Positions 1-64,000 of a stretch of 64,000 bases of DNA are shown here, piece by piece; within the stretch, counting starts at the first letter, position 1; every line of letters begins with the position of its first letter. Source of the DNA: an uncultured Dehalococcoidia bacterium (GTDB lineage: Bacteria; Chloroflexota; Dehalococcoidia; Lucifugimonadales; UBA3495); contig OY282494.1 in assembly GCA_958296385.1 (NCBI GenBank), forward strand, positions 343,416 to 407,415. Reading direction: 5' to 3'. Below the pieces are notes generated by a model, which did no database searches, was not told the origin of the DNA, and was given only the letters and a program-made list of their open reading frames with translations. The position numbers were made by a program, and so were the translations under genes.

Positions 1-235
1 GCAGGATGACCGACGTGCCCAGATTCAGCGTGGTAGTCTGCGCGGCGACGGCCGCCGATACAATCAGCGGCGACGGCAGGAATCCGTCTTTGTCCTGGTG
101 GTGTTCACCAAAGAAGCAGGAATCAAAACCGACCGACTCGGCCAGTTTCGCCTCAGCGACGACTTCGTCCACCCGCAGGGCCAGGTTCTCCCCGGCCGGC
201 GCATCGGCGATGGAACTGTAAATCCCGAACTTCAT
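1..235 (-). CDS. LLM class flavin-dependent oxidoreductase, N-terminal part (runs off window)
   Basis: The minus strand opens with an ATG at 235 and stays open to base 1. The 78 visible residues start MKFGIYSSIADAP and contain the pattern AKLAESVGFDSCFFGEHHQD, the first strand and helix of luciferase-like monooxygenases (bacterial luciferase/F420-type TIM barrel), where the E-H-H segment lines the flavin pocket. Later residues (SPLIVSAAVAAQTTTLNLGT) match the next beta-alpha unit. The family oxidises varied small molecules with FMN or F420; no substrate can be read from this fragment. A second, non-identical LLM enzyme lies at 1219-2172. The C-terminal part is outside the window. Confidence 0.8.
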   Translation of the reverse strand, partial: MKFGIYSSIADAPAGENLALRVDEVVAEAKLAESVGFDSCFFGEHHQDKDGFLPSPLIVSAAVAAQTTTLNLGTSVIL

Positions 236-291
236 AACCATACTCCGGTGGGGTGGCGATTAGGCTTTGCGATGTTCCGGGTAGAGAACGC

Positions 292-576
292 TTACTCCCG
301 GTTGAGGCCATTCCGGTTGATTGCCTCGGCGAGCCGATTCAGCGCGTCCAGGTACGCCACCCGTTCCGCGGCGGCTTGTCGGCGTTCCTCAGCAGCTTGC
401 TCAAGCATATTTTTAAAGAATTCCACCATACAGTCGACGCGCTGTTGTTCTCGCTCGTAGCGTTGCCGTTGTTGTTCATTATATTTTCGTTCGAGTAGGA
501 ACAGCATCAGGTCAGAACCTCCCGTGCTTGTGATGGCAATTCCGGCATGGCTGATGCAATCATGCAAGGTAACCAC
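292..576 (-). CDS. Coiled-coil protein, 3'-partial tandem copy of the gene at 627-1136
   Basis: The 94-residue frame aligns to the C-terminal part of the 169-residue neighbour: HDCISHAGIAITSTGGSD and LLERKYNEQQRQR match it closely, followed by the same Ala/Glu/Arg/Gln-rich helix and the ending LNRLAEAIN. It lacks the N-terminal membrane helix and has fewer copies of the heptad-like AEERRQ unit. The start is GTG at 576, with no clear ribosome site. The flank after the stop is also duplicated, as seen in the shared CGATGTTCCGGGTA / CGACGTTCCGGGTA stretch. It may be translated as a soluble coiled coil or may be a decaying copy; the frame has stayed open. Function unknown. Confidence 0.45.
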   Translation of the reverse strand: MVTLHDCISHAGIAITSTGGSDLMLFLLERKYNEQQRQRYEREQQRVDCMVEFFKNMLEQAAEERRQAAAERVAYLDALNRLAEAINRNGLNRE

Positions 577-626
577 ATTCCGGGGGCTGGCGATACGGGC
601 TTGGCGACGTTCCGGGTAAAGCGCGC

Positions 627-1136
627 TTATTCCCGGTTGCGGCCATTTTGGTTAATTGCCTCGGTGAGCCGGTTCAGCGCCTCCAGGAACGCCACCCGCT
701 CCGCTGCGGCCTGTTGGCGTTCCTCGGTAGCTTGCTGGCGTTCCTCGGCGGATTGACGGCGTTCCTCGGCGGCTTGCTCGACCGCTTTCTCCATCGCATC
801 TTTAAAGAATTCCATCATCCGTTCGGCACGCTGTTCTACTTGCTCGGTGCGTTGCCGTTCTTGTTCGTTGTATTTTCGTTCGCGCAGGAATAGCATCAGG
901 TCAGAACCTCCCGTTAGTGTGATGGCGATGCCGGCGTGGATGATGCAATCGTGCAGGACGGTGGGGGATAGGTAGCGGGCCAGCGGTGTGGGCTGGCACA
1001 TTAGTTTGATGGCGGTTTCCGGTGTGCAGTGCGGAGTGGTGTAATACCAGACTACCCAGGTTATGGCGGCGGCCAATGCGCCGGAGAGGAGCGGTGCCCA
1101 TAGGGCCAGGGCCAGTGTTTTGATTCCTGCCTGCAT
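627..1136 (-). CDS. Small membrane-anchored coiled-coil protein
   Basis: The protein has 169 residues. Residues about 8-30 form a hydrophobic segment (LALALWAPLLSGALAAAITW), a likely membrane anchor. A conserved linker with HDCIIHAGIAITLTGG follows, then a long Glu/Arg/Gln/Ala-rich helix with repeated AEERQQ-type heptads at about residues 105-150, predicting a coiled coil. It lies directly downstream of the LLM gene at 1219-2172, separated only by the 32 bp tandem repeat. Two other loci in the window (11281-11880 and 20008-20514) have the same architecture and the same downstream truncated copy. I do not recognise a named family and infer no function beyond a probable membrane-attached coiled coil. 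Confidence 0.55.
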   Translation of the reverse strand: MQAGIKTLALALWAPLLSGALAAAITWVVWYYTTPHCTPETAIKLMCQPTPLARYLSPTVLHDCIIHAGIAITLTGGSDLMLFLRERKYNEQERQRTEQVEQRAERMMEFFKDAMEKAVEQAAEERRQSAEERQQATEERQQAAAERVAFLEALNRLTEAINQNGRNRE

Positions 1137-1226
1137 TATAGCCGTCGCTGGCGGTTACTTGACTGCATTATAGCCGTCGCCGCCGGTTACTTGACTGCAT
1201 TATAGCCGTCGCCGCCGGTTACTTGA
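1132..1226. repeat. Three tandem copies of a 32 bp unit at a gene 3' end
   Basis: The unit begins TGCATTATAGCCGTCGC and repeats at 1132, 1164 and 1196. The last two copies are identical and the first differs at two bases. On the minus strand each unit carries the final codon and stop (AAG TAA) of the LLM gene at 1219-2172, so the duplication arose by copying the gene's 3' tail. It sits between that gene and the downstream coiled-coil gene and reaches into the latter's start codon. Confidence 0.9.
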
Positions 1227-2172
1227 AATGCGTTAGGACGCGGTTGGAGAACAGCTCCATTTGGGCGAAGTAGTCGTCGGGTTCGCCGGCCAGGAATCCA
1301 AAGACGAAATCGCGCACGCCGGCGTCGATGCGTTCCCGGATGGCGCCGATGCAGTCTTCGGCGTTGCCGGTGATGCACAGAGCTTTGGCGATGTCCTCGG
1401 CGCTGCGGTCGGGGGTGACGTAACGCTGGCCGACGTGGGCTGCTGCCGTTGCCAATGCCTGGTCGGGGTCGTTGCTGATTGCGGTGGGCTGGTTCAATCC
1501 CCAGTGGAAGTTGCTGAGGTCGCGCCCGGATTGTTCTGCCATCTCGCGCACGCTTTCGTTGGTGCGCCGGATGCGGTTCACCGTGAACAGGTAGGGATAC
1601 CAGCCGTCGCCGGCGATGGCGGCCCGCCGTATCGCGGCGTCGGAGCGGCCGGCAACCCAGATTGGCGGGTAGGGCTGCTGCGCCGGCTGGGGCAGCAGGG
1701 TGATGTCGTCAAAGTTGAAAAAGCGCCCGTGATGCGAAACGTGCTCCTCAGTCCAGAGCCGTTTCATTACATTTAGCATCTCGTCGGTGCGCCGGCCGCG
1801 CGTGTTGACCGGGATTTCCAGCGCCTCAAACTCGACGACGGTATCGCGCTGGCCGCTGATGCCGATGCCAAAGTCCAGCCGGCCGCCGGAGATTTGGTCG
1901 GCCACGGCTACCATCTTGGCCAGCAGCACCGGATGGTACAGCGGGGCGATTACGATGCCGGTTAGCACCCGGATGCGGGAGGTGGCGCCGGCGGCGGCGG
2001 CCATTGCGGGTATGCCCATCATCGTGGGGCGCGGCGGGTTGCCGTCCATGATGTGTTCGCCCACCGTAACCCGGTCAAACCCCAAGTCCTCGGCGCGGCG
2101 GGCGAATTCGCCCACGTCCCAATAGTCGTCCACGCTCAGGTTGCAACCGAAAGTGATCGCGTCGTCCGCCAT
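1219..2172 (-). CDS. LLM class flavin/F420-dependent oxidoreductase
   Basis: The 317 residues are full length for the family. The N-terminus has FARRAEDLGFDRVTVGEHI, the first unit of the luciferase-like TIM barrel, followed by the cofactor-binding region RIRVLTGIVIAPLYHPVLLAK and SGGRLDFGIGISGQ, and the conserved PPIWVAGRSDAAIRRAA typical of F420-type members. The reaction is probably an FMN- or F420H2-dependent oxidation or reduction; the substrate is unknown. An AAAGGAG ribosome site lies just upstream of the ATG. It follows the TlpA-like gene at 2194-2799 by 21 bases, so the two are probably co-transcribed. Its stop codon is inside the first unit of a 32 bp tandem repeat. Confidence 0.85.
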   Translation of the reverse strand: MADDAITFGCNLSVDDYWDVGEFARRAEDLGFDRVTVGEHIMDGNPPRPTMMGIPAMAAAAGATSRIRVLTGIVIAPLYHPVLLAKMVAVADQISGGRLDFGIGISGQRDTVVEFEALEIPVNTRGRRTDEMLNVMKRLWTEEHVSHHGRFFNFDDITLLPQPAQQPYPPIWVAGRSDAAIRRAAIAGDGWYPYLFTVNRIRRTNESVREMAEQSGRDLSNFHWGLNQPTAISNDPDQALATAAAHVGQRYVTPDRSAEDIAKALCITGNAEDCIGAIRERIDAGVRDFVFGFLAGEPDDYFAQMELFSNRVLTHFK

Positions 2173-2193
2173 TATTTGCTCCTTTGGCCTGGC

Positions 2194-2799
2194 CTATTGG
2201 GCCAGCATCTCGTCGGTAATCTCGCTTAGCTGCTCCCCGCTCAGGATGCTGACCCATTTGCGGTGCAGTTTGCCGTCGGCGGTGATAAACAGGGTGGCGG
2301 GCAGGCCCAGCACGCCCAGCTCCCGCACTACGCTGGCGTCGTCGGTGTAGCCGGCGGGGTAAGTGACGGCCAGGTCGTCAAGCAGTTTGGTGGCGTCCTC
2401 TTGCGTGCCCAGGCTGAAAAACTGGCCCAGGTCAACGCCTACCACCAGGGCCCGGCCGGCGTATTCGTCGGCAAACGCCTGGAACTCAGGCATCTCGGCG
2501 CGGCAGGGGGGGCACAGGCCGGCCCAGAAATTCAGCACGATGGGCGTCCCGCGCAAGTCGGACAGCGCAACCGTCTCGCCGCCCAGCGCATCTGCTCCCT
2601 GGTACAGGGAGATGTTGAAATCATAGACCGTATCCGATGGCGGCCCGGTTTGCGACGTGTCGCCGCCGCCGGAGGGGGAGCAGGCGGACGCCAGGGCTAA
2701 CGCCAGCGCCAGCAGAAAGGCCAAAACTCCCGCCGGCCGGCGGAATGCCCGCGCAGCGGATTTGAGATGGGACGGATTTAGCGATGTTGTGGTTTTCAT
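2194..2799 (-). CDS. TlpA/ResA-like thioredoxin-fold lipoprotein
   Basis: The start is set at the ATG at 2799, which begins MKTTTSLNP. This gives a lipoprotein signal with a hydrophobic run at about residues 22-38 and a lipobox LASAC (Cys40). A frame extending to 2862 would bury the signal. The mature part has FWAGLCPPC with the redox pair Cys96/Cys99, and later GLPATLFITADG with the cis-proline loop, both diagnostic of TlpA/ResA thioredoxins. It is 201 residues, a normal size. It probably reduces disulfides or haem-binding cysteines outside the membrane. No cytochrome biogenesis genes are next to it, so the client is unknown. Confidence 0.88.
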   Translation of the reverse strand: MKTTTSLNPSHLKSAARAFRRPAGVLAFLLALALALASACSPSGGGDTSQTGPPSDTVYDFNISLYQGADALGGETVALSDLRGTPIVLNFWAGLCPPCRAEMPEFQAFADEYAGRALVVGVDLGQFFSLGTQEDATKLLDDLAVTYPAGYTDDASVVRELGVLGLPATLFITADGKLHRKWVSILSGEQLSEITDEMLAQ

Positions 2800-2949
2800 A
2801 CCCGCTAAATTAGCACACCGGGCGGCGCAGGCAAACACCATTTGAGCGAACCCGCCGGTCATTTGGCGAACCCCGTTGGCCGCAGTTAGCGCCTGCGGCG
2901 TTGGTGGTGTACAATCGGGGCGTTTGCAGCCGCCAGGGAGGACTCCGAG

Positions 2950-4251
2950 ATGCGTGTTTTGTTAATCGCTACCAATCGCCATAACCGGGTAATGGGCCGG
3001 ATGCGGGCGCAGCCGATACCGATTGGGTTGGCCTACGTTGCCGGGCATTTGGACCGCACCCGCCACGAGGTCAAGCTGGTTGACCTGATGTTTGCCGACG
3101 CCGATTATCTGGATGAAATTGAGCGGGTGGTGAACGAGTTTCGCCCGCAGCTGGTGGGCATATCCATTCGCAACCTGAGCAATCACAGCTACGTTGACCC
3201 GCAGTGGCAGCTGCCGATTACGCGGGGCGTCATCGAGCGGATTCGGGCCGTGTCCGATGCTACGATTGTGTGCGGCGGCCCGGCTTTCAGCATCCTGCCG
3301 GAGCAAATCTTTGAGTTCGTGCAGCCGGACTTGGGGATTGCCGGCGATGCTGCCGAAACCTTTGCCGAACTGGTCAACCGGGTTGAGATTGGCGAACCCG
3401 ACTATCGGGGAATGACCGGCGTGCTGTACCGCGAGAACGGCGCGGTGGTGTTCAACGGGATGCGCTGCTCGTCCGATTTTGTCCAGCGCCCCAGCCTGGA
3501 CGACCTGGACATGGCCCGGTACGCCCGGGCCGGTTTCGGCGTCAGCGTGCTGACCAAGCTGGGCGGGTTTTACTATCCGTCATCACCGGCCGACTTTCAT
3601 ACTGCGGAGGGCGCCTGGCGGGTGATACGGCCCATTGATGAGGTAGTTGAGGAGGTGGCCGAGGTTACCGACCGCTACGGGCTGAGCAAGATATTCTTTG
3701 TGGACAACTGCTTTAACGTGCCGCTGGAGCACGCCAAGTCGCTGTGCAACGCGCTGATGGACGCCGAGGTTAAGGTGCGCTGGAATACTTGCCTGGCGCC
3801 TTACAACTGCGACGCGGAGCTGATTGGCCTGATGAAACAGGCCGGCTGCGGGCTGGTGATGATGGGCGGCAGCCGGAGCGGCGACCCCCACGAGGGCGAC
3901 AACGACACCTCCCGCTACGCTACGCTGAAAGAGACTACCGAGCTGTGCGAGGCGGGCGATTTGCACTACACCATATCCCAGCAGTTTGGCGAGCCGGGCG
4001 AAACCCGCGCATCGGTCGAGAACAAGCTGGACTTTCTGCGGGGCCTGAAGCCGTCGCTGGCCAACCTGCGCGTGGGCGTCAGCGTGATGCCGGGCACCGA
4101 GGTTGCGGCCCGCTGTATTCAGGAGGGCATCATCACCGACGAAGCCCAGCTCATTGAGCCGACCTTTTATATGTCGGAGGAGGTTCGCCCCTGGCTGGTG
4201 GATTACCTGCGCGGGCAGGTGGACGCCAACCCGCGCTGGAACCTGATGTAA
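2950..4251 (+). CDS. Cobalamin-binding/radical-SAM-like protein lacking the cluster cysteines
   Basis: Residues about 1-140 look like a B12-binding Rossmann domain of the kind found before radical SAM barrels (MRVLLIATNRHNRVMGRM, VKLVDLMF, IVCGGPAFSILPE, DLGIAGDAAETF). The barrel follows with IDEVVEEVAEVTDRYGLSKIFFVDNCFN and later GCGLVMMGGSRSGD. At the point where CxxxCxxC should follow the TK-x-G motif, the sequence is TKLGGFYYPSSPADF (residues 203-217), with Gly206, Pro210 and Pro213 in place of the three cysteines. The 4Fe-4S/SAM chemistry should therefore be absent. The frame is intact (433 residues) and codon use is like its neighbours. It lies 72 bases upstream of the DUF1800 gene. Confidence 0.7.
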   Translation: MRVLLIATNRHNRVMGRMRAQPIPIGLAYVAGHLDRTRHEVKLVDLMFADADYLDEIERVVNEFRPQLVGISIRNLSNHSYVDPQWQLPITRGVIERIRAVSDATIVCGGPAFSILPEQIFEFVQPDLGIAGDAAETFAELVNRVEIGEPDYRGMTGVLYRENGAVVFNGMRCSSDFVQRPSLDDLDMARYARAGFGVSVLTKLGGFYYPSSPADFHTAEGAWRVIRPIDEVVEEVAEVTDRYGLSKIFFVDNCFNVPLEHAKSLCNALMDAEVKVRWNTCLAPYNCDAELIGLMKQAGCGLVMMGGSRSGDPHEGDNDTSRYATLKETTELCEAGDLHYTISQQFGEPGETRASVENKLDFLRGLKPSLANLRVGVSVMPGTEVAARCIQEGIITDEAQLIEPTFYMSEEVRPWLVDYLRGQVDANPRWNLM

Positions 4252-4279
4252 TCCGGAGAATCCCGTACCGACATTCCTG

Positions 4280-4309
4280 TCCTGCATAGACATTTCCTGC
4301 ATAGACATT
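4280..4309. repeat. 15 bp tandem duplication upstream of the DUF1800 gene
   Basis: The unit TCCTGCATAGACATT occurs twice without a gap, and a third degenerate partial copy (GACATTCCTG) precedes it. It lies in the 72 bp spacer between the cobalamin-binding-like gene and the DUF1800 gene, just before the ribosome site GGAAGG. Confidence 0.85.
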
Positions 4310-4323
4310 CCTGGAAGGTTGCC

Positions 4324-5763
4324 ATGACGCTGACGCAAAACGCCCATCGGGTTGCCATCGGCGACGCCGACACCCGCCGCATCGCGCACCTGCTCCGGCG
4401 GGCCGGGTTTGGCCCGACGCGCGGGGAGATTGAACGGGCCGCTGACTTGGGCTACGCGGCTACCGTGGAGGAACTGCTCCATCCGGAAGCGCAGCCCGAT
4501 TTGGAAATTGAGGACCTAATCCGGCGCTATCACGTGGACCAGAACAGCCTGATGCTGCTGGAAAGCAGCCAGAGTTACTGGCTCTATCGCATCATCAACA
4601 CCCGGCGGCCGCTGGAAGAAAAGATGGCGCTGTTCTGGCACGGGCTGTTTGCCACCGCTTACGGCAAGCTCAATCACGCCAAAGCCGTCGTCAATCAGAC
4701 GCATACTTTCCGCCGCTTTGGGCTGGGGAAGTTTGCCGATATTCTGCTGGAACTGTCCCGGGATCCGGCGATGATATTCTGGCTGGACAACAAGGATAAC
4801 CATAAGGATGCCCCGAATGAGAACTACGGGCGGGAGCTGCTGGAGCTGTTCTCGATGGGCATTGGCAATTACACTGAGGACGACGTAAAGATGGCGGCCC
4901 GCGCCTTTACCGGCTGGACGATTGACAACGCCGAGTACATGAGCATCCGGGCCAGCCGGGATTCGTTCTGGCCTTACGGACGCATTGACTGGCAGTTCCG
5001 CTATCGCGATGACGACCACGACGATAGCGAAAAGACGTTCCTGGGGCGCAGCGGGACGTTTGGCGGCGAGGATGTCATTGACATAATCATCCAGCAGCCG
5101 GCCACCGCGCATTACGTTGCCGGCAAGCTGTACGGCTACTTTGTATCCGACCGGCCCGACGAGGGGGCGATTGGGCAGCTGGCCGATGAGTTCGTCCGTA
5201 CCGGCGGCGATATTCGGGCTGTGATGCGCTGCCTGTTCCTCTCCGATTTCTTTGCCGACGACGCGGTGCGTCTGGGCCGGGTCAAAAGCCCGGCGGAAAT
5301 CGTCGGCGGCACGGCGCGGCTGGCGGGCAGCCATCGTTTTCCGGAGTGGACTATCGTCAACCTGGCGATGGACGTCAACTTTATGGGGCAGGAAATCCTG
5401 AACCCGCCGACCGTTGAGGGCTGGCACACCGGCGCCGAGTGGATTGACACGGGCAACCTGGTGGAGCGCATCAACGCCGCCGGCATCGGCGTGCGCGACC
5501 TGGCCAGCCCCGGCGTCCGCGCCATCGTTGACCGGGTGAAAGCGGCCGGCCCGGCGCTGGCCCCGCCGCAGCTGGCCGAGGCGTGCCTGGATGCCGTGGG
5601 TATGTTTGAGGTATCCGCCGCCACGATGGACAGCCTGCTGGCGATGGCGGCGCCGTGGGGCGAGCTGCGCTTTGACCGCGCCGACGCGCTGGCGTGTTCG
5701 GAATCACGGGTAACCGAGCTGCTGCAACTGATTGTAGCCGCCCGCGAATACCAGCTGGCCTGA
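4324..5763 (+). CDS. DUF1800 family protein
   Basis: The 479 residues match the DUF1800 pattern. The N-terminus has RIAHLLRRAGFGPTRGEIERA, then EEKMALFWHGLFATAYGKL, NENYGRELLELFSMGIG and the closing FTGWTIDNAEY region, plus a C-terminal NPPTVEGWHTG. Such proteins are usually secreted or tied to the cell envelope and paired with a DUF1501 protein; biochemical function is not established. Here there is no signal peptide and no DUF1501 partner. The gene instead sits between a degenerate radical-SAM-like gene and an NHL-repeat gene, in one apparent operon. The ATG at 4324 has the ribosome site GGAAGG. Confidence 0.85.
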   Translation: MTLTQNAHRVAIGDADTRRIAHLLRRAGFGPTRGEIERAADLGYAATVEELLHPEAQPDLEIEDLIRRYHVDQNSLMLLESSQSYWLYRIINTRRPLEEKMALFWHGLFATAYGKLNHAKAVVNQTHTFRRFGLGKFADILLELSRDPAMIFWLDNKDNHKDAPNENYGRELLELFSMGIGNYTEDDVKMAARAFTGWTIDNAEYMSIRASRDSFWPYGRIDWQFRYRDDDHDDSEKTFLGRSGTFGGEDVIDIIIQQPATAHYVAGKLYGYFVSDRPDEGAIGQLADEFVRTGGDIRAVMRCLFLSDFFADDAVRLGRVKSPAEIVGGTARLAGSHRFPEWTIVNLAMDVNFMGQEILNPPTVEGWHTGAEWIDTGNLVERINAAGIGVRDLASPGVRAIVDRVKAAGPALAPPQLAEACLDAVGMFEVSAATMDSLLAMAAPWGELRFDRADALACSESRVTELLQLIVAAREYQLA

Positions 5764-5780
5764 GGCAACCGGACGCTGCT

Positions 5781-6815
5781 ATGACTACTACTGCTACCAC
5801 TGCTGCTGCGACGTTCCAGTACAGCCACACCGTAGGCTTTCTGGCCTACCAGGGGCGCGGCTTTATCCATCCCGTTGACCTTGCGCTGGGCGATGGCGGC
5901 GTGATGTACGTGCTGAACCGGGGCGGGCCGGAAACTACGGCCCGGCTGAATCACAAGCGCGTTTGCGTGTGCACTGTTGACGAGGGCTATATCGGCGAGT
6001 GGGGGCACGGCGGGATTGACGACGGGCAATTCTGGTGGCCCAGCGGCATCGCGCGGGGCGCTGATGGGCGGCTGTACGTTACTGATGAGGCGTTGCAGCG
6101 GGTCAACGTTTTTGACGCCGACGGCAACTTTCTGCGCTACTGGGGCCAAGCCGGGGATGCGCCCGGCCAGCTGAACCGGCCGGCGGCGATTGCGGTGGCG
6201 CCCGATGGCACGCTGCTGGTCAGCGACGCGCTGAATCACCGGGTGCAGCGGTTCACCGCCGACGGCGAGTACCGGCACGGTTGGGGGCAGTTTGGCAAGC
6301 AGTCCGGCCAGTTTGATACGCCGTGGGGGTTGGCTTGCAACGCCGCTGGCCACGTGCTGGTTGCCGACTGGCGCAACGACCGGGTGCAGGCGTTCTCATC
6401 GGATGGACGTTTCATCGGGCAGTGGGGAACGTCGGGCGACGGCAAGGGGCAGCTGAACCGGCCGGCAGCGGTGGCCGTGGACGATGAGGGCTACATCTAC
6501 GTTGCCGATTGGGGCAATGAGCGGGTGCAGATATTCGGGCCGGACGGCGCAACCGCCGCCATCCTGCACGGCGATGCTACCATCTCAACATGGGCCGCCG
6601 ACTACTTTGCCGCCAACCCGGACGAGGCCGACGCCCGTTCCCGCTCCGACCTGTTTCCGGCGGTCAATCCCCGGCGGGACCATTACCGGGAAACCTCAGC
6701 GGGAGTTGAATCGCGGTTCTGGGGGCCCACGTCGGTGAAGGTGGACGATGCCGGCCGAATCTACGTGGTGGATTCCTGCCGGCACCGGGTCCAAATCTAC
6801 CGGAAACACCGCTAG
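5781..6815 (+). CDS. NHL-repeat beta-propeller protein
   Basis: The protein has 344 residues. At least five NHL repeats are visible, each with the pattern FxxPxGIAxxxDGxLYVxDxxxxRVxxF: GQFWWPSGIARGADGRLYVTD, GQLNRPAAIAVAPDGTLLVSD, GQFDTPWGLACNAAGHVLVAD, GQLNRPAAVAVDDEGYIYVAD, and a last one near the C-terminus. This predicts a six-bladed propeller. The start is set at the ATG at 5781; an upstream extension would overlap the DUF1800 gene by about 70 bases. No signal peptide is evident, so it is probably cytoplasmic. It is the last gene of the three-gene plus-strand cluster. NHL propellers bind protein, RNA or small ligands; the ligand is unknown here. Confidence 0.85.
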   Translation: MTTTATTAAATFQYSHTVGFLAYQGRGFIHPVDLALGDGGVMYVLNRGGPETTARLNHKRVCVCTVDEGYIGEWGHGGIDDGQFWWPSGIARGADGRLYVTDEALQRVNVFDADGNFLRYWGQAGDAPGQLNRPAAIAVAPDGTLLVSDALNHRVQRFTADGEYRHGWGQFGKQSGQFDTPWGLACNAAGHVLVADWRNDRVQAFSSDGRFIGQWGTSGDGKGQLNRPAAVAVDDEGYIYVADWGNERVQIFGPDGATAAILHGDATISTWAADYFAANPDEADARSRSDLFPAVNPRRDHYRETSAGVESRFWGPTSVKVDDAGRIYVVDSCRHRVQIYRKHR

Positions 6816-6846
6816 GCGGTCGGGGGATTTTGGCCCCGGCGGGCGC

Positions 6847-7410
6847 TTACCCGGTAATCTTTTGCAGGAGCGGCTCGGCGCGCTCCGGCAGCAGGTCGGT
6901 CTCAAAGGTGTTTATCAGCATCGCCAGCATGGTGTAGTTGCCCAGCACCAGGGTAAGCTCGATGACGCCCTGCTGTCCGAACACCTCCAGGGCGCTTTGG
7001 TAACCGCCCCGGCTGACCTGGTGGTTGCGGAGGATTTCCCGGCCCAGGTTGATTACGGCGGATTCGTCGGCGGCCAGCGGCGGCAGGGCCTGGCCGTCGC
7101 GGATGGCGTCAACTACGCCGTCCGGCACGCCGGCATCGCGGGCTGACTTGGCGTGGGCGTTCCAGATGTGCTGGCAATCCATCTCCCGCGCGGCCACCAG
7201 CATGGCCAGTTCCGCCGCTTTGGTGGGCAGGCTGGAATGATTGCGCAGGTACTGATTCAGGGCGGTGGCGTGCTTGCCGGCCTCCGGCACGTGGGCCAGC
7301 ACGGAGCCGGGGCCGTAGGGCGGCACGGGGCCGCCCGCCATAATTTCGTCAAAAGTGGTCTCTTGTCCGGCGGGCGCAGTCGCGCGGGACGCCAGCGGTA
7401 GTCGTGCCAT
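6847..7410 (-). CDS. Carboxymuconolactone decarboxylase (CMD/AhpD-like) family protein
   Basis: The 187 residues have the all-helical CMD pattern: LPTKAAELAMLVAAREMDCQ followed by HIWNAHAKSARDAG, the conserved helix pair of the CMD fold, and later GVIELTLVLGNYTMLAMLIN. Cys and His of the DCQHIWNAH segment occupy the usual active-site region, but a full CxxC of AhpD peroxidase type is absent. The family includes decarboxylases and peroxidase-like enzymes, so the reaction is undetermined. It lies 112 bases downstream of the RraA-like gene on the same strand and may belong with it in aromatic or hydroxy-acid catabolism, which is an inference. Confidence 0.8.
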   Translation of the reverse strand: MARLPLASRATAPAGQETTFDEIMAGGPVPPYGPGSVLAHVPEAGKHATALNQYLRNHSSLPTKAAELAMLVAAREMDCQHIWNAHAKSARDAGVPDGVVDAIRDGQALPPLAADESAVINLGREILRNHQVSRGGYQSALEVFGQQGVIELTLVLGNYTMLAMLINTFETDLLPERAEPLLQKITG

Positions 7411-7522
7411 AGTGCTGCCTCCTGTCGTGAATATCCAATCCGGTGCATATCGCCTGGTGAATATCCCGTCGTGATTGATTGATTGAGGATTATTGATTGA
7501 CGATTGCGGTGCGGGTCAAAGG

Positions 7523-8257
7523 CTAACGGTAGGGCTGCTTGCCCGTCTTTTCCTCAAAGAGTTTCCAGGTATTGTCGTTGAACGGGTAGTATTTGCCGGG
7601 GGAACACTGCTCGATTTCCAGCTGGGCCTTGATGACGGCCTCCACTTCCTCGCGCTGGTGGGCAATGCGGATGACTTCGTCGGCGGCGGCGGCCGGCACG
7701 ACTACGGCGCCGTCGTCATCGCCCACGATGGCATCGCCGGGGCGCACCAGGACGCCGCCGCACTGGATGCAGTCGTTGACTTGCCAGGGCCAGAACTCGG
7801 CCGGCCCCTGCTTGGCGGTGGCGTTGGCGGAATAGACGGGAAAGCCGTACTCTTGCAGCGTGTTGGTATCCCGCACCGCGCCATCGGTAACCAGCCCGCC
7901 CACGCCGCGCTGGAACAGCCGGTAAAACTTGATGTCGCCGCCGATGCTGGAATAAGGCCAGCGCATGGCGTCAATTACCAGCACCTCGCCGGGGCCGCAA
8001 AGCTCAAAGGCCACGTACTCGGCGGAGTCGGCGCCTTTGGGCTTGTCGGCGGCCAGGTCGGGGCGATGGGGGACGAAACGCAGCGTAACGGCGCGGCCGG
8101 CCATGTGCTGGCCGGGCTGCAAGGGTTTGGCGCCCTCAATCATGCTCATCGGCCAGCCCATCACCCACAGCCCGTCAATGAGGGTTTGGGTGGGAATGGC
8201 CCGGAGCGCGGCCAGCGTTGCGTCGGAGACGTGGGGGGTGGTTGGTGCGGTAGTCAT
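7523..8257 (-). CDS. RraA-like / 4-hydroxy-4-methyl-2-oxoglutarate aldolase family protein
   Basis: The family signature is clear: IPTQTLIDGLWVMGW near the N-terminus, GRAVTLRFVP, then GEVLVIDAMRWPYSSIGGD and GVGGLVTDGAVRDTNTLQEYGFPVY, the G-G-D and R-D-x-D active-site loops. GDAIVGDDDGAVVVP completes the fold. Members are either metal-dependent HMG/CHA aldolases or RNase E regulators; the context beside a CMD-family gene favours an enzyme. The start is placed at the ATG at 8257 (MTTAPTTPHV). A longer frame from 8296 adds 13 residues with no better ribosome site. Confidence 0.82.
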   Translation of the reverse strand: MTTAPTTPHVSDATLAALRAIPTQTLIDGLWVMGWPMSMIEGAKPLQPGQHMAGRAVTLRFVPHRPDLAADKPKGADSAEYVAFELCGPGEVLVIDAMRWPYSSIGGDIKFYRLFQRGVGGLVTDGAVRDTNTLQEYGFPVYSANATAKQGPAEFWPWQVNDCIQCGGVLVRPGDAIVGDDDGAVVVPAAAADEVIRIAHQREEVEAVIKAQLEIEQCSPGKYYPFNDNTWKLFEEKTGKQPYR

Positions 8258-8303
8258 CGGTATGTCGGTTTCCGTAATGCAGGATTGGCGGCCCATTGTA
8301 GCA

Positions 8304-8336
8304 GAAAATAAGGCGGCCCCGGCTGCGGGGCCGCCT
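8304..8336 (-). terminator. Rho-independent terminator after the first betaine-binding lipoprotein gene
   Basis: Read on the minus strand, a 10 bp perfect stem AGGCGGCCCC / GGGGCCGCCT with a 6-base loop is followed by TTATTTTC. It lies 38 bases after the stop of the gene at 8375-9490. Confidence 0.85.
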
Positions 8337-8374
8337 GCGGATGGCGGGGCTGCCGGGATGATTGCCCGGCCGGG

Positions 8375-9490
8375 TTATTCGGATGGCCAGCCGTCGGCTA
8401 GTTCGCCGGCGGCTAATGCGGCGTTGATGCCGGCGGCGGCCTCCGGGGTGACCCACTCGGTCCAGATTTCGGAATGGTTGTTCAGCCACCAGAGCGCGGC
8501 TTGCCCCTCGCCGGCGTCCGGGTTGGCATCGTACCACCGGAATACCGCCTGGTACGCGCTGATGCTCAAGTCCCACTGGCGCAGCATAGCGAGCACCTCC
8601 GGAGCCCGCACGGGCAAGTCCGGGTGCACCGCAATCAGGACGGTAGCGTTCTCATAGGCGCAGGCTTTGGTGGTGAACCAGCATTCGTCGGTGTACTCGG
8701 GTTCGGCAAGGCGGGTCAGTTCCAGTTTCAGGGACGGGTCGTTGGTGCCCCACTGGAAGCCCAGCCACGGCTCGCCCCGCTCGTAGGCGCCGTAGAGGTC
8801 GGCGTTCAGCGCCGCCCCGTCGCCGGGGTTGACAATCTGAACGTGGTCGGACAGGCCGTAGCTCTCGACTTGCAGGGCGTTGACGCTTTCGCAGGCCCAG
8901 CCGATGACGCAGGACACGAGGCGCGCCTTGCCGCCGGTTTCGGCGGTAGCGAACAGCTCGCGGTACTGCGGGTCTTTCAAGTCCTCTACGTTGTCCAGTT
9001 CCGGGTACTGCTCTTGCAGATAGGCCGGGATTACGTAGGCCGATTGCCAGTCGTCGTCCAGGCTGCGGCCGGCGGACAGTACGGCGCCGTCGGCGATGGC
9101 CTTGTTCCAGGCTTCCTCCAGGTTGGGCAGCCAGATTTCCATAGTGACGTGGGTATCGCCGTTCTGCAAGCCCTGAAACAGGGGCAGCGTGTTGCCAAAC
9201 TTGGTGTCGGTGGGGTAGCCGTAGCCCTTCTCCACGATGTACTGCGCGATGCGGTTCTGGAGCAGGGGGCTGGTCCAGTTCAGGTCGCTGAAAACGATGG
9301 TTTCTTTGGCCCCCTCCGGCGCCATCGCAGCGCCCCCGGCTTGCTCGGTGACTACTCTGGTGACTTCAACGACGCGCGTTATCTCAACGGTCGTCGGTTC
9401 GGCCGGCGCGGCCGGGGAGCAGGCGACGACGGCAATCAGCGCCATTGCCGTTGCCATCGTCAGGGCAGGTAGTCGGTACTTGGTGAACAC
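8375..9490 (-). CDS. Glycine betaine/choline-type ABC transporter substrate-binding lipoprotein (copy 1)
   Basis: The 371-residue protein starts at GTG 9490 with GGAGG upstream. It has a lipoprotein signal ending at a Cys near residue 24 (IAVVACSP). A short Val/Thr/Glu linker (VEITRVVEVTRVV) follows, and then an OpuAC/ProX-type periplasmic domain: IVFSDLNWTSPLLQNRIAQYIVEKGYGYP, HVTMEIWLPN, YGLSDHVQIVNPGDGAALNAD and LRQWDLSISAYQAV. Trp-rich segments would form the quaternary-amine cage. It is close in sequence to the gene at 9609-10802 and belongs with the permease and ATPase at 11911-14496. Its own terminator follows. Confidence 0.88.
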   Translation of the reverse strand: MFTKYRLPALTMATAMALIAVVACSPAAPAEPTTVEITRVVEVTRVVTEQAGGAAMAPEGAKETIVFSDLNWTSPLLQNRIAQYIVEKGYGYPTDTKFGNTLPLFQGLQNGDTHVTMEIWLPNLEEAWNKAIADGAVLSAGRSLDDDWQSAYVIPAYLQEQYPELDNVEDLKDPQYRELFATAETGGKARLVSCVIGWACESVNALQVESYGLSDHVQIVNPGDGAALNADLYGAYERGEPWLGFQWGTNDPSLKLELTRLAEPEYTDECWFTTKACAYENATVLIAVHPDLPVRAPEVLAMLRQWDLSISAYQAVFRWYDANPDAGEGQAALWWLNNHSEIWTEWVTPEAAAGINAALAAGELADGWPSE

Positions 9491-9550
9491 TACAAAATCC
9501 TCCGTAAAGCCGGGTGAGATAGGGGCAACACGCTTAATAGTCTAGCAGAA

Positions 9551-9584
9551 AAATAAGGCGGCCCCCCGTTTGAGGGGCCGCCTT
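9551..9584 (-). terminator. Rho-independent terminator between the two binding-protein genes
   Basis: On the minus strand, an 11 bp stem AAGGCGGCCCC / GGGGCCGCCTT is followed by ATTTTTC, 25 bases after the stop of the gene at 9609-10802. The stem is nearly identical to that of the terminator at 8304-8336, so the terminator was duplicated with the gene. Each lipoprotein gene should therefore have its own transcript end. Confidence 0.85.
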
Positions 9585-9608
9585 GCGGTGGCGTTGCTGC
9601 CGGTGTGG

Positions 9609-10802
9609 TTACTCGGTAGGCCAGCCGTCGGCTTCTTCGCCGGCATCCAAAGCGGCTTGGATGGACGCGGCGGCGTCAGCGGTGACCCACTCGCCCCAGA
9701 TGTCGGCGTTGTTGTTCAGCCACCAGGTAGCGGTCTGCTTCACGTCGGCGTCCGGGTTAGCGTCCTGCCACTGGACGACTGCCTTGTAGATGTTGATGTT
9801 GAAATCCCACTGGCGCAGCATCTCGATAACTTCGGGAGCGCGGCCGGGCAGGTCCGGATAAACCGCAATCAGGATGGTAGCGTCCTGGTAGGCGCAAGCC
9901 TTGGTGGTGAACCAGCACTCGGCGGTGTACTCGGGCTCTTCCAGGCGAACCAGGTCCAGCTTGAGGGCCGGGTCGTTGGTGCCCCACTGGTAGCCCAGCC
10001 AGGGCTCTTCCCGTTCGTAGGCGCCGTAGAGGTCGGCGTTCAGGGCCGCGCCGTCGCCGGGGTTGATGACTTCAACGTGGTCGGACAGGCCGTAGCCCTC
10101 AACCTGCGCGGCGTTGACGCCCTCGCAGGCCCAGCCGATGACACAGGACACGAGGCGCGCCTTGTCGCCGGTTTCGGCGGTCTGGAATAGTTCCTTGTAC
10201 TGAGGGTCTTTCAGGTCTTCAACGCTGTCCAGGTCCGGGTACTGCTCTTGCAGGTAGGCCGGGATGACGAAAGCGGATTGCCAGTCATTGCCCAGGCTCT
10301 TGCCCACGGACAGCACGGCGCCGTCTTCGCGGGCGGCGTTCCAGGCGGCATCCTGGTTGGGCAGCCAGATTTCCATAGTGACGTGGGTATCGCCGTTCTG
10401 CAAGCCCTGGAACAGGGGCAGGGTGGCGCCGAACTTCACGTCGGTGGGGTAGCCGTAGCCCTTCTCAACGATGTACTGGGCGATGCGGTTCTGGAGCAGG
10501 GCGCTGGACCAGTTCAGGTCGCCAAAGATGATCTCCTCTTTGGGGCCTTCCGGTGCCATCACTTCGACGGTTTCGGTCACCACGCGGGTAACCTCAACCG
10601 CCTTCTCGACGACCTTCTCCACTTCGACTTCGACTTCAACCTGTTCGGTAACGACCTTTTCAACCTCAACCTCGACCTGTTCCGTGACGACACGGGTCAC
10701 CTCAACGGTAACCGGGTCGGCCGGGGAGCAGGCAACGACGGCAATGGCGGTAACCAGGGCCATGGCCAGCGTTAGGGCGAGTAATCTGTATTTGGTGAAC
10801 AA
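9609..10802 (-). CDS. Glycine betaine/choline-type ABC transporter substrate-binding lipoprotein (copy 2, expanded linker)
   Basis: The protein has 397 residues from a TTG at 10802 preceded by GGAGG. The lipobox Cys is near residue 25 (IAVVACSP). Between the lipid anchor and the ligand domain lies an unusually long repetitive linker of Val/Glu/Thr/Lys (residues about 30-85, units such as VEVEKVVTEQ), much longer than in copy 1. The OpuAC domain that follows matches copy 1 over its whole length (NWSSALLQNRIAQYIVEKGYGYP, GDGAALNADLYGAYER). A consensus-like promoter lies upstream at 10869-10897. Such VTRVV linkers are typical of Chloroflexota binding proteins. Confidence 0.88.
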   Translation of the reverse strand: MFTKYRLLALTLAMALVTAIAVVACSPADPVTVEVTRVVTEQVEVEVEKVVTEQVEVEVEVEKVVEKAVEVTRVVTETVEVMAPEGPKEEIIFGDLNWSSALLQNRIAQYIVEKGYGYPTDVKFGATLPLFQGLQNGDTHVTMEIWLPNQDAAWNAAREDGAVLSVGKSLGNDWQSAFVIPAYLQEQYPDLDSVEDLKDPQYKELFQTAETGDKARLVSCVIGWACEGVNAAQVEGYGLSDHVEVINPGDGAALNADLYGAYEREEPWLGYQWGTNDPALKLDLVRLEEPEYTAECWFTTKACAYQDATILIAVYPDLPGRAPEVIEMLRQWDFNINIYKAVVQWQDANPDADVKQTATWWLNNNADIWGEWVTADAAASIQAALDAGEEADGWPTE

Positions 10803-10868
10803 AAGAATTCCTCCGTAAAGCGGTGTGGATTGCCGGGCGGGCCCGGTGCCGGGTATAAGTTGGAAACA

Positions 10869-10897
10869 GTTATAGCAGTGTTGATAATCGTTGTCAA
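10869..10897 (-). promoter_or_regulatory. Sigma-70-type promoter of binding-protein copy 2
   Basis: Minus strand: -35 TTGACA (10897-10892), a 17-base spacer and -10 TATAAC (10874-10869). Transcription would start near 10862, leaving a leader of about 60 bases before the TTG start with its GGAGG. This is the best promoter match seen in the window. Confidence 0.75.
10881..10897. promoter_or_regulatory. Palindrome overlapping the -35 box (possible operator)
   Basis: TTGATAATCGTTGTCAA is a 17 bp imperfect inverted repeat with six of eight pairs matching around a central C. It covers the -35 box and part of the spacer. Shape and sequence resemble half of a Fur-family box, but the match is not exact. 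Position alone suggests repression by occlusion of RNA polymerase. Confidence 0.35.
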
Positions 10898-10921
10898 ATT
10901 ACATAATACGACGGCAATACA

Positions 10922-11242
10922 TTACATAATGCCAGCTTTTCGTATTAGCCGCACCAGCCGACCGCGCAATGGAACGCGCCGGGGGCAGGACACCGACGGC
11001 AGGTAGAGGGCGATTTCGTTGTCGTCCGGCCACTCATCGTCGAGGCGTTGTAGGGCTTCAGCAACGGAAAGCCCCTGGGCGGCGAACCGCTCCAAGCGTT
11101 CACGAATTGCCTTGCGTTGCGCCTTGCGCCATTCGGCCCGTCCTTCGGCCCATCCCTCGGCATATCCTTTTGCCCGGTCTTCTGCTGCCCAGCGTTTGGC
11201 CATTGCTTCGGCGGCTTTGGTTGCTCCAAGCATCAAAATCAC
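10922..11242 (-). CDS. Coiled-coil protein, 3'-partial tandem copy of the gene at 11281-11880
   Basis: The frame of 106 residues aligns with the C-terminal half of the neighbour: GATKAAEAMAKRWAAEDRAKG, then RLERFAAQGLSVAEALQRLDDEW. The membrane helix and the GRAEGRDE repeat block are missing, replaced by a short Ala/Glu/Gly/Trp stretch. The last 25 residues diverge. The start is GTG at 11242 or ATG at 11233, with no good ribosome site. The 38 bp before it (GGCGGTGCGTAGGAAATCAG) repeat sequence that in the full gene codes for the segment before the coiled coil, showing that a partial tandem duplication created it. Confidence 0.42.
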   Translation of the reverse strand: MILMLGATKAAEAMAKRWAAEDRAKGYAEGWAEGRAEWRKAQRKAIRERLERFAAQGLSVAEALQRLDDEWPDDNEIALYLPSVSCPRRVPLRGRLVRLIRKAGIM

Positions 11243-11280
11243 CCCTTGCTGGCGGTGCGTAGGAAATCAGGCTGACGGGG

Positions 11281-11880
11281 TTAGCCTTGTTCGTTGTTGT
11301 CGGACATCTCGTCGCCGATGCGTTGTAGGGCTTCATCAATGGAAAGCCCTTGGGCGGCGAACCGCTCCATGCGTTCAAGCGTTGCCTTGCGTCCTTCGTC
11401 CCGCCCCTCGGCTCGTCCTTCGTCCCGCCCCTCGGCTCGTCCTTCGTCCCGCCCCTCGGCTCGTCCTTTGGCCTCTCCCCGGGCCTCTCCTTTCGCCAAG
11501 TCTTCTGCTTCCCAGCGTTTGGCCATTGCTTTGGCGGCTTTGGTTGCTCCGAACATTAAATCAACTCCTGCTGGCGGCCCGTAGGAAATCAGGCCGGCCA
11601 GGGCTACTGCGTCGGTAATGCGGCCTGGCGATACTCGTGTGGCTGCTCTGATGGTTTCCAGTGTAATTGGCTTGACCAGTTGGTCAATTGTATCCCAGAT
11701 TACGTAGCCGACGCCGGCGATGCTGAGTACCAGGAACAGGGCGCCGCCGATGTATTTCCAGCGGCCCCAGGCGTACCAGGGGTCGCGGTCATCGTCAGCG
11801 GGCGGGCCGGGCCCGTTTGCCGAGCCCGGCCCGCCGGGGTTATCCCCTTCCGGGTTGTCTTTGCCATCCGGCGTTGACAT
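11281..11880 (-). CDS. Membrane-anchored coiled-coil protein with GRAEGRDE repeats
   Basis: The protein has 199 residues. The N-terminal 35 are Pro/Gly/Asp rich, and one membrane helix follows at about residues 44-64 (YIGGALFLVLSIAGVGYVIW). After a linker comes GATKAAKAMAKRWEAED and a charged repeat region in which the octapeptide GRAEGRDE is present three times, then a helical end (RMERFAAQGLSIDEALQRIGDE). An SD-like GGAGG lies immediately against the ATG, an unusually short spacing. The gene is 30 bases downstream of the betaine permease gene. I do not recognise a family. It is one of three similar membrane/coiled-coil loci in the window. Confidence 0.55.
   Translation of the reverse strand: MSTPDGKDNPEGDNPGGPGSANGPGPPADDDRDPWYAWGRWKYIGGALFLVLSIAGVGYVIWDTIDQLVKPITLETIRAATRVSPGRITDAVALAGLISYGPPAGVDLMFGATKAAKAMAKRWEAEDLAKGEARGEAKGRAEGRDEGRAEGRDEGRAEGRDEGRKATLERMERFAAQGLSIDEALQRIGDEMSDNNEQG
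11390..11461. repeat. Three perfect 24 bp tandem repeats inside a coding region
   Basis: The unit CGTCCTTCGTCCCGCCCCTC plus GGCT occurs at 11390, 11414 and 11438 with no mismatch and keeps the frame, coding for the octapeptide GRAEGRDE. Perfect identity points to recent expansion, so copy number may vary between strains. Confidence 0.9.
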
Positions 11881-11910
11881 CCTCCTTACCTGATGCGGCC
11901 TGATGCCCGC

Positions 11911-12996
11911 CTAGTGCCCGGCGCTCAGGGCTTCCTGGCGGCTGCGGGCTACGGATTGGGTGAGGCGGTCAATGACGATGGCCATGAATACGATGCCAAA
12001 GCCGGCGATTATGCCGTTGCCGACTTCGTTCTTTTGGATGGCCCGCAGCACGTTGTCGCCCAGGCCGCCGGCGGCTACCATGCTGGCGATGGTGACCATT
12101 GACAGGGCCAGCATCGTCGTCTGGTTGATGCCGGCCATGATCGTGGGCAGGGCCATGGGCACCTGCACTTTGGACAGCAGCTGCAACGGGGAGGCGCCAA
12201 AGGAGCGCGCCGCCTCGACGGTTTCCGGGGATACCTGGCGGATGCCCAGGTTGGTGAGGCGGATTACCGGCGGCACGGCGTAGATGATGGTGGCAAAGAT
12301 GCCGGCCGGTTTGCCCAGGCCGAAAAACAGGATGCCGGGCAGCAGATAAACGAAGCTGGGCATGGTCTGCATTCCGTCCAGAATCGGGCGCATTATGCGG
12401 TCTGCGGTCTGGCTGCGCGCGCCGAATACGCCTAGCGGCAGGCCGATTCCTACTGAAAGCACGACGGCTACCGCCATCAGTGCGATTGTTTCAATGGCGT
12501 TCTCCCACAAGTCCATAAAGCCGATGAAAAGCAGGGCAAAGGTCGTGAATGCCATAAACGCCCAGCGTCCCACCGCGAAAGAGGCCAGGGCCAGGCCCAG
12601 CACCACGGCCGGCCAGGGCAGCCATTTCAGTACGTCCTCAATGACGTTCAGCGCGTAGATTACGCCGGCCTTGATGCCGCCAAAGAGCCAGCTGCCCTCT
12701 ACGGTCAGCCACCGGGCGCCGTCGTCAATGGCCCCGCCGGTGACGTTGCGGAGGGACTGGGGGAACTGGGTAGTGCCGTCGCTGGACGTTGAGTATGCCA
12801 CCGTGGTGGGGTAGTCCATCTCCGGGCCCCAGATGAGCAGGCTGACCACCAGCACGATGAGTATGGCGGCGATTCCCATCAGCCACCAGTGCAGGGTGCG
12901 AATGTTGCTCAGGGCGGAAAGAGGCGAAGCGGGCGCCGGCTGGGATGCCGGCTCGGCCGCCGGGGTTTCCTGTTCGTCTCTGGTTAGCGTGGCCAT
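11911..12996 (-). CDS. Glycine betaine/proline-type ABC transporter permease (ProW-like)
   Basis: The protein has 361 residues. About 60 N-terminal residues carry one helix, a separate helix lies near residues 130-160, and the permease core follows. The EAA loop that contacts the ATPase is clear: ETVEAARSFGASPLQLLSKVQVPMALPTIMAGI. Before it come IGLPLGVFGARS and MQTMPSFVYLLPGILFFG, both typical of ProW/OpuAB. It imports quaternary amines or related osmolytes together with the ATPase at 13186-14496 (189 bases upstream) and the two lipoproteins downstream. Confidence 0.9.
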   Translation of the reverse strand: MATLTRDEQETPAAEPASQPAPASPLSALSNIRTLHWWLMGIAAILIVLVVSLLIWGPEMDYPTTVAYSTSSDGTTQFPQSLRNVTGGAIDDGARWLTVEGSWLFGGIKAGVIYALNVIEDVLKWLPWPAVVLGLALASFAVGRWAFMAFTTFALLFIGFMDLWENAIETIALMAVAVVLSVGIGLPLGVFGARSQTADRIMRPILDGMQTMPSFVYLLPGILFFGLGKPAGIFATIIYAVPPVIRLTNLGIRQVSPETVEAARSFGASPLQLLSKVQVPMALPTIMAGINQTTMLALSMVTIASMVAAGGLGDNVLRAIQKNEVGNGIIAGFGIVFMAIVIDRLTQSVARSRQEALSAGH

Positions 12997-13185
12997 TACA
13001 ACCTCCGGTGGCGTTGGGCGGGGTTTATCTACTCGCTGCGGTCAATATGTAGTGGGGCCGGACAGTGGGGCCGGAATGGCCCGCTGGCGGTGTCAACTGC
13101 GTGACTCCGGCGCAATTTGCCATCCGGAACGACAGCCAGGGATGCGCGCGGAATGACAGGGGGATGCGTGGCGGCCGGCCCCGGT

Positions 13186-14496
13186 TTATGCCTCCGCGGC
13201 CAGCGATGCGTTCTCGGCCGCGTTTGCCTCGTAGTCGGCCTCGGCGGCCGATGTTTCGGCCAACGCCTCGGCCAGCGCGCGGCGACGCACTTCGCCAATC
13301 AGTATGTTGTCGGCGTCCACGACGGGGATGGGGAAGTTTCTGCTCATGGCCAGCGGTATCAGCTCGTCAAAGTTGGCGGTTAGCGGAACTGCGGCATACT
13401 CCCGCACGACGTATTCTCCGTCCTGGTCTAACCGGCTGACCCCGGCCTGCACGGCCCGCTCGGCGTTGTCGCCGGACAGCATACCGATGTAGCCGCCATG
13501 TGCGTCCACCACCCACGCGGCGCGGCGGGCGTTGCTGCCGATGGCGTCCAGGACGGCTTGCGGCCCCTGGTCGCCCCGGACGGTGGCCCGTGGCGGAACC
13601 ATCACCCGTGATGCCGTCAGCACCGTTTCCAACCGCACGTCCTGCGTGAATTCGCCGACGTATTCGTCCTCCGGGCGCAGCACGATGTCCTCAGGCGAAC
13701 CGATTTGGGCCACCTGCCCGTCGTGCATGATTGCAATGCGGTCGCCCAGCTTTAGCGCCTCGTTGAGGTCGTGAGTGATAAAGACGATGGTCTTTTGGAG
13801 TTCGGATTGCAGCCGCAGCAGTTCGTCCTGCATTTGGCGCCGGATTAGCGGGTCCAGGCCGCTGAACGGTTCGTCCATCAGCAGGATGTCGGTGTCCATC
13901 GCCAGGGCGCGGGCCAGGCCGACGCGCTGCTGCATTCCGCCGGAAAGCTGGCGGGGGTAGGCGTCCTCCCAGCCGGCCAGCCCGACCAGCGACAGCACTT
14001 CACGGGTGCGCGCGTAGCGTTCGTCCTGCTTGACGCCCTGCACCTCCAGACCCCAGCAGGCGTTGTCCAGCACGCAGCGGTGGGGCATCAGGCCGTAGTG
14101 CTGAAAGACCATGGCAACCCTGGTGCGCCGGAACTCAAGCAGCGCCTTTTCGGACATTTTGGTGATGTCCTCGCCGTCAATTTTAATCTCGCCGGCGGTA
14201 GGCTCAATGAGCCGGAGCAGACACCGCACCATGGTGGACTTGCCGCTGCCGGAAAGCCCCATGATGACAAAGGTATCGCCGCGCTGCACGTCAAAGGAAA
14301 CGTCGTGCAGGCCGATGACGTTGTTGAACTCGCTCTGGAAAAACGCCTTGTCCTTGCCGGCATACTCCGGGCTCAGAACTTTCTCCGGGTCTTTGCCAAA
14401 GACTTTCCAGACCGAGCGGACGCTGATAAAGGCTTCGTCAGCGACGGCGGATGCCTCGTCGCTGAAACTTGCGGATGGTTCACCGACTGTGGCCAT
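13186..14496 (-). CDS. Glycine betaine/proline-type ABC transporter ATPase with CBS pair (ProV-like)
   Basis: The 436-residue protein begins at the ATG at 14496 (MATVGEPSASF) with GAGG upstream. The frame is open a further 570 bases, but that part has no homologous look. It has Walker A GLSGSGKST, a Q-loop in VFQHYGLMPHR, the signature LSGGMQQRVGLARAL, Walker B ILLMDEPFSGLDP and a switch His in FITHDL. The ISVRSVWKVFGKDPEK start is typical of ProV/OpuAA. Residues about 300-420 form two CBS domains (IGMLSGDNAERAVQAG, FPIPVVDADNILIGEV), which in relatives sense ionic strength or cyclic-di-AMP. It energises the permease at 11911-12996. Confidence 0.93.
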   Translation of the reverse strand: MATVGEPSASFSDEASAVADEAFISVRSVWKVFGKDPEKVLSPEYAGKDKAFFQSEFNNVIGLHDVSFDVQRGDTFVIMGLSGSGKSTMVRCLLRLIEPTAGEIKIDGEDITKMSEKALLEFRRTRVAMVFQHYGLMPHRCVLDNACWGLEVQGVKQDERYARTREVLSLVGLAGWEDAYPRQLSGGMQQRVGLARALAMDTDILLMDEPFSGLDPLIRRQMQDELLRLQSELQKTIVFITHDLNEALKLGDRIAIMHDGQVAQIGSPEDIVLRPEDEYVGEFTQDVRLETVLTASRVMVPPRATVRGDQGPQAVLDAIGSNARRAAWVVDAHGGYIGMLSGDNAERAVQAGVSRLDQDGEYVVREYAAVPLTANFDELIPLAMSRNFPIPVVDADNILIGEVRRRALAEALAETSAAEADYEANAAENASLAAEA

Positions 14497-14692
14497 AATC
14501 AAACCTCGGGGCATACTGCCGCATTTATGTTGGCGCCATGAGGTTGCGGTACGGGCAGTTGAGGTTGAAACCGGCCCATAGCCGGCAACCCGGCATACAA
14601 TGGCGATTGGGCCATTACCGTAGGCCGGCAACCCACTTTTGTCAACCCTGCCCCGGCAGCGGCGCCCCGGCGCCGGCCGGCAGCGTTCCATT

Positions 14693-14746
14693 TTAGGTGG
14701 TTTAGTTTCCCCAATGTCATTCTGAGCGCAGCGAAGAATCTCGACA
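14693..14746. repeat. Left flank repeat of the HigBA/DUF488 island, running into one arm of the dispersed palindrome
   Basis: Starting TTAGGTGGTTTAGTTTCCCC at 14693, about 37 bases match 17243-17280 in the same orientation with three substitutions and one indel. The sequence then continues as a single arm of the dispersed palindromic repeat (TCATTCTGAGCGCAGCG AAG...). The 14497-14692 gap before it holds only short degenerate repeats around GCCGGCAACCC; no gene is seen there. Confidence 0.75.
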
Positions 14747-14752
14747 GCCCGG

Positions 14753-15190
14753 TTAGCCCAGGTGGACGATTTCAACATTGCCCCAATGTTGGTTGAGGTA
14801 TTCGGCAACCAGCCGGCGGTGGCAATGCTCCGGCGTATCCTCGCTGCACAGCAGGCAGGAGTTGGCGATGGTACGCTTGATGCCCATTTTGGCGATGCGC
14901 CGCGCGTCCAGCAGGGCCAGAAACTCCCGCTGGTAGGTATCCCAATCGCGATGCTCTTTGCGGTAGGCGTCCAGCATCTCCCTGGTGGGCGCCAACTCCG
15001 GCAAGTGGACATATTGCATCCGGCAGATTTTGTTGAGGAAATACTCCAGGTCGTCCCTTTTGGCAAACCCGGCCAGCTGCGAAACGTTGTTCAGCCGCAC
15101 GTCCACCAGCCGTTTCGCCCCCGACTCACGCAGCAGCTCAAAGAAATCTGACGCCGATTTTTTGGTGAATCCGATGGTGTGAACCCTCAC
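14753..15190 (-). CDS. DUF488 domain protein (second of pair)
   Basis: The 145-residue protein shows the DUF488 pattern: VHTIGFTKKSASDFFELLRE, KRLVDVRLNN, and the closing motif CLLCSEDTPEHCHRRLVAEYL with the conserved C-x-E-x4-CHR. The start is taken at GTG 15190, where GTGA overlaps the stop of the upstream DUF488 gene by four bases, indicating translational coupling; a start at 15205 would add five residues. DUF488 has no settled biochemical role, but its conserved Cys/His set suggests nucleic acid or nucleotide chemistry. It is the last gene of the toxin/antitoxin/dual-OB operon. Confidence 0.85.
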   Translation of the reverse strand: MRVHTIGFTKKSASDFFELLRESGAKRLVDVRLNNVSQLAGFAKRDDLEYFLNKICRMQYVHLPELAPTREMLDAYRKEHRDWDTYQREFLALLDARRIAKMGIKRTIANSCLLCSEDTPEHCHRRLVAEYLNQHWGNVEIVHLG

Positions 15191-15822
15191 GGCGCATCCT
15201 CCCATTCATCCCGTCCGGCTGCCGGCCTGGCGCCGACGTAAGCGAACTTCTGCGCCTGGCGCCGCAAAACGTCGGCAATCACGTCATCCCGCGAGCGGAA
15301 CAGGTCGCCTTGCTGCGGCAACTTGAAAATGTCCACCAGGCGGCTCATCGCGTCATCGTAGCTTTCCAGTCGCCCATCGGCCAGAATATGCGACACGGCC
15401 ACGCCGCGCTCGGCCAGGCTGCGGGCCACCAGCAGCGTGCGATGACACTCCAGCGGTTCTTTTTCGCTGCACATCAGGGCGATACGCCGTTCATCGGCGT
15501 TGCGCATGATGCGGCGGATGCCATCGTCAAACCCGTCGGTTTCGGCAACCCGGTCATACAGCACGCGCCCGTCAGCATCGTAACAGTCGTGGTCGGCGGG
15601 CCGCCCGCCCAATTCCCCGCCCAGGAACAGATAGCCGATGCCAACATCGCCCAGCAGTCCCGGCAGCGCATCGTGATTGAAATGGGACGCATAACGGCTG
15701 TACGGCGCGGAGCGCACGTCGGCAATTTCAGCCACGCCGTGCCGGATTAACAGTTTGATAAACGCCTCCGGAGCGTGGTTGGAGTGGCCGACGGTGAACA
15801 CGGGATATTGGGTTGGGGACAC
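15187..15822 (-). CDS. DUF488 domain protein (first of pair)
   Basis: The protein has 211 residues. The N-terminus reads VFTVGHSNHAPEAFIKLL, then VAEIADVRSAPYSRYASHFN, LGGELGGRP and the motif ALMCSEKEPLECHRTLLVARSL, a textbook DUF488 series. A C-terminal extension of about 50 residues (DIFKLPQQGDLFRSR onward) is Arg/Asp-rich. It begins at GTG 15822 with GGAG upstream, 15 bases after the stop of the dual-OB-like gene, and overlaps the next DUF488 gene by four bases. It is clearly a paralogue rather than a duplicate of that gene; overall identity looks low. Confidence 0.87.
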   Translation of the reverse strand: MSPTQYPVFTVGHSNHAPEAFIKLLIRHGVAEIADVRSAPYSRYASHFNHDALPGLLGDVGIGYLFLGGELGGRPADHDCYDADGRVLYDRVAETDGFDDGIRRIMRNADERRIALMCSEKEPLECHRTLLVARSLAERGVAVSHILADGRLESYDDAMSRLVDIFKLPQQGDLFRSRDDVIADVLRRQAQKFAYVGARPAAGRDEWEDAP

Positions 15823-15837
15823 TATAACTATTCTCCG

Positions 15838-16866
15838 CTACGGTTTGATGATGGCTGCAATCAGCTTGTAAGCATCGCCCCGAAACGGCTCGCCAAGGCT
15901 TACGGTAAGGAAACATTCCCCGATTTGATATTCTCCATTAGGCTGCTGCAAGTACTTTCGTTCATAACCCGGGTCGGTGACTCGCAACCAGTAGTCCATC
16001 CCGTTGTGCTCAAAACGGCCTTGCACGCTGCGCCTGTAATTGCCAAAGGCCATTCCTGGCTGCGACACGTGCAATTCCAGATTTTCAACCCTGACAAACC
16101 GCAGAGAGTCGGTGAGAGAGCTAGTGTCATCAAGCGGTATCCGGTCGTTTTGTCCATTGACGGTGCTGTGCCCATCAATCCAAAGCGAGGATACGGGGTC
16201 GGTGTATTGCATCAGCTCGGCCTTAGTAACCGAGCGAACCTTTTCCCAGTAAAATTCCGGGTCGATCAACCAGTTTTCCTGCTGATAATCTTTGGGTTTA
16301 GCGTTGAGCAGCGGTACATCGATCACGTCAAGCAAGCAGGGGTCGCTGCCGTTCTCATACTGCCGCTCCCATTCCGACACTTCTTCGGTTTCCCGGTCGC
16401 TCACCGGACGAATCCAGCCTCCGATTTCCCCATTAGCCAGAACTTCTTTTCCAGCGATACAACGGCCGCTCAGTTTGCGAGAATTGGCCAGGCACAGAAT
16501 GCTCTTGACAGTTGCAGTAGTCATAATCACGTCTGCTCCGGAAATTTGGCGACAGGAACTAATTCTACGCGCTTCGGATGTCGCATTTTCGGTCAGTCGG
16601 CGGTATTCAGCCTCGATGCCGAGCCAGAAGCTAGCCTCCAGGTCAAACTCCCGCTCCAGGATAGCGGCCAGTTTAGCGTCGAGAGGAGCGCTGCCGGCCA
16701 AGACACCCTCAATAAGTTCCATGGCCAGCGAATGTCGCCGCGCGAATTCCTCCGGGGTAAAATCATTGACATTCAGATAGTCCCTGAGCAGCCACCCCGG
16801 CGGAACGGCATAGTCGGGGTGGTAGGGGTGGTAAGGGTAAGTTCGGTTGTCTTGGAACGTTGCCAT
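15838..16866 (-). CDS. HigA-like antitoxin domain fused to a dual-OB-like domain
   Basis: The protein has 342 residues from the ATG at 16866, with AAGGAG upstream. Residues about 25-95 match HigA/XRE antitoxins: PPGWLLRDYLNVNDFTPEEF, ARRHSLAMELIEGVL and a DLEASFWLGIEAEYRR end. Residues about 115-342 resemble stand-alone dual-OB (DuOB) proteins: SILCLANSRKLSGRCIAGKE, GGWIRPVSDRETEEVS and LLDVIDVPLL. An ATG at residue 115 (16524) has GGAG about nine bases upstream, so the second half could also be made alone. The gene follows the HigB-like toxin by 14 bases and precedes the DUF488 pair by 15. The HigA assignment is firm; the dual-OB call is moderate. Confidence 0.75.
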   Translation of the reverse strand: MATFQDNRTYPYHPYHPDYAVPPGWLLRDYLNVNDFTPEEFARRHSLAMELIEGVLAGSAPLDAKLAAILEREFDLEASFWLGIEAEYRRLTENATSEARRISSCRQISGADVIMTTATVKSILCLANSRKLSGRCIAGKEVLANGEIGGWIRPVSDRETEEVSEWERQYENGSDPCLLDVIDVPLLNAKPKDYQQENWLIDPEFYWEKVRSVTKAELMQYTDPVSSLWIDGHSTVNGQNDRIPLDDTSSLTDSLRFVRVENLELHVSQPGMAFGNYRRSVQGRFEHNGMDYWLRVTDPGYERKYLQQPNGEYQIGECFLTVSLGEPFRGDAYKLIAAIIKP

Positions 16867-16880
16867 TTCGCAGGTCTCCT

Positions 16881-17216
16881 TCAATGATAGTCTATCATTT
16901 CGGTGATGACAATTGCAGTCACCAAGTCGATAGCAATGCCCCCGTCCGCGCGGCGCGGAATTGGGTCGTGGTCCGGAGCAAATACCAGCCGGTTTTTTCG
17001 GTCAATATCAACGGCGTACTGCTCATCGCGATTGCCGGTCAGTTGATGTCGTCGGAATGGCAGCGTAGTCGGAACTTGCGCTAGCGTTGCGAACCTACGT
17101 AATGCGTTCAGCCTGGCCAGTATTGACTGTGCGCGTCGCTTGCCGTATGCCCGTGTAAGGTCGGATTCGCTGTGAAACAGCCTGTCCAACTGGTGGGTTT
17201 CAAAGCTTACTTCCAT
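16881..17216 (-). CDS. HigB/RelE-like toxin of a type II toxin-antitoxin pair
   Basis: The 111 residues fit the RelE/HigB size. Visible features are the N-terminal MEVSFETHQLDRLF, an Arg/Lys-rich middle (AYGKRRAQSILARLNALRRF), then RRHQLTGNRDEQYAVDIDRKNRLVFAPDHDP, the typical strand pair carrying basic residues of the mRNA-interferase fold, and a last strand AIVITEMIDYH. Relatives cut mRNA on the ribosome and are neutralised by the HigA partner encoded just downstream, the gene order of higBA loci. It is the first gene of the operon ending at 14753. No strong ribosome site is seen before the ATG. Confidence 0.82.
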   Translation of the reverse strand: MEVSFETHQLDRLFHSESDLTRAYGKRRAQSILARLNALRRFATLAQVPTTLPFRRHQLTGNRDEQYAVDIDRKNRLVFAPDHDPIPRRADGGIAIDLVTAIVITEMIDYH

Positions 17217-17242
17217 TTGCCGTCACTATTCGCCGGACGCCG

Positions 17243-17280
17243 TTAGGCGGTTTAGTTTCCCCCAATGCCATTCTAAGCGC
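17243..17280. repeat. Right flank repeat of the HigBA/DUF488 island
   Basis: TTAGGCGGTTTAGTTTCCCC begins a 38-base stretch matching 14693-14729 in direct orientation. The island between the two copies is about 2.5 kb. No terminal inverted repeats or integrase genes accompany it. Confidence 0.75.
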
Positions 17281-17285
17281 CCTTT

Positions 17286-17400
17286 CCCCCAATGTCATTC
17301 TGAGTGCAGCGCAGAATCTCGACAGCGTAGCAACGGCGTTGCCCTCAAAGTGTATCCTACGTCATCGAGATTCTTCGCTGAGCTCAGAATGACATTAGAG
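17286..17400. repeat. Dispersed palindromic repeat (REP-like), copy A
   Basis: The left arm (AATGTCATTCTGAGTGCAGC onward, 17291-17323) and the right arm (GTCATCGAGATTCTTCGCTG onward, 17361-17396) form an inverted repeat around a 37-base centre containing AGCGTAGCAACGGCGTT. The same element occurs at 35261-35380, 37284-37385 and 49661-49780, with half copies at 14709 and 29944. The rest of the 17217-17555 gap holds only the flank repeat and a short tyrA leader. Confidence 0.88.
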
Positions 17401-17555
17401 AGGAGGACTGATTAAACCGCCTGAAACGAAACGCTGCCGCGCCGGCCGGCGGTTTTACCCCTCGTTGCGTATGTTGTACACTAGGCGCAGTTCCGGCCAT
17501 TCCCGGCGCGTTCAGCAGTGGATGGGCTAAGTCTGTCAATGAGGCGAATTTCCCT

Positions 17556-18599
17556 GTGGCACAAATTACCGTTATCGGAACCGGATTAATCGGCACCTCC
17601 CTGGGCCTGGCCCTCAAAGCGTCCACCCTGCGCAACCTCACGGTTGTCGGCACCGACGCCAACGTTATCGCCCGGACGGGCGCGCAGCGACGGCAGGCGT
17701 TTGACCGGGTGGAGAACCGCCTGGGCAACGCCATCTACGACGCCGACGTTATCGTGCTGGCAACGCCGGTGATGGTGATGCGGGAGCTTATGGAGGGGAT
17801 GGCCCCCCACCTGCCGGAGGGCTGCGTGGTTACCGACGTGGGCAGCACCAAAGCGCAGGTGTTGCAGTGGGCCGACGAACTGCTGCCCGACACGGTGGAT
17901 TTTGTCGGCGGGCATCCCATGGCGGGGCGCGAAACGCCCGGCCCGGACAACGCGGACGGCGCGCTGTTTGCCGGCAAGCCCTACTGCGTCATTCCCAGCG
18001 CCAAAGCCAGCCAGCGGGCGGTGGGCGAGATAACCACGCTGGCCGAGGCGGTGGGCGCCGAACCCTATTTTATCGGCGTTGACGAACACGACAGCTTTGT
18101 CGCGGCGGTCAGTCATTTGCCCTTTGTCCTCTCTACTGCGCTGGTCGGCTGCACCAGCAAGTCGGCCAACTGGTCCGACATCGGGCAGCTGGCGTCGTCG
18201 GGCTACCGCGACATTACCCGGCTGGCCTCCGGCGACGCCGTGATGCACCGGGATATTTGCGTCAGCAACGCCCAGCCCATCGTGGCCTGGATTGACGCCA
18301 TGATTCGCGAACTGTACGAGTACCGCAAAATCCTCGACACCGACACCGAACCGCCCGATAATCAGGCGATGCTGGCCCTTTTTGAGGAGGCCCGCATCGC
18401 CCGGGCCAAGTGGCTTGCCGGCGACGTGAATAACCGTTCCCGCGAGCTGGAAGGCACGACGGCGGAATACCCCACGTTCAGCGAGTCAATGGGCCAGATG
18501 TTCCTCGGCGGCTGGGCCAACCGCGCGCGCCGGCTGATGATGGGCAGCGACCCCGCCGCGGAGCGCGACCGCAGCCGCCGTTCCAAAGACCGCAAGTAA
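17556..18599 (+). CDS. tyrA: Prephenate dehydrogenase
   Basis: The protein has 347 residues from GTG 17556 with GAGG upstream. The N-terminus is a Rossmann fold with GTGLIGTSLGLAL, then ATPVMVMRELMEG and the family motif VTDVGSTKAQVLQ. The catalytic/substrate signature GGHPMAGRETPG and HLPFVLSTAL follow, with the helical dimerisation domain at the C-terminus. It oxidatively decarboxylates prephenate to 4-hydroxyphenylpyruvate in tyrosine synthesis, NAD-dependent by family. It is followed by aroA with a 15-base gap, making a small aromatic amino acid operon. Confidence 0.92.
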   Translation: MAQITVIGTGLIGTSLGLALKASTLRNLTVVGTDANVIARTGAQRRQAFDRVENRLGNAIYDADVIVLATPVMVMRELMEGMAPHLPEGCVVTDVGSTKAQVLQWADELLPDTVDFVGGHPMAGRETPGPDNADGALFAGKPYCVIPSAKASQRAVGEITTLAEAVGAEPYFIGVDEHDSFVAAVSHLPFVLSTALVGCTSKSANWSDIGQLASSGYRDITRLASGDAVMHRDICVSNAQPIVAWIDAMIRELYEYRKILDTDTEPPDNQAMLALFEEARIARAKWLAGDVNNRSRELEGTTAEYPTFSESMGQMFLGGWANRARRLMMGSDPAAERDRSRRSKDRK

Positions 18600-18614
18600 T
18601 TCCGGGAGGCCGGT

Positions 18615-19904
18615 TTGGACAAGACAATACGCCGCCCCCAATCGCTGTCCGGCGCCCTGGCCGTGCCCGGCGACAAGTCAATCTCCCACCGTTCCCTGAT
18701 TCTGAACGCCATCGCCGGCGGCACGGCAACGATAACCGGGCTTTCCGACGGCGGCGACGTGCGCTCTACGGCCGGCTGCCTGCGGGCCATGGGCGTGTCC
18801 ATAGAACCATTGGGCGAGCCGGGGAGTTTCCGGGTAGGCGGCCGCGGTTCCCAATTGCAGGAACCGGCCGATATGCTGGACGCGGGCAACAGCGGCACGT
18901 CAATGCGGCTGCTTTCCGGGCTGCTGGCCGGGCAGGACTTTCTGGCCGTGCTGACCGGCGATGGCTCCCTGCGTTCGCGTCCGATGGGGCGGGTCGTGCA
19001 GCCGTTGCAGCAGATGGGCGCGTCCATTATGGGGCGCCAGGCCAACACGCTGGCGCCGCTGGCCATCCGGGGCGGCAGCCTGCGCTCCATAGAATACGCA
19101 ATGCCCGTGGCCAGCGCGCAGGTTAAGTCTTGCCTGATGCTGGCGGGACTGGCCGCCGACGGGCCCACCGTGCTGCGCCAGCCGGCCCTGTCCCGGGACC
19201 ACACCGAACGGATGATGTCGGCCATGGGCGCCCGCATTGAGACCGATGACCTGGCCTTGACCTTGTATCCGGGTGAGCTTAATCCGGTGGACGTTGCGGT
19301 GCCGGGAGATATTTCCTCGGCGGCGTTCTGGATGGTTGCCGGGCTGATTCACCCCAACGCCAGGGTAACCATCACCGGGGTGGGCCTGAATCCAAGCCGG
19401 GCCGGTATCATTGACGCCTTGCAGATGATGGGCGCCGGCGATGCGCTGCGGCTGGAGAACCGGCGCATTGAGGGCGGCGAACCCGTCGCCGACGTAGTGG
19501 CCTCATCCGGCAGTCTGCAAGGCATTGAGCTGGGCGGCGAAATCATCCCCATAATGATTGACGAACTGCCCGTGCTGTCCGTAGCCGCCTGCTTCGCCGA
19601 AGGCGTCACCACCATCCGCGACGCCGCCGAACTGCGCGTTAAGGAATCCGACCGCATCGCTACCACCGTATCCGAACTATCCCGTATGGGCGCCGACATC
19701 GCAGCCCGCGACGACGGCATGGTAATCCGGGGCGTTGGCGGTCTGGCCGGCGCCGACGTAGAGAGTCATCAGGATCATCGTCTGGCGATGTCGCTGGCGA
19801 TTGCAGGGCTGGCCGCCGCCGGCGATACTGTAATTCACGGCGCCGAGGATGCGGCGGTATCCTACCCGGTCTTTTGGGAACACCTGGATACGCTGGCCGG
19901 CTGA
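18615..19904 (+). CDS. aroA: 3-phosphoshikimate 1-carboxyvinyltransferase (EPSP synthase)
   Basis: The protein has 429 residues from TTG 18615 with GGGAGG upstream. Signature segments are present in order: LAVPGDKSISHRSLILNAIA (PEP/shikimate-3-phosphate contacts), LDAGNSGTSMRLLSGLLAG, QVKSCLMLAGL, LSRDHTERMM, DISSAAFWMVAG, ELRVKESDRI and HQDHRLAMSLAIAGL. The enzyme condenses PEP with shikimate-3-phosphate in the chorismate pathway. It follows tyrA directly. Ala follows the conserved Gly in the LDAGNSGTSMR loop region in the usual way and nothing is missing. Confidence 0.95.
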   Translation: MDKTIRRPQSLSGALAVPGDKSISHRSLILNAIAGGTATITGLSDGGDVRSTAGCLRAMGVSIEPLGEPGSFRVGGRGSQLQEPADMLDAGNSGTSMRLLSGLLAGQDFLAVLTGDGSLRSRPMGRVVQPLQQMGASIMGRQANTLAPLAIRGGSLRSIEYAMPVASAQVKSCLMLAGLAADGPTVLRQPALSRDHTERMMSAMGARIETDDLALTLYPGELNPVDVAVPGDISSAAFWMVAGLIHPNARVTITGVGLNPSRAGIIDALQMMGAGDALRLENRRIEGGEPVADVVASSGSLQGIELGGEIIPIMIDELPVLSVAACFAEGVTTIRDAAELRVKESDRIATTVSELSRMGADIAARDDGMVIRGVGGLAGADVESHQDHRLAMSLAIAGLAAAGDTVIHGAEDAAVSYPVFWEHLDTLAG

Positions 19905-20007
19905 AGCTGCGCCGGGGATGATGGATGTTGGCAAAGAGGGGGTTCGCAATTTTCAACGCACTTGCCATAGCAAGCGCCGCGTGGCAATCTTGGTATTGTG
20001 AGGCAGC

Positions 20008-20514
20008 TTGACCCGGGCCGGGCTGGCATATCTGCTGGCAACGATTTTCGTCGCATCCGGCGCCCTGGGGTCAACGGTTGCGGTGTACGTAATCTGGGAG
20101 CGCGAGGCGCCGGAAACGCTGTCCGCCGCCATCGTAAATACGGCAGCGGTGCTTGCGGCAGCCGCATTCGCAGGAGTATTTGATATGTTCTTCACCATGC
20201 AACAAAACCGCCAGCACTCCGAGGAACGGAGGGAGTGGCTGGAAACGGTGAAAAGATGGCGGGAGGAGGATGTAGCCCGTGCCGAACAGCGCCAGCAAGA
20301 GGAAGCGGCCCGCATCGAGCAGCGCCAGCAAGAGGAAGCAGCCCGTGCTGAGCAACACCGGCAAGAGGAAGCGGCCCGCTACGAACAGCGCCGGCAAGAT
20401 GAGAACGCTTTTATGGAGCGTATGCTGGACAACATGATGACCCGTTTCGTCGAATCTCTGGAACGCATCGAGCAGCGCAATAACGGCAACGGCAATGGTG
20501 CCACAAAGGACTAA
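20008..20514 (+). CDS. Membrane-anchored coiled-coil protein with EQRQQEEAAR repeats
   Basis: The protein has 168 residues. Two N-terminal hydrophobic helices (about residues 6-28 and 40-60) are followed by a long charged helix in which the ten-residue unit EQRQQEEAAR is repeated about four times (residues 92-132). The C-terminus reads MLDNMMTRFVESLERIEQ and ends in an Asn/Gly run. It lies between aroA and gmk. The start at TTG 20008 lacks a clear ribosome site. The architecture is like the genes at 627-1136 and 11281-11880. No family recognised. Confidence 0.5.
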   Translation: MTRAGLAYLLATIFVASGALGSTVAVYVIWEREAPETLSAAIVNTAAVLAAAAFAGVFDMFFTMQQNRQHSEERREWLETVKRWREEDVARAEQRQQEEAARIEQRQQEEAARAEQHRQEEAARYEQRRQDENAFMERMLDNMMTRFVESLERIEQRNNGNGNGATKD

Positions 20515-20608
20515 CTGCTCCAAAAAGCGCGCGGCCCGCGTTGCTGTCCGACGCTGAACCGGCGCCGTCGTAAATACGGCGGCAGCCGCATTCGCAGGAG
20601 TATTTGAT

Positions 20609-20896
20609 ATGTTCTTTACCATGCAACAAAGCCGCCAGTACGCCGAAGAACGGAGGGAGCGCGCCGAGGAACGCCGGCAGTGGATGGAAAGGATGGAAAA
20701 ATTGCTGTCAGAGACCGTAGCCCGCGCCGAGCAGCGCCAGCAAGAGGAAGCAGCCCGCGCCGAGCAGCGCCGGCAAGAGGAGAACGCTTTTATGGAGCGT
20801 ATGTTTGACGCTATGATGGTCCGTCTCGTCGAATCTCTGGAACGCATCGAGCGGCGCAGCAACGGCAATGGCAACGGCACCACTAATGACGCCTGA
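20609..20896 (+). CDS. Coiled-coil protein, 3'-partial tandem copy of the gene at 20008-20514
   Basis: The 95 residues start at MFFTMQQSRQYAEERRE, matching the full gene from its residue 60 onward, and carry the same EQRQQEEAAR units (two instead of about four) and the same VESLERIE end with an Asn/Gly tail. The 28 bases before the ATG (GCCGCATTCGCAGGAGTATT onward) are identical in both copies and include AGGAG, which inside the full gene is coding but here can serve as a ribosome site. The end overlaps the start of gmk. Confidence 0.5.
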   Translation: MFFTMQQSRQYAEERRERAEERRQWMERMEKLLSETVARAEQRQQEEAARAEQRRQEENAFMERMFDAMMVRLVESLERIERRSNGNGNGTTNDA

Positions 20897-21515
20897 TGCC
20901 GAATTGGCGCCGGCCAGCCCGGCCCCTCCGCAGTTGGTGGTTGTCTCCGGGCCGTCCGGATCGGGCAAGGGCTCGGTGATGGCGGCGTTGCGGGCGCTTG
21001 ACCGGGCGTGGCATTTTGCCGTTACTGCCACCACGCGGCCGATGCGGGCCGGCGAGGTTGACGGGGTGGATTATATCTTTATGGATGAGGCCCGCTTTTT
21101 GAGGATGCGCGCGCGGGATGAGCTGCTGGAAAGCGCGCAGGTGTACGACCGCTGGTACGGCGTCCCCCGCCAGCAGGTGCGCGACCCGCTGATTGCCGGC
21201 CAGGACGTTATCCTTGAAATTGACGTCCAGGGCGCGGCCACCATCCGCAACATGGCGCCGGACGCGCTTACCATATTCATCATGCCGCCCTCGCTGGCCG
21301 AACTGCGCGGCCGCCTGGTCAATCGCGGCACCGAGGATGAGGCCACGATGCAGCGCCGCCTGCAAGAGGCAACCGTAGAGTTATCCCGCATTGACGAGTT
21401 TGACTACCGCGTAGTCAACCGCAACGGGCAGCTGGATTCCACCGTGCGCGACGTTATGGCTATCATCGCCGCCGAGAAGTGCCGCGTGAACCCGCGCCTG
21501 GTGCAGATGCTGTAA
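20868..21515 (+). CDS. gmk: Guanylate kinase
   Basis: The protein has 215 residues. The P-loop is VVSGPSGSGKGSVM, followed by the GMP-binding TATTRPMRAGEVDGVDYIFM and the lid/AMP-like region ILEIDVQGAATIRNMAPDAL with the conserved EIDVQGA. RLVNRGTEDEATMQRRL and DYRVVNRNG complete the family pattern. It phosphorylates GMP to GDP using ATP. The exact start is uncertain: ATG 20868 or ATG 20886, neither with a ribosome site, both overlapping the preceding coiled-coil gene, so coupling is likely. It is followed by lipA after 12 bases. Confidence 0.92.
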   Translation: MATAPLMTPDAELAPASPAPPQLVVVSGPSGSGKGSVMAALRALDRAWHFAVTATTRPMRAGEVDGVDYIFMDEARFLRMRARDELLESAQVYDRWYGVPRQQVRDPLIAGQDVILEIDVQGAATIRNMAPDALTIFIMPPSLAELRGRLVNRGTEDEATMQRRLQEATVELSRIDEFDYRVVNRNGQLDSTVRDVMAIIAAEKCRVNPRLVQML

Positions 21516-21527
21516 CCGGAGGCAAAC

Positions 21528-22460
21528 TTGACCACACCCGACAACCTTTCACCAACGATGCCGTCCTCAACGATGCCATCCTCAGATACCGATGGCCCCC
21601 TCCGGCCGCGCCTCCCCGACTGGCTAAAGGTGCAAATGCCCGGCGGCCCCCGCTACATTGAGCTCAAGCAGCTGATGCGCGACAGCCAGCTGCACACGGT
21701 TTGCGAGGAGGCGCGCTGCCCCAACATCGGCGAGTGCTGGGAGCGCTCCGCCGCCACCTTTATGATTTTGGGCGACATCTGCACCCGCGCCTGCGCCTAC
21801 TGCGCCGTCACCACCGGCCGCCCCGGCACGGTTGACCTGGGCGAGCCTTTCCGCCTGGCCGCTACCGTAAAGCGGATGGAATTGCAGTATTGCGTAATCA
21901 CCTCGGTGAACCGGGATGACCTGGCTGACGGCGGCGCCGGCATTTTTGCCGCCTGCATCAAGCAGGTGCAGCAGGCCGTCCCCGGCTGCAAGGTGGAGGT
22001 GCTGATTCCCGATTTTCAGGGCAATCCGGATGCGCTGGCCAAAGTAGTTGCGGCGCAGCCCCACGTGCTCAACCACAACATCGAATCCGTAGAGCGCGTG
22101 TTCCGGCGGGTGCGGCCCAAGGGCGACTACCGCCAATCGCTGCAACTGCTGCAACAAGTGAAGTCCATCAACCCCAACATGGTCACCAAGTCCGGCATCA
22201 TAGTAGGCATGGGCGAAACCGGGGACGAGCTGCGCCAAACCATGCGCGACCTGCGCGCCGTTGACTGCGACCTGCTTACCGTAGGCCAATACCTGCGCCC
22301 GTCCATCAAGCACATCAAAATTGACCGCTTTTACACGCCGGCCGAGTTTGACGAAATCCGGCAAGATGGCGAGGAGATGGGATTCAAACACGTAGCCGCC
22401 GGCCCGCTGGTGCGCTCATCCTACCACGCCGACGAACAGCACGAAGCGGCGGCGGGGTAA
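21528..22460 (+). CDS. lipA: Lipoyl synthase
   Basis: The protein has 310 residues from TTG 21528 with GGAGG upstream. Both clusters are visible: CEEARCPNIGEC binds the auxiliary sulfur-donating 4Fe-4S cluster and CTRACAYC is the radical SAM motif (CxxxCxxC). Also present are SVNRDDLADGGA, VLNHNIESV, KSGIIVGMGET, the TVGQYLRPS segment and a C-terminal GPLVRSSYHAD carrying the R-S-S-Y auxiliary-cluster serine. It inserts two sulfur atoms into protein-bound octanoyl groups. Confidence 0.96.
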   Translation: MTTPDNLSPTMPSSTMPSSDTDGPLRPRLPDWLKVQMPGGPRYIELKQLMRDSQLHTVCEEARCPNIGECWERSAATFMILGDICTRACAYCAVTTGRPGTVDLGEPFRLAATVKRMELQYCVITSVNRDDLADGGAGIFAACIKQVQQAVPGCKVEVLIPDFQGNPDALAKVVAAQPHVLNHNIESVERVFRRVRPKGDYRQSLQLLQQVKSINPNMVTKSGIIVGMGETGDELRQTMRDLRAVDCDLLTVGQYLRPSIKHIKIDRFYTPAEFDEIRQDGEEMGFKHVAAGPLVRSSYHADEQHEAAAG

Positions 22461-22547
22461 CCCGGCTTATTTGATGACAGCAGGCCGTTGCCGGGCGACC
22501 GTCATAATCGATATGATGTCGGAAATTCGCGCAATGGAGTAGAACGA

Positions 22548-22856
22548 ATGACAACCAGAGCGGAAGTACAGCCTTTGCCGGGTCGTGTGGGCGATATACT
22601 GACGGAGCTCATGGAGCGGTCGGTAATGGAGAGGCACCCGTCCGGGGCGCCATTTTTGACGACCTACCAGGATTGGATAACCCTGCCTACCGTTGACGGG
22701 GATGGTGATGACCTCGGAGAGCAGGATTTTCGTATCACTATCGAGTGCCTGGGAAACCGCCCGATTCGCGAATACAGCGAAGGCCCGCAAATCTCCGGTG
22801 GCACAAACCACTACACCGAGCCCGCGACAGCGGATGACACGGCGGAACCAGCTTGA
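22548..22856 (+). CDS. Hypothetical small acidic protein upstream of the restriction-like gene
   Basis: The 102 residues start at the ATG at 22548 (MTTRAEVQPLPGRVGDILTE). There is no signal or membrane segment, and it is acidic overall with a low-complexity C-terminus. The AT content and codon use resemble the gene at 22950 and differ from lipA before it. The opposite strand is open too (22467-22871), but its translation is Arg/Cys-rich and looks less natural. No family recognised; possibly an accessory partner of the nuclease-like gene 93 bases downstream. Confidence 0.35.
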   Translation: MTTRAEVQPLPGRVGDILTELMERSVMERHPSGAPFLTTYQDWITLPTVDGDGDDLGEQDFRITIECLGNRPIREYSEGPQISGGTNHYTEPATADDTAEPA

Positions 22857-22949
22857 TACTGGCATCGCCATTGGCTCGAAAACTCGACAGACAAAGGGGT
22901 CTCTGATAACCTGCCGCCGTTATCCGTAAAAATCGGGCGGGGGTGGGCA

Positions 22950-24038
22950 ATGGCTCTCAGGGACACAATCCAGCAAGTGAAAATCGCTCTCCGGCAAGGG
23001 CGATTTGCCAACGAGGCCGCAGTATCTAACGGCGCAGTCTTGAGAGTACTTCAGGATTTGGACTGGCCGATTTTCGACACTGCAACGGTTTATCCGCAAT
23101 ACCCGATGAAAACCTCTGCCGGTGTGAATCGTCGTGAGGATTTTGCACTCTGTCGCGGCGATAATCAGCCATTAGTATTTATTGAGGTAAAGGCCGTTGG
23201 CAAGATTGCAGGCGCAGATGCCCAGCTGTTTGAGTATGCCTTTCATCAAGGAATACCTTTTGCTGTCCTTACTGACGGGCAGGAATGGCGTTTCTACCTC
23301 CCCGCCGCGTCCGGCACTTACGATGACCGCATGGTCTATAAAGCAGACCTCCTGGAACAAGACATTGATGAGTGCTGCAACTATCTTAATCGCTATCTGA
23401 GGAAAGAGTACGTATTCTCCGGAGTGGCGCAACAGGCAGCTTACGCCGATTATAACGACGCCAATCGCCATACGACAATCCAAACTACTTTGCCCAGGGC
23501 ATGGCAGCGGATTCTTGACGAAGCTGATCATTCGCTCGTAGAAATTCTGTCTGACAAAGTCAGAGACCTCTGCGGGTTTGACCCCGACATTGACGTATGC
23601 GCTGAATTTGTGAAGGCGATGGGGCAAACGCCTCTATCACCTCCGGTTGCGCCGGACGCTGCGTCCATTCCCGCGACACCGCTCCGCCAGACTGCTCCGC
23701 AAGTCAACAGCTTCGTATTGCGCGGTCAAGAGCAAGCGTGTGATTCAGCAGTTGACGTGATGGTTCAGCTGTTCAGGAAACTTGACGAAAACGATGAAAC
23801 GTTCCTGGAGCGATTCGCGTCGCGTAAGCATGGATATTCACGCCGCTACATAGCCCAAAGCACACATGAGCTTTCCCCAAATACCCCTTGGCGCGGCGCA
23901 AGTCATTCGCAGAGCCTCCCCGGCGGATGGTTTATCAGTACCCATCAAAACAAAACGAGCATCACCAGCATTGTCAGACTTGCGTGCGAGGTTGCGAGCC
24001 TGGACTTTGGCCGGGATGTCATTATCAATTTTGGTTAG
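22950..24038 (+). CDS. Orphan type I restriction R-subunit N-terminal-like protein
   Basis: The protein has 362 residues. Residues about 10-165 match the HsdR N-terminal nuclease fold: NEAAVSNGAVLRVLQDLDWP, VYPQYPMKTSAGVNRREDFAL and QPLVFIEVKAVGK. The last supplies the Asp and E-V-K of a PD-(D/E)XK site, followed by QLFEYAFHQGIPFAVLTDGQEWRFYLP. No helicase domain follows; the C-terminal half has an unidentified region and a short end resembling a small DNA-binding or sulfur-type module. No hsdM or hsdS is near. Base composition is visibly lower in GC than the flanks, suggesting transfer. The cellular role is probably restriction-like or regulatory; this is unproven. Confidence 0.75.
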   Translation: MALRDTIQQVKIALRQGRFANEAAVSNGAVLRVLQDLDWPIFDTATVYPQYPMKTSAGVNRREDFALCRGDNQPLVFIEVKAVGKIAGADAQLFEYAFHQGIPFAVLTDGQEWRFYLPAASGTYDDRMVYKADLLEQDIDECCNYLNRYLRKEYVFSGVAQQAAYADYNDANRHTTIQTTLPRAWQRILDEADHSLVEILSDKVRDLCGFDPDIDVCAEFVKAMGQTPLSPPVAPDAASIPATPLRQTAPQVNSFVLRGQEQACDSAVDVMVQLFRKLDENDETFLERFASRKHGYSRRYIAQSTHELSPNTPWRGASHSQSLPGGWFISTHQNKTSITSIVRLACEVASLDFGRDVIINFG

Positions 24039-24179
24039 CATCAAGTTGCGCTGGATGCCAGATTATGACGCCGGTTATTCGGTCAGCACTTCCGGCCCCC
24101 CGGAGCATATTCTGGTTGCGATACCGAGACGCCAGCGTTGCAAAACATTGCAGAGGCCATCGCTGTATCGAGAGTACCA

Positions 24180-25106
24180 CTAGGTGTGGTTCTCCCGCAC
24201 TGCCAGCGGCGCCACCGGGTTGGCAACGTCGGCCGGCAGTGCCAGCGCATCGCTGCGCCCTCGCCATCTGGTTGACAGCGGCCAGTATTGCCAAACGCCC
24301 GCCGGCCCCGTTGCGTCCGGCGCAGTCGCGTCTGCCGGATTCACCCCAACGTCCTGATCGTCGGCGGGGTTGTCGGCGTCGGGTTGCCAGGGCCAGGGGA
24401 GGTGGCGGCGCCAGGGGCTGGCTGCGGTGTGGCCGTTGGCGGCGGTTATTACGGCCATCACCTGGTGGGGGCGGTGCAGGCGGTAGCGCGGCGCCGCGGC
24501 CAGGGTTGCGTCGGCGTCGATGGCGGCCCACAGCGCGGCGGCCGACTGCGCGCCGGCGGCTTGCGCGCACCGGACGTCCTGCGGCGCGTCGCCCACGTAA
24601 AGCGCATCCGCCGGCGCAACGTCCAGGCGATGTAAAATCTCCAGCAGCCCGGCCGGGTTCGGCTTAAACGGCCGGGCGTCGGTCTTGAACGATGCCGCCT
24701 CGACCATAGCGGCCAGCCCGGACTGCGCCAGCTCAGCCGCGCCAAACTCGACGAGCTTATCCGACACCACGCCGACTCGGATGCCCCAGCGTCGCAGCAT
24801 CCGCAGCAGGCTGGCGGCGCCGGGGTACAGGTAGTTGCGATGCCCGGCCATCCGGTGGTAGTGCGACATATAGACCGCTGCGATGCCGTCCAGCTCCGGC
24901 CACGCATCCGGCGCAGAACCAAAGAACCACAGCAGATGCGGGTGAAACGGACGGTGAAACTCAGCGGCGATTTCCCCGGCGTCGGGGGGCGTTACCCCCA
25001 GCTCCAGCGCGGTGCGCTGCATCAGCCGGAGGTGAATGTCCCAGCTGTTCCACAGGGTCAAGTCCCAGTCGAAAATGACCGCGCGCACCGCCGCTGCACC
25101 CCGCAA
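24180..25106 (-). CDS. HAD-superfamily hydrolase with a C-terminal extension
   Basis: Motif I is VIFDWDLTLWNSW (nucleophile Asp and acid/base Asp), motif II lies in VGVVSDK, the motif III Lys in ARPFKPNPAGLLEIL and motif IV in ALYVGDAPQDVRCAQAAGA. This is a phosphoglycolate phosphatase-like phosphohydrolase. The core ends near residue 205. About 100 further residues are Pro/Asp/Ala-rich with no recognisable fold. The start is TTG 25106 or GTG 25088. It is 12 bases downstream of the MBL-fold gene, so probably one transcript. Substrate unknown. Confidence 0.82.
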   Translation of the reverse strand: MRGAAAVRAVIFDWDLTLWNSWDIHLRLMQRTALELGVTPPDAGEIAAEFHRPFHPHLLWFFGSAPDAWPELDGIAAVYMSHYHRMAGHRNYLYPGAASLLRMLRRWGIRVGVVSDKLVEFGAAELAQSGLAAMVEAASFKTDARPFKPNPAGLLEILHRLDVAPADALYVGDAPQDVRCAQAAGAQSAAALWAAIDADATLAAAPRYRLHRPHQVMAVITAANGHTAASPWRRHLPWPWQPDADNPADDQDVGVNPADATAPDATGPAGVWQYWPLSTRWRGRSDALALPADVANPVAPLAVRENHT

Positions 25107-25118
25107 TTCCGCCCCTGG

Positions 25119-25922
25119 CTAGCAGTGGCCGGGGTGGTTGTGGCCGCCGCCCTGGTAGTCCAGCGCGCTGGGCATAACCGTGGTGCCGGGGTGCGCCGCC
25201 CGCCCGATGTCCACCGTGAACGCGCCGCTGGCGTAGTGCAGCACGCCGCTCACTTGCAGCGTGGGCGATTCGGTCAGATAGGTTATCGCCCCGTCGCTGT
25301 CGATGCGGAAAGGCCGGTCGTGGCCGGGGTAGATGGTGCTGGCGGCGGCGATAATCTTTTGCACGCTGGCCCGCGCGTCGGCCTCGCTCCAGAAAATGAT
25401 GGCCGGCGTCCCGCGTGCAACGGCGCCCGCGTCGGACATGGCATCGCCGCCCACGCAAACCGTGCCGGCGGCGGTTTCCACCACCACGCTGACGTGGCCC
25501 CGCGTATGGCCGGGCGTTTCAATCAGGCGCACGCCCGGTTCCAGCTCGGTTTCGCCGCTCACCTCCCGCACGTTCTGCCCCAGCAGCGTGTTGGCAAAGT
25601 AGCGCGCCGTCGCCAAATCGCCGGCGCGCGGGTTTCGGGTATAATCCAGCTCGTCGGCGTGAATGACGATTTCCGCGTTGGGAAACAGGTCGGTATTCTG
25701 CGAATGGTCCCAGTGGGAATGCGTCAGGATGACCCGCCCGATGTCGTTGGTGGAGATGCCGTGCGCGTCCAAAGCGTCCACCAGCAGGTTGCGCCGCCCG
25801 AAGTGGGCCACGTCAACGATGGACAAAACCTCCCCCCGAATCAGCGTAACCGTACACAGCCCCAACCGGGTCTGGTCGGTGTTGATGCTGTAACCGCCCA
25901 TAATAATCTCAAGTTCCGGCAT
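25119..25922 (-). CDS. MBL-fold metallo-hydrolase (lactonase-like)
   Basis: The protein has 267 residues. The zinc site THSHWDH (HxHxDH) follows a first strand series; further ligands lie in ETPGHTRGHVSVVVET and STIYPGHDRPF. The order and spacing resemble the N-acyl homoserine lactonase/ribonuclease Z-like branch. It probably hydrolyses a lactone or thioester-like substrate; quorum quenching cannot be concluded. It starts 56 bases from the divergent amidohydrolase gene at 25979 and is followed closely by the HAD gene. Confidence 0.85.
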   Translation of the reverse strand: MPELEIIMGGYSINTDQTRLGLCTVTLIRGEVLSIVDVAHFGRRNLLVDALDAHGISTNDIGRVILTHSHWDHSQNTDLFPNAEIVIHADELDYTRNPRAGDLATARYFANTLLGQNVREVSGETELEPGVRLIETPGHTRGHVSVVVETAAGTVCVGGDAMSDAGAVARGTPAIIFWSEADARASVQKIIAAASTIYPGHDRPFRIDSDGAITYLTESPTLQVSGVLHYASGAFTVDIGRAAHPGTTVMPSALDYQGGGHNHPGHC

Positions 25923-25978
25923 AACGCCCCCCTGTTGCCTGGTTTGGCCAATGTGCCAGAGGGATTATAGCATTGCCG

Positions 25979-27493
25979 ATGCCCTACCCCGACCTAATCC
26001 TCCACAACGCCGCAATCCACACGGCGGCCGGCACGCCAAGCCCCGATGCCGATGCCGTTGCCATCAACGCCGGCAAGATAGCCGCCGTCGGCCGATTTGC
26101 CGACGTCGCCCGCCTAATCGGGCCCGCTACCGTCGTGCTGGATTGCGGGGGCCGGACGCTCATCCCCGGCATCGTTGACGCCCATTGCCATCTGCTTGCC
26201 ATGGCCGCCCGCGCCGGCCAGGTTGACTGCCGGCCGGCTGCTGCGCCGTCGGTTCCGGCTGTCGTAGCGGCTTTGCGAGATGCAATCGCCGCTGCTGCGG
26301 ACGCCGACGATGGCACCCACTGGCTGCGCGGCTACGGCTACGACGATTCGCCCCTCGGATTGGGCCGCCACATCACCCGCCACGACCTGGACGCAGTATC
26401 CACCACCCGCCCCGTGCGCGTGGAGCATCGTTCCGGCCACGCCTGCGTGCTCAACACCGTCGGCCTGGTCGCCGCCGGCATCAACCGCAGCACGCCAACC
26501 CCGCCCGGCGCCGTCATCCAACGTGCCGCCGATGGCGAACCTACCGGCCTGCTGCTGGAAATGTCCGGCTGGCTGTCAGAGCGGATTGCATCCCGCAAAT
26601 CTGCGGAACTGAAACCCCTCGCCAACCGCCTGCTGGCCTACGGAATCACCGCCGTTACCGATGCCGGCCCCGCCAACGGTATCGCAACGCTGCACTCGTT
26701 CACCGCTAAAACATCCGCCGCTGATTTCCCCCTGCGTATCACAATGATGGCCGGCTGGCCGCAGCTGGACGAGATTACCCGCCTGGGCCTGCGCTACGGC
26801 CAGACCATCCCCGGCACCCGTGTCACCATTGGACACGCCAAGATTATGCTCACCGCATCATCGGGCAATCTCCACCCCCACCCGGCCCGGCTAACTGCGA
26901 TGGTATCCGAGGCGCACCGGCGGGGCTACCCCGTTGCGATACACGCCGTGGAGCGCGACGCCATCGTTGCCGCCGCCATCGCCTTGATGGACGCCGGCGC
27001 TATCCCCAACATCCCCGACCGCATCGAACACTGCGCCGAATGTCCCCCGGACGTAATTGACCTGCTGGCCCAGTCCGGCGCGCTGGCGGTGCCCAACCCC
27101 GGTTTTCTGCACTACGACGGCGCGCGCTACCGGGCCACGGTGCCGCCGGAGCTGCTGCCCCAGCTGTACCCGGTGGCATCCCTGCTGGCCGCCGGCATCC
27201 CGGTAGCGCTGGGTTCCGATGCGCCGGTGGTGGAGGCCAACCCGTGGGCCGGCATCGCCGCCGCCGTTTCGCGCCGGACGGCAGATGGCACCAATCTGGG
27301 CGGCCGGCCGGTTGAATCAGTGCAAACCGCCCTTGCCCTACACACCGGCGGCGCCCGCATTGCGGTGGGCCAAAGGGCGGATTTGGCCGTCGTAGCGCCA
27401 TCCCCTTTTGCCGCGCCGCCGGAACGCCTGCCCGATGTACGGTCGGCGCTTACCATAATCAACGGCGAGATAGCCTGGCGCAACGGCATCTAG
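25979..27493 (+). CDS. Amidohydrolase family protein (YtcJ-like)
   Basis: The protein has 504 residues. The N-terminal beta-sandwich DLILHNAAIHTAAG is followed by LIPGIVDAHCHLLAMA (metal-binding H-x-H), GHAKIMLTASSG, VAIHAVERDAIVAA, RIEHCAECPPDVIDLL and the late Asp in PVALGSDAPVVEANPWAGIAAAV, the order found in YtcJ/exoenzyme-like metal-dependent hydrolases. The C-terminus returns to the sandwich (GQRADLAVVAPSPF). The start is ATG 25979; TTG 25973 is also possible and is better spaced from GAGGG. Substrate unknown. It ends one base short of the convergent frameshifted gene. Confidence 0.88.
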   Translation: MPYPDLILHNAAIHTAAGTPSPDADAVAINAGKIAAVGRFADVARLIGPATVVLDCGGRTLIPGIVDAHCHLLAMAARAGQVDCRPAAAPSVPAVVAALRDAIAAAADADDGTHWLRGYGYDDSPLGLGRHITRHDLDAVSTTRPVRVEHRSGHACVLNTVGLVAAGINRSTPTPPGAVIQRAADGEPTGLLLEMSGWLSERIASRKSAELKPLANRLLAYGITAVTDAGPANGIATLHSFTAKTSAADFPLRITMMAGWPQLDEITRLGLRYGQTIPGTRVTIGHAKIMLTASSGNLHPHPARLTAMVSEAHRRGYPVAIHAVERDAIVAAAIALMDAGAIPNIPDRIEHCAECPPDVIDLLAQSGALAVPNPGFLHYDGARYRATVPPELLPQLYPVASLLAAGIPVALGSDAPVVEANPWAGIAAAVSRRTADGTNLGGRPVESVQTALALHTGGARIAVGQRADLAVVAPSPFAAPPERLPDVRSALTIINGEIAWRNGI

Positions 27494-27494
27494 G

Positions 27495-29920
27495 CTACCG
27501 CTCAAAGTGGTACTCCCCCTCCCAGAGCGGCCCGTCCTCCGTGTACTGCCCGGTTCTGATGGCGGCGATGTCATACCCCGGCAGTTCGCGCTCGGCAACG
27601 CATCGGTCACCACTGAGCACGGCAAAATCGCCGAACCGAAAGTCCAGATTGTCAAAACCGTGCTGTTGGCGAGGTTCCGGCAAGTCATTTACGTCAAGGG
27701 GAACGATATGCAGAAAGAACACGGCATCCGTGTTCGTACATTCCTCACTGGTGTAGATAAGCCGCCGGCCATCCTTGAGATAAACGTTCCAGTCGGATGC
27801 AATTAGCGGGCTGCCGAGGGCTGTTGCCTCATACTGCCTGTCGTAAAGCGCACGGTCATACAGATCAAAACGGTACTCGCCCTCCCAGAGCCGCCCATCA
27901 TCCGTGTACTGCCCGGTTCTGATGGCGGCGATGTCGTACTCCGGCAGTTCCCGCGTGGCAACGCATCGGTCATCGCTGCGTCTGGCAAAATCGGCGAAAC
28001 GAAAGTCCAGATGGTCAAAACCGTACTGTTGGCGGTGTTCCGGCAGGTCATCCGCATCGCGGGGGTCAATATGCAGAAAGATCCAGGCATCCGTGTTTGC
28101 ACATTCCTCACTGGTGTAGATAAGCCGCCGGCCATCCTTGAGATAAACGTTCCAGTCGGATGCGATTAGCGGGCTGCCGAGGGTTGTTGTGACAAACGGA
28201 CCGTTGTAAAGCGCGCGGTCATACAGGAAAATTTGCCGGTTGTCCGGCGTCAGCAGAGCCGGGCCGGGTTCCCGCTCGCGCTCAATGACAAAGTTGGCAA
28301 GGTTCCTGCGTTCGTATGTGATGACGCTGCCGGCGAGGAAGTAAGGCAACGCCCACGGCGCCCCGCCATACAGGTGCCCCTGCGACCACAGCTTGGCTCC
28401 AGCGGGCAGATAAACAATTCCCTCGCCCACTATATCGCGAATAACCTTAAAGTCCTGCATCATCTCGTCCTCTGCTTTGGCCACCTCTGCGCTATGTCCG
28501 ACATTGGCCATTGCAGTGTTGGAAAGGACAAATACCAGCAGGGCGGCCACGGCAAAGATGGAAACGAACTGTGGGCTGGATAACTTGCGCAGGCCCAGCA
28601 GCAGCAAGGCGAATAATACCAGCGGGATGCCGACGTAAAACATCGCCTCAAAATCATGATAGGCCACCGAGTTGCGCAGCGGCAAAGCCCAGCAAAAGCC
28701 CGAAACGGCCAGGGTTGCCAGCAGCATTTTGTGCTTGACCGGAGCGAAAATCAGCCCGATACTGCAAATGACTAACGCCAGTATTCCGACAATCACGCCC
28801 GGATGGTCCCCGGGCATAACTCCGCCCCAATGCTCATAAGTGTGCTCACTCTGATATGTACTTATCAAGAACGGCACTGTCATTCTGCCGATACGGTAGA
28901 ACTGGTTTTCTAGAAATGGCCCCCAAGCCAGATCCTCGGCCCATCTCGTATTAAACTCCGTATCCCCTCCCAGTCGCTCAATTGCCGACTGGACTGATTT
29001 CAGTCGGTGCAGCGGCCTGTCCCCATCCGATGCAAAGTACTCGCCGGCAAAGCTAAAGGACAGTACCGCGACGCCAAAGCACAGCGTAACCACGCCCAGC
29101 GTCACATAACGACTGGACAGCAGCGCCGCCCCGCAGCGCTTGATTTGACCAGCCAAACTCGGGGGGGGGGGGGGGGGGGGGGGGTAATAATGCCAGCGCG
29201 TGCCTTGAACAATTCACTGGCCAGGCCGAGAACGATAAAGGGCAGCAGGAACGCATAGACGTGCCAGCCCAGCAGCAGCGCCAGGCACGACTTGACCAAC
29301 AGCTGCCGGAAGCGGCCCTCCTGCGCGAATACGACCATCCCGTGAAAGGCCAGCATTACGGCGAAAAGGTCAATGGTTACTTCGTTAGAAATCTTGTCGC
29401 TGTAATACAGGATGTAATACGACGAGAACGCCAGCAGCGTTGCGGTCAACGCAATCCAGCCGCTGCCCACCAGCCGGGCCAGGGCCAAATAGGCCAGCAT
29501 TGCGGCGGCGGTAAATAACAGCAGCATCAACACCCGGGCGGCGTAGATTTCCGCTCCGAAGTTATCCCCAAAGGGCAGAATGGCCAGCTTGATTAAGGCA
29601 TAACCGCCTTTCGGAAATCGGTTGTACAGTTCGTAGCGATGGTTTCCGTCCTTATCCAAAGACTGGTAACGAAACACCAGCAGGCCGCGTTGGAAGGAAA
29701 GATTCTCTGCGAAAGCCAGGCTCTGCGACGAGTTCCAGTCATGCAATCCGCTCCGGTAAAAATGCCCCCGGTCGTTGCCGAACATAAACACCGTGGCCAT
29801 CGCCAGCAGCAACAGAACCAGCGGCAGCGCCGCCGGCTGCGTGAAAAACGCCATCCGCCCACGCACCCGCCCCACCGCCAGCGCAGTGTACTGCCGCAGA
29901 TAGTTCTGATTACCAGTCAT
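27495..29920 (-). pseudogene. GT-C-like multi-spanning membrane protein, out of frame at a 24-G tract (phase-OFF copy)
   Basis: From ATG 29920 the frame runs to the poly-C (minus strand) at 29184-29161, gives seven prolines, then shifts and stops at 29102. The rest of the protein continues in another frame down to 27495. Joined, the two parts match the intact paralogue at 30371-32428 along their length. The tract is 24 here, and frame needs a length of 1 modulo 3 (13 in the paralogue), so one added or two lost G would restore it. The first part has GHFYRSGLHDWNSSQ and several helices; the C-terminal soluble domain of about 121 residues is tandemly duplicated (363 bp period). It is either a switched-off phase-variable gene, a true frameshift, or a miscounted homopolymer. 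Confidence 0.75.
29161..29184. repeat. 24-base poly-G tract inside a coding region
   Basis: An uninterrupted run of 24 G lies at the same codon position as the 13-G run of the paralogue. Runs this long are extremely unlikely by chance and are classic slipped-strand mispairing sites. The exact count depends on sequencing accuracy. Confidence 0.95.
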
Positions 29921-29943
29921 AGCGGGATAAGCATACCATCCCC

Positions 29944-29975
29944 CCGGTCATTCTGAGGGCAGCCGGAATCTCGTT
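29944..29975. repeat. Degenerate half copy of the dispersed palindrome
   Basis: The stretch CCGGTCATTCTGAGGGCAGC and following GGAATCTCG matches one arm of the REP-like element with a few changes; the second arm is absent. It adjoins the nuclease remnant at 29978. Confidence 0.6.
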
Positions 29976-29977
29976 AG

Positions 29978-30352
29978 CGCAGCGGCGGCGCTCCCGTCCC
30001 GGTTGTAGGCGATGGCCTGGACAGCATAGTAGTTCAAGGCATCATCGACCTGTTGTACTAGGACGACGACGGCCAGCTGGTCATCCTGGACTACAAAACC
30101 GACGCCGTAAGCTCCGCCCAAGACGTGGCCAAACGGATGGCGCATTACCAATGGCACGGCGCAGCCTACGCCGCCGCCGTAGAACAAGCCACCGGCCAGC
30201 CAGTGCCGGCAGCGCAATTCCTGTTCATAACCCGCGCGGACGTTGCGGACGGTCTCCAACAAATCAACAACTGGCGGCAACTGGCGCAGGAAATGCCCAA
30301 ACTGATTGCTGCTGGGTATCCTCAGCCGGAGACGGCGCCGCGGTCAGAATGA
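29978..30352 (+). pseudogene. C-terminal remnant of an AddA/RecB-type PD-(D/E)XK nuclease
   Basis: The plus frame reads VVQGIIDLLY, then an amber stop at 30059, then DDDGQLVILDYKTDAV and AKRMAHYQWHGAAYAAAVEQ. The G-x-I-D ... D-Y-K-T pattern is the RecB-family nuclease motif found at the C-terminus of AddA helicase-nucleases, where the stop codon position is usually a Glu or Asp (GAG to TAG would suffice). No helicase sequence lies upstream: the frame closes at 29977 next to a half REP element. It is therefore a dead 3' fragment, probably left by a deletion. Confidence 0.65.
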
Positions 30353-30370
30353 CCGGGTTTGTTCCGGCGG

Positions 30371-32428
30371 CTACCGCTCAAAACGGTATTCGCCCTCCCA
30401 GAGCGGCCCATCATCTGTGTACTGCCCGGTTCTGATGGCGGCAATGTCATACCCCGGCAGTTCGCGCACGGCAACGCATCGGCCATCACTGAGCAGGGCA
30501 ACATCGCCGAACCGAAAGTCCAGGTTGTCAAAACCGTACTGTTGGCGGTGTTCCGGCAGGTCATTTACGTCAAAGGGAACGATATGCAGAAAGAATGAGG
30601 CATCCGTGTTCGCACATTCCTCACTGGTGTAGATGAGCCGCCGACCATCCCGGGGATAAACGTTCCAGTCGGATGCGATTATCGGGCTGCCCAGGGTCGC
30701 TGCGTCATACTGCCCGTCGTAAAGCGCGCGGTCGTACAGGAAAACCCGCCGGTTGTCCGGCGTCAGCAGGGCCGGGCCGGGCTCGTACTGGCGCTCAATG
30801 ACAAAGTTGGCGAGGTTCCTGTGTTCGTATGTGATGACGCTGCCGGCGAGGAAGTAAGAGAACGCCCACGGCGCGCCGCTGTACTGGTGAAATTGGTTCC
30901 CCCACCCAATGCCTTCAAATGGAATATAAACAATGCCATCGCCCACCACATCGCGAATAACCTTAAAGTCTTGCATCATCTCATCCTCTGCTTTCGCCAC
31001 CTCTACACTATGTCCAATGTTGGCCATTTCAGCGTTGGAAAGAACGAATACCAGCAGGGCGCCCACGGCAAAGATGGAAACGAACTGTGGGCTGGATAAC
31101 TTGCGCAGGCCCAGCAGCAGCAAGGCGAACAATACCAGCGGTATCCCGACGTAAAACATCGCCTCAAAATCATGAAAGGTAACCGAGTTGCGCAGCGGCA
31201 AAGCCCAGCAAAAGCCCGAAACCACCAGGGTTGCCAGCAGCATTTTGTGCTTGACCGGAGCGTAAATCAGCCCGATACCGCAAATGACTAACGCCAGTAT
31301 TCCCACAATCACGCCCGGATAGTCGCCGGGCATAGCTCCGCCCCAATGCTCATAGGTGTATGTACTATCATACGTACTTATCAGGAACGGTATAGTCATT
31401 CTGCCGATGCGGTAGAGCTGGTTTTCCAGAAATGGCCCCCAGGTCAGCTCCTCGGCGTGGCTCGTATTAAACTCCGTATCCCCTCCCAGACGGTAAGTTG
31501 CCGACACGACTGACGGCAGTTCGCCCAGCGGCGCTTCGCCACCCAGCGCGATGTACTCGCTGCTCAGGTTGGCAGCCAATAGCGCGACGCCAAAGCCCAG
31601 CGTAACCACGCCCAGCGTGGCATAACGATTGGACAGCAGGGCCGCCCCGCAACGCTTGATTTGAGCCGTCAAACTCGGGGGGGGGGGGGTAGAAATGCCG
31701 GCGCGGGCTTTGAACAGTTCACCGGCCAGGCCAAAAATAATAAAGGGCAGCAGGAACGCATAAACGTGCCAGCCCAGCAGCAGCGCCAGGCACGACTTGA
31801 CCAGCAGCTGCCGAAAGCGGCCCTCTTGTGCGAAAACGACCATCCCGTGAAAGGCCAGCATAACGGCGAACAGGTCGGTCGTTCCCTCATTGCTAATCGA
31901 GTCTGCGTAGTACAGGATGTAATACGACGAGAACGCCAGCAGCGTTGCCGTCAGTGCAATCCAGCCGCTGCCTACCAGCCGGGCCAGCGACAGATAGGCC
32001 AGCGTTGCGGCGCCGGTAAGCAACAGTAGCATCAACATCCGGGCGGCGTAGATTGCCGCTCCGAAGTCGTCTCCAAAGGGCAGAATGGCCAGCTTGATTA
32101 GAACATAGCCGCCTTTCGGAAATCGGTTGTACAGGTCGGAATAGTAACGGTTGCCCTCCCAATCCACCGATTGGTACTGGAACCCTGCGAAATAATGCCG
32201 GGGAGAAAGATTCTCCGCAAGCGTCAGGTTCTTTGACGAATCCCACTCGTGCAGCCCGTCCCTGTAAAAATGCCCCCGGTCGTTGCCGAACATAAATACC
32301 GTGGACGTCGCCAGCAGCAGCAGGATGAGCGGCAGCGCCGCCGGCTGCGTGAAAAACGCCATCCGGTCGCGCAGCCACCTCACCGCCGGCGCAGCATACC
32401 GCAGTAAATAGTTCTCCCTATACGTCAT
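30371..32428 (-). CDS. GT-C-like multi-spanning membrane protein with an in-frame 13-G tract (phase-ON copy)
   Basis: The 685-residue protein begins at ATG 32428, a start chosen by alignment to the paralogue (MTYRENYL against MTGNQNYL). About ten hydrophobic helices can be seen, with an early extracytoplasmic loop GHFYRDGLHEWDSSKNL and FPKGGYVLIKLAILPFGDDFG, reminiscent of PMT/ArnT-like GT-C glycosyltransferases that use polyprenyl-phosphate sugars. The C-terminal third (from about residue 520) is a soluble domain with TSEECANTDASFFLHIVPFD and a Cys pair. Residues about 247-250 are prolines coded by the homopolymer. A polyprenyl synthase gene lies immediately upstream on the same strand. The glycosyltransferase call is moderate; the membrane topology is clear. 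Confidence 0.65.
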   Translation of the reverse strand: MTYRENYLLRYAAPAVRWLRDRMAFFTQPAALPLILLLLATSTVFMFGNDRGHFYRDGLHEWDSSKNLTLAENLSPRHYFAGFQYQSVDWEGNRYYSDLYNRFPKGGYVLIKLAILPFGDDFGAAIYAARMLMLLLLTGAATLAYLSLARLVGSGWIALTATLLAFSSYYILYYADSISNEGTTDLFAVMLAFHGMVVFAQEGRFRQLLVKSCLALLLGWHVYAFLLPFIIFGLAGELFKARAGISTPPPPSLTAQIKRCGAALLSNRYATLGVVTLGFGVALLAANLSSEYIALGGEAPLGELPSVVSATYRLGGDTEFNTSHAEELTWGPFLENQLYRIGRMTIPFLISTYDSTYTYEHWGGAMPGDYPGVIVGILALVICGIGLIYAPVKHKMLLATLVVSGFCWALPLRNSVTFHDFEAMFYVGIPLVLFALLLLGLRKLSSPQFVSIFAVGALLVFVLSNAEMANIGHSVEVAKAEDEMMQDFKVIRDVVGDGIVYIPFEGIGWGNQFHQYSGAPWAFSYFLAGSVITYEHRNLANFVIERQYEPGPALLTPDNRRVFLYDRALYDGQYDAATLGSPIIASDWNVYPRDGRRLIYTSEECANTDASFFLHIVPFDVNDLPEHRQQYGFDNLDFRFGDVALLSDGRCVAVRELPGYDIAAIRTGQYTDDGPLWEGEYRFER
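31677..31689. repeat. 13-base poly-G tract inside a coding region
   Basis: The run codes for PPP(P) on the minus strand and keeps the frame of the gene at 30371-32428. Loss or gain of one base would truncate the protein shortly after the tract, as in the paralogue. Confidence 0.95.
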
Positions 32429-32456
32429 ACCCCACCTGCCAGCCCCAAAAGGCCCG

Positions 32457-33455
32457 CTACCGCGTGCGTTCGCGTATGTAGTCAACCATCTGGGTCAGCG
32501 AGCGGCGGGGGGCGCAGTCGGGCAGGGTGTCCAGGGCCTCTGAGGCGTCGGCGCAATAGCCCCGGATTACGGCGAAACAGTCGGTTATTATGCCGGATTC
32601 GCTAATCATATCTATGGAGTGTTGCAGCAGTTCCGGCACGCTGGCGTCGCCGGCCTGGATGGCAGCGAACAGTTTATCTATGGAGTGGTCGTTGGGGTAG
32701 CGTTCCATCAGCATAATGGCGGGCAGGGTTAGCACGCCTTGCAGCAGGTCGTTGCCCACGGGCTTGCCAATCTCGGATGCCTCGCCTTGCACGTCCAGCA
32801 GGTCGTCAACAATCTGAAACGCCATCCCGATGTTGTAGCCGTACTGCCGCAGCGCCGCCACCTGGCTTTCCGGGGCGCCGCTGAGGATGGCCCCCGATTC
32901 GGCGGACGTGCGAAACAGCGACGCCGTCTTGCGGTAGATGCGCTCGTCGTAAAGGCGGCGCGCTTTGGACGGCTCAAAGGTGGTAAAGAACTCAATCAGC
33001 TGCCCGCTGGCCAGCTCCATAATGGTTTCGGAGAACCGCCGGATTACCCGCACCACGCCGGTGTCGCAGACAAAGGTTGCCGACGTCGCAAACAGGTAAT
33101 CGCCCAGCAGCACCGCTACGTGGTTGCCGTATATCTTGTTGATGGTGGGCTTGCCCCGGCGCATCCCGGCGTTGTCAACGGTGTCGTCGTGGATGAGGGT
33201 GGCCAGATGCAGCAGCTCCACCGCCGACGCCATAATCAGCGAGCGTTCCTGCGGGTGTTCGTAGAACTCGGCGGCCAGCAGCGTCAGCGCCGGCCGGACG
33301 CGCTTGCCGCCCGACGCCAGCGCGTAATCCAGCAGCGGGTTCAGGTCGGCGATGTCGGTCTGGCAGACTTGCCGCAGCCGCTCCTCCACCTGCACCAGCC
33401 GGCGGGCCACCGGCGCGTAGATGGCAACGGTTTGCAAGTCCGGGCCGGGCTGCAC
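32457..33455 (-). CDS. Trans-polyprenyl diphosphate synthase
   Basis: The protein has 332 residues from GTG 33455 with GGGGAG upstream. Both aspartate motifs are present: LIHDDTVDNAGMRRGKPTIN (DDxxD) and FQIVDDLLDVQGEASEIGKP (second DDxxD), with ASGGKRVRPAL for the isopentenyl diphosphate site and GDYLFATSA. The enzyme makes a long-chain all-trans prenyl diphosphate for quinones or lipid carriers. An mqnA-like menaquinone gene elsewhere in the window fits a quinone role. It lies 20 bases downstream of metG. Confidence 0.93.
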   Translation of the reverse strand: MQPGPDLQTVAIYAPVARRLVQVEERLRQVCQTDIADLNPLLDYALASGGKRVRPALTLLAAEFYEHPQERSLIMASAVELLHLATLIHDDTVDNAGMRRGKPTINKIYGNHVAVLLGDYLFATSATFVCDTGVVRVIRRFSETIMELASGQLIEFFTTFEPSKARRLYDERIYRKTASLFRTSAESGAILSGAPESQVAALRQYGYNIGMAFQIVDDLLDVQGEASEIGKPVGNDLLQGVLTLPAIMLMERYPNDHSIDKLFAAIQAGDASVPELLQHSIDMISESGIITDCFAVIRGYCADASEALDTLPDCAPRRSLTQMVDYIRERTR

Positions 33456-33475
33456 GACGCGCTCGCTCCCCGCAA

Positions 33476-35161
33476 TCAGGCCGGAACACCCAGCCGGCCC
33501 GATTCCTGCTCGGCAACCTCAGTGTCCAGCTTGGTGTACAGCGCCGCCGGATTCCTCAGCGGCCCGCCCGGCCGGATGGCGTCAAACAAGGCGTCCGCAT
33601 CCCAGGATTCGTCGGATGCGCTGCCGTCAAACCCCAAAAATTCGTGCAGCTTCTGGCTGCTGAACGGCAGATACGGCGCCAGTAGCACTTTCAGGCAGTT
33701 GATAGCCTTGATAGCCGTCGTGAGCGAGCAGGCCGCGTCCGCCCGGTTCTCGCGGATGGCCAGCCAGGGGGCCCGGGTGTCCAGATAGCGGTTGGTTTCC
33801 TGCGCCAGACTGAAAGCCTGGGTGATGCCGGCCCGGAACCGGGTATGCGCCAGGCTGTTATCCACGCCGGCCATGGCCTCCCGCGCCGTGTCCAGCAACG
33901 CCTGTTCCGCCTCTCCGGGCGCGGCGGCGTCGGGGGGTATCGTGCCGTCAAAGTTGCGGTAGGTGAAACGCAGCACGCGGTTGACCAGGTTGCCGTAGGT
34001 TGCCACCAGCTCGTCGTTGTTGCGCCGCACGAACTCCGCCCAGCTGAAATCGGTATCCCCGGTCTCCGGCATATTGATGGACAGCAGGTAGCGCAGCGGG
34101 TCCGGGTCGTAGCGGTCCAGGTAGTCGGGAACCCACACCGCCCAATCCTGGCTGGTGGAGAACTTGCGGCTTTCCAGGCTGAGAAACTCGTTGGCCGGCA
34201 CGTCGTAAGGCAGGTTCAGCCCCCCGTAGCCCATCAGCATCGCCGGCCAGATGATGCTGTGAAAGGGGATGTTGTCCTTGCCGATGAAATAGTAGGAGCG
34301 GGTGTTGGCGTCTTTCCAGAACGATTCCCACTCGCTGCCGTCGCCGTTGCGCTGCGCCCACTCGATGGCCGCCGACAGGTAGCCGATGACCGCCTCAAAC
34401 CAGACGTAGATGCGCTTGCCCTCGTAGCCGTCCAGCGGCAGCGGCACGCCCCAGGTCAAGTCGCGGGTAATCGCCCGGTCTTTCAGCCCGCCGTGCAGAA
34501 ACCCCCGCGTGGAATTAGCCACGTTGGGCCGCCAGTGTTCGTACTGCGCCATCCATTCCAGCAGCGGGTCCTGAAAGGCCGACAGCCGCAGAAAGAAATG
34601 CTCGGAATCCCGAAACTCCGGCGTCTCGCCGCAGATGCTGCACCGGGGATTTACCAGATCGATGGGGTCAAGGGTATGCCCGCAGCTGTCGCACTGGTCG
34701 CCCCGGGCCCGCGCGTTGGCGCAGTGCGGGCAGGTTCCCTCAACGTAGCGGTCGGGCAGAAACCGGACGCAGCCGGCGCAGTAGGCCAGCAGCATCGTAT
34801 CCGGGTAGATATAGCCGGCCTCCAGCAGGCGCGTAAAGAAATCCTGCACCACCCGCTGGTGATTGTCGGTGTGCGTCGTGGTGAACAGGTCAAAGGTGAT
34901 GCCCAGCCGTTCCCACGTATCCAGAAACAGGGCGTGATACCGCTCCAGCACCACCTGCGGCTCCACCTTTTCCTGGTCGGCCCGGATGGTAATGGGCGTG
35001 CCGTGAGCGTCCGACCCGGACACCATCAGCACCTCGTTGCCTTTCATCCGGTGATAACGCGCAAATATATCCGCCGCCAGGTAACAGCCGGCGATGTGGC
35101 CCATGTGGAGCGGCCCGTTAGCGTAAGGCCAGGCAACCCCAATGAAAATCCGTTCCGACAA
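33476..35161 (-). CDS. metG: Methionyl-tRNA synthetase
   Basis: The start is set at TTG 35161 ([20 protein letters not shown]) because GAGGAG lies eight bases upstream; a start further up would add residues unlike the family. The HIGH-type motif is HMGH and the KMSKS-type motif is KFSTS (in [16 protein letters not shown]). A four-cysteine zinc knuckle region ([23 protein letters not shown]) is present, double-type. It charges tRNA-Met. It has 561 residues and lacks the C-terminal tRNA-binding EMAP-like domain found in longer forms. It heads a minus-strand unit with the prenyl synthase. Confidence 0.95.
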
Positions 35162-35260
35162 TTCAACGCTCCTCAAACCCACAGCCAAGCGGCAAGTGCC
35201 CGTAATTCTAGCACACCTGCCCATCATACCGAACGCCCCCGTTGTCACTCTGAGCGCCCA

Positions 35261-35380
35261 TCCCCCAATGTCATTCTGAGCGCAGCGAAGAATCTCGATA
35301 GCGTAGCAGCGGATGTTGTCCCCAAAGCCTGCGCTACCCCGTCGAGATTCTTCGCTGCGCTCAGAATGACATTAGGGGAA
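35261..35380. repeat. Dispersed palindromic repeat (REP-like), copy B
   Basis: Left arm 35261-35300 (CCCAATGTCATTCTGAGCGC onward) and right arm 35341-35379 are nearly perfect inverted complements around a 40-base centre (AGCGTAGCAGCGG). It lies in the 414-base gap between the divergent metG and ilvD genes. Bases 35381-35575 hold no gene; they should contain the ilvD promoter, but no clear hexamers are seen. Confidence 0.9.
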
Positions 35381-35575
35381 TGGGTGGGGCTTTACAATCT
35401 GCTCACCAGCCCCGGTTCCGCTTGCCGCACGTCCCAACGCCAATCTATAATCAGCGCATCCATTCCTACCCTCCGCAGCGGCATCCCCTTGCTGTCCCTT
35501 AATAATGCCGCTGCGGTGTTGCACTTATCGCGAATCATTCGTTTTCCGGGCGGCTGGCCCGACGAGGAGGCTATT

Positions 35576-37270
35576 TTGACTACGATTTCCCGCAGCCCCC
35601 GCGCCCTGCTGAAACACCGCAGTCGTGAGATTACCGACGGCGCCGAACGCGCGCCGGCCCGGGCGATGCTGATGGCGATGGGTTTGACGCCCGACGACCT
35701 GGCCAAACCCTTTGTCGCCGTCGCTAATCTGGCCAGCGACGTTACGCCCTGCAACGTCCACCTGGGCCGCTGGTCCAACGCCGTCAAGGACGGCATCCGG
35801 CAGGGCGACGGAACCCCCTTTGAGTTCGGCACCATCACCGTCAGCGACGGCATCTCCATGGGCACCGAGGGGATGAAAGCGTCGCTGGTCAGCCGGGAAG
35901 TCATCGCCGATTCCATTGAGACGGTTGCCTTTGGCGAGCGGATGGACGGGCTGGTTACCGTGGCCGGCTGCGACAAGAATATGCCGGGCTGTATGATGGC
36001 CATTGCCCGGCTGAACATTCCCGCCGTGTTCGTGTACGGCGGCAGCATCCTGCCCGGCCGGTTCCAGGGCCGGGACGTGAATATCCAGGACGTGTTTGAG
36101 GCGGTGGGCGCCTACGCCGCCGGCCGGATGACCCGCGACGAACTGACCGAGCTGGAGTGCAACGCCTGCCCCGGCGAAGGTTCCTGCGCCGGTATGTTCA
36201 CCGCCAACACTATGTCCACCGCCATTGAGGTGATGGGAATGTCGCTGCCCGGCGATGCGTCGCTAACCGCCGTGGACCCGCGCAAGGGCGATGAGGCCCG
36301 TCTGGCCGGCGAAGCCGTAATGCGCCTGCTGGAACGGGGCATCCGCCCCCGCGACATCCTGACCCGGCAGGCGTTTGAGAACGCCATCACCGTAGTAGTC
36401 GCCATGGGCGGTTCCACCAACGCCGTCCTCCATCTGATGGCCATTGCCCGCGAGGCCGAAGTTGACCTTACGTTGGAGGACTTTGACCGCATCAGCCGCA
36501 ACACGCCGTACATCGCCGACCTGAAGCCCGGCGGCCAGTACGTGATGGCCGACTTGAGCCGCTACGGTGGCGTTGCCCTCATCGGCAAGCGGCTGCTGGA
36601 AGCCGGCCTGCTGTACGGCGATGCCATGTCCATCAACGGCAAGACGCTGGCGGAGAACATCAACGAGGCGGTTGTCACCGACGACCAGCCCGTCATCTAC
36701 CGCACCGACCAGCCCCGCAGTCCCACCGGCGGCCTGGCCATCCTGCGCGGCAACCTGGCCCCCGACGGCGCCGTTATCAAAGTAGCCGGGCATCAGGAGC
36801 GGGTGTACGAAGGCCCGGCCCGGGTCTTTGAGCAGGAGGAGCCGGCGTTCCAGGCCATCCAGCGCGGCGAAGTCAAACCCGGCGACATCGTGGTAATTCG
36901 CTACGAGGGGCCGAAAGGCGGGCCGGGGATGCGGGAGATGCTGGCGGTAACCGGCGCCCTAATCGGCCAGGGCCTGGGCGACAGCGTAGCGCTGATTACC
37001 GACGGCCGGTTCTCCGGCGCCTCCCACGGCCCGATGGTGGGCCACGTTGCCCCCGAAGCAATGGTAGGCGGCCCCATCGGCCTGCTCCGGGAGGGCGACA
37101 TCATCACGCTGGACATACCCGGCCGCCAGCTCAACGCCCAAATCAGCGAGGAGGAGTTCACCGACCGCCGCGCCGCCTGGCGCCCCATCGCACCCAAATA
37201 CACCACCGGCGTACTCGCCAAATACGCCAAACTGGTATCCTCAGCATCGGAAGGCGCAATCACGCGCTGA
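35576..37270 (+). CDS. ilvD: Dihydroxy-acid dehydratase
   Basis: The protein has 564 residues from TTG 35576 with GAGGAGG upstream; the frame is open for 1.7 kb further, but that lies antisense to metG. Iron-sulfur ligands are seen in [14 protein letters not shown] and [19 protein letters not shown], and further family segments are [37 protein letters not shown] and [11 protein letters not shown]. It dehydrates dihydroxy acids in valine, leucine and isoleucine synthesis. It stands alone between two REP-like elements. Confidence 0.95.
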
Positions 37271-37283
37271 ACCAATAAAACTA

Positions 37284-37385
37284 TTGTCATTCTGAGCGCA
37301 GCGCAGAATCTCGATAGGGTAGCAACGGCGTTTCCTCAAAGCGTGCCCTGCGCCAACGGGATTCTTTGCTACGCTCAATATGACA
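37284..37385. repeat. Dispersed palindromic repeat (REP-like), copy C
   Basis: Left arm ATTGTCATTCTGAGCGCAGC onward (37284-37315); the right arm is degraded (GGGATTCTTTGCTACGCTCA, about 37358-37377, then ATATGACA) with several substitutions. The centre contains GGGTAGCAACGGCGTTTCC. It lies between ilvD and the enoyl-CoA hydratase gene. Confidence 0.85.
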
Positions 37386-37420
37386 GATGACAAGCACAAC
37401 CGGGAGATGGAGAGGCAGCG

Positions 37421-38230
37421 ATGACGACGGCTCCGCAGAGGATTCAGTTTGAGCAGAAAGGCGCGCTGGCGGTTATCCGGCTGAACCGCCCGGAGGCCCG
37501 GAACGCGCTTTCGCCGGGGATGGTAGCCGAGTTGGGCCAGGCGGTGGCGGCGTGCCGGGGACGGGATATTCGCGCCGTGCTGCTCACCGGCACCGACGGC
37601 GCGTTCTGCGCCGGCGCCGACGTGCGCGATTTCAACGTCCAGTTTGACGAAGGCGGCCCGGAAGGCTTGTCGGAGTATCTGCGCCGGCTGGCCGACGACA
37701 TACACCGGGAAATAGTAATCGGCATCCGGCAGCTGGACAAGCCGGTAGTTGCCGCCGTCAACGGCGTCGCCGCCGGCGCCGGGTTCAGCCTGGCGCTGGC
37801 CTGCGACCTGCGGGTGGCATCATCGGACGCCCGGTTCCTGCTGGCCTACGCCAACATCGGCGCCACCGCCGACGGCGGCGCAACCTATATGCTGCCCCGC
37901 ATCGTCGGCCAGGGCCGGGCCATGGAAATCTACCTGGCCCGCCAGCCCATCGGAGCGCAATACGCCCTGGAATTAGGACTGGTCAGCCAGGTCTTTGAGC
38001 CGGCCCACTTCGAACGCCACGCCATGGAAACCGCCGACCGCCTGTCCCAAGGCCCAACGCGGGCCTACGGGCAGGTCAAAGCACTATTCGACGGCAGCTG
38101 GGACGCAAACCTGGCAGCACAGCTGGACGCCGAAACCGAAGCCATCGCCAACATCGGCCTAACGCAGGATTTCCAGGAAGGCATCCGAGCATTCGCCCAA
38201 AAGCGCCCGGCATGGTTTCAGGGCGTGTAG
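37421..38230 (+). CDS. Enoyl-CoA hydratase/isomerase family protein
   Basis: The protein has 269 residues with the crotonase fold: ALAVIRLNRPEARNALSPGM, the oxyanion hole in GAFCAGADVRDF, the second one in VAAGAGFSLALACDLRVAS and TADGGATYMLPRIVG. The glutamates of classical hydratases are replaced at the second position (TADGG), so the reaction may be isomerase-, hydratase- or ring-opening-like. ATG 37421 has GGAGA upstream. It is single, convergent with the SDR at 38269. Confidence 0.88.
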   Translation: MTTAPQRIQFEQKGALAVIRLNRPEARNALSPGMVAELGQAVAACRGRDIRAVLLTGTDGAFCAGADVRDFNVQFDEGGPEGLSEYLRRLADDIHREIVIGIRQLDKPVVAAVNGVAAGAGFSLALACDLRVASSDARFLLAYANIGATADGGATYMLPRIVGQGRAMEIYLARQPIGAQYALELGLVSQVFEPAHFERHAMETADRLSQGPTRAYGQVKALFDGSWDANLAAQLDAETEAIANIGLTQDFQEGIRAFAQKRPAWFQGV

Positions 38231-38268
38231 CAGTGACCGTTGCCGCCTAAATCCCGCATCGCCCGCCC

Positions 38269-39051
38269 CTAGTGCATCACCAGCCCGCCGTCCACGTTTA
38301 TCGTTTGCCCGGTGATGTTGCGGGCGCCGGGGCTGGCTAAAAACGCGGCCATTGCGGCGATGTCCTCCGGGTCGTTGGCCCTGCCGATGGGGATGTTGGT
38401 GGCGCGTTGGGCTTGCAGTTCGGCTACCGTTATGCCGCGCTCGGCGGCCCGCTGTTCCATCGTGCTGGTGGACATGGCGGTTATCGTGGAGCCGGGGCAG
38501 ATGGCGTTCACGTTGATGTCGTGCCGGGCCAGCTGGTGGGCGGCAATCAGCGTCATGGCGATGACGGCGCCTTTGCTGGCGGCGTAGGCGGCGTTGGACG
38601 TGCCGGAGTAGCCCTTGCCGGCGATAGAGGCGATGTTGACGATGCGCCCGCCGCCGCCCTGGTCAATCATCTGCCGGGCCGTGCGCTGCATCACGAAAAA
38701 CGCGCCCCGCGCGTTCACCCGGTGGATGCGGTCCCAGTCGGCCTCGGTGATGTCCATAATGTCCAGAAAGCGGGTTACGCCGGCGTTGTTGACCAGAATG
38801 TCCACCCGGCCCAGGGCGCTTACGGTGTCGGCGATTACCCGGTTGATGTCGTCGCCATCGCCAATGTCGGCGGCGATGGCAACGCTGTTGCGGCCGGCGG
38901 CGCGCACGTCGGTAGCGGTTTCCTCTACGGCGTCAGCGAGAATGTCGGTAACGGCGAGGTCGGCGCCGTCGGCGGCCAGCGCCAGGGCGGTGGCGCGGCC
39001 CATGCCCCGGCCGGCGCCGGTGACCAGAGCGACTTTTCCTTCCAGAGACAT
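38269..39051 (-). CDS. SDR family oxidoreductase
   Basis: The protein has 260 residues from ATG 39051 with GGAGG upstream. It has a classical SDR pattern: VALVTGAGRGMGRATALAL (nucleotide loop), NNAGVTRFLDIMD, IVNIASIAGKGYSGTSNAAY with catalytic Ser and Tyr, the K of YAASKGAV, NAICPGSTIT and a C-terminal FLASPGARNITGQTINVDGG. It is an NAD(P)-dependent alcohol/ketone oxidoreductase; the substrate is unknown. The Asp after the second strand (VTD) suggests NAD preference. Confidence 0.9.
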   Translation of the reverse strand: MSLEGKVALVTGAGRGMGRATALALAADGADLAVTDILADAVEETATDVRAAGRNSVAIAADIGDGDDINRVIADTVSALGRVDILVNNAGVTRFLDIMDITEADWDRIHRVNARGAFFVMQRTARQMIDQGGGGRIVNIASIAGKGYSGTSNAAYAASKGAVIAMTLIAAHQLARHDINVNAICPGSTITAMSTSTMEQRAAERGITVAELQAQRATNIPIGRANDPEDIAAMAAFLASPGARNITGQTINVDGGLVMH

Positions 39052-39065
39052 GGCGGGTTCCTCCA

Positions 39066-39105
39066 TTTAGTCAGACGTAATACACTTTAGTCAGACATAA
39101 TACAC
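39066..39105. repeat. 20 bp tandem duplication upstream of an SDR gene
   Basis: TTTAGTCAGACGTAATACAC is followed at once by the same sequence with one change (G to A). It lies just upstream of the SDR gene start and downstream of the PLD-like gene's stop side. Confidence 0.88.
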
Positions 39106-39111
39106 TGCGCC

Positions 39112-39837
39112 CTAAACCCCGGCGGTGTGCCGGGCGGCGGCGCAGCTTGAGCAGAGCGGTTCGTTAATATGCGACGCATGGGACTCGCCGCACTCGTGGC
39201 AAACCTTGTGGGTTCCGTTGCGCCCCCGGCGGGTGTAGCAGGGGACGCAGAGCGGCTTGCTCAGGTCAAAATCTTTGGGCTCGCGGCACTCGATGCAGTA
39301 CCCGGAGGCTTTGATGTACTCGGCAATCTCGGTTGCCGTCCGCACCACCGGCCGCGCCGCCGGCGGCCCGGTTGAGCGCATTCCGGCGGACGCGGCGCCG
39401 CTGCCGTTTTCCGACACCGCCGAGCCCGTGTCCAGCAGCGACTCTACGTATTCGGCAACTTCGCTGAGCAGCTTCCGGTCGCGTATCAGCAGGCCCACTT
39501 CCCGGGAATGGGTTGCCGATGCTTCGACCAGATTCATCGTGGTAATCAGCGCGGTCGTCTCGTTGGAGTAGATTTTGGCGTGGAGCATCCGGATGGGAAT
39601 ACTGGCCACGTCGTCGTGTTCGGCGGACGGGCTGGGTTCGTCGGCCCGGTAGTACATCCGCACGGCCACGCCCCGGCCCTGCGCGGCGGCCACCTCCCGC
39701 CGCAGATGCCCCCAATGCCTGTTGTAGGGGGACACCAGAATCAGCCGCTGCCGGGCCTGCGTGATAATGCGCATCAGCGCATCGCCAATCTGCCAGTCCG
39801 TCAAAAACTCGACGCCGCTTGCCGATTTACCAAACAT
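39112..39837 (-). CDS. Phospholipase D-like protein with C-terminal zinc ribbons
   Basis: The protein has 241 residues. Residues about 10-135 resemble one PLD nuclease half: QARQRLILVSPYNRHWGHL, then IRMLHAKIYSNETTALITTMNL, where H-x-K is clear and the usual Asp of HxKxxxxD is replaced by Glu/Thr nearby, ending with the Asn of the motif. Residues 180-235 hold eight or more cysteines in CxxC pairs (CIECREPKDF, CVPCYTRRG, CHECGESH, CSSCAAA), predicting two zinc ribbons. A single HKD half usually dimerises. It may be a nuclease or a DNA/RNA-binding relative. It lies two bases downstream of the MBL-fold gene, so probably co-expressed. Confidence 0.7.
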   Translation of the reverse strand: MFGKSASGVEFLTDWQIGDALMRIITQARQRLILVSPYNRHWGHLRREVAAAQGRGVAVRMYYRADEPSPSAEHDDVASIPIRMLHAKIYSNETTALITTMNLVEASATHSREVGLLIRDRKLLSEVAEYVESLLDTGSAVSENGSGAASAGMRSTGPPAARPVVRTATEIAEYIKASGYCIECREPKDFDLSKPLCVPCYTRRGRNGTHKVCHECGESHASHINEPLCSSCAAARHTAGV

Positions 39838-39839
39838 AG

Positions 39840-40973
39840 CTACAGCTCCCGCAGCAGTTCCTGATAGTTCTCTTGCCCGGTGCGCCGCAATCGCTGGTCG
39901 TCGGTTACTTCCAGATCGCCGGAGTCCTCCAGCAGCTCAATGTGGGCTACTACTTCGGTGAGGGCGGCGAAAAAGTTGCCGCCCTCGAGCTTGCGGCGCT
40001 CAAAGGTGCGGCGGGTTACGTCCTCCAGCGGCTGCGGCTCCGGCCCGGCGGTTACCAGGATGCGGCCCAGCCGGCGGGCGTGAAAGCGGATGAGGTCGGC
40101 CGCCCGCTGCGTGGTCTGGAAGTTGAACTTGTGGTTGTTGTACAGCCGGTGCGCCGGCAGCACCGCAACCTCCGCGCCCAGGTCCGCCACCCGTTGCAGG
40201 GAGCGCAGGTAGGTGAGTAGCCCGTAAGACTCGTCCGGGTTGTGATAGCGGGTGGGCAGATTGCTGCGCACCTGGCGGGGATAGTCGGTTTTCATCGTGG
40301 GATGCGGGCTGATTTCCGGCAGCACGTGGTCGCCGGTGAACACGATGCCGCTGCCAATGCCCGGGCCAATCACGGCGCAGATTTCGTCCGGCGAATGGCC
40401 GGGGGCGTGCATATAGCGCAACTCGCCCTGCTGCTCGCCGGGGTGGATGTGGTGTCCAACTTGATGCGTGGCCCGCGATGCCATGTAGCGCGTGCGCTCG
40501 TCGGAATTGGAGGGGCTGAACCCGTTGGCCCGCGCCGTGGCCCACATCGCCTCTTTGATGGGAGACGTAGCCCGCAGTTGCAAATCACGCGGGTCAAAAG
40601 GCAGCAGGGGCTGATAGATGTCGTGGGCCCAGAACTCGGCCCCGGATGCCTCAACGATTTGCGCCACCCCGCCATCGTGGTCAGCGTGGCCGTGGGTGAT
40701 AACCACCCGTTCAATGTCCGCCGGGCTGGAACCGAACAGGGCCATGCCGGATTGCAGCAGGTCAAACGAGGCGGCGGCGCCGGGGTCAATCAGGGTCAGT
40801 CCCTCGTTCTCAAAAATGTATGCCCACGTGGGGCCGGTGTGAGAATGGCTTTCCTGCGGCACGGCCACAGTATGGATGCGACGCCCCTGCGGGTCGGTCA
40901 GGCCCAGCACCATCCCGTTGCCGGCCGAATCGCCATTGCGCAGCACGTCAATCTCCGTAAAGTAATCCGCCAT
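39840..40973 (-). CDS. MBL-fold metallo-hydrolase
   Basis: The protein has 377 residues. The zinc site VVITHGHADHDGGVAQIVE (HxHxDH) is clear; further His ligands lie in YMHAPGHSPDEICAVIG and a late AVLPAHRLYNNHK. A C-terminal helical tail of about 90 residues (RAADLIRFHARRLGRIL onward) resembles the winged-helix-like end of LACTB2/YcbL-type enzymes. The substrate is not determinable. ATG 40973 has GAGGTGA upstream. It forms a two-gene unit with the PLD/zinc-ribbon gene. Confidence 0.85.
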   Translation of the reverse strand: MADYFTEIDVLRNGDSAGNGMVLGLTDPQGRRIHTVAVPQESHSHTGPTWAYIFENEGLTLIDPGAAASFDLLQSGMALFGSSPADIERVVITHGHADHDGGVAQIVEASGAEFWAHDIYQPLLPFDPRDLQLRATSPIKEAMWATARANGFSPSNSDERTRYMASRATHQVGHHIHPGEQQGELRYMHAPGHSPDEICAVIGPGIGSGIVFTGDHVLPEISPHPTMKTDYPRQVRSNLPTRYHNPDESYGLLTYLRSLQRVADLGAEVAVLPAHRLYNNHKFNFQTTQRAADLIRFHARRLGRILVTAGPEPQPLEDVTRRTFERRKLEGGNFFAALTEVVAHIELLEDSGDLEVTDDQRLRRTGQENYQELLREL

Positions 40974-41175
40974 TCCGTATCACCTCCTCAGGGCTGCCTG
41001 ATGTTTGCGCCGGGGCCCGCCCGGCCCCCGACAACGGATTATACCCGGCGCAACGCCGGCGTGGGCGCAAGGCGGGCGATGCAATCATATTGGGGCAATA
41101 CAGTCGCATCGGGGCGCTGCAACCGTATCGTGATAGAATTAGGCCGGGAACGCAACAGACCCCGGAGTGGACGCG

Positions 41176-41976
41176 ATGACTGCAACCGGAACCGCATTGC
41201 TGATTCCCCCTGCGATGATTCCGTATCAGAGGATGGGGGAGATTGACTACGCCGGTTTGGATTACAACCCGGACGACCCGGAGCCGATGCCCGACGCTAT
41301 GGAACAGGAACCCGTAGTACAGGAAATGCTAGGCATCCTGAACAGCCGCTTTACCGATTTCGGATGGCGGCCCGACGTGTTTCTCAGCAGCAACACCACT
41401 CTGTGCTACGACCCGTCCAACTTGAACGTCCGGGTGCAGCCCGACATCTACCTGGCCTTTGGCGTTGACCAGGGCGCCATCCGCCCCCGGCTAATCTACC
41501 TGCCCTGGGAGGCCGGCAAGCCACCCGACCTGGCCCTGGAAGTAGCCTCCCCAAGCACCAGATGGCAAGACATCATTGCCAAACCCCGCATCTACGCCAC
41601 CATCGGCATCCCCGAATACTGGCGCTTTGACCCCACCGGCGGTGAACATCATAGCCAACTCCTGTCGGGAGAACGCCTGATTGACGGCGCCTACCAGCCC
41701 ATTGAGCTGACCACCGAACCCGATGGTATTCTCAAAGGTTACAGCGCGATTTTGGGGCTGGCCCTGTGCTGGGATGAAGGCTGGCCCCGTTTCTACGACC
41801 CGGCAACCGGAACTTATCTGGAAAACTGGCGGGAGGAACGGGCCAGGCTTTTGGCGGAGCGGGACAGGTTTTTGGCGGAGCAGGAACGGTTCAGATTCCT
41901 GGCGGAGCAGTCAAGGTTGCAATCCAGGGTACAAGAGCTTGAAGCGGAGCTGCGGCGCCGGCCGTCGGAAAGTTAG
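41176..41976 (+). CDS. Uma2 family putative endonuclease (pair 1, copy 1)
   Basis: The protein has 266 residues from ATG 41176. The DUF820/Uma2 PD-(D/E)XK fold is visible: VQPDIYLAFGVDQG with the acidic Asp, then PPDLALEVASPSTRWQD with E-V-A-S in place of E-x-K, then KPRIYATIGIPEYWRFDP. A C-terminal helix rich in Glu/Arg/Leu (RARLLAERDRFLAEQ) forms a coiled coil. The gene is tandemly duplicated: the next gene repeats it including about 80 bases of leader. Uma2 proteins are abundant in Chloroflexota and Cyanobacteria; their biological role is unknown. Confidence 0.85.
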   Translation: MTATGTALLIPPAMIPYQRMGEIDYAGLDYNPDDPEPMPDAMEQEPVVQEMLGILNSRFTDFGWRPDVFLSSNTTLCYDPSNLNVRVQPDIYLAFGVDQGAIRPRLIYLPWEAGKPPDLALEVASPSTRWQDIIAKPRIYATIGIPEYWRFDPTGGEHHSQLLSGERLIDGAYQPIELTTEPDGILKGYSAILGLALCWDEGWPRFYDPATGTYLENWREERARLLAERDRFLAEQERFRFLAEQSRLQSRVQELEAELRRRPSES

Positions 41977-42079
41977 CCGGGCGCTTGCCAGATCGCCGGC
42001 GCGGGCGCAGCACGGGGCGCTGCAATCGTATCGTGATAGAATTGGGCCGGGAACGCAACACACCCCCGGAGTGGACAGG

Positions 42080-42820
42080 ATGACTGCAACCGGAACCGCA
42101 TTGCTGATTCCCCCTGCGATGATTCCGTATCAGAGGATGGGGGAGATTGACTATGCCGGTTTGGATTACAACCCGGACGACCCGGAGCCGATGCCCGACG
42201 CTATGGAACAGGAACCCGTAGTACAGGAAATACAGGGCATCCTCAGCAGCCGCTTTACCGATTTCGGACGGCGGCCGGACGTGTTTCTCAGCAGCAACAC
42301 CATTCTGTGCTACGACCCGTCTAACCTGAACGTCCGGGTGCAGCCCGACATCTACCTGGCCTTTGGCGTTGACCAGGGCGCCATCCGCCCCCGTAGAATC
42401 TACCTGCCCTGGGAGGCCGGCAAGCCGCCGGACCTGGCCCTGGAAGTAGCCTCCCCAACCACTAACCGGCAAGACGTAGTTGCCAAACCCCGCATCTACG
42501 CCACCATCGGCATCCCCGAATACTGGCGCTTTGACCCCACCGGCGGCGATTATCACGGCCAACCCCTGTTGGGAGAGCGTTTAGTCAACGGCGACTACCA
42601 GCCGATTGAGCTTACCACCGAACCCGACGGTATTCTCAAAAGTTATAGTACAGTGCTGGGGCTGGCCCTGTGCTGGGACGAGGGCTGGCCCCGGTTATAC
42701 GACCCGGCAACCGGAACCTATCTGGAGAACTGGCGGCAGGAACGGGCCAGACTTGTGGAGGCGGAGTCCAGGATACAAGAGCTTGAGGCGGAGTTGCGGC
42801 GTAGGCAGTCGGAAAGTTAG
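42080..42820 (+). CDS. Uma2 family putative endonuclease (pair 1, copy 2)
   Basis: The protein has 246 residues from ATG 42080. It is near-identical to the preceding gene through residue about 210, with scattered substitutions (for example LEVASPTTNRQD for LEVASPSTRWQD). It lacks one block of the C-terminal coiled coil, where copy 1 has three LAE-type units and this copy has one. The duplicated leader includes ATCGTGATAGAATT before each gene, a possible -10 region. Pair identity suggests recent duplication. Confidence 0.85.
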   Translation: MTATGTALLIPPAMIPYQRMGEIDYAGLDYNPDDPEPMPDAMEQEPVVQEIQGILSSRFTDFGRRPDVFLSSNTILCYDPSNLNVRVQPDIYLAFGVDQGAIRPRRIYLPWEAGKPPDLALEVASPTTNRQDVVAKPRIYATIGIPEYWRFDPTGGDYHGQPLLGERLVNGDYQPIELTTEPDGILKSYSTVLGLALCWDEGWPRLYDPATGTYLENWRQERARLVEAESRIQELEAELRRRQSES

Positions 42821-42872
42821 CCGGGCGCTTGTCATAACGCCGGCAGTATCTATCAACGCAGGAGGATTTACG

Positions 42873-43643
42873 ATGCGGTTGCAAGGCAAGGTTGCGCTGA
42901 TTAGCGGCGCCGCCAGCGGTGTTGAGGGACAGTTGATGGGCTTTGGCGGCGCGGCGGCCCGGATGTTTTGCCGCGAGGGGGCCAAAGTCGTGCTGGGCGA
43001 TATTAATGTTGAGCACGGCGAGCTAACCGCCCAGCAGATTCGCGCCGACGGCGGCGATGCCGTCTTTGTCCGTTTGGACGTCACCAGCGAGCCGGACTGG
43101 ATTGACGCGGTTGCGGCAACAATAGCGGCCTACGGCAAGCTGGACGTGCTGGTGAACAACGCCGGCACCGGCGCCCGCTATACCGTCGAGGAAACTACCG
43201 AGGATGCCTGGGACGGGCAAATTGACGTGCACGCCAAAGGAACTTTCCTGGGCACCAAGCACGCAATCCCCGAAATGCTGAAACAGGGCGGCGGCTCCAT
43301 CGTTAACATATCGTCCATCTACGGCATCGTCGGCAGCCCCACCTCCACCGCCTACCACGCCGCCAAAGGCGCCAGCCGGCTGTTCACCAAAGCGGCGGCC
43401 ATGCAGTACGCCGCCGACAACATCCGCGTCAATTCCATCCACCCCGGCTACTGCCACACGCCGCTCACCACGCGCAGCTACGACAACGAGCGGCATTTCG
43501 CCTGGATACAGGAACGCATCCCCATCGGGCGCGTTGGCAACGCCGATGACATCGCCTACGGAATTGTCTTTCTGGCCTCCGACGAATCCTCGTTTATGAC
43601 CGGCTCCGAACTGGTCATCGACGGCGGCACCACGGCCCAGTAG
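42873..43643 (+). CDS. SDR family oxidoreductase with an extended glycine loop
   Basis: The protein has 256 residues from ATG 42873 with GGAGG upstream. The nucleotide loop reads SGAASGVEGQLMGFGGAAAR, longer than the usual GxxxGxG by about six residues. Other motifs are standard: NNAGTGARYT, IVNISSIYGIVGSPTSTAYH with catalytic Ser/Tyr and a Lys in HAAKGAS, NSIHPGYCHTP and FMTGSELVIDGG. It is NAD(P)-dependent with unknown substrate. The insertion may alter cofactor binding, or be typical of a subfamily; this needs alignment. Confidence 0.87.
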   Translation: MRLQGKVALISGAASGVEGQLMGFGGAAARMFCREGAKVVLGDINVEHGELTAQQIRADGGDAVFVRLDVTSEPDWIDAVAATIAAYGKLDVLVNNAGTGARYTVEETTEDAWDGQIDVHAKGTFLGTKHAIPEMLKQGGGSIVNISSIYGIVGSPTSTAYHAAKGASRLFTKAAAMQYAADNIRVNSIHPGYCHTPLTTRSYDNERHFAWIQERIPIGRVGNADDIAYGIVFLASDESSFMTGSELVIDGGTTAQ

Positions 43644-43668
43644 GCTGCGCGGCCGCTGACCGGAGCAG

Positions 43669-44142
43669 ATGATTATGGCCGTATCCAAAGACCGGGTGCT
43701 GTTTAGAGAGCAGGGCGTGCTGGTGTCGTATGACCGCTTTGTTGAGCCCACCGGCCAGGAATACCGCATTGAGGACATCCTGTCGGTGGAGCTGGAAGTG
43801 GTCGAGGAGGAGGCCGACCGTCCGCCTTTCCGGTGGTGGCGCACCATTGGCGGCGCGGCGGTGATTGGGGCGGTTATCGCCGGCGTCGGCGGCTTTTCCG
43901 GGCCGTGGCTGACCGCCGGCATATTCGTCGTGCTGGCCGGCGTGGCCGCCACCTGGTGGGGCAGCCGCATCCGCTCCGGCAAGTTCAAGGTCTATCACGT
44001 CATCGTCACCCTGCCCACGGCGCGGGATGACCGGCAGGAACACCGCATAGTGTCATCCACCAGCCGGTTTTTCAGCGAGCGCCTCAAGGTTGCCCTGGAA
44101 CGGGCCATGGTAGAACGGCCGGCCCGGTTTGAGGGACGGTAA
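43669..44142 (+). CDS. Small membrane protein, DUF6232-like
   Basis: The protein has 157 residues. The N-terminal strands VLVSYDRFVEPTGQEYRIED and ILSVELEVVEEE precede two membrane helices (about residues 62-80 and 84-103), then a basic segment (WWGSRIRSGKFKVYHVIVTLP) and a soluble tail. The layout resembles DUF6232 proteins. Function unknown. It follows the SDR by 25 bases and may be co-transcribed. GGAG lies before the ATG. Confidence 0.6.
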   Translation: MIMAVSKDRVLFREQGVLVSYDRFVEPTGQEYRIEDILSVELEVVEEEADRPPFRWWRTIGGAAVIGAVIAGVGGFSGPWLTAGIFVVLAGVAATWWGSRIRSGKFKVYHVIVTLPTARDDRQEHRIVSSTSRFFSERLKVALERAMVERPARFEGR

Positions 44143-44169
44143 CGGTTTGCCCGGCACCGGCCGGCCATG

Positions 44170-45147
44170 CTAGGCCGGGTTCACGTCAATAACCACTTTG
44201 CCTACCGTAGCGGCGCGGACGGCTTCGTGGGCGCCGGCGGTGTCCTCCAACGGATAATGCGGGCCGTCCATTCCGACCAGACTGCCCTCGGCCAGCCAGC
44301 GGTTGGTATCATGCACCCCGGCGGTTTTGGCATCCTCCGGCATATCGTACACCAGCACGTGCCGCACGTTCACGTTGCTGACCGGAAAGTCAAACGGCGG
44401 CGCCGGGCCGTCCCCGGCGGCGTAAATGGCGATGCTGCCGCCGCGCCCGATTATCTGCCGGCTCACGGCAAAGTTGCCCGCGTAGTCAACCTCAACTATC
44501 CGGTCAACGCCGTTGCCGTCGGTGATGTCCATGATGCGGGCCGCCGTATCCTCGGTGCGGTAGTTGACGGTGTAACCGGCCCCGGCCCGGCGTGCGATTG
44601 CCGCCTTGGCGTCGCCGCTGACGGTGCTGATGATGCAGCCGGCGCCGCCAAGTCGGGCCATCTGCAACGCCATGTTGCCCACTGCGCCGGCGCCGCCCGG
44701 CACCAGAACCGTCTTGCCGGCAACCGGCCCGTCGGCAAACACGCCGCGATGGGCCGTCAACGCCGGCACGCCCAGGCCGGCTGCCAGCGTGAAATCCACG
44801 TTGTCGGGCAGAGGCACCGCCCGGTTGGACGGCTGCACGGTGTAATCGGCGGCGGTGCCGTAAGGACGGCCAAATTGGGACTGGTAAAGCCAGACCCGCT
44901 CCCCGATGCGGCTGGCCGGCACGCCCTCACCCACCTGGTCAATAATGCCGGCGCCGTCCTGATTGGGGATGATGCGCGGATAACCGATGGTTGCGCTGGA
45001 ACCCTGCCGACGTTTCCAGTCGGACGGGTTCACGCCGGACGCGGCAACCCGAACCCGCACCTCGCCGGGCCCGGCAACCGGATCGGGCATTTCGCCCACC
45101 CGCAGCACCGAGACATCCCCGTTTTCCTCATACCAAACCGCACGCAT
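44170..45147 (-). CDS. NADPH:quinone reductase-like zinc-independent alcohol dehydrogenase
   Basis: The protein has 325 residues from ATG 45147 with TGGAG upstream. It is an MDR-superfamily protein of the quinone oxidoreductase branch: VRVAASGVNPSDWKRRQG, NQDGAGIIDQVGEGV, TAHRGVFADGPVAGKTVLVPGGAGAVGNMALQMA (split here as two adjacent motifs, the second the Rossmann GxGxxG-like loop) and VLVYDMPEDAKT. The catalytic zinc ligands of true alcohol dehydrogenases are absent. It probably reduces quinones or enones with NADPH. Confidence 0.87.
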   Translation of the reverse strand: MRAVWYEENGDVSVLRVGEMPDPVAGPGEVRVRVAASGVNPSDWKRRQGSSATIGYPRIIPNQDGAGIIDQVGEGVPASRIGERVWLYQSQFGRPYGTAADYTVQPSNRAVPLPDNVDFTLAAGLGVPALTAHRGVFADGPVAGKTVLVPGGAGAVGNMALQMARLGGAGCIISTVSGDAKAAIARRAGAGYTVNYRTEDTAARIMDITDGNGVDRIVEVDYAGNFAVSRQIIGRGGSIAIYAAGDGPAPPFDFPVSNVNVRHVLVYDMPEDAKTAGVHDTNRWLAEGSLVGMDGPHYPLEDTAGAHEAVRAATVGKVVIDVNPA

Positions 45148-45161
45148 GGCAAGCACTCCAA

Positions 45162-45203
45162 TGAACAGTGACCGCGATAAATTGAATAGTGACCGCGATA
45201 AAT
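45162..45203. repeat. 21 bp tandem duplication
   Basis: TGAACAGTGACCGCGATAAAT is followed directly by the same sequence with a C to T change. It lies between the start of the quinone reductase gene and the stop of the peptidase gene on the minus strand. Confidence 0.85.
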
Positions 45204-45227
45204 GACAATTGCCCGTTTTTTTCTACG

Positions 45228-46730
45228 CTACTTGCGCCGCCGTCGCCAGCCGATGATTGCGCCCAATCCAAAAGGCATTGCCAGCAGTCCCAACGCCGCC
45301 AGCTCTATGGATCTGCCGGCGCTCCCGGCGGGCGCCGGGCTGGTGCAGCCGCCGGCCGGCGCTGCTCCGGTTTGTTCCGGGGCCGGTTCCGTAGGCGCAA
45401 CGTCTTGCGCTAGCGGGCGCGGCGTGTAGGTTGGCGCAATCTGGGCCGATGCTGGCGCCATCGTTGGCGTGTTAGGAGCCGGTGCGTTGGGAGCCGGTTC
45501 GTTAGATGTTGCCGGCGCCGGGGTGGGCAACGGGGCCGCCGGCTGCGCTGACGCCGGGCGGCTGGTGGCCGGCACTTGCAGCGGCGGCAGCGCCGGCGCG
45601 GATTCTACTCTGGCCGCCAGCCCTACCGATTCCCGCCATTCGTTGTCCAGCTCGTGGATGGTCAGCCCGTAGGCGTTCTCAATGGCTTTCTCGGTGCTGC
45701 GCACGGTGGGCAGGTTGGCAAACAGCGCCGCCATCCGCTCCGGGCCGTAGGCGCCAATCATATAGGCAACGACGGAATGGCCCTGGCCGTAGTTGCGCAG
45801 CGTTTCGGCGGGCGTGCCGGCGAAAGTAATCAGACTGGTCAGCGGCGGCACGTCGTCCTGGCTTACGGAACGGTCCAGGTAGTATTGGAAATCGTTGCGC
45901 GGGTCGCGCTCGGAATAGACGGCCAGCCCCTCGTTCAGCCAGGTATGCACGCCGGTATGGGCGGAGCCGGCGGCGTCGGCCACCAGCAGATGCGTGAACT
46001 CGTGGGCCGCCGTGCTGAGAATGTTGTCCATCGAGCCGTCCACCAGCAGGCTGCGCTCGTTGGTGTGCGCCTTGCCCAGCGTGCGTAGCTGCCGCGCCGC
46101 CACCCGCGAGGCCGGCTGCAAGGCTTCCAGCATATGGTTGTAATCGGAATAAACCACAATGCTCATCGGCTCCGTAAGCTCCACGCCCAGCGCCGGCGCC
46201 ATAAACTCGTAAGTGTCAACCGCCGTCGCCAGCACCTCGTTGGCCCGGCGTTCCGAATCGCCGTTGTGCCGGTAGTAGTACACGTCAATCAGCCCGTTGG
46301 ACGTCGTCTGCCAGTCCAGGCCGGTGTTCAGGTACACGATGGTTTCCGGTTCCGTCTCCACATTGATGCCGTCGGCGGTGCGGATGTCAAAGTGATACGT
46401 CAGGCGGGTGCCGGTGGGGATGAATTCGTTGGCGGTTTTGCTGCGAAAGATGGCCTCGCCGGATATGGACTCTCCGGGGTCAAACTCCACCGTCCGGTAA
46501 GTGCGGCGGGTCGATTGCCCCAGCTTTTGCACATAGACCCGGATTTCCTCAATCTCGCTGGCGTTGTCTGCCGAGATGTAGAAACGCAGCCCGTCGGGAA
46601 ACTGATTCTCCACCCCCTGTTCAGCAACGCTTACGGAACTTTGCGCCGCTGCTGCCAGAGGCGAAAGCGCCCACACCGCCGTTGCCAGCAGCGCGGAGAG
46701 CAGGATGGAGGCAATGATGCAGGGTTTCAC
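45228..46730 (-). CDS. Secreted/anchored zinc metallopeptidase (peptidase MA-like)
   Basis: The protein has 500 residues. An N-terminal signal (MKPCIIASILLSALLATAVW, cleavage near AAAAQ) precedes a beta-rich domain. The peptidase domain has STAAHEFTHLLVADAAG (HExxH) and a downstream Glu in HTWLNEGLAVYSERD, the gluzincin pattern. A Pro/Ala/Thr-rich linker of about 90 residues follows and then a C-terminal helix with a basic tail (LLAMPFGLGAIIGWRRRRK), suggesting attachment to the membrane or a sortase-like signal. It probably digests protein outside the cell. It lies divergent from mqnA. Confidence 0.82.
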   Translation of the reverse strand: MKPCIIASILLSALLATAVWALSPLAAAAQSSVSVAEQGVENQFPDGLRFYISADNASEIEEIRVYVQKLGQSTRRTYRTVEFDPGESISGEAIFRSKTANEFIPTGTRLTYHFDIRTADGINVETEPETIVYLNTGLDWQTTSNGLIDVYYYRHNGDSERRANEVLATAVDTYEFMAPALGVELTEPMSIVVYSDYNHMLEALQPASRVAARQLRTLGKAHTNERSLLVDGSMDNILSTAAHEFTHLLVADAAGSAHTGVHTWLNEGLAVYSERDPRNDFQYYLDRSVSQDDVPPLTSLITFAGTPAETLRNYGQGHSVVAYMIGAYGPERMAALFANLPTVRSTEKAIENAYGLTIHELDNEWRESVGLAARVESAPALPPLQVPATSRPASAQPAAPLPTPAPATSNEPAPNAPAPNTPTMAPASAQIAPTYTPRPLAQDVAPTEPAPEQTGAAPAGGCTSPAPAGSAGRSIELAALGLLAMPFGLGAIIGWRRRRK

Positions 46731-46873
46731 TTGATATGCCTCAGCCGATTAGCGACGTAGCGGATGTTTGTTATACGCCGGCCGCCGACGGGCGGTTCTG
46801 GCCCGTCGCAATTCTTGACCGTCATGGTTCTTGACCGTCATTATAGCCCGCCCTACAATCTTACCGCCGCATC

Positions 46874-46903
46874 CGCCGGAATGATACCCGCCGGAATGAT
46901 ACC
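46874..46903. repeat. 15 bp perfect tandem duplication in the mqnA upstream region
   Basis: CGCCGGAATGATACC occurs twice without a gap. It lies in the 223-base divergent gap between the peptidase gene and mqnA, about 50 bases before the mqnA start; a shorter repeat (TTCTTGACCGTCAT) occurs at 46811. No gene is seen in this gap. Confidence 0.85.
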
Positions 46904-46953
46904 CGGCGCTGTCGGCAAACGACCAACTTTCCATACTGCCAGGGTGGTTTTTT

Positions 46954-47724
46954 ATGCCCATAAAAGTCGGCCGCGTGCCGTATCTGGAAGCCGAACCTTT
47001 CTACTTTGACATGGAGCGTCGCGGCATCGCGCTGACGACGACCACCCCGCGCGAGTTGGGCGATGCCCTGGCCAACGGCGAACTGGACGCCGGCCCGGTT
47101 CACCTGGCCGACCTGTTCCGGCTGGAATCCAACTTTGAGCCGGTGAGCGGTTTCTGCGTCGCAACGGTAAGCCGGGCCACCAGCGTACTGCTCTACTCCC
47201 AAACCACGCCGGACGAACTGGCCGGCACCACCGTAGGCGTATCCGATGAGGACGTAACCGGCGCAAAACTGCTGGAAGTGCTGCTGCGCCAGAAGTACGG
47301 CGTAGCGCCCGGCGAGTTCGCCCGCCGGCCCGGCGACGTCATCCGGCCCGACGAATCCTTTGACGCCTTTCTACTCATCGGCAACCGCGCCCTGCGCCGC
47401 CGGCGCGGGGTACGCGGGTTCACCCATCGCATTGACCTCGGCGAGGAATGGACGAAATGGACTAACCTGCCCTTTGTGTTCAGCCGGTGGGTGGTGCGCA
47501 AAGACATGGACGACCGGGAAAAGGCACTGCTCGAGGACACCCTCTACGTAGGCTTGGAGGAGGGCGTTGACGGCCTGTACCATCTGAATGAGCCCCGCGA
47601 TGAGCTGCTGATGCTGCCCCGCGACGTAGTAGATTACATCCAGGGCATCCGCTATTACGTAGGCCGCTCCGAACAGCAAAGCATCGACCGCTTTCGCCAA
47701 TGCCTGGAGCAGCTGCACGGGTAA
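46954..47724 (+). CDS. mqnA: MqnA/MqnD-family menaquinone biosynthesis protein
   Basis: The 256 residues have the periplasmic-binding-like fold of the futalosine pathway: KVGRVPYLEAEPFYFDMERR, GELDAGPVHLADLFRLE, ATSVLLYSQTTPDEL and FDAFLLIGNRALRRR, then LPFVFSRWVVRKDM. The S-x-x-N/Y-x-x-P start is replaced by GRVPYLEAEPF, seen in MqnA chorismate dehydratases. It forms 3-enolpyruvyl-benzoate from chorismate, or acts as the MqnD cyclic de-hypoxanthinylfutalosine step; sequence alone favours MqnA. The chorismate genes aroA and tyrA are in the same window. Confidence 0.72.
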   Translation: MPIKVGRVPYLEAEPFYFDMERRGIALTTTTPRELGDALANGELDAGPVHLADLFRLESNFEPVSGFCVATVSRATSVLLYSQTTPDELAGTTVGVSDEDVTGAKLLEVLLRQKYGVAPGEFARRPGDVIRPDESFDAFLLIGNRALRRRRGVRGFTHRIDLGEEWTKWTNLPFVFSRWVVRKDMDDREKALLEDTLYVGLEEGVDGLYHLNEPRDELLMLPRDVVDYIQGIRYYVGRSEQQSIDRFRQCLEQLHG

Positions 47725-47751
47725 CCGGCACCCGGCAGCTGGCGCTAATCC

Positions 47752-48633
47752 TTGTCCAAAGTAACCGAGCAGTGCAGCGCGGCCACCGGCCGGCCGGCGT
47801 TTATCTGCGACTACTCACCGCCCCGCTCCGGCCGGCCCGACGACGCCCCGGCGCCGCCCCCGGCGGATTTCATCTCCGTTGCCTACAACCCCGGCCGGGC
47901 CGTGCGCGTCAACGCAGCAGCAATGGCCGCCGTCCTGCGCCAACGCTGCAACGTTGACGCCATCTTTACGCTGGCCACCCGCGATATGAACCGGCTGGCC
48001 CTGCAATCGCTGCTGCTGGGCGCCCAAGCTCTGGAATTGCAGAACGTGATTGCCGTAGCCGGCGACCCATTCCCCGCAACCGACGCCGGCGCCGCCACCG
48101 TTGACGACTACCGCCCCACCGAACTGATAGGGGCCATCGCAAACCTAAACGCCGGCGTTGACTACCGGGGGCGCAACCTGCGCGCCCCAACCGATTTCTG
48201 CATCGGCGCCACCGTTGACCTGGGGCGCGGCATCGCCGGCGCGGCCCGGCTGGCGGCCCGGAAAGTGTCGGCCGGCGCGCAATTCCTAATCACGCAGCCC
48301 GTCTATGACGCCGCCGCCGTCGGACGCTTTAATGACGCATACTATGATGCTTACCATAACGCAGACCGCGATGCCGCCGGCCCGCCGCCCAACGTGCCAA
48401 TTTTCTGGGGCATTGGCCTGCTGGAACCCGACGGCATATCTTTCGCCAGCGTGCCGCCGCCGATGCTGAACGACTTGTCAAAGGGTCGTTCCGGCGTGGA
48501 CATCGCACGGGAAATCTGGGCCGCCTTGCAGGATGCCGGCGTCAACGACTGCTACCTGGTGCCACCCATCCGGCGCAGCGGCGCGCGCAACTACGCCGCC
48601 GCCCGCCAATTCTTGGCCCATTCGGGCCGTTAA
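47752..48633 (+). CDS. Methylenetetrahydrofolate reductase family protein
   Basis: The protein has 293 residues from TTG 47752, with a poor ribosome site. It resembles MetF-like TIM barrels: DFISVAYNPGRAV, FTLATRDMNRLALQSLLLGA (the R-D-x-N segment binding flavin and folate), NVIAVAGDPF, FCIGATVDLG and SAGAQFLITQPVYDA (typical FxxTQ). The C-terminal part is shortened compared with classical MetF. It probably reduces methylene-THF using a flavin, or is a zinc-linked relative. It follows mqnA by 27 bases. Confidence 0.82.
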   Translation: MSKVTEQCSAATGRPAFICDYSPPRSGRPDDAPAPPPADFISVAYNPGRAVRVNAAAMAAVLRQRCNVDAIFTLATRDMNRLALQSLLLGAQALELQNVIAVAGDPFPATDAGAATVDDYRPTELIGAIANLNAGVDYRGRNLRAPTDFCIGATVDLGRGIAGAARLAARKVSAGAQFLITQPVYDAAAVGRFNDAYYDAYHNADRDAAGPPPNVPIFWGIGLLEPDGISFASVPPPMLNDLSKGRSGVDIAREIWAALQDAGVNDCYLVPPIRRSGARNYAAARQFLAHSGR

Positions 48634-48654
48634 CCACTCTAACCGTTGACCCCG

Positions 48655-49512
48655 CTAACCCCCGACGGGCCGGCCCCGGCGGGCCAGAAAGTCGGGGAAC
48701 GCTTCCTCGGCCAGCGTGCCGCGCAGCTCGTTGGTGGTGAAGTCCTTTTCGTTGGCCCACTGCTGTTCCAGGCTGCCGCCCATGTGCCGCAGCAGCAGTC
48801 GCTTGATGCCGATTACCGACGGCGTGTCGTTGGTGGCAATTTGCGTGGCAATGTCCATCGTCTTTTGCCGCAGCCGGTACACCGGCACCAGATAGTTGAG
48901 CAAGCCGATGCGATAGGCCTCCTCAGCCTCCACGATGCGGGCGGTAAAGAGCAGCTCTTTGGCCTGCGGCCAGCCGACCTGGTTGGTGAGCGTCCAGGTG
49001 GAGTTGATGCGCCCGTAGGCGGCGGCCAGAAAACGGAAACGCGCCGCGTCCGACCCGATGCGGATGTCCAGCGATGACGACAGCACGGCGCCGCCCCCGT
49101 AGGCCAGCCCGTTAATCATCCCGATAACGGGTTTGTCCGATGCGCTGAGTTCGTACCCGCCCCGCTGCCGGCGCGCGGAACGCGTGTCCATGTCCTCCAG
49201 CGTTAGCGACCCGGCGTTCAGCGCCGCCTGGTCCTCCCGCTGCTCGTGGATGTCGCCGCCGGCGGTGAAAGCCGGCACGCGCGGCGCAGTATCGGCGCCG
49301 GTTATCACGATGCAGCCCACCTCCGGGTCGGCGTTGGCCTGGCGCACGGCGTCGTGCAGATCCTCCGTCAGCTGGCGGTTCATCGCGTTCAGCACCTCAG
49401 GCCGGTTCATCGTCAGCACGGCGACGTGGCCCACCTGCTCCCGCCGCCGCTCGCCGCTGCCCTCAAACTTGGAAACGCGCTCTTTCTCCGCCAAAATATA
49501 CTGGTAATCCAT
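48655..49512 (-). CDS. Enoyl-CoA hydratase/isomerase family protein
   Basis: The protein has 285 residues with the crotonase pattern: VAVLTMNRPEVLNAMNRQLT, PAFTAGGDIHEQRED for the first oxyanion loop, and KPVIGMINGLAYGGGAVLSS with SLDIRIGSDAARFRFL for the second. Catalytic Glu candidates are displaced (AAYGRINSTWTL), so the exact reaction is open. It has an N-terminal extension of about 25 residues. ATG 49512 has CAGGAGG upstream. It is convergent with the MTHFR gene. Confidence 0.85.
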   Translation of the reverse strand: MDYQYILAEKERVSKFEGSGERRREQVGHVAVLTMNRPEVLNAMNRQLTEDLHDAVRQANADPEVGCIVITGADTAPRVPAFTAGGDIHEQREDQAALNAGSLTLEDMDTRSARRQRGGYELSASDKPVIGMINGLAYGGGAVLSSSLDIRIGSDAARFRFLAAAYGRINSTWTLTNQVGWPQAKELLFTARIVEAEEAYRIGLLNYLVPVYRLRQKTMDIATQIATNDTPSVIGIKRLLLRHMGGSLEQQWANEKDFTTNELRGTLAEEAFPDFLARRGRPVGG

Positions 49513-49660
49513 CTATCCTCCTGCCCGGCCGCAGCACGGCCGGCGCGAACTCCCAATTGCACCGCAATTGTATTGGCACACGCCGAATATCGTCAAACGC
49601 CCCGAACCCTCTCGATCACGCTCAACCCCCACTGCCGTTCCGAGCGTCCTCTACCATTCC

Positions 49661-49780
49661 AACCCCAATGTCATTCTGAGCGCAGCGAAGAATCTCGATG
49701 ACGTAGCAACGGCGTTTCCCCCAAAGCGTGCGTTACCCCGTCGAGATTCTTCGCTGCGCTCAGAATGACATTGGGGGTAG
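49661..49780. repeat. Dispersed palindromic repeat (REP-like), copy D
   Basis: Left arm 49662-49700 (CCCAATGTCATTCTGAGCGC onward) and right arm 49740-49778 are almost perfect inverted complements. The centre has GACGTAGCAACGGCGTTTCC. It fills much of the 383-base gap between the enoyl-CoA hydratase and nfeD genes. Bases 49780-49895 look like the nfeD leader; an earlier start for that gene at 49860 is possible. Confidence 0.9.
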
Positions 49781-49895
49781 GGGTTGAAATGGCAACGGGT
49801 GCCTGAAATGGCAGATGGGATATTTGACATACTTTTTATCTTGATTGATGATGTAGCGGGTGAATCTGTTGCAGCCTGAATCCGCAGGAATCTCA

Positions 49896-51329
49896 ATGCC
49901 GGTTGCCGGCCGCCGTGGCCCGGCCCTCCGTCGTGTTGCAGTGGCCGTCGTGTGCCTCAGCATGATTGGCCTGGGCCTGTTTGGTTGGGCGATGTCCGGG
50001 CCGCTGGCGCAGGCGCAGGGCAGCCGGGTGCTGGTGATACAGGTTGAGGACACCATCAATCCCGTCAAGGCCCGCTTTATCCAGCGCGCCATTGAACGCG
50101 CTACCGAATCCGGCCATCAACTGCTGGTTATCGAGATGGACACGCCGGGCGGCCTGTACGACAGCACCCGCAAGATAGTCGAGAGTATGCTGGAATCCGG
50201 CGTTCCGGTTGCCGTGTTCGTGTCCCCGCGCGGGGCGCAGGCCGGCTCGGCGGGAACGTTCATCACCGCCGCCGGCCATATCGCCGCGATGGCCCCCGGT
50301 TCCAACATCGGCGCGGCAACGCCCGTCGGCGGCGGCGGCGAGGACTTGGAGGACACCCTCGCCGACAAAGTGACCAACGATGCCGCCGCTCTAATCCGCT
50401 CCATCGCCGACGAACGCGGGCGCAACGCCGACGCCCTGGAGGCCACCGTCCGCACCGCCGCATCCTACACCGCCCAGGAGGCCCTGGACGAGGGCATCAT
50501 TGACCTGACCGCCGACAATCTCAATCACCTGCTCAACGAGCTGGACGGCCGCGTAGTCGTCACTATCGCCGGCGAGCAGACGCTGTTAGTCGCCAACGCC
50601 GCCGTTGACGAGCTGAGAATGCAATGGCGGGAGCGGTTCGTGAACTTTATCGCCAACCCCAACATCGCCTTTCTGCTGATTAGCCTGGGCAGTCTGGGGC
50701 TGATATTTGAGATGATGACGCCGGGGACGCTGGGGCCGGGGATTGCCGGCGTAATCTGCCTGGGCTTGGGGTTTCTGGCGCTGGGCAACCTGCCTTTCAA
50801 CTGGGCTGGCGTTGCGTTCATCGGGCTGGCGGTGGCGCTGGCGGTGCTGGAGGTGTTCGTGTCCGGCTTTGGCGCATTAGGCGTTGGCGCTGTCGTCAGC
50901 CTCATCATCGGCGGGTTTCTGCTGTTCGGCAGCTTTGGCGGCGGCAGCATCCCCGTCAACTTTCCGGAGGTGCAGGTCAGCCTTTGGGTACTCGCCGCCG
51001 TCGGCGGTGTGCTGGCGTTAGGCGCGGGTTACCTGCTTCTGGAGACGGTACTCTCCCGAACCGGCATCAGAAAGCCGGCGCCGGCCAGCGGATTCAGCGA
51101 CAGCGACGGGCGCAGCTCCGCCGGGCATCTCATCGGACAAACCGGCGTCGTAACCGCGCCCCTGCGGCCCCGGGGCATCGTAGCCTTGGGCAACGAGACC
51201 TGGTCCAGCGAAAGCAGCGATGGTATGTCCATTCCCGTCGGCCGGCGGGTGCGCGTGGTCGGCGTTGACGGTCTGCTGCTCACGGTTGAAGTAATCGGCG
51301 CGTCGGCCGCCGTAGAGGGCCAGGAATAG
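49896..51329 (+). CDS. NfeD-type membrane serine protease (long form)
   Basis: The protein has 477 residues from ATG 49896 with AGGA upstream. A signal/anchor helix at about residues 15-38 precedes a ClpP/SppA-like protease domain: VIEMDTPGGLYDSTRKIV, GAQAGSAGTFITAAGH (nucleophile Ser) and DKVTNDAAALIRSIADERG (general-base Lys). Four or five membrane helices follow, then a C-terminal OB-like NfeD domain (GQTGVVTAPLRPRGIV). It cuts membrane proteins such as slipins in known relatives. The SPFH gene starts 76 bases downstream, the usual NfeD-slipin pair. Confidence 0.92.
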   Translation: MPVAGRRGPALRRVAVAVVCLSMIGLGLFGWAMSGPLAQAQGSRVLVIQVEDTINPVKARFIQRAIERATESGHQLLVIEMDTPGGLYDSTRKIVESMLESGVPVAVFVSPRGAQAGSAGTFITAAGHIAAMAPGSNIGAATPVGGGGEDLEDTLADKVTNDAAALIRSIADERGRNADALEATVRTAASYTAQEALDEGIIDLTADNLNHLLNELDGRVVVTIAGEQTLLVANAAVDELRMQWRERFVNFIANPNIAFLLISLGSLGLIFEMMTPGTLGPGIAGVICLGLGFLALGNLPFNWAGVAFIGLAVALAVLEVFVSGFGALGVGAVVSLIIGGFLLFGSFGGGSIPVNFPEVQVSLWVLAAVGGVLALGAGYLLLETVLSRTGIRKPAPASGFSDSDGRSSAGHLIGQTGVVTAPLRPRGIVALGNETWSSESSDGMSIPVGRRVRVVGVDGLLLTVEVIGASAAVEGQE

Positions 51330-51404
51330 AATAAAGGGACCGGAATAATGATAAGATACCGCTGACTGCGCCGTTCGAGCGGCCGCCAGCAAGGAGGCAC
51401 AATT

Positions 51405-52319
51405 GTGGCAAGCGGAATAATCGTCGTTCAACAATACCAGCGGATGGTAGTGCAACGCTTTGGCAGTTTCGTCGGCGCCCGCGGCCCCGGCCTGCGCTTC
51501 CTCATCCCCATCCTCTACACCGGCATCAAAGTTGACCTGCGCGAGCGCGTAACCCGGGTGCCAACCCAGAAGTACATCACCGCCGACAACGTGGTGGTGG
51601 ACATGGACTTTGTCATCTACTACCGGGTAATGGAGGACCACGTGGAGCGCGCGGTGCTGGAAGTGCAGAACTTTGAGGCCGCCGTCATCAACCTGGCCTT
51701 TGCCACCCTCCGCTCCGTAATCGGCGCCATCGACCTGTCCGTCACACTGTCGGAACGGGAGCGCATCCGCGACGAAGTGCAGCTGCGGATGGACGAAGTG
51801 ACTACCCGCTGGGGCGTCAAGGTATCCCAGGTTGAAATCAACGAAGTTGACCCGCCGGCCGGCGTCAAGGCGGCCATGGAACGCCAGAAGTCCGCCGACG
51901 CCATCCGCACCGCCGAGATTACCGAATCCGAAGGCCAGCGCCAGGCGGCCATCAACCTGGCCGAGGGCGAAAAGCAGTCGGCCATCCTCAAGGCCGAGGG
52001 GCAGCGCCAGTCGGATATTCTGCAAGCCGAGGGCGAGCAGCAGGCAACCGTGCTGCGGGCCGAGGGTTTCAGCACCGCGCTGGAACGCATCTACAACGTA
52101 GCCAGCACCGTGGACGCCCGCACCATGAGCTTGCAGTACTTTGACACCCTGAAGTCGCTGGGCTCCAGCCCCTCCACCAAGTTTATTTTCCCGATGGAGT
52201 TCACCTCCATGCTGTCGCCATTCCTGGGCATGGGCAGCAACCAGCAGGACAGCGGCAACCGGGCCGGCGGCGGCAACGGAGCCAGCGGCGACGGCGACAA
52301 CCGGGACAACCGCAACTAG
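51405..52319 (+). CDS. Slipin/SPFH (band 7) domain protein
   Basis: The protein has 304 residues from GTG 51405 with AAGGAGG upstream. The SPFH domain is clear: IIVVQQYQRMVVQRFGSFVG, PTQKYITADNVVVDMDFVIY, RSVIGAIDLSVTLSERERI and GVKVSQVEINEVDPPAGVK. A long Gln/Glu/Ala-rich helix (QRQAAINLAEGEKQSAIL) makes an oligomerising coiled coil. The end is Gly/Asn/Asp-rich. The membrane helix common at the N-terminus is missing, so attachment would be by the NfeD partner or by acylation. Confidence 0.92.
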   Translation: MASGIIVVQQYQRMVVQRFGSFVGARGPGLRFLIPILYTGIKVDLRERVTRVPTQKYITADNVVVDMDFVIYYRVMEDHVERAVLEVQNFEAAVINLAFATLRSVIGAIDLSVTLSERERIRDEVQLRMDEVTTRWGVKVSQVEINEVDPPAGVKAAMERQKSADAIRTAEITESEGQRQAAINLAEGEKQSAILKAEGQRQSDILQAEGEQQATVLRAEGFSTALERIYNVASTVDARTMSLQYFDTLKSLGSSPSTKFIFPMEFTSMLSPFLGMGSNQQDSGNRAGGGNGASGDGDNRDNRN

Positions 52320-52362
52320 CAAGCAGCCCGGTAGGTATCGGGCCGGGATTATATGGCATCAA

Positions 52363-52389
52363 TCGGGGCGGCCCTGGCGGCTGCCCCGA
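52363..52389. terminator. GC hairpin between convergent genes
   Basis: TCGGGGCGGCC pairs with GGCTGCCCCGA, a stem of about 11 bp with one mismatch, placed between the stops of the slipin gene (plus) and the MeaB gene (minus). It lacks a U-run on either strand, so it is at best a weak shared terminator. Confidence 0.4.
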
Positions 52390-52400
52390 CGGGCTTTGCC

Positions 52401-53369
52401 CTACAACGCCGCCGGGCCGCCCAGCAGTTCCAGCCCCTCGTCCGCCAGCAGGCCCAGCGCCGCGGCGTAAGGTTCGGCCTGCTTGCCGTCAATGTCGGCC
52501 AGCAGTTGGTTCAGCCGGGCATCGGCGGCTAATCGCCGGGTGATGCGGCGGTAGATTTCCTCTTGCACCGATTCCAGAAACTCTTGCCGCCGCCGTTCCA
52601 GGCGCCGCCGTTCCAGCCCGCCGGTGTCGTTCAGGAATGATCGATGCTGTCCTACGCTGTCCCAAAGCTCGGCAATCCCCGCGTTGGCGTGGGCCTGCGT
52701 CAGCAGCACCGGCGGGTTCCAGCCATCCGACCGGTCGGACATATGCAGCATTGCGGTAACGGCCGCCGCCATCCGGTTTGCGCCGTCCCGGTCGGCCTTG
52801 TTGATGACGTAGAGGTCGGCGATTTCCATAACCCCCGCTTTCAGCGTCTGGATGGCATCGCCGGATTCCGGCATCATCGTGACAATCACCGTGTCGGCTA
52901 CGCCCATGATGCCCAGCTCGGTTTGCCCCACGCCCACCGTTTCCACCAGCACGACGTCTTTGCCGGCGGCGTCCAGCAGGCGCACCATACTCTTGACGAT
53001 GCGCGGCAAGCCGCCGGACTGCCCCCGCGTGGCCACGCTGCGGATGAACACGCCGGCATCCAGATAATGCCGCTGCATCCGAATTCGGTCGCCCAGCAGC
53101 GCGCCGCCGGTAAAAGGGCTGGTCGGATCAACCGCCAGGATGCCCACGCTCAGCCCAAGTTGGCGCAGGTGTTCGGTCAGCCGGTCCACCAGCGTACTCT
53201 TGCCCACGCCGGGCGGCCCGGTGATGCCCACCGTGTAGGCCCGGCCGGTTTGCGGGTCCAGCCGCTCCATCGCCGGCGCCGCCGCCGGCTCCCCCCGCTC
53301 CAGCAGGGACAGCAGGCGGGAAAGAGCGCGCAATTCGCCGCCCATAACGCGGTCAGCCAGGTCATTCAT
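52401..53369 (-). CDS. meaB: MeaB/ArgK-type GTPase chaperone of methylmalonyl-CoA mutase
   Basis: The protein has 322 residues. The P-loop is GITGPPGVGKSTLVD, switch regions lie in AVDPTSPFTGGALLGDRIRM and VLVETVGVGQTELGIMGVAD (the conserved ETVGVGQ), and the base-specific motif is in INKADRDGANR. It loads or protects cobalamin in acyl-CoA mutases. The mutase subunits are not in the window. It is consistent with propionate or branched-chain catabolism along with the CoA transferases and crotonases present. Confidence 0.93.
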   Translation of the reverse strand: MNDLADRVMGGELRALSRLLSLLERGEPAAAPAMERLDPQTGRAYTVGITGPPGVGKSTLVDRLTEHLRQLGLSVGILAVDPTSPFTGGALLGDRIRMQRHYLDAGVFIRSVATRGQSGGLPRIVKSMVRLLDAAGKDVVLVETVGVGQTELGIMGVADTVIVTMMPESGDAIQTLKAGVMEIADLYVINKADRDGANRMAAAVTAMLHMSDRSDGWNPPVLLTQAHANAGIAELWDSVGQHRSFLNDTGGLERRRLERRRQEFLESVQEEIYRRITRRLAADARLNQLLADIDGKQAEPYAAALGLLADEGLELLGGPAAL

Positions 53370-53593
53370 CGCAAGGATATTTGCTGTTCAAGGATATTAC
53401 CGGAAACCGTAGGATAACCGTCGGAATACGGCGGCCAATCTAACACCGCCGCAAATAGCGGTCAAGGCGCAGCGCGCCAATCTCGCTTGACAACCCGCCC
53501 CGCTTAACAACCATCGCCCCAACGGTTATCATCTGGCAGGATTTTACCGGATTACCGCCGGATTACCGAACGATTGATAACGAGGTGAGCAAT

Positions 53594-54469
53594 ATGACTA
53601 TGGCATCGGACACGCTGCAAGGCAAGGTGGCAATTGTTACCGGCGCGGCCAGCCCCATCGGGATGGGACGCTCCATTACGACCGGACTGGTGCGCGCCGG
53701 CGCCAGAGTTGCCATGCTGGACATCAACGAGGACTGGCTTGACCAGACGGCCAACGATATGCGCGAGCTGGGCGGCGATGACGCCGTAATGCCCATCATC
53801 GCCGACGTAACCGACCCGGATTCGGTGGCGAACGCCGTAGCCCGAACGATAAGCGAAATGGGCGGCCTGCACATTCTGGTCAACAACGCCGGCATCAACC
53901 CGCGCACCGCCGGGTTTGGCGGCAGCGCCTCCGGCAGCCGCACCGATTTCTGGACCCTTGAACCCGGCGCCTGGCTGCGCGTCATCTCGGTCAACCTCAG
54001 CGGCCCGTTCCTCATGTCCCACGCCGTCGCGCCCCACATGATAGAGCAGGGCTACGGGCGCATCATCGGCGTAACCACCAGCATGGACACCATGTGGCGC
54101 AAAGGCGGCGCCCCCTACGGCCCGTCCAAAGCCGGGCACGAGGCCCTGGTGGCCATCATGGCCCAGGATTTCGAGGGCACCGGCGTAACCGCCAACGTGC
54201 TAACCCCCGGCGGCGCCACCGCCACCAACATGGTGCTGCCCCCGGAGGGCGCCAGCGCCAATGCGCTGATTCAACCCGAAGTAATGCAGTCCCCCGTAGT
54301 ATGGATTGCCTCCGACGCCGCCAGCGACTGGAACGGCCGCCGCATCATCGCCTACTACTGGGACGAAACGCTGCCCCTGGACGAACGCCTGGAAAAATGC
54401 GGCGCCCCCGCCGCCTGGCCCCAACTGGGCCTCCAAGCCGTACACCCCGACTGGTACGCCAGAGGCTGA
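53594..54469 (+). CDS. SDR family oxidoreductase
   Basis: The protein has 291 residues; ATG 53594 is taken over GTG 53585 by spacing from CGAGG. The pattern is KVAIVTGAASPIGMGRSITT (glycine loop), MLDINEDWLDQTA, NNAGINPRTAGFGG, VNLSGPFLMSHAVAPHM and YGPSKAGHEAL with Tyr and Lys; the catalytic Ser falls in TTSMDTM. A C-terminal extension with a Trp-rich end (MQSPVVWIASDAASDWNGRR) follows. Function: NAD(P)-dependent reduction or oxidation of an unknown substrate. Confidence 0.85.
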   Translation: MTMASDTLQGKVAIVTGAASPIGMGRSITTGLVRAGARVAMLDINEDWLDQTANDMRELGGDDAVMPIIADVTDPDSVANAVARTISEMGGLHILVNNAGINPRTAGFGGSASGSRTDFWTLEPGAWLRVISVNLSGPFLMSHAVAPHMIEQGYGRIIGVTTSMDTMWRKGGAPYGPSKAGHEALVAIMAQDFEGTGVTANVLTPGGATATNMVLPPEGASANALIQPEVMQSPVVWIASDAASDWNGRRIIAYYWDETLPLDERLEKCGAPAAWPQLGLQAVHPDWYARG

Positions 54470-54553
54470 CCCGGCCGCAATCATCTCCCAAACCAACTGC
54501 GGCATACGCCCACCGGATAAAAGGGTACAATAGGGGAACAGGAGAACTGCGCG

Positions 54554-55240
54554 ATGACTATGATCCACGACATCCACGACCTGTTCCGCCTGCTGGATGC
54601 CAACCCGGAATACCGGGCAGAACTGCGCCGCTACGTGTTGAGTGAGGAATTGCTCAACCTGCCGGCGCGGTTCAACCGCTTTGTAGAGGATCGGTTCGAG
54701 CCGTTTGAGGAGCGGATGGACCGATTCGTTGAAGACCAACGCCGTATCAACAGGGAAATTCGAGAAGACATCGGGGAAGTGCGGCGGGATATTGCTGAAA
54801 TCCGGCAGGACTCAGCCCAGATGAAGGGCGATCATGCCCGCAACCGAGCCGATAGGCAGGCCCCGTTCATTGCCTTCACCATGGGCTTGACTTATGTTCG
54901 CACGCTGACCGGCGCTGACTTGACGGGCATGGTGCGGGACGCAGACCTTTCCGGTATCGCTCCGGGAGAAATTGCCAGCTTTGTTGACGCCGATTTGATT
55001 ATTGAAGTCATTGACGGCGATGGGCAGACTGCTTACGTTGCGCTGGAAATATCCTATACCGCTAATCGTCGAGATACGCGGCGGGCAATACGCAACGCCG
55101 GTTTCCTGTCCCGATTTACCGGCCAGCCGGCACGGCCGGCAATCGCCAGCATCCGCAACGACCCGGAAATCGCCGACGTCATCTCCGGCGGGGAGGTGTA
55201 CTGGTACACCCTATACGATCGGGATTTGGAGCCGGAATAG
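54554..55240 (+). CDS. Coiled-coil protein with a PD-(D/E)XK-like domain
   Basis: The protein has 228 residues. Residues about 40-100 form a helical Arg/Glu-rich region (RFVEDRFEPFEERMDRFVED, with NREIREDIGEVRRDIAEIRQ repeats). Residues 110-225 resemble a predicted nuclease-like domain: FVDADLIIEVIDGDGQTAYV, ALEISYTANRRDTRRAIRN, GFLSRFTGQPARPAIASIRN. The acidic D and E are in place, but the usual Lys after E-x is Ser, so catalysis is doubtful. Such two-part proteins are often found in bacteria with many Uma2-like genes. Function unknown. Confidence 0.6.
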   Translation: MTMIHDIHDLFRLLDANPEYRAELRRYVLSEELLNLPARFNRFVEDRFEPFEERMDRFVEDQRRINREIREDIGEVRRDIAEIRQDSAQMKGDHARNRADRQAPFIAFTMGLTYVRTLTGADLTGMVRDADLSGIAPGEIASFVDADLIIEVIDGDGQTAYVALEISYTANRRDTRRAIRNAGFLSRFTGQPARPAIASIRNDPEIADVISGGEVYWYTLYDRDLEPE

Positions 55241-55248
55241 CGCCGGGT

Positions 55249-57459
55249 TCAGTGCCGGAATCCCGTCTCAAACCCTCTGGCCGCCGGGTTTATCAGTAGG
55301 TCGGGGCGGTTGCCCCAGCGTTTCAGGAACCGTCCGAAGTTCTTGCGGCTCAGCTCGTTGCGCTGGTTTTCGTCCAGCTCTTCCCACTGGCGGTGCTCGT
55401 GGCGCACCAGCGGCAGTTTGCTGTCGCACACGATGCGGAACCCGGCGTTCTTGAACTGGAAGCAGTAGTCAATGTCCAGGTTGCGGTAGAACCGGAACGA
55501 CTCGTGCATCAACCCCACCGCGCTGAGGTCGGCCCGGCGAAACGCCATACAGTAAGCCTGCATCGCGTCGGCATCGCCCTGCTCCACCTCCTCGTGGAAA
55601 TGCTGCATATCGTCGGTGGTCAAGCCGTAGGGCCCGAACACCCCAACGGTTTCGTCCGACAGGCTCTCGGACACCGGCGTCAGTATATCGCCCACCACTT
55701 CCGTAGAGGCGTCCATTACCACAATGTAACGCCCCCGTGCCTGCTTGATGCCGATGTTCTTGCCGGCGGCGTCGCCAACCACGTGGTCGCAGTGGATGAC
55801 CTTGAGGTTGGGGTGTTCCTGCGTCGCTTCCTCCAGGTATTCGGCGGTGCCGTCGGTGGAGCCGTTGTCAACGACGATTACTTCCGCCGAGGCATCCCCG
55901 GTGTGGTTCAGGATGGCCGTTACGCAGCGGCGCACGTCGTCAACGTAGTCGTAGGCGTTGATGAGGAAAGAGTAGTCGTACAAGTCCGGTTCGGCCAGCA
56001 GCGAGGGAACTTCCCGTGACGCCGATACCGACGACCAGCGGGCTTCCTGCTGTTCCAGGGAGGTTTGCGGACGCACCCGCGTATCCTCGCCGGTGTCCTC
56101 GATTACCAGCCCTCCCGACACCGCATCGGCGCGCAGCGCGTCGGCGGCGGCGAAAGCGGCCTGCCGGCGCAGGGCGGCCCGGCGGGCCACCAGCTCGGCG
56201 GTATCCGGGCCAACCTCGTACTGCGCCGGCACGTCGTCCAGATTCAGGCCGAATACCCGGTCGAAGTCCAGTATCAGCTCCAGTTTGTCCCCCGGCGGCA
56301 GGTGCGAACTTACCATGTCCCAAGTGATTGCCAGACCTCGGGGCAAGTCCAAGTCATTGTGCACGGCGTCCCAGAAACGGTTGCGCCATTCCTCAACCAC
56401 GCTGCGGTCGTCCAGATGCGCCGTGTCGTCCTGCGGGGCGTTCTGCCAGTGCCAGACCCGGTTGCGCAGGCCGGTCAGCGCTTTCTCGGCGGCGCGCAGC
56501 GAGGTGAAAGTAAAGTTCATCCGGTGCCGGTAGCGGACGGTCATGCACAGGTAGCGGAAAGCCAGCGGGTCAAATCCGCGCGCGGCCAGGTCGTCAATCA
56601 GGAACACGTTGCCCGCCGATTTCGCCATCTTGGCGCCGTCGGCCAGCAGGTGCTGCCCGTGCACCCAATAGTTGACGTGGCGCGCGCCAAAGGTGCCTTC
56701 GCTCTGGGCGATTTCGTCCTCGTGATGCGGAAACACGTTGTCCACGCCGCCGGTATGGATGTCAAACTGCTCGCCCAGGTACTTGTGCGCCATCGCCGAA
56801 CATTCAATGTGCCAGCCGGGGAAACCCTCACCCCAGGGGCTGTCCCACTTCACGTCCCGGCCCGGCTCGGCGGCTTTCCACAGCGTGAAGTCGCGCGGGT
56901 CGCGCTTGAGCGGGTCGGCCTCCGCCCGCACGCCTTCCAGCAAATCGCCGCCAAAGTTGTTGGACAGCTTGCCGTATTCGGGGTAGCTGTTCACGTCAAA
57001 GTAAATGTTGCCGCCGGCCTCATACGCGGCGCCCTTGTCAATCAGCGTCCCCACCATCTCCAGCATCTCCGGGATGTGCTGCGATGCCCAGGGGAACACG
57101 TGGGCCGGCAGGATGTTGATTTGCCGCTCATCCCGCCAGAAACAGTCAGCGTAAAACTCGCCAATCTCCTGGATGGTTTTGCCCTCTTCCAGCGCGGCCA
57201 TAATCATCTTGTCGCCGCCGGCCTCAACCAGTTCCTGGCGCATATGGCCAACGTCGGTGATGTTCTTGATGTGATAGACTGCGCAGCCGTCGGCCGTCAG
57301 CACGCGGCGAATCCAGTCGGCCATCAGGTAGGTACGCAGATTGCCGATGTGCGCGTAGCGATACACCGTCGGCCCGCAGGTGTACATTGAGATGCGGCCG
57401 GGCGTAATCGGCTTGATTTCCTCGGTGATTTTGGTAAGGGTGTTGTAAATTCGTAACAC
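55249..57459 (-). CDS. cysS: Cysteinyl-tRNA synthetase fused to a GT2 glycosyltransferase domain
   Basis: The protein has 736 residues from GTG 57459 with GGGAG upstream. The first ~460 residues are Cys[22 protein letters not shown] (HIGH-type, first zinc Cys), [24 protein letters not shown] with zinc ligands, [10 protein letters not shown], and [10 protein letters not shown] (KMSKS-type, near residue 276). Residues about 494-735 are a GT-A/GT2 fold: [57 protein letters not shown] and [18 protein letters not shown]. The helical anticodon-binding region between them looks shortened. No stop or start separates the domains. The 145-base leader to 57604 is part of the gap with the CoA transferase gene. 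Confidence 0.88.
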
Positions 57460-57557
57460 GACGCAACTCCCGCCGGAGATTGGTTGGCGCCAGTTTAGCA
57501 GGATGCCACGCAGTTTGCATCCACGCCGCCCGCACCGGCACGGCCAAATGGCCATCG

Positions 57558-57595
57558 GGAGGCCCTTGCCGATGGCGGTAAGGGCCTCCGTTTTT
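57558..57595 (+). terminator. Strong hairpin with a plus-strand U-run
   Basis: GGAGGCCCTT and AAGGGCCTCC form a perfect 10 bp stem with a 12-base loop, followed on the plus strand by GTTTTT. All nearby genes are on the minus strand, so it sits just after the stop of the CoA transferase gene in the wrong orientation for a simple terminator, though an A-run before the stem could make it act weakly both ways. Confidence 0.5.
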
Positions 57596-57603
57596 GCCAC
57601 GCG

Positions 57604-59925
57604 TTACCGGCTTGGCGCTACCGCCGCCCCCGCTGCTTTCAGCGCGTTGATTTCGTCGGCGGAATAGCCGGCCTCGGCCAGTATCTCGTCGGTGTGCATC
57701 CCGAAGTACGGCGCCGGGATGCCCAGGCGCGGCGGCGTTTCCGACAGGCGGGCCGTGGTGCCCGAATGGTCAACGCTGCCCCAAACCGTATGCTCCCGCG
57801 TTACGACGAACCCGGCGTTGCGCACCACCGGGTCGTGCCGGTAATCCTCCATCGTCAGGTTGGCGGTTACCGACGCGCCCCGCGCACCCAGCCGCCGCGC
57901 CCAGTGCTCAATGGTGCTGCCCTGGATGATGTTGCTCAGCGCGGACACCAGCTCGGCCTCGTCTTTGGCGCCGGCCGCCGGAATCAGCTCCGGCAGCTGC
58001 AACGCCGACTGCCAGGCGTCCTCGTCGGGGAAGTGCAGATAGAGCCACCCGTCGGATGCCTTATACAGGCGCGACCGGGCCGAGTAGCCCCGCGCGTCCG
58101 CCCCCTCAATGTCCGCCCGTTCGTACCCGTCGTAGTCCAGGAAGTAGGGCGACTGCAACAGGCCCGCCGTCAACGCCAGCCCGCTGTCCACCGACTGGCC
58201 CTGGCCGGTGCGGTTGCGTTCGTGCAGCGCCAGGGCCACCGCGTAGGCGCCCATCAGCCCGGTGCCGTAGTCGTTCACGGCGTAGGGCGCCAGCATCGGC
58301 GCGCCGTCCCGCCCGCCGCGCCGCACCTGCATCCCGCTGGTGCCTTGCGCCAGCTGCTCCCAGCCGGCCCGCTCCGACCACGGCCCGTCGTAGCCAAAGG
58401 CGTTCAGCGAGGCGTACACGATGTCCGGCTTTACCTTTTTGACCGCCTCGTAGCCCAGCCCCAGCCGCTCCACCGCCGACTTGCGGTTGTTCTCCACAAT
58501 CACGTCGGCGGATTCCACCAGTTTCCAGAACACGGCCCGGCCTTCCTCCGACTTGAGGTTGAGCATGATGCTGCGCTTGCCCCGGTTGACGTCGATGTAG
58601 CCTATCGGGTCCAGGATGCGCGTCGGGTCGTCAATCTTGATGACGTCGGCGCCAAATTCGCCCAGCGTGCGCCCGCAGGTCGGCCCGGCCAGGATGATGC
58701 ACAGGTCAAGGACGCGCACGCCCTGCAAGGCGCTCAGCACGCTGCCGTTGCCGTTGCTGCCGTTGCTATCGCTGGCAGTTTGCGCCGGCCGGGCGGGAGC
58801 GTTGGCGACTTCCGACAGCACGGCGTCGGTGTGCTCGCCCAACCGGGGCGCCGGGCCTGCGATGGCCCCCGGCGTGCCGCGCAAGCGAACCTGCACCCCC
58901 GGCTGTTTCATCGTGCCCCGTTCGGGGTCGTCCACCTCCACCACCATCTTGCCGGCGATAGCGTGCTCGTGCACCAGCCACTCATCCACCGTCTTGCAGA
59001 CGGTGCACGCCCCGCCGCGCGCGTTGATGTCGGTCTCCCATTCCCAGGCGGTGCGTTCCTTGAACATCTCGGCAAAACGGTTCTGCCAGAACTCCAGCGT
59101 TTCGGCGTCCACCGGCCGCCCGAACAGCGCCACGGCCTCGTCAATCCATTCCTCCCGTCCGGCGGCGGTCAGAGTTTGCCGGGCGAACCGCTCGAACATC
59201 CCGTGGTGGTACACCCACCGGCCATCGGCGCACTGATAGGGATGCGACATCACCGTGCGCGGGAAGTCAAACTGGTCAACGTACTCGTAGTCGTTGAACT
59301 TGATGATGCGGCTGCCCATTGCGGTGAACATCGCCGAATGCAGCGGCACCTCAATGCGCTGCCCCCGTCCCGTCCTGTCGCGCGCGTTGATGGCCATGGC
59401 CACCGACACCGAACCCAGCAGCGCGGCAAAAGTGCTGGCGATGGGCAGCGGCGTGAACAGCGGCTCCCCGTTGCTCTGCCCGGTTTCCGGATAGAACCCG
59501 GTAGCCGCGCTGATGACCGGATCCCACCCCGGCTCATTGCGGCTGGGATGTTCCTCGCCATACCCCGGCAGGGAGCAGTAAATCAGGCCGGGATTGCCGG
59601 CGGACAGTTCCGCATAGCCGATGCCCAGTCGTTCGGCAACCCCCGGCCGGTAATTCTCAATCACCACGTCGGCGTTGGCGGCCAGACGACGCGCGTTCTC
59701 CCGCCCGGCGTCCGTTTTCAAGTCCAGCGCAACCGAACGCTTGCCCCGGTTCCAGGTAGCAAAAGCCGGCTCGGAACGCGCCGGATCGCCCTCCGGCCGC
59801 TCCACCTTAATAACGTGCGCGCCCTGGTCCGAAAGCAGCATCCCCAGCATCGGGCCAGGAACATACTGCCCAAACTCCACCACGTGAATGTCCCGCAGCG
59901 CGCCGCTAGTGCCGTTGGTAGTCAT
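57604..59925 (-). CDS. Two-domain CaiB/BaiF family CoA transferase
   Basis: The protein has 773 residues, two CaiB/BaiF (family III) units in one chain. The first begins IHVVEFGQYVPGPMLGMLLSDQGAHVIKVE with GDPARSEPAFATWNRGKRSVALDLK, and the second (from about residue 400) has VRVLDLCIILAGPTCGRTLG, EFGADVIKIDDP and VNRGKRSIMLNLKSEEG. The catalytic Asp of the first unit is not obvious; the second has the YASLNAFGYDGPWSERAGW segment usual before it. The double form is common in Chloroflexota and actinobacteria. It transfers CoA between acyl groups; the substrate is unknown. It lies 145 bases downstream of the Uma2 pair side of the strand. Confidence 0.88.
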   Translation of the reverse strand: MTTNGTSGALRDIHVVEFGQYVPGPMLGMLLSDQGAHVIKVERPEGDPARSEPAFATWNRGKRSVALDLKTDAGRENARRLAANADVVIENYRPGVAERLGIGYAELSAGNPGLIYCSLPGYGEEHPSRNEPGWDPVISAATGFYPETGQSNGEPLFTPLPIASTFAALLGSVSVAMAINARDRTGRGQRIEVPLHSAMFTAMGSRIIKFNDYEYVDQFDFPRTVMSHPYQCADGRWVYHHGMFERFARQTLTAAGREEWIDEAVALFGRPVDAETLEFWQNRFAEMFKERTAWEWETDINARGGACTVCKTVDEWLVHEHAIAGKMVVEVDDPERGTMKQPGVQVRLRGTPGAIAGPAPRLGEHTDAVLSEVANAPARPAQTASDSNGSNGNGSVLSALQGVRVLDLCIILAGPTCGRTLGEFGADVIKIDDPTRILDPIGYIDVNRGKRSIMLNLKSEEGRAVFWKLVESADVIVENNRKSAVERLGLGYEAVKKVKPDIVYASLNAFGYDGPWSERAGWEQLAQGTSGMQVRRGGRDGAPMLAPYAVNDYGTGLMGAYAVALALHERNRTGQGQSVDSGLALTAGLLQSPYFLDYDGYERADIEGADARGYSARSRLYKASDGWLYLHFPDEDAWQSALQLPELIPAAGAKDEAELVSALSNIIQGSTIEHWARRLGARGASVTANLTMEDYRHDPVVRNAGFVVTREHTVWGSVDHSGTTARLSETPPRLGIPAPYFGMHTDEILAEAGYSADEINALKAAGAAVAPSR

Positions 59926-59985
59926 AAGTGTTACTCCTTGTTGAGGATTCCATGTTGGGGGATTCCGTATTGAGGAAACGGGATG

Positions 59986-60798
59986 TTACTGGCTGGCGGC
60001 CCCGGACGATGACTGTCGGCCCAGCTCCGCCTCCAGTTGCCGGATACGTTCCTGCGCCTGCGCCAACTCTGATACCGCCGCATCCCGATCTGACACCGCT
60101 GCGTCCCGGTCTGCCACCGCCGCATCGCGATCCGCCTCCACCAGTGTAAAGTCGCACAGGTAGCGCCCGCTTTTGCGGTCGTAAAAGCGCAGGTGCGATT
60201 CGTCGTCAACGTCCCAGTCCCAGGAGGGGTTCCAGCACAGGCACAAGTCCAGCGCGGCGCTGTACCCCCAGATGGTGCCGTCGGCCTCCGTATGCAATTC
60301 AATAGGATGGTAGATGCCGTCAATCAGCACGTCGCCGGCCAGAGGGTAGCCGTAAAGGTCGCCGCCGGTAGGGTCAGCCCGCCAGTATTCGGGGATGCCC
60401 ACGCTGGCGTAGAGTCCCGGCTTTTCGCCGGTATCCCGCTCGTTGGTGCTTTCGGATGCCACCTCCAGGGCAAAGTCGGGCGGCTTGCCCGCCTCCCAGA
60501 TGACATAACCGTTGCGGCTGCGAATGGCGGCCTTGTCCACGCCAAAAGCCACGTACAAGTCGGGCCGGAAACGGTAGTTCATGTTGTACTCGTTGTAAAA
60601 GACAAACCCATCGGTGCGCACCAGCACGTCAGGCCGCCCGGCGAAATGCCGCGCCACAAAGTAGCCGCTTTTGTCGATAACGGGAGTTTGCAGCATATCG
60701 CCTCGTTTCTCCGGGTCGGGGCAGACGTAATCAGCGGGTAGGACGATAGGGACAAGTTCCCGGTAAGTAGCCCGTGGGGGCGCAATTTGCGTAGTCAT
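59986..60798 (-). CDS. Uma2 family putative endonuclease (pair 2, copy 2)
   Basis: The protein has 270 residues from ATG 60798 (MTTQIAPPRATYRELVPIVL). Uma2 motifs are RFRPDLYVAFGVDKAA, PPDFALEVASESTNERD and KPGLYASVGIPEYWRADP; the E-V-A-S of other Uma2 genes is kept. The C-terminal coiled coil carries seven-residue units (ADRDAAV) in about three extra copies compared with copy 1, so the pair differs in repeat number. It lies 26 bases downstream of copy 1. Confidence 0.85.
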   Translation of the reverse strand: MTTQIAPPRATYRELVPIVLPADYVCPDPEKRGDMLQTPVIDKSGYFVARHFAGRPDVLVRTDGFVFYNEYNMNYRFRPDLYVAFGVDKAAIRSRNGYVIWEAGKPPDFALEVASESTNERDTGEKPGLYASVGIPEYWRADPTGGDLYGYPLAGDVLIDGIYHPIELHTEADGTIWGYSAALDLCLCWNPSWDWDVDDESHLRFYDRKSGRYLCDFTLVEADRDAAVADRDAAVSDRDAAVSELAQAQERIRQLEAELGRQSSSGAASQ

Positions 60799-60824
60799 AA
60801 CTGAAAAACCTCGTTGACGGGGTG

Positions 60825-61595
60825 TTACTGGCTGGCGCCCTCGGACGATGACTGTCGGCCCAGCTCCGCCTCCAGCTGCCGGATGCGTTCCTGCGCCTGC
60901 GCCAACTCCGCCACCGCCGCATCCCGGTCCGCCTCCACCAGTGTAAAGTCGCACAGGTAGCGCCCGCTCTTGCGGTCGTAAAAGCGCAGGTGCGATTCGT
61001 CGTCAACGTCCCAGTCCCAGGACGGATTCCAGCACAGGCACAAGTCCAGCGCGGCGCTGTACCCCCAAATCGTACCGTCGGCCTCCGTATGCAACTCAAT
61101 AGGATGGTAGATGCCGTCAATCAGCACGTCGCCGGCCAGGGGGTAGCCGTACAAATCGCCGCCGGTGGGGTCAGCCCGCCAGTATTCGGGGATGCCCACG
61201 CTGGCGTAGAGGCCCGGCTTCTCCCCGGTATCCCGCTCGTTGGTGCTTTCGGATGCCACCTCCAGGGCAAAGTCGGGCGGCTTGCCCGCCTCCCAGATGA
61301 CATAACCGTTGCGGCTGCGGATGGCGGCCTTGTCCACGCCAAAAGCCACGTAGAGGTCAGGCCGGAAACGGTAGTTCATGTTGTACTCGTTGTAAAAGAC
61401 AAACCCATCGGTGCGCACCAGCACGTCAGGCCGTCCGGCGAAATGCCGCGCCACAAAGTAGCCGCTCTTATCGATAACGGGAGTTTGCAGCATATCGCCT
61501 CGTTTCTCCGGGTCGGGGCAGACGTAATCAGCGGGCAAGACGATAGGGACAAGTTCCCGGTAAGCGGCCCGTGGGGGCGCAATTTGCGTAGTCAT
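60825..61595 (-). CDS. Uma2 family putative endonuclease (pair 2, copy 1)
   Basis: The protein has 256 residues from ATG 61595. It is almost identical to the gene at 59986-60798 over the first 220 residues; the coiled-coil end is shorter (AVAELAQAQERIRQLEAELG). Base-level identity is very high, so the duplication is recent. It is not close to pair 1 at 41176-42820 beyond the shared fold. Confidence 0.85.
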   Translation of the reverse strand: MTTQIAPPRAAYRELVPIVLPADYVCPDPEKRGDMLQTPVIDKSGYFVARHFAGRPDVLVRTDGFVFYNEYNMNYRFRPDLYVAFGVDKAAIRSRNGYVIWEAGKPPDFALEVASESTNERDTGEKPGLYASVGIPEYWRADPTGGDLYGYPLAGDVLIDGIYHPIELHTEADGTIWGYSAALDLCLCWNPSWDWDVDDESHLRFYDRKSGRYLCDFTLVEADRDAAVAELAQAQERIRQLEAELGRQSSSEGASQ

Positions 61596-62157
61596 AGCTG
61601 AAAAACCTCGTTGACAAGATGCCGTGTTAAGCCGTCAGTGGAGTTAGTGCAGTGATTCACTGGTAGCCCATTTAGAAACTTATGTCTCTCTGTTTGATAC
61701 GGCTATTCACCTCTGATTTCAATTCATTAGGCATCATCGATCATATATTTGTTTGTAGGCCCGCGCTTTGTCAATCCGATGCATCTCAACCCGATGGATA
61801 CTCTCTATGTCGTCAAAGTTAGTTACTGCGGCTGCGACGCTCGGTAACCCCAACTGTTTGCAGGCAAGGAACCGCGAATGTGCCGGATAGCGGGCTATGC
61901 CCCCTTACTGCATCCACATCATAACTTGTGGCGTTGCTACTGCCTAGCCTCCCAATCATTGGGCGCGCAAACGGCGCAAGCCGCAGGATGGCCGCCTGTA
62001 TCACGCCCATCATAGTCAGCGTTGCCCGCGCCTCCCGGAACTGCGACCAGGCACAGCGTGTAGGCGGCGGCGTAGATAAAGCTTTGCCGAGGCTGTTGCC
62101 CCGGCCGGCAAAGGCCTGCATCAGCGCTGCTTAGTCAGGCGTTGCCAACGCTGGCGC
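61596..62157. other. 562-base low-coding region with lower GC
   Basis: No full gene is seen. The part near 61620-61760 is AT-richer than the rest of the window and holds a decayed open frame (61734-61905, see that entry). The part 61905-62157 has open frames on both strands without family features. No repeat, hairpin or tRNA-like fold is obvious by eye. Confidence 0.4.
61734..61905 (-). pseudogene. Possible ParB-like nuclease fragment
   Basis: The minus frame reads ARYPAHSRFLACKQLGLPSV, then a 35-residue tail (FDDIESIHRVEMHRIDKARA) to a stop at 61734. The H-S-R-x-x-A-x-K-x-L-G pattern resembles the DGHxR...A.K.LG motif of ParB-like domains. Upstream in frame a TAA at about 61906 cuts it off, and no start is evident. 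It is probably a remnant. Confidence is low because the motif is short. Confidence 0.3.
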
Positions 62158-62349
62158 TCACAAAAAGCCGGTGAGCAGCGACTTCAGCGAGTTCACGAGT
62201 GAGTTCAGGAACCATGACCAGGCCAGCGCCAGCATGATGAGAAAGATGACAAACCCGACCACGGACGTGAGCAGCATCGCGCATCCGAACCCCAGTCCGA
62301 ACGTGAAACCGTCGATTACTCTGTCCAGTTTCCCTTTGATACCTTTCAT
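62158..62349 (-). CDS. Small membrane protein, 63 residues
   Basis: ATG 62349 with GAGG upstream. The chain is MKGIKGKLDRVIDGFTFGLG, then a strong hydrophobic stretch (residues about 22-48, FLIMLALAWSWFLNSL), then a short amphipathic end. It is probably a single- or double-pass inner-membrane peptide. It starts 41 bases after the stop of the DAO-type gene on the same strand. No family recognised. Confidence 0.6.
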   Translation of the reverse strand: MKGIKGKLDRVIDGFTFGLGFGCAMLLTSVVGFVIFLIMLALAWSWFLNSLVNSLKSLLTGFL

Positions 62350-62390
62350 TTTGCCCTCGCTTTGGATGGCAGATTGGCGGTACGGATTGG

Positions 62391-63527
62391 CTAGGCGGCG
62401 CGGCCGGCGAAACGCGCCGGGTCGCATCCCGCCAGGCTGATGTCGGTGCTGCCGGCGGCGATTATATCCGCAATGCCCTTGCCCATGGCCGGCCCCAGCA
62501 GTATGCCCTTTTTCTGCCCGCCGGTGTTGATGTACACGTTGTCCCACCCCGGCGCGCCGCCGACGATGGGCAGCCAGTCCGGGGTTACCGGCCGCAGGCA
62601 GGCGGTCTGCTCCACCACCGCCGCATCGCTCAGCGACGGCATCAGCCGCACCGCCATCCGCAGTATCTTTTCCCGCGCGTCGTCGGTCAGCGACAGGTCA
62701 AAGCCGGCGTCCTCCTCGGTAGAGCCGCACCAGATTAGCCCGTCGGATTTGGCGTACATTGAGCTGCCGCCGCCAATCAGCTCGTAGTCCAGGCCCGGCC
62801 CCGCCGGCTGCACCCGCACGATCTGCCCTTTCAGCGGATTGACCGGGATGGCGATGTCCAGCCATTGCTCCACCGTGCGGCACCAGGGGCCGGCGGCGAT
62901 GAGCAGTGCGCCGCAGGCCACTTCGCCCTCCCCGGTTACCACCGACTCCACGCGCCCGTTGCCCAGCCGCAGGCCCAGCGCGGCGGTGGACATAACCGAC
63001 GCCCCCCGTCCCGTTGCGGCGGCGGCCAGCGCCTGCGTGAACTCCAGCCCGTCCAGCGCGCCGTTGCCCACCGCCCGTATGCCGCCGATAACATCCGGAC
63101 ACAGCCGGGGTTCAATGGACAGCGCATCCTCCCGTTCCAGCCGCTCCGCGTAAAAGCCGGGTTCCGGCGCGCGGTTAAAGGTAGCCAGCGTGTCATCCAA
63201 ATCCGACAGTTCGTCCTCATCCAGAGCCACTTTCAGAATTGAAGTCAGCCGGCCGTGATAGTCAATCCCGGTTTCCGCCGGCAGCGATTCCCAAAGCTCC
63301 CGGTGCATCCGGAACGACTGCAACGCCATATCTTGCAAAGGCTCCGGCCAGCCGTGGCCCTCCAGCGGGTTCAGCCCCCCGGCGTTGTAGCCCGACGCCG
63401 CCGCCGCGATGTCGTCGCGCTCAATAATCGTTGCCGTGATGCCCTGTTGCGCCAGATAATAAGCGGCGGCGCACCCCGCGATGCCCCCGCCGATAATCAC
63501 CACGTCGGCAGTCCGATTTGTCGTCAT
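62391..63527 (-). CDS. FAD-dependent oxidoreductase (DAO/glycine oxidase-like)
   Basis: The protein has 378 residues from ATG 63527. The FAD-binding N-terminus is VVIIGGGIAGCAAAYYLAQ (GxGxxG) with ATIIERDDIAAAASGYNAGG, and the closing motif lies in VYINTGGQKKGILLGPAMGKG. RPVTPDWLPIVGG is typical of DAO enzymes that oxidise amines or amino acids. The substrate is unknown. It lies 110 bases downstream of the nitronate monooxygenase gene on the same strand. Confidence 0.9.
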   Translation of the reverse strand: MTTNRTADVVIIGGGIAGCAAAYYLAQQGITATIIERDDIAAAASGYNAGGLNPLEGHGWPEPLQDMALQSFRMHRELWESLPAETGIDYHGRLTSILKVALDEDELSDLDDTLATFNRAPEPGFYAERLEREDALSIEPRLCPDVIGGIRAVGNGALDGLEFTQALAAAATGRGASVMSTAALGLRLGNGRVESVVTGEGEVACGALLIAAGPWCRTVEQWLDIAIPVNPLKGQIVRVQPAGPGLDYELIGGGSSMYAKSDGLIWCGSTEEDAGFDLSLTDDAREKILRMAVRLMPSLSDAAVVEQTACLRPVTPDWLPIVGGAPGWDNVYINTGGQKKGILLGPAMGKGIADIIAAGSTDISLAGCDPARFAGRAA

Positions 63528-63637
63528 AATGTCAATCCCATTCGTCGTGTCGCCCAAACCTGTCGGGTTTGGAGTATTCCGGCCATTGTAACAAAAGGCG
63601 TAACGAATTGCCGGAGCAAACCCGGATGCGCCGTCGG

Positions 63638-64000
63638 CTAACTCTGCCCCGAAAACCTTTCCGGCAGCCCCCGCAAAATATCCGCCGCCCCCTGGCAGAC
63701 GTCCGCGATTACATCCGCCGCCGGCCGTATGGCATTGACCTGTCCGGCCCCCTGCCCCATATACACGGACGCCACTTCCGGGTCGTGGCGGGCCCGGCCG
63801 GCGGCAACGTCCGAGGCCAGCTCCTCCCGATTGGCCAGCACTTCGGCGTCCCTGCCGTCCCACTGCCGCACCAGCCGGTTGCGGTACACCCGCCCCGCTA
63901 TCGGCTCCGGCCAGGGGTCGTTGCCCAGCAGGTCGTAAAACCGGGTGAACACGGTATCCTGCCCCCCGGAAAGCAGGATTTGTTCCTTAAATGACTGCGG
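63638..64000 (-). CDS. Nitronate monooxygenase, C-terminal part (runs off window)
   Basis: The frame is open from base 64000 to the stop at 63638, 120 residues. Patterns VYMGQGAGQVNAIRPAADVI and REELASDVAAGRARHDPEVA match the C-terminus of FMN-dependent 2-nitropropane dioxygenase/nitronate monooxygenase. The GQGAG-x-x-N end and the preceding helix are typical. It oxidises nitronates to carbonyls. The N-terminal barrel is outside the window. Confidence 0.82.
   Translation of the reverse strand, partial: PQSFKEQILLSGGQDTVFTRFYDLLGNDPWPEPIAGRVYRNRLVRQWDGRDAEVLANREELASDVAAGRARHDPEVASVYMGQGAGQVNAIRPAADVIADVCQGAADILRGLPERFSGQS

Follow-up and report, generated by a model that had tools for sequence, protein, structure and literature searches.

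What holds together a toxin-antitoxin pair and a set of putative nucleic-acid enzymes in one short operon, and does such a combination travel as a unit? These questions are raised by a locus within a window of 64 kb (the whole stretch of DNA that was analysed), which belongs to the genome of an uncultured Dehalococcoidia bacterium, a single contig of 3.30 Mb. The operon comprises four minus-strand ORFs in the order HigB, HigA-DuOB, DUF488-1 and DUF488-2 (Table 1), and the cassette that carries it is flanked by a prephenate dehydrogenase gene on one side and an ABC-transporter ATPase gene on the other. An EPSP synthase and a permease are also found in these surroundings. The reading we put forward, tentatively and at somewhat less than an even chance, is that the locus is a mobile variant of the candidate defence system PDC-M45 guarded by the HigB toxin, with the antitoxin and a predicted nucleic-acid sensor in one polypeptide.

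Table 1. Features of the cassette and of its ends (positions in the window)
Feature	Start	End	Strand	Remarks
Left target-site duplication copy	14670	14678		9 bp, GCGCCGGCC; identical to 17439-17447; adjoins the TIR on its outer side
Left MITE remnant	14679	14748	+	27-bp TIR (14679-14705) and inner arm with CATTCTGAGCGCAGCGAAGAATCT; holds the direct repeat at 14693
DUF488 protein 2 (PDC-M45C)	14753	15205	-	150 aa; PF04343 2e-25; PDC-M45C 1e-71
DUF488 protein 1 (PDC-M45B)	15187	15822	-	211 aa; PF04343 6e-20; PDC-M45B 3e-74
HigA-DuOB fusion protein	15838	16866	-	342 aa; one uninterrupted reading frame
DuOB half (PDC-M45A)	15838	16524	-	PF22557 5e-70; PDC-M45A 1e-92
HigA half (HTH antitoxin domain)	16540	16866	-	TIGR02607 1.4e-5, under cut-off; 3cec Z 7.9; without M78/ImmA
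HigB-like toxin	16881	17216	-	111 aa; AlphaFold2 model and profile matches to HigB chains
Right MITE copy	17241	17438	+	lacks only the outer part of the left TIR; holds the direct repeat at 17243; right TIR 17412-17438
Right target-site duplication copy	17439	17447		9 bp, GCGCCGGCC; pairs with 14670-14678

The four genes and the PDC-M45 trio

The genes are closely spaced in toxin-first order, with 14 nt from the HigB stop to the HigA-DuOB start and 15 nt between HigA-DuOB and DUF488-1. The two DUF488 genes overlap by GTGA if DUF488-2 starts with the GTG at 15190, and by 19 nt if it starts with the ATG at 15205. A preliminary description had proposed this operon of four minus-strand ORFs with the same gaps, and all of its elements are present in the sequence (the GTGA overlap given the GTG start). 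It had also named the encoded proteins as a HigB-like toxin, a HigA-like antitoxin fused to a dual-OB domain, and two DUF488 proteins, and these assignments hold on the evidence below. A scan for promoters and terminators yielded counts close to chance.

HigB has no match in Pfam by sequence. Its AlphaFold2 model (pLDDT 93.8) is closest in the PDB to HigB of P. vulgaris and to other toxins of the RelE superfamily, and a search of the PDB sequences with the family profile also yields HigB structures. The terminal His is among the invariant positions of the family. HigB toxins cleave translated mRNA, and their own operon is autoregulated by HigA. Sheer abundance of the family can be ruled out as the reason for its presence at the locus, given that this HigB is the sole homologue in its own genome and that the family is present in 9 of 400 phylum genomes.

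The second gene is a single open frame in which a HigA-type fold is followed by two OB folds. Against TIGR02607 the HigA half obtains an E-value of 1.4e-5 and 24.8 bits, which is under the curated cut-off of 47.7 bits, though HigA-type antidotes of known structure can be aligned to residues 18-108 (Z up to 7.9, for 3cec). No M78 peptidase domain is present in this HigA; DuOB alone comes after the HigA domain. The DuOB half is covered by PF22557 over the entire profile (E-value 4.9e-70). In the model of the fusion protein (mean pLDDT 81.8, with the HigA part modelled less certainly) residues 112-213 align with OB folds of telomere-binding, RPA, SSB and HIN proteins, POT1 being among these likenesses too, and residues 219-342 align with part of BrxL. 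The Z-scores are middling, and the matches support a predicted HTH antitoxin plus two OB folds, and nothing beyond. One of the structure-prediction alignments was built without plasmid-record rows. As a separate observation, the predicted dual-OB fold resembles DNA-binding OB proteins, the HIN domains of animal DNA sensors included. Within the fused frame an in-frame ATG (16524-16522), preceded by GGAG, aligns with the start of stand-alone DuOB genes, and DuOB may also be produced from it.

Both remaining proteins match PF04343 (E-values in Table 1) and retain a C...CHR motif: AL.C.EKEPL.CHR is kept across 56 homologues of DUF488-1, and CLLCSE..p..CHRRL across 58 homologues of DUF488-2. For DUF488 relatives DNA-end processing has reportedly been predicted by Burroughs and Aravind (2023) in their treatment of the rhodanese-phosphatase superfamily.

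PADLOC profiles place the last three genes in a known category. DuOB matches PDC-M45A (1.2e-92) and the two DUF488 proteins match PDC-M45B (3.3e-74) and PDC-M45C (1.4e-71), in the same order. Judged by these matches the trio is the catalogued candidate defence system PDC-M45, which is uncharacterised. The earlier view that the module is undescribed is therefore not tenable for its core, all the more because Pfam models exist for the families concerned.

DuOB was found in 14 of 60 relatives (a count that takes in its own genome) and shows a patchy distribution in the phylum (45 of 400 genomes). It also occurs at 47 loci in several phyla and on 23 plasmids. No relative of DuOB was found in viral contigs or phage records at the sensitivity applied, and a viral origin was rejected on this ground. 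The company kept by the trio is varied. It sits between HmaB and HmaC in one Nitrospira and one Latescibacterota genome; the window flanks gave no match to Hma genes, and among the loci compared only the relatives L039 and L048 have them. Other loci adjoin type I RM specificity genes or a Schlafen/AlbA_2 protein. On an Agrobacterium plasmid the trio is near CBASS genes and 3' of an XRE regulator and a peptidase called capP by PADLOC, which may control the neighbouring CBASS instead of the trio. Plasmids of Acinetobacter and Citrobacter have DUF4326 as the second enzyme, and in two Chloroflexota genomes DuOB is joined to a RecQ/DpdF-like helicase in one protein. These surroundings favour a nucleic-acid-directed defence role, without proving one.

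The helicase fusion can also be read differently, namely that the trio serves DNA repair or nucleic-acid maintenance instead of defence, with HigBA as its stress regulator. The resemblance of the OB folds to RPA, POT1 and SSB would agree with this, as would the metabolic surroundings of some loci, the one in the window included. We nonetheless regard a repair role as improbable, given the patchy occurrence in the phylum, the spread across phyla and plasmids, the position of the trio inside Hma or beside CBASS or RM genes, and the low dS values that result from transfer (see below).

Ends and mobility of the cassette

Direct repeats at 14693 and 17243 had been suggested to bracket a mobile cassette. 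The repeats are present, but they are not its ends: their core motif, which equals the inner arm of a dispersed MITE, is found 237 times in the genome. The pair consequently says little alone, and was rejected as the boundary. The MITE is mostly about 180 to 230 bp long and has the TIR GGYAGCGTTCCRTTTYAGGTGGTTTRG, with 87 copies found in the genome. The ends of the cassette are instead two facing 27-bp TIRs, which enclose 2.76 kb (14679-17438) and are bounded by a perfect 9-bp repeat (9/9 bases). The layout of the right MITE copy equals that of the complete copies L120 and L122. Among 20 true TIR pairs compared (19 from this genome and one from the relative G006), 10 had flanks that agreed at 8 or 9 bases, whereas 1 of 380 mismatched pairings did so. 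One member of the family, 1.07 kb long and with these ends, contains a reading frame that resembles Mutator-like transposases at weak scores.

Comparison with relatives shows that the prephenate dehydrogenase and ABC ATPase genes are adjacent without the cassette in G006 and G008. Elsewhere in the genus the trio usually occupies a different site, with a conserved gene of unknown function on one side and a phosphotriesterase-like gene on the other (names assigned by eye). Between the window and G006, dS amounts to 0.08-0.15 for the DUF488 genes against 0.74 for the prephenate dehydrogenase gene. The TIRs with their target-site duplication, the cassette-free site in two relatives and the far lower divergence of the DUF488 genes compared to a core gene together indicate, at the level of sequence, that the cassette is mobile. 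The suggestion of a mobile cassette thus stands, with other ends than those first assumed.

A different route would concern the mobility only: the cassette might have recombined, for instance as a circle, into a resident MITE, so that the 9-bp duplication stems from the older MITE. We consider this quite possible, if short of probable. Both MITE copies face the same way, each with its inner side truncated, and G006 carries a different 586-bp TIR/TSD element between the same two genes, that is, at the corresponding place. However, the duplications differ (GCGCCGGCC in the window, CGACTACCC in G006), which suggests separate insertions.

Origin of the HigBA part within the genus

Strong homologues of the window HigB are present in 7 of 14 genus genomes, and all seven are located directly upstream of DUF488-locus genes. 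At these loci the M78/ImmA protease of HigA is lost or broken. Outside the genus, this HigB occurs in 8 of 399 phylum-sample genomes, and at seven of the eight the next frame is, by eye, a HigA with a C-terminal M78-type peptidase. A Vicinamibacterales copy (L047) has the same HigB / HigA-M78 architecture, with M78 confirmed by Pfam. From these comparisons, the usual partner of this HigB family would normally be HigA fused to an M78/ImmA protease, and the form in the window seems to have arisen when HigA lost the protease domain and became joined to DuOB.

Steps of this kind can be followed among the relatives. HigA is a separate gene before DuOB in G012, G008 and G005; in G008 a TTG that could serve as the DuOB start overlaps its stop codon, and in G005 the HigA stop is followed within a few bases by a TTG start. 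In G002 and the window both are joined, with different linkers, and G002 has no ATG just ahead of DuOB. Adjacent, overlapping or fused arrangements are thus seen in five genomes. G006 retains a truncated M78 part on HigA and has lost DuOB, and G001 is left with HigB, HigA and the second DUF488 alone. Two relatives (G005 and G006) have a locus in which some parts are broken or missing. The window DuOB is nearer to a DuOB from a different genus (68%) than to those found within its own (about 53%). Given this and the different linkers, the fusion may have arisen twice.

The preliminary description had envisaged a conserved neighbourhood of HigB, HigA, DuOB and DUF488. Such an association exists within one genus; beyond it, the neighbourhood survey of DuOB loci rules out general conservation of the four-gene unit. 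The fusion itself is confined to two genomes (the window genome and G002) among about 78 DuOB loci inspected.

It might be argued that the fusion is incidental. An ordinary HigBA addiction or promoter module would have been inserted 5' of PDC-M45, and a deletion would have removed the M78 part together with the stop codon, with no mechanistic coupling between the two. DuOB would work unchanged, whether it starts at its own ATG (16524) or carries an N-terminal extension that does no harm. We consider this nearly as likely as a toxin-guarded PDC-M45. In G012 HigBA seems to have been inserted into the 3' end of the gene upstream, because a remnant of that end lies between HigA and DuOB (by eye), and most DuOB loci have no HigBA at all. 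The M78 part was lost by different routes in several relatives, and the in-frame ATG with its upstream GGAG is found where stand-alone DuOB starts. On the other hand, there are two fusions with different linkers, of which the one in G002 has no ATG right before DuOB; HigA and DuOB overlap or are closely coupled in two more genomes; and HigBA is kept at the locus in all seven toxin-bearing genomes.

Possible coupling of toxin control to nucleic-acid sensing

For a PDC-M45 guarded by its toxin, the following course can be envisaged. In the resting state HigA-DuOB would hold HigB inactive and repress the operon at its promoter, in the manner of HigA from known HigBA modules. Single-stranded or end-exposed DNA would be bound by the two OB folds, and DNA-bound DuOB would recruit both Cys-containing DUF488 enzymes, which would process or modify the ends of invading DNA. 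If DuOB were captured by foreign or damaged DNA, or if HigA-DuOB were depleted or a phage blocked it, derepression of the operon would follow and HigB would be freed. The toxin would then cut mRNA on the ribosome, with abortive infection as a fallback, and it would also make loss of the module costly. It is plausible that toxin control is coupled to nucleic-acid sensing in this way through HigA-DuOB, by a sensing step that we infer.

Precedents exist for the separate parts of this scheme. The M78-type proteases CapP and PprI are activated by ssDNA and cut their repressors (PMC13373217, PMC10904395), and for HigBAC of E. coli the trigger is a phage protein (PMC11980606). Because proteases of the CapP/PprI type respond to ssDNA, the ancestral HigA-M78 may already have been a DNA-damage-responsive antitoxin. 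Loss of the protease and joining to DuOB would then amount to swapping one DNA-responsive part for another. In its strictest form, HigA-DuOB would be a single-protein DNA-sensing antitoxin in which the dual-OB domain replaces M78, captured DNA switches HigB on and the DUF488 proteins attack the same DNA; this version, which draws on the predicted folds, we hold to be rather unlikely.

Several observations strengthen the toxin-guarded reading: the PDC-M45 matches, the HigB, HigA and OB folds, the location of the genus HigB at DUF488 loci (7 of 7), the occurrence of the trio in Hma loci and beside RM and CBASS genes, the DuOB-helicase fusion, the retained C...CHR motif, the close linkage of HigA to DuOB in five genomes, the M78 protease on HigA outside the genus, the known response of HigBAC to phage, and the TIR/TSD ends together with the cassette-free sites and low dS. 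It is weakened by the rarity of the fusion (2 of about 78 DuOB loci), the restriction of the HigBA link to one genus, the internal DuOB ATG, the mere candidate status of PDC-M45 itself, the middling OB Z-scores and the decay of the locus in G005 and G006.

Likenesses to known systems help to delimit what is new. With PDC-M45 the locus shares all three components (A being DuOB, B and C the DUF488 proteins) in the same order and with strong matches, whereas the window adds the upstream HigB-HigA, the HigA-DuOB fusion and the MITE-bounded element. The toxin-first order, HigB fold and predicted HigA-type HTH antitoxin are those of HigBA type II toxin-antitoxin modules, especially of HigA-M78/ImmA, but here DuOB takes the place of M78 and two DUF488 enzymes follow further along the operon. 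CapH-CapP (an XRE repressor with an ssDNA-activated M78 peptidase; PMC13373217) likewise combines a repressor and a DNA-responsive part upstream of a defence operon, and a CapP-like gene is present upstream of the trio on the Agrobacterium plasmid. The window differs in having a toxin and no peptidase, and the role of the DNA-responsive part would fall to an OB-fold protein belonging to the module itself. Finally, TIMEs and mosaic non-autonomous transposons (PMC4133298) are also non-autonomous, with passenger genes between the ends of a parent transposon; their parent is a Tn3-family transposon, whereas in the window it is a Mutator-like insertion sequence with 9-bp duplications. The new elements are the HigBA part, the HigA-DuOB fusion and the MITE-carried form, while the trio was already known as the candidate PDC-M45.

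The locus offers a connection, open to experiment, between a candidate defence module that is uncharacterised and a toxin whose action is well known. Within one genus the transition from neighbouring genes to a fused antitoxin-sensor can be traced in graded steps, and the 2.8-kb cassette provides an example of a candidate defence module that travels as a small unit bounded by MITEs.

Gene neighbours and fusion partners of DuOB

In two genomes, one of Nitrospira and one of Latescibacterota (loci L039 and L048), the DuOB-DUF488-DUF488 trio is flanked by genes of the Hma defence system, HmaB on one side and HmaC on the other. On the Agrobacterium plasmid pAt1D1108a (L145) an XRE regulator and a CapP-like peptidase lie directly upstream of the trio, and this locus is adjoined by CBASS genes. 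In two Chloroflexota loci (L171 in G203, L173 in G429) the C-terminus of DuOB is fused to a RecQ-type helicase, which matches PADLOC DpdF, and the DUF488 pair adjoins the fusion. Judged by eye, the DuOB frame continues into a beta-propeller-like repeat in L163 and into a glyoxalase-like domain in L172.

Dispersed repeats and a broken locus in a relative

The source genome carries a MITE family with 27-bp TIRs (87 copies) and 9-bp duplications; a Mutator-like insertion sequence has the same ends as this family. In a relative of the same genus (L094, G006), inserted elements of this family interrupt the HigB gene; this genome also has a shortened HigA-M78 and no longer has DuOB.

Repeat-rich ORFs

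Two window ORFs contain repeat sequences (EGRDEGRAEG..., RAEQRQQEEAAR...) and are apparently paralogues grown by repeat expansion.

Repeat-rich ORFs and MITE examples
Feature	Window position	Locus
ORF, coiled-coil-like repeats, Glu/Arg/Ala-rich	10922-11880	
ORF, coiled-coil-like repeats, Glu/Arg/Ala-rich	20008-20896	
MITE	35272-35368	
MITE	49672-49767	
MITEs, source genome		L117, L118, L120, L122, L131

Follow-up and report, generated by a model that had tools for sequence, protein, structure and literature searches.

Long homopolymeric runs of G or C acting as contingency loci are best known from Campylobacter, Neisseria and Helicobacter, and homopolymer phase variation as a whole is known mainly from host-adapted pathogens. 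In those bacteria, such runs lie in surface and glycan genes, the reading frame is set by run length modulo 3, and in-frame and out-of-frame states are mixed over the genome; the tracts described here are alike in each of these respects. They differ in belonging to a member of the Chloroflexota that has MutS and MutL, in reaching 27 nucleotides in its own genome, in being placed also midway through membrane proteins and at the 3' ends of genes, in having a common flanking motif, and in that one tract-bearing cluster is common to different phyla. A general treatment of phase variation of surface genes is available (PMC3711429). A limited open-access word search of titles and abstracts returned no report of homopolymer phase variation in Chloroflexota; the mechanism is known, and what appears to be new is the group in which it occurs.

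The window, a 64-kb stretch of a genome represented by one contig of 3.3 Mb, holds exactly two runs of G or C of at least eight nucleotides, G24 (29161–29184, plus strand) and G13 (31677–31689, plus strand). Under a first-order Markov model the window would be expected to hold 6.4 runs of at least eight, 0.017 of at least 13 and 4e-8 of at least 24, which places both homopolymers far beyond chance. Both are uninterrupted and, as the original prediction stated, occupy matching codon positions in a tandem pair of minus-strand paralogues; in both copies the frame is kept only if the run length is 1 modulo 3. Copy 2 (30371–32428, minus strand) is in frame through its run and comprises 685 codons from the ATG at 32428 to 30371, or 704 codons if started at an upstream TTG; read on the coding strand, its tract is C13 and specifies TPPPP in a loop between predicted helices 220–243 and 253–265. 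Copy 1 is out of frame: its 5' part (29102–29920, minus strand, 272 aa) meets a stop 18 codons past the run, and its 3' part (27495–29156, minus strand, 553 aa) is open in a different frame and matches the paralogue, with a dN/dS of ~0.46 against copy 2. The paralogues are 78% identical in amino acids over the 250 codons before the run and 79% identical over the 433 after it. Each run is directly preceded by CAAACTC (29154–29160 and 31670–31676, plus strand) and directly followed by TA. The end of copy 1 also holds an additional segment that matches the C-terminal domain of copy 2 (residues 564–685; 27498–27863, minus strand; G000:370913–371278; 84%), which had previously gone unremarked. Because the length of G24, taken from one consensus, may be off by at least one base, its ‘OFF’ state is less certain than its being a long tract.

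The suggestion that these are GT-C-like proteins was borne out by fold: in structure comparison the window protein matches ArnT (5f15) with a Z-score of 21.8 over 428 aligned residues (rmsd 4.5), the common fold of the ArnT, PMT and STT3-PglB glycosyltransferases covering residues ~28–572. It differs from these enzymes in sharing only 7–13% identity with them, in Foldseek TM-scores of only ~0.3–0.4, and in possessing an extra C-terminal domain of ~120 residues, copies of which are found at many sites across these genomes. No Pfam family lends support (0 of 17 family members match at E 0.01, PMT and PMT_2 included); two other tract genes, L034 and L051, do reach the PMT cut-off. An acidic residue (D or E) occupies position 50 in 16 of the 17 aligned members, as read by eye, and might correspond to the catalytic acidic residue that GT-C enzymes carry in the first outer loop. 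A single weak match of the window-family profile (A1) to an RND transporter among PDB sequences was taken as chance. A polyprenyl synthetase gene adjoins the window genes and, by its position, may point to a polyprenyl-phosphate-sugar donor.

Beyond the gene pair, to which the original prediction was confined, the whole genome has 21 G-runs of 12–27 nucleotides (20 if tracts with identical 20-base flanks are dropped), alongside eight runs of 9–10. Lengths are likewise bimodal in regions of four genomes, a sample selected for carrying tracts, with counts of 73 for length 7, 8 for length 8, 8 for length 9, 3 for length 10 and 71 for length 11 or more (69 distinct). About 17 of the 21 tracts touch surface-type genes, several of these being assigned only on the strength of a leader, a signal peptide or membrane character, and the control for this bias is a weak one (46 other window genes; 25 of 73 families shown). 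The genes concerned encode PMT-like GT-C proteins, GT2 and GT4 glycosyltransferases, a sulfotransferase, membrane proteins, and secreted GLUG-like and leucine-rich (LRR) proteins; a relative of the same genus (G060) again has tracts at GLUG, LRR and PMT-like genes. Four tracts (L031, L033, L038 and L043:15721) are without a convincing surface role, and neighbours of tracts in relatives include a PLP enzyme (G060) and a GSDH/cytochrome c protein (G040). At L033 the tract stands before a glycerate kinase gene with TATAAT behind it, and a role as promoter spacer was considered.

Run length sets the frame of a long open reading frame in the GT-C and secreted classes; the 3'-end tracts, which include those of the GT2 and sulfotransferase genes, and the intergenic tracts may lie outside this rule. 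In the secreted GLUG-like and leucine-rich genes the signal peptide follows closely behind the run, and among nine such genes with a common leader (six in this genome, three in G060) three are in frame with the leader and six are not. The poly-G of this class may instead serve as a Shine-Dalgarno sequence for an ATG behind the tract, but a GGAGG-ATG leader already stands before the tract in five of the six genes of this genome and in all three of G060.

Corresponding sites in other genera, and once in another family, also carry runs, of differing length. For the window genes, a homologue from a different genus (G025) carries C18 precisely at this site and has an identical requirement for frame; in a homologue from a different family (G045) the run is G15 and is placed at the N-terminus instead. 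The PMT-like family of L051 has seven tracts in five genomes, one of them of another family (n = 13, 14, 16, 18, 18, 18, 15), with one of the seven in frame. Length at one site thus varies between species, the level at which all homologues were compared. It had been held that relatives devoid of the homopolymer would count against phase variation; this was partly found, in that the run at the window site is absent from the two homologues in G060 and from several paralogues of the own genome, whereas G025 has it. The tracts examined were 18 of 18 in G060, 14 of 14 in G062, 19 of 19 in G045, 8 of 10 in G040, 15 of 20 in G015, 15 of 25 in G025, 18 of 20 in G049 and 27 of 42 in G061, and none in G057. 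The expectation that such runs would be out of the ordinary in Chloroflexota agrees with the phylum sample, in which 113 of 151 genomes (the own genome included) have no run of at least 13, but holds less well within this order. The 8-versus-4 co-occurrence count used only the 12 of 60 genomes with at most ten contigs; set aside were many-run drafts without a homologue (e.g. G003, 23; G005, 34; G035, 51; G019, 57; G041, 36); for some of the drafts set aside, such as G041, artefact was judged by contig position, and among the others some runs may be real.

We consider it probable, with good confidence, that the poly-G runs are contingency loci mediating slipped-strand phase variation, mostly of the cell surface. 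For the window genes, the reading with the best support is the one originally proposed, that a membrane glycosyltransferase-like protein is phase-variable, given the tract positions, frames, same-site length differences, constraint and fold. Homopolymer length is a weak point of sequencing, and the lengths of the long runs, each from a single consensus, may be wrong; poly-G clusters do occur in some many-contig drafts, often at contig ends (e.g. G041 and G178). That the runs themselves are artefacts of poly-G calls or homopolymer length errors is nevertheless extremely improbable and, where their presence rather than their exact length is concerned, largely refuted: the window genome is a single contig, runs are found on both strands and in genes whose homology continues on either side, separate species share the sites, and the flanks are non-random. 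That the runs stem from a loss of mismatch repair was ruled out by MutS and MutL, both over the cut-off in all eight genomes tested.

The presence of these repair genes also speaks against regarding the out-of-frame copies as pseudogenes decaying after neutral homopolymer expansion, an account that we judge highly improbable. Behind the tract dN/dS is 0.30–0.46 in all six comparisons, three of them between copies both out of frame, and tracts recur at the same site in several species. Values before the tract are lower in every comparison (0.21–0.38); relaxed constraint would give such a rise, as would a less conserved domain. Decay would fit three of the six leader-type secreted genes of this genome, which are broken again past the run (L045, L049 and L052, after 238, 70 and 378 open codons), and two own paralogues of the window gene that were matched with an internal stop, but other out-of-frame copies stay open for 554 (window), 577 (L051), 843 (L047) and 2010 (L043) codons. 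Constraint behind out-of-frame runs could also be accounted for, without any change in DNA, by programmed recoding, in which slippage of RNA polymerase or ribosome on the G-run would yield a fixed full-length fraction from every tract; sites kept over genera and a common flank would fit a recoding signal. Against this, lengths differ among homologues, states are mixed, the gene classes are those of contingency loci, and runs of 20–27 G seem far longer than recoding needs, so that we regard it as very unlikely.

Under slipped-strand phase variation, mispairing would add or remove one or more G in the run and thereby shift the second half of the GT-C-type membrane glycosyltransferase into or out of frame. 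The enzyme could in this way be turned on or off in a cell, and the new state, though reversible, would be inherited by its progeny. The window pair would belong to a set of 21 tracts acting mostly on the cell surface, through enzymes of glycan transfer, whose genes carry the tract internally or at an end, and through secreted GLUG-like and leucine-rich proteins with the tract before the signal peptide, and differing mixtures of open and closed genes would give sub-populations with different surfaces. A plausible purpose would be defence against phages, or dealings with a host or neighbours; this purpose, like slippage in living cells, expression of the genes and the sugar that is donated and its acceptor, is inferred. 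What appears here, in a lineage of uncultured Chloroflexota, is a whole repertoire of tracts, their sites conserved between genera and, for one gene, between families. If this reading holds, surface switching at random would be commonplace in such communities, existing reads could serve to test for pressure on them from phages or hosts, and surface genes with a frameshift in genomes of this kind ought not simply to be put down as errors or pseudogenes.

The flanks of the tracts have a DNA motif in common, found in either orientation relative to the gene. Its features were chosen after inspection of flanks filtered at 60% likeness (69 reduced to 45) and then tested on the set filtered at 50% (69 reduced to 31), filtering preceding the counts in both cases. 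A further proposal, which we consider unlikely, is that the tract is more than a selected accident of slippage and forms a defined DNA element (T-rich block, eight bases, AA[AG][GC]TC, G-run, YA, in either orientation and at unrelated genes), that a dedicated factor of these bacteria installs or tends it, and that clusters moving between phyla give the community an exchangeable surface switch. One tract-bearing polysaccharide cluster, of GT2–GT4–polymerase type, is common to this genome and a gammaproteobacterium, at 69–76% DNA identity. Mislabelling of this ‘Pseudomonadales’ record was ruled out by its 16S sequence, which is 86.4% identical to Methylomagnum and 84.5% to Halomonas, these being the best matches among plasmid records, and 74.7% identical to that of the own genome.

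The two poly-G tracts revealed by a homopolymer scan of the window, G24 (29161-29184) and G13 (31677-31689), are its only runs of G or C of at least 8, and a first-order Markov model predicts 4e-8 runs of at least 24 there. They lie inside tandem minus-strand paralogues with 78-79% amino-acid identity on each side of the run. In agreement with the original prediction, the run sits at the identical codon in both copies and must be 1 modulo 3 in length in both; the 13-G copy has an open frame of 685 codons, and the 24-G copy is out of frame, reaching a stop 18 codons past the run and then being open in another frame. The best explanation is very probably phase variation of a set of surface genes by slipped-strand mispairing. 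The mechanism is already known; the new parts are the lineage, extent, architecture, common flank, and cross-phylum cluster. A few word searches of the open-access literature retrieved no report of homopolymer phase variation in Chloroflexota.

The proteins had also been described as GT-C-like, which structural matches bear out. At E 0.01, neither the window protein nor 16 aligned homologues have a Pfam match. An AlphaFold2 model from a 17-sequence alignment (mean pLDDT 80, pTM 0.77) has 20 PDB hits with E of at most 0.001 (TM-scores 0.3-0.4); the titles of 19 name oligosaccharyltransferases (STT3, AglB, PglB), DPY19, EmbC, or ArnT, and the remaining one is a translocon entry. In VIA-align, ArnT ranks first (Z 21.8, 428 residues), with AglB, ALG12, and Pmt4 within 1.5 of that Z. 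Because both the PDB search and VIA-align match the model to GT-C glycosyltransferases, the fold is GT-C. The G13 run encodes TPPPP in a loop separating predicted helices 220-243 and 253-265, and position 50 is acidic in 16/17 aligned sequences, as judged by eye. The 24-G copy ends with two occurrences of a C-terminal domain of ~120 residues. Many long ORFs of the same genome and of seven relatives contain this domain (window 27498-27863), in some cases with several occurrences per ORF, and it may supply variation by a second route, recombination.

Scanning both strands of the one-contig genome (3,298,084 bases) for G-runs of at least 9 yielded 29, namely 8 of 9-10 and a second length population of 21 of 12-27. 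GT-C-like genes account for five tract genes (the window pair, L034, L051, and L036, the last on a weak, sub-threshold TIGR03663 match) and a membrane family without a name for two (L041, L048). A GT2 gene (L044) and a sulfotransferase gene (L032) have a run at the 3' end; a GT4 gene, also at L032, starts 44 bases behind one. Six secreted genes share a leader and signal peptide (L035, L043, L045, L046, L049, L052; GLUG motif over cut-off in L049, weak in L035), L047 encodes a secreted leucine-rich protein, and four tracts (L031, L033, L038, L043:15721) are without a clear gene class. The leader genes start some 14-23 codons before the run, with the signal peptide behind it. Across two genomes, the leader frame continues past the run in 3/9 such genes and is lost in 6/9; some may be decayed, since in 3/6 of those in the window's genome the frame is interrupted again 70-378 codons past the run. 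As a weak control, surface-type tract classes were absent among 25 listed Pfam families (of 73) of the 46 other window genes. Uma2-family putative endonucleases, some in 2-3 copies, adjoin secreted genes or tracts at L035, L038, L043, L046, and L049 (Pfam match in all three tested, the rest by similar N-terminus); in the window control set, three members likewise have an Uma2 match. Short G-runs at L037:4361 and L037:6009 (8 and 9) directly precede a CRISPR-repeat-like sequence.

Flanks of 31 non-redundant long runs were compared on the G strand with those of 6,639 runs of 4-7, using features chosen after the flanks had been inspected. C immediately precedes 28/31 long runs versus 54% of short ones, AA[AG][GC]TC precedes 9/31 versus 5/6,639, and 14/31 have a T-rich block at -19 to -15 versus 6%; at two off-site controls the p values were 0.33 and 0.05. 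The motif is seen both where the G-run is in the coding strand (L036, L046) and where it is in the opposite one (window, L034, L051). In the GT-C genes it may be partly codon-fixed, because tract-less homologues also show AGTTTG at the run site. G025, from another genus, has AGAGTC instead, with 0 exact AA[AG][GC]TC matches; the tract flanks of G061, G062, and G040 lack the motif. Elsewhere among the relatives, a different flank is found repeatedly, one close to AGAACATNNGTAC. C10/G10 runs at L033:5956 and L040:5974 adjoin the same dispersed sequence, TCATTCTGAGCGCAGCGAAGA, without the flank motif.

Runs of at least 11 occur in 36/60 genomes and runs of at least 13 in 38/151 sampled genomes of the phylum, the window's genome included in both. 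Some drafts among the 60 have poly-G clusters, commonly located at contig ends and resembling artefacts. Restricting the comparison to genomes of 10 contigs or fewer (n = 12) leaves 8 with window-gene homologues, which have 10-25 runs, and 4 lacking them, which have 0-2 (Fisher p 0.002; lifestyle or method may confound). The expectation that relatives would carry a homopolymer at the window-gene site held in part: G025 (genus g13) has C18 at that codon, out of frame and with the same frame requirement, and there is none in the congeneric G060 or several paralogues in the window's genome, one paralogue having C8. A homologue in G045, from another family, has G15 at the N-terminus instead; thus, one gene family has runs at two sites. 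The L051 PMT-like family has seven same-site tracts in five genomes, one from another family (13, 14, 16, 18, 18, 18, 15; 1/7 in frame). G060 shares the GLUG, LRR, and PMT-like tract-gene classes, and its runs also adjoin a PLP enzyme and a trypsin-like protein.

Tracts might instead have expanded neutrally in a mutator. In six comparisons, three of which pair copies both out of frame, dN/dS is 0.30-0.46 behind the tracts and 0.21-0.38 before them; the former values argue that constraint persists in the out-of-frame part, perhaps at a somewhat lower level than before the tract. MutS1 and MutL were over cut-off in 8/8 genomes tested, tract-rich and tract-poor alike. Together, this constraint and the presence of both repair proteins make mutator-driven neutral expansion unlikely.

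The tract-bearing GT2 gene (n = 14) is clustered with a GT4 gene and with one whose product resembles Wzy_C (E 2.9e-7, narrowly missing Pfam's cut-off). This polysaccharide cluster (L044:5115-10746) is collinear, with insertions, with L158:5057-10277 of G061 at 69-76% DNA identity, and its tract is kept there (n = 17). G061, a record titled Pseudomonadales, has a 16S nearest gammaproteobacteria and 74.7% identical to that of the window's genome. Since identity between the cluster genes is roughly as high as between the 16S sequences, horizontal transfer, in either direction, likely accounts for the resemblance. G061 has 42 runs of its own, several seemingly just behind an ATG, as judged by eye from the flanks. 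The window's metG (33476-35197) is 80% identical to that of G060 and 31% to that of G061, which fits their distance.
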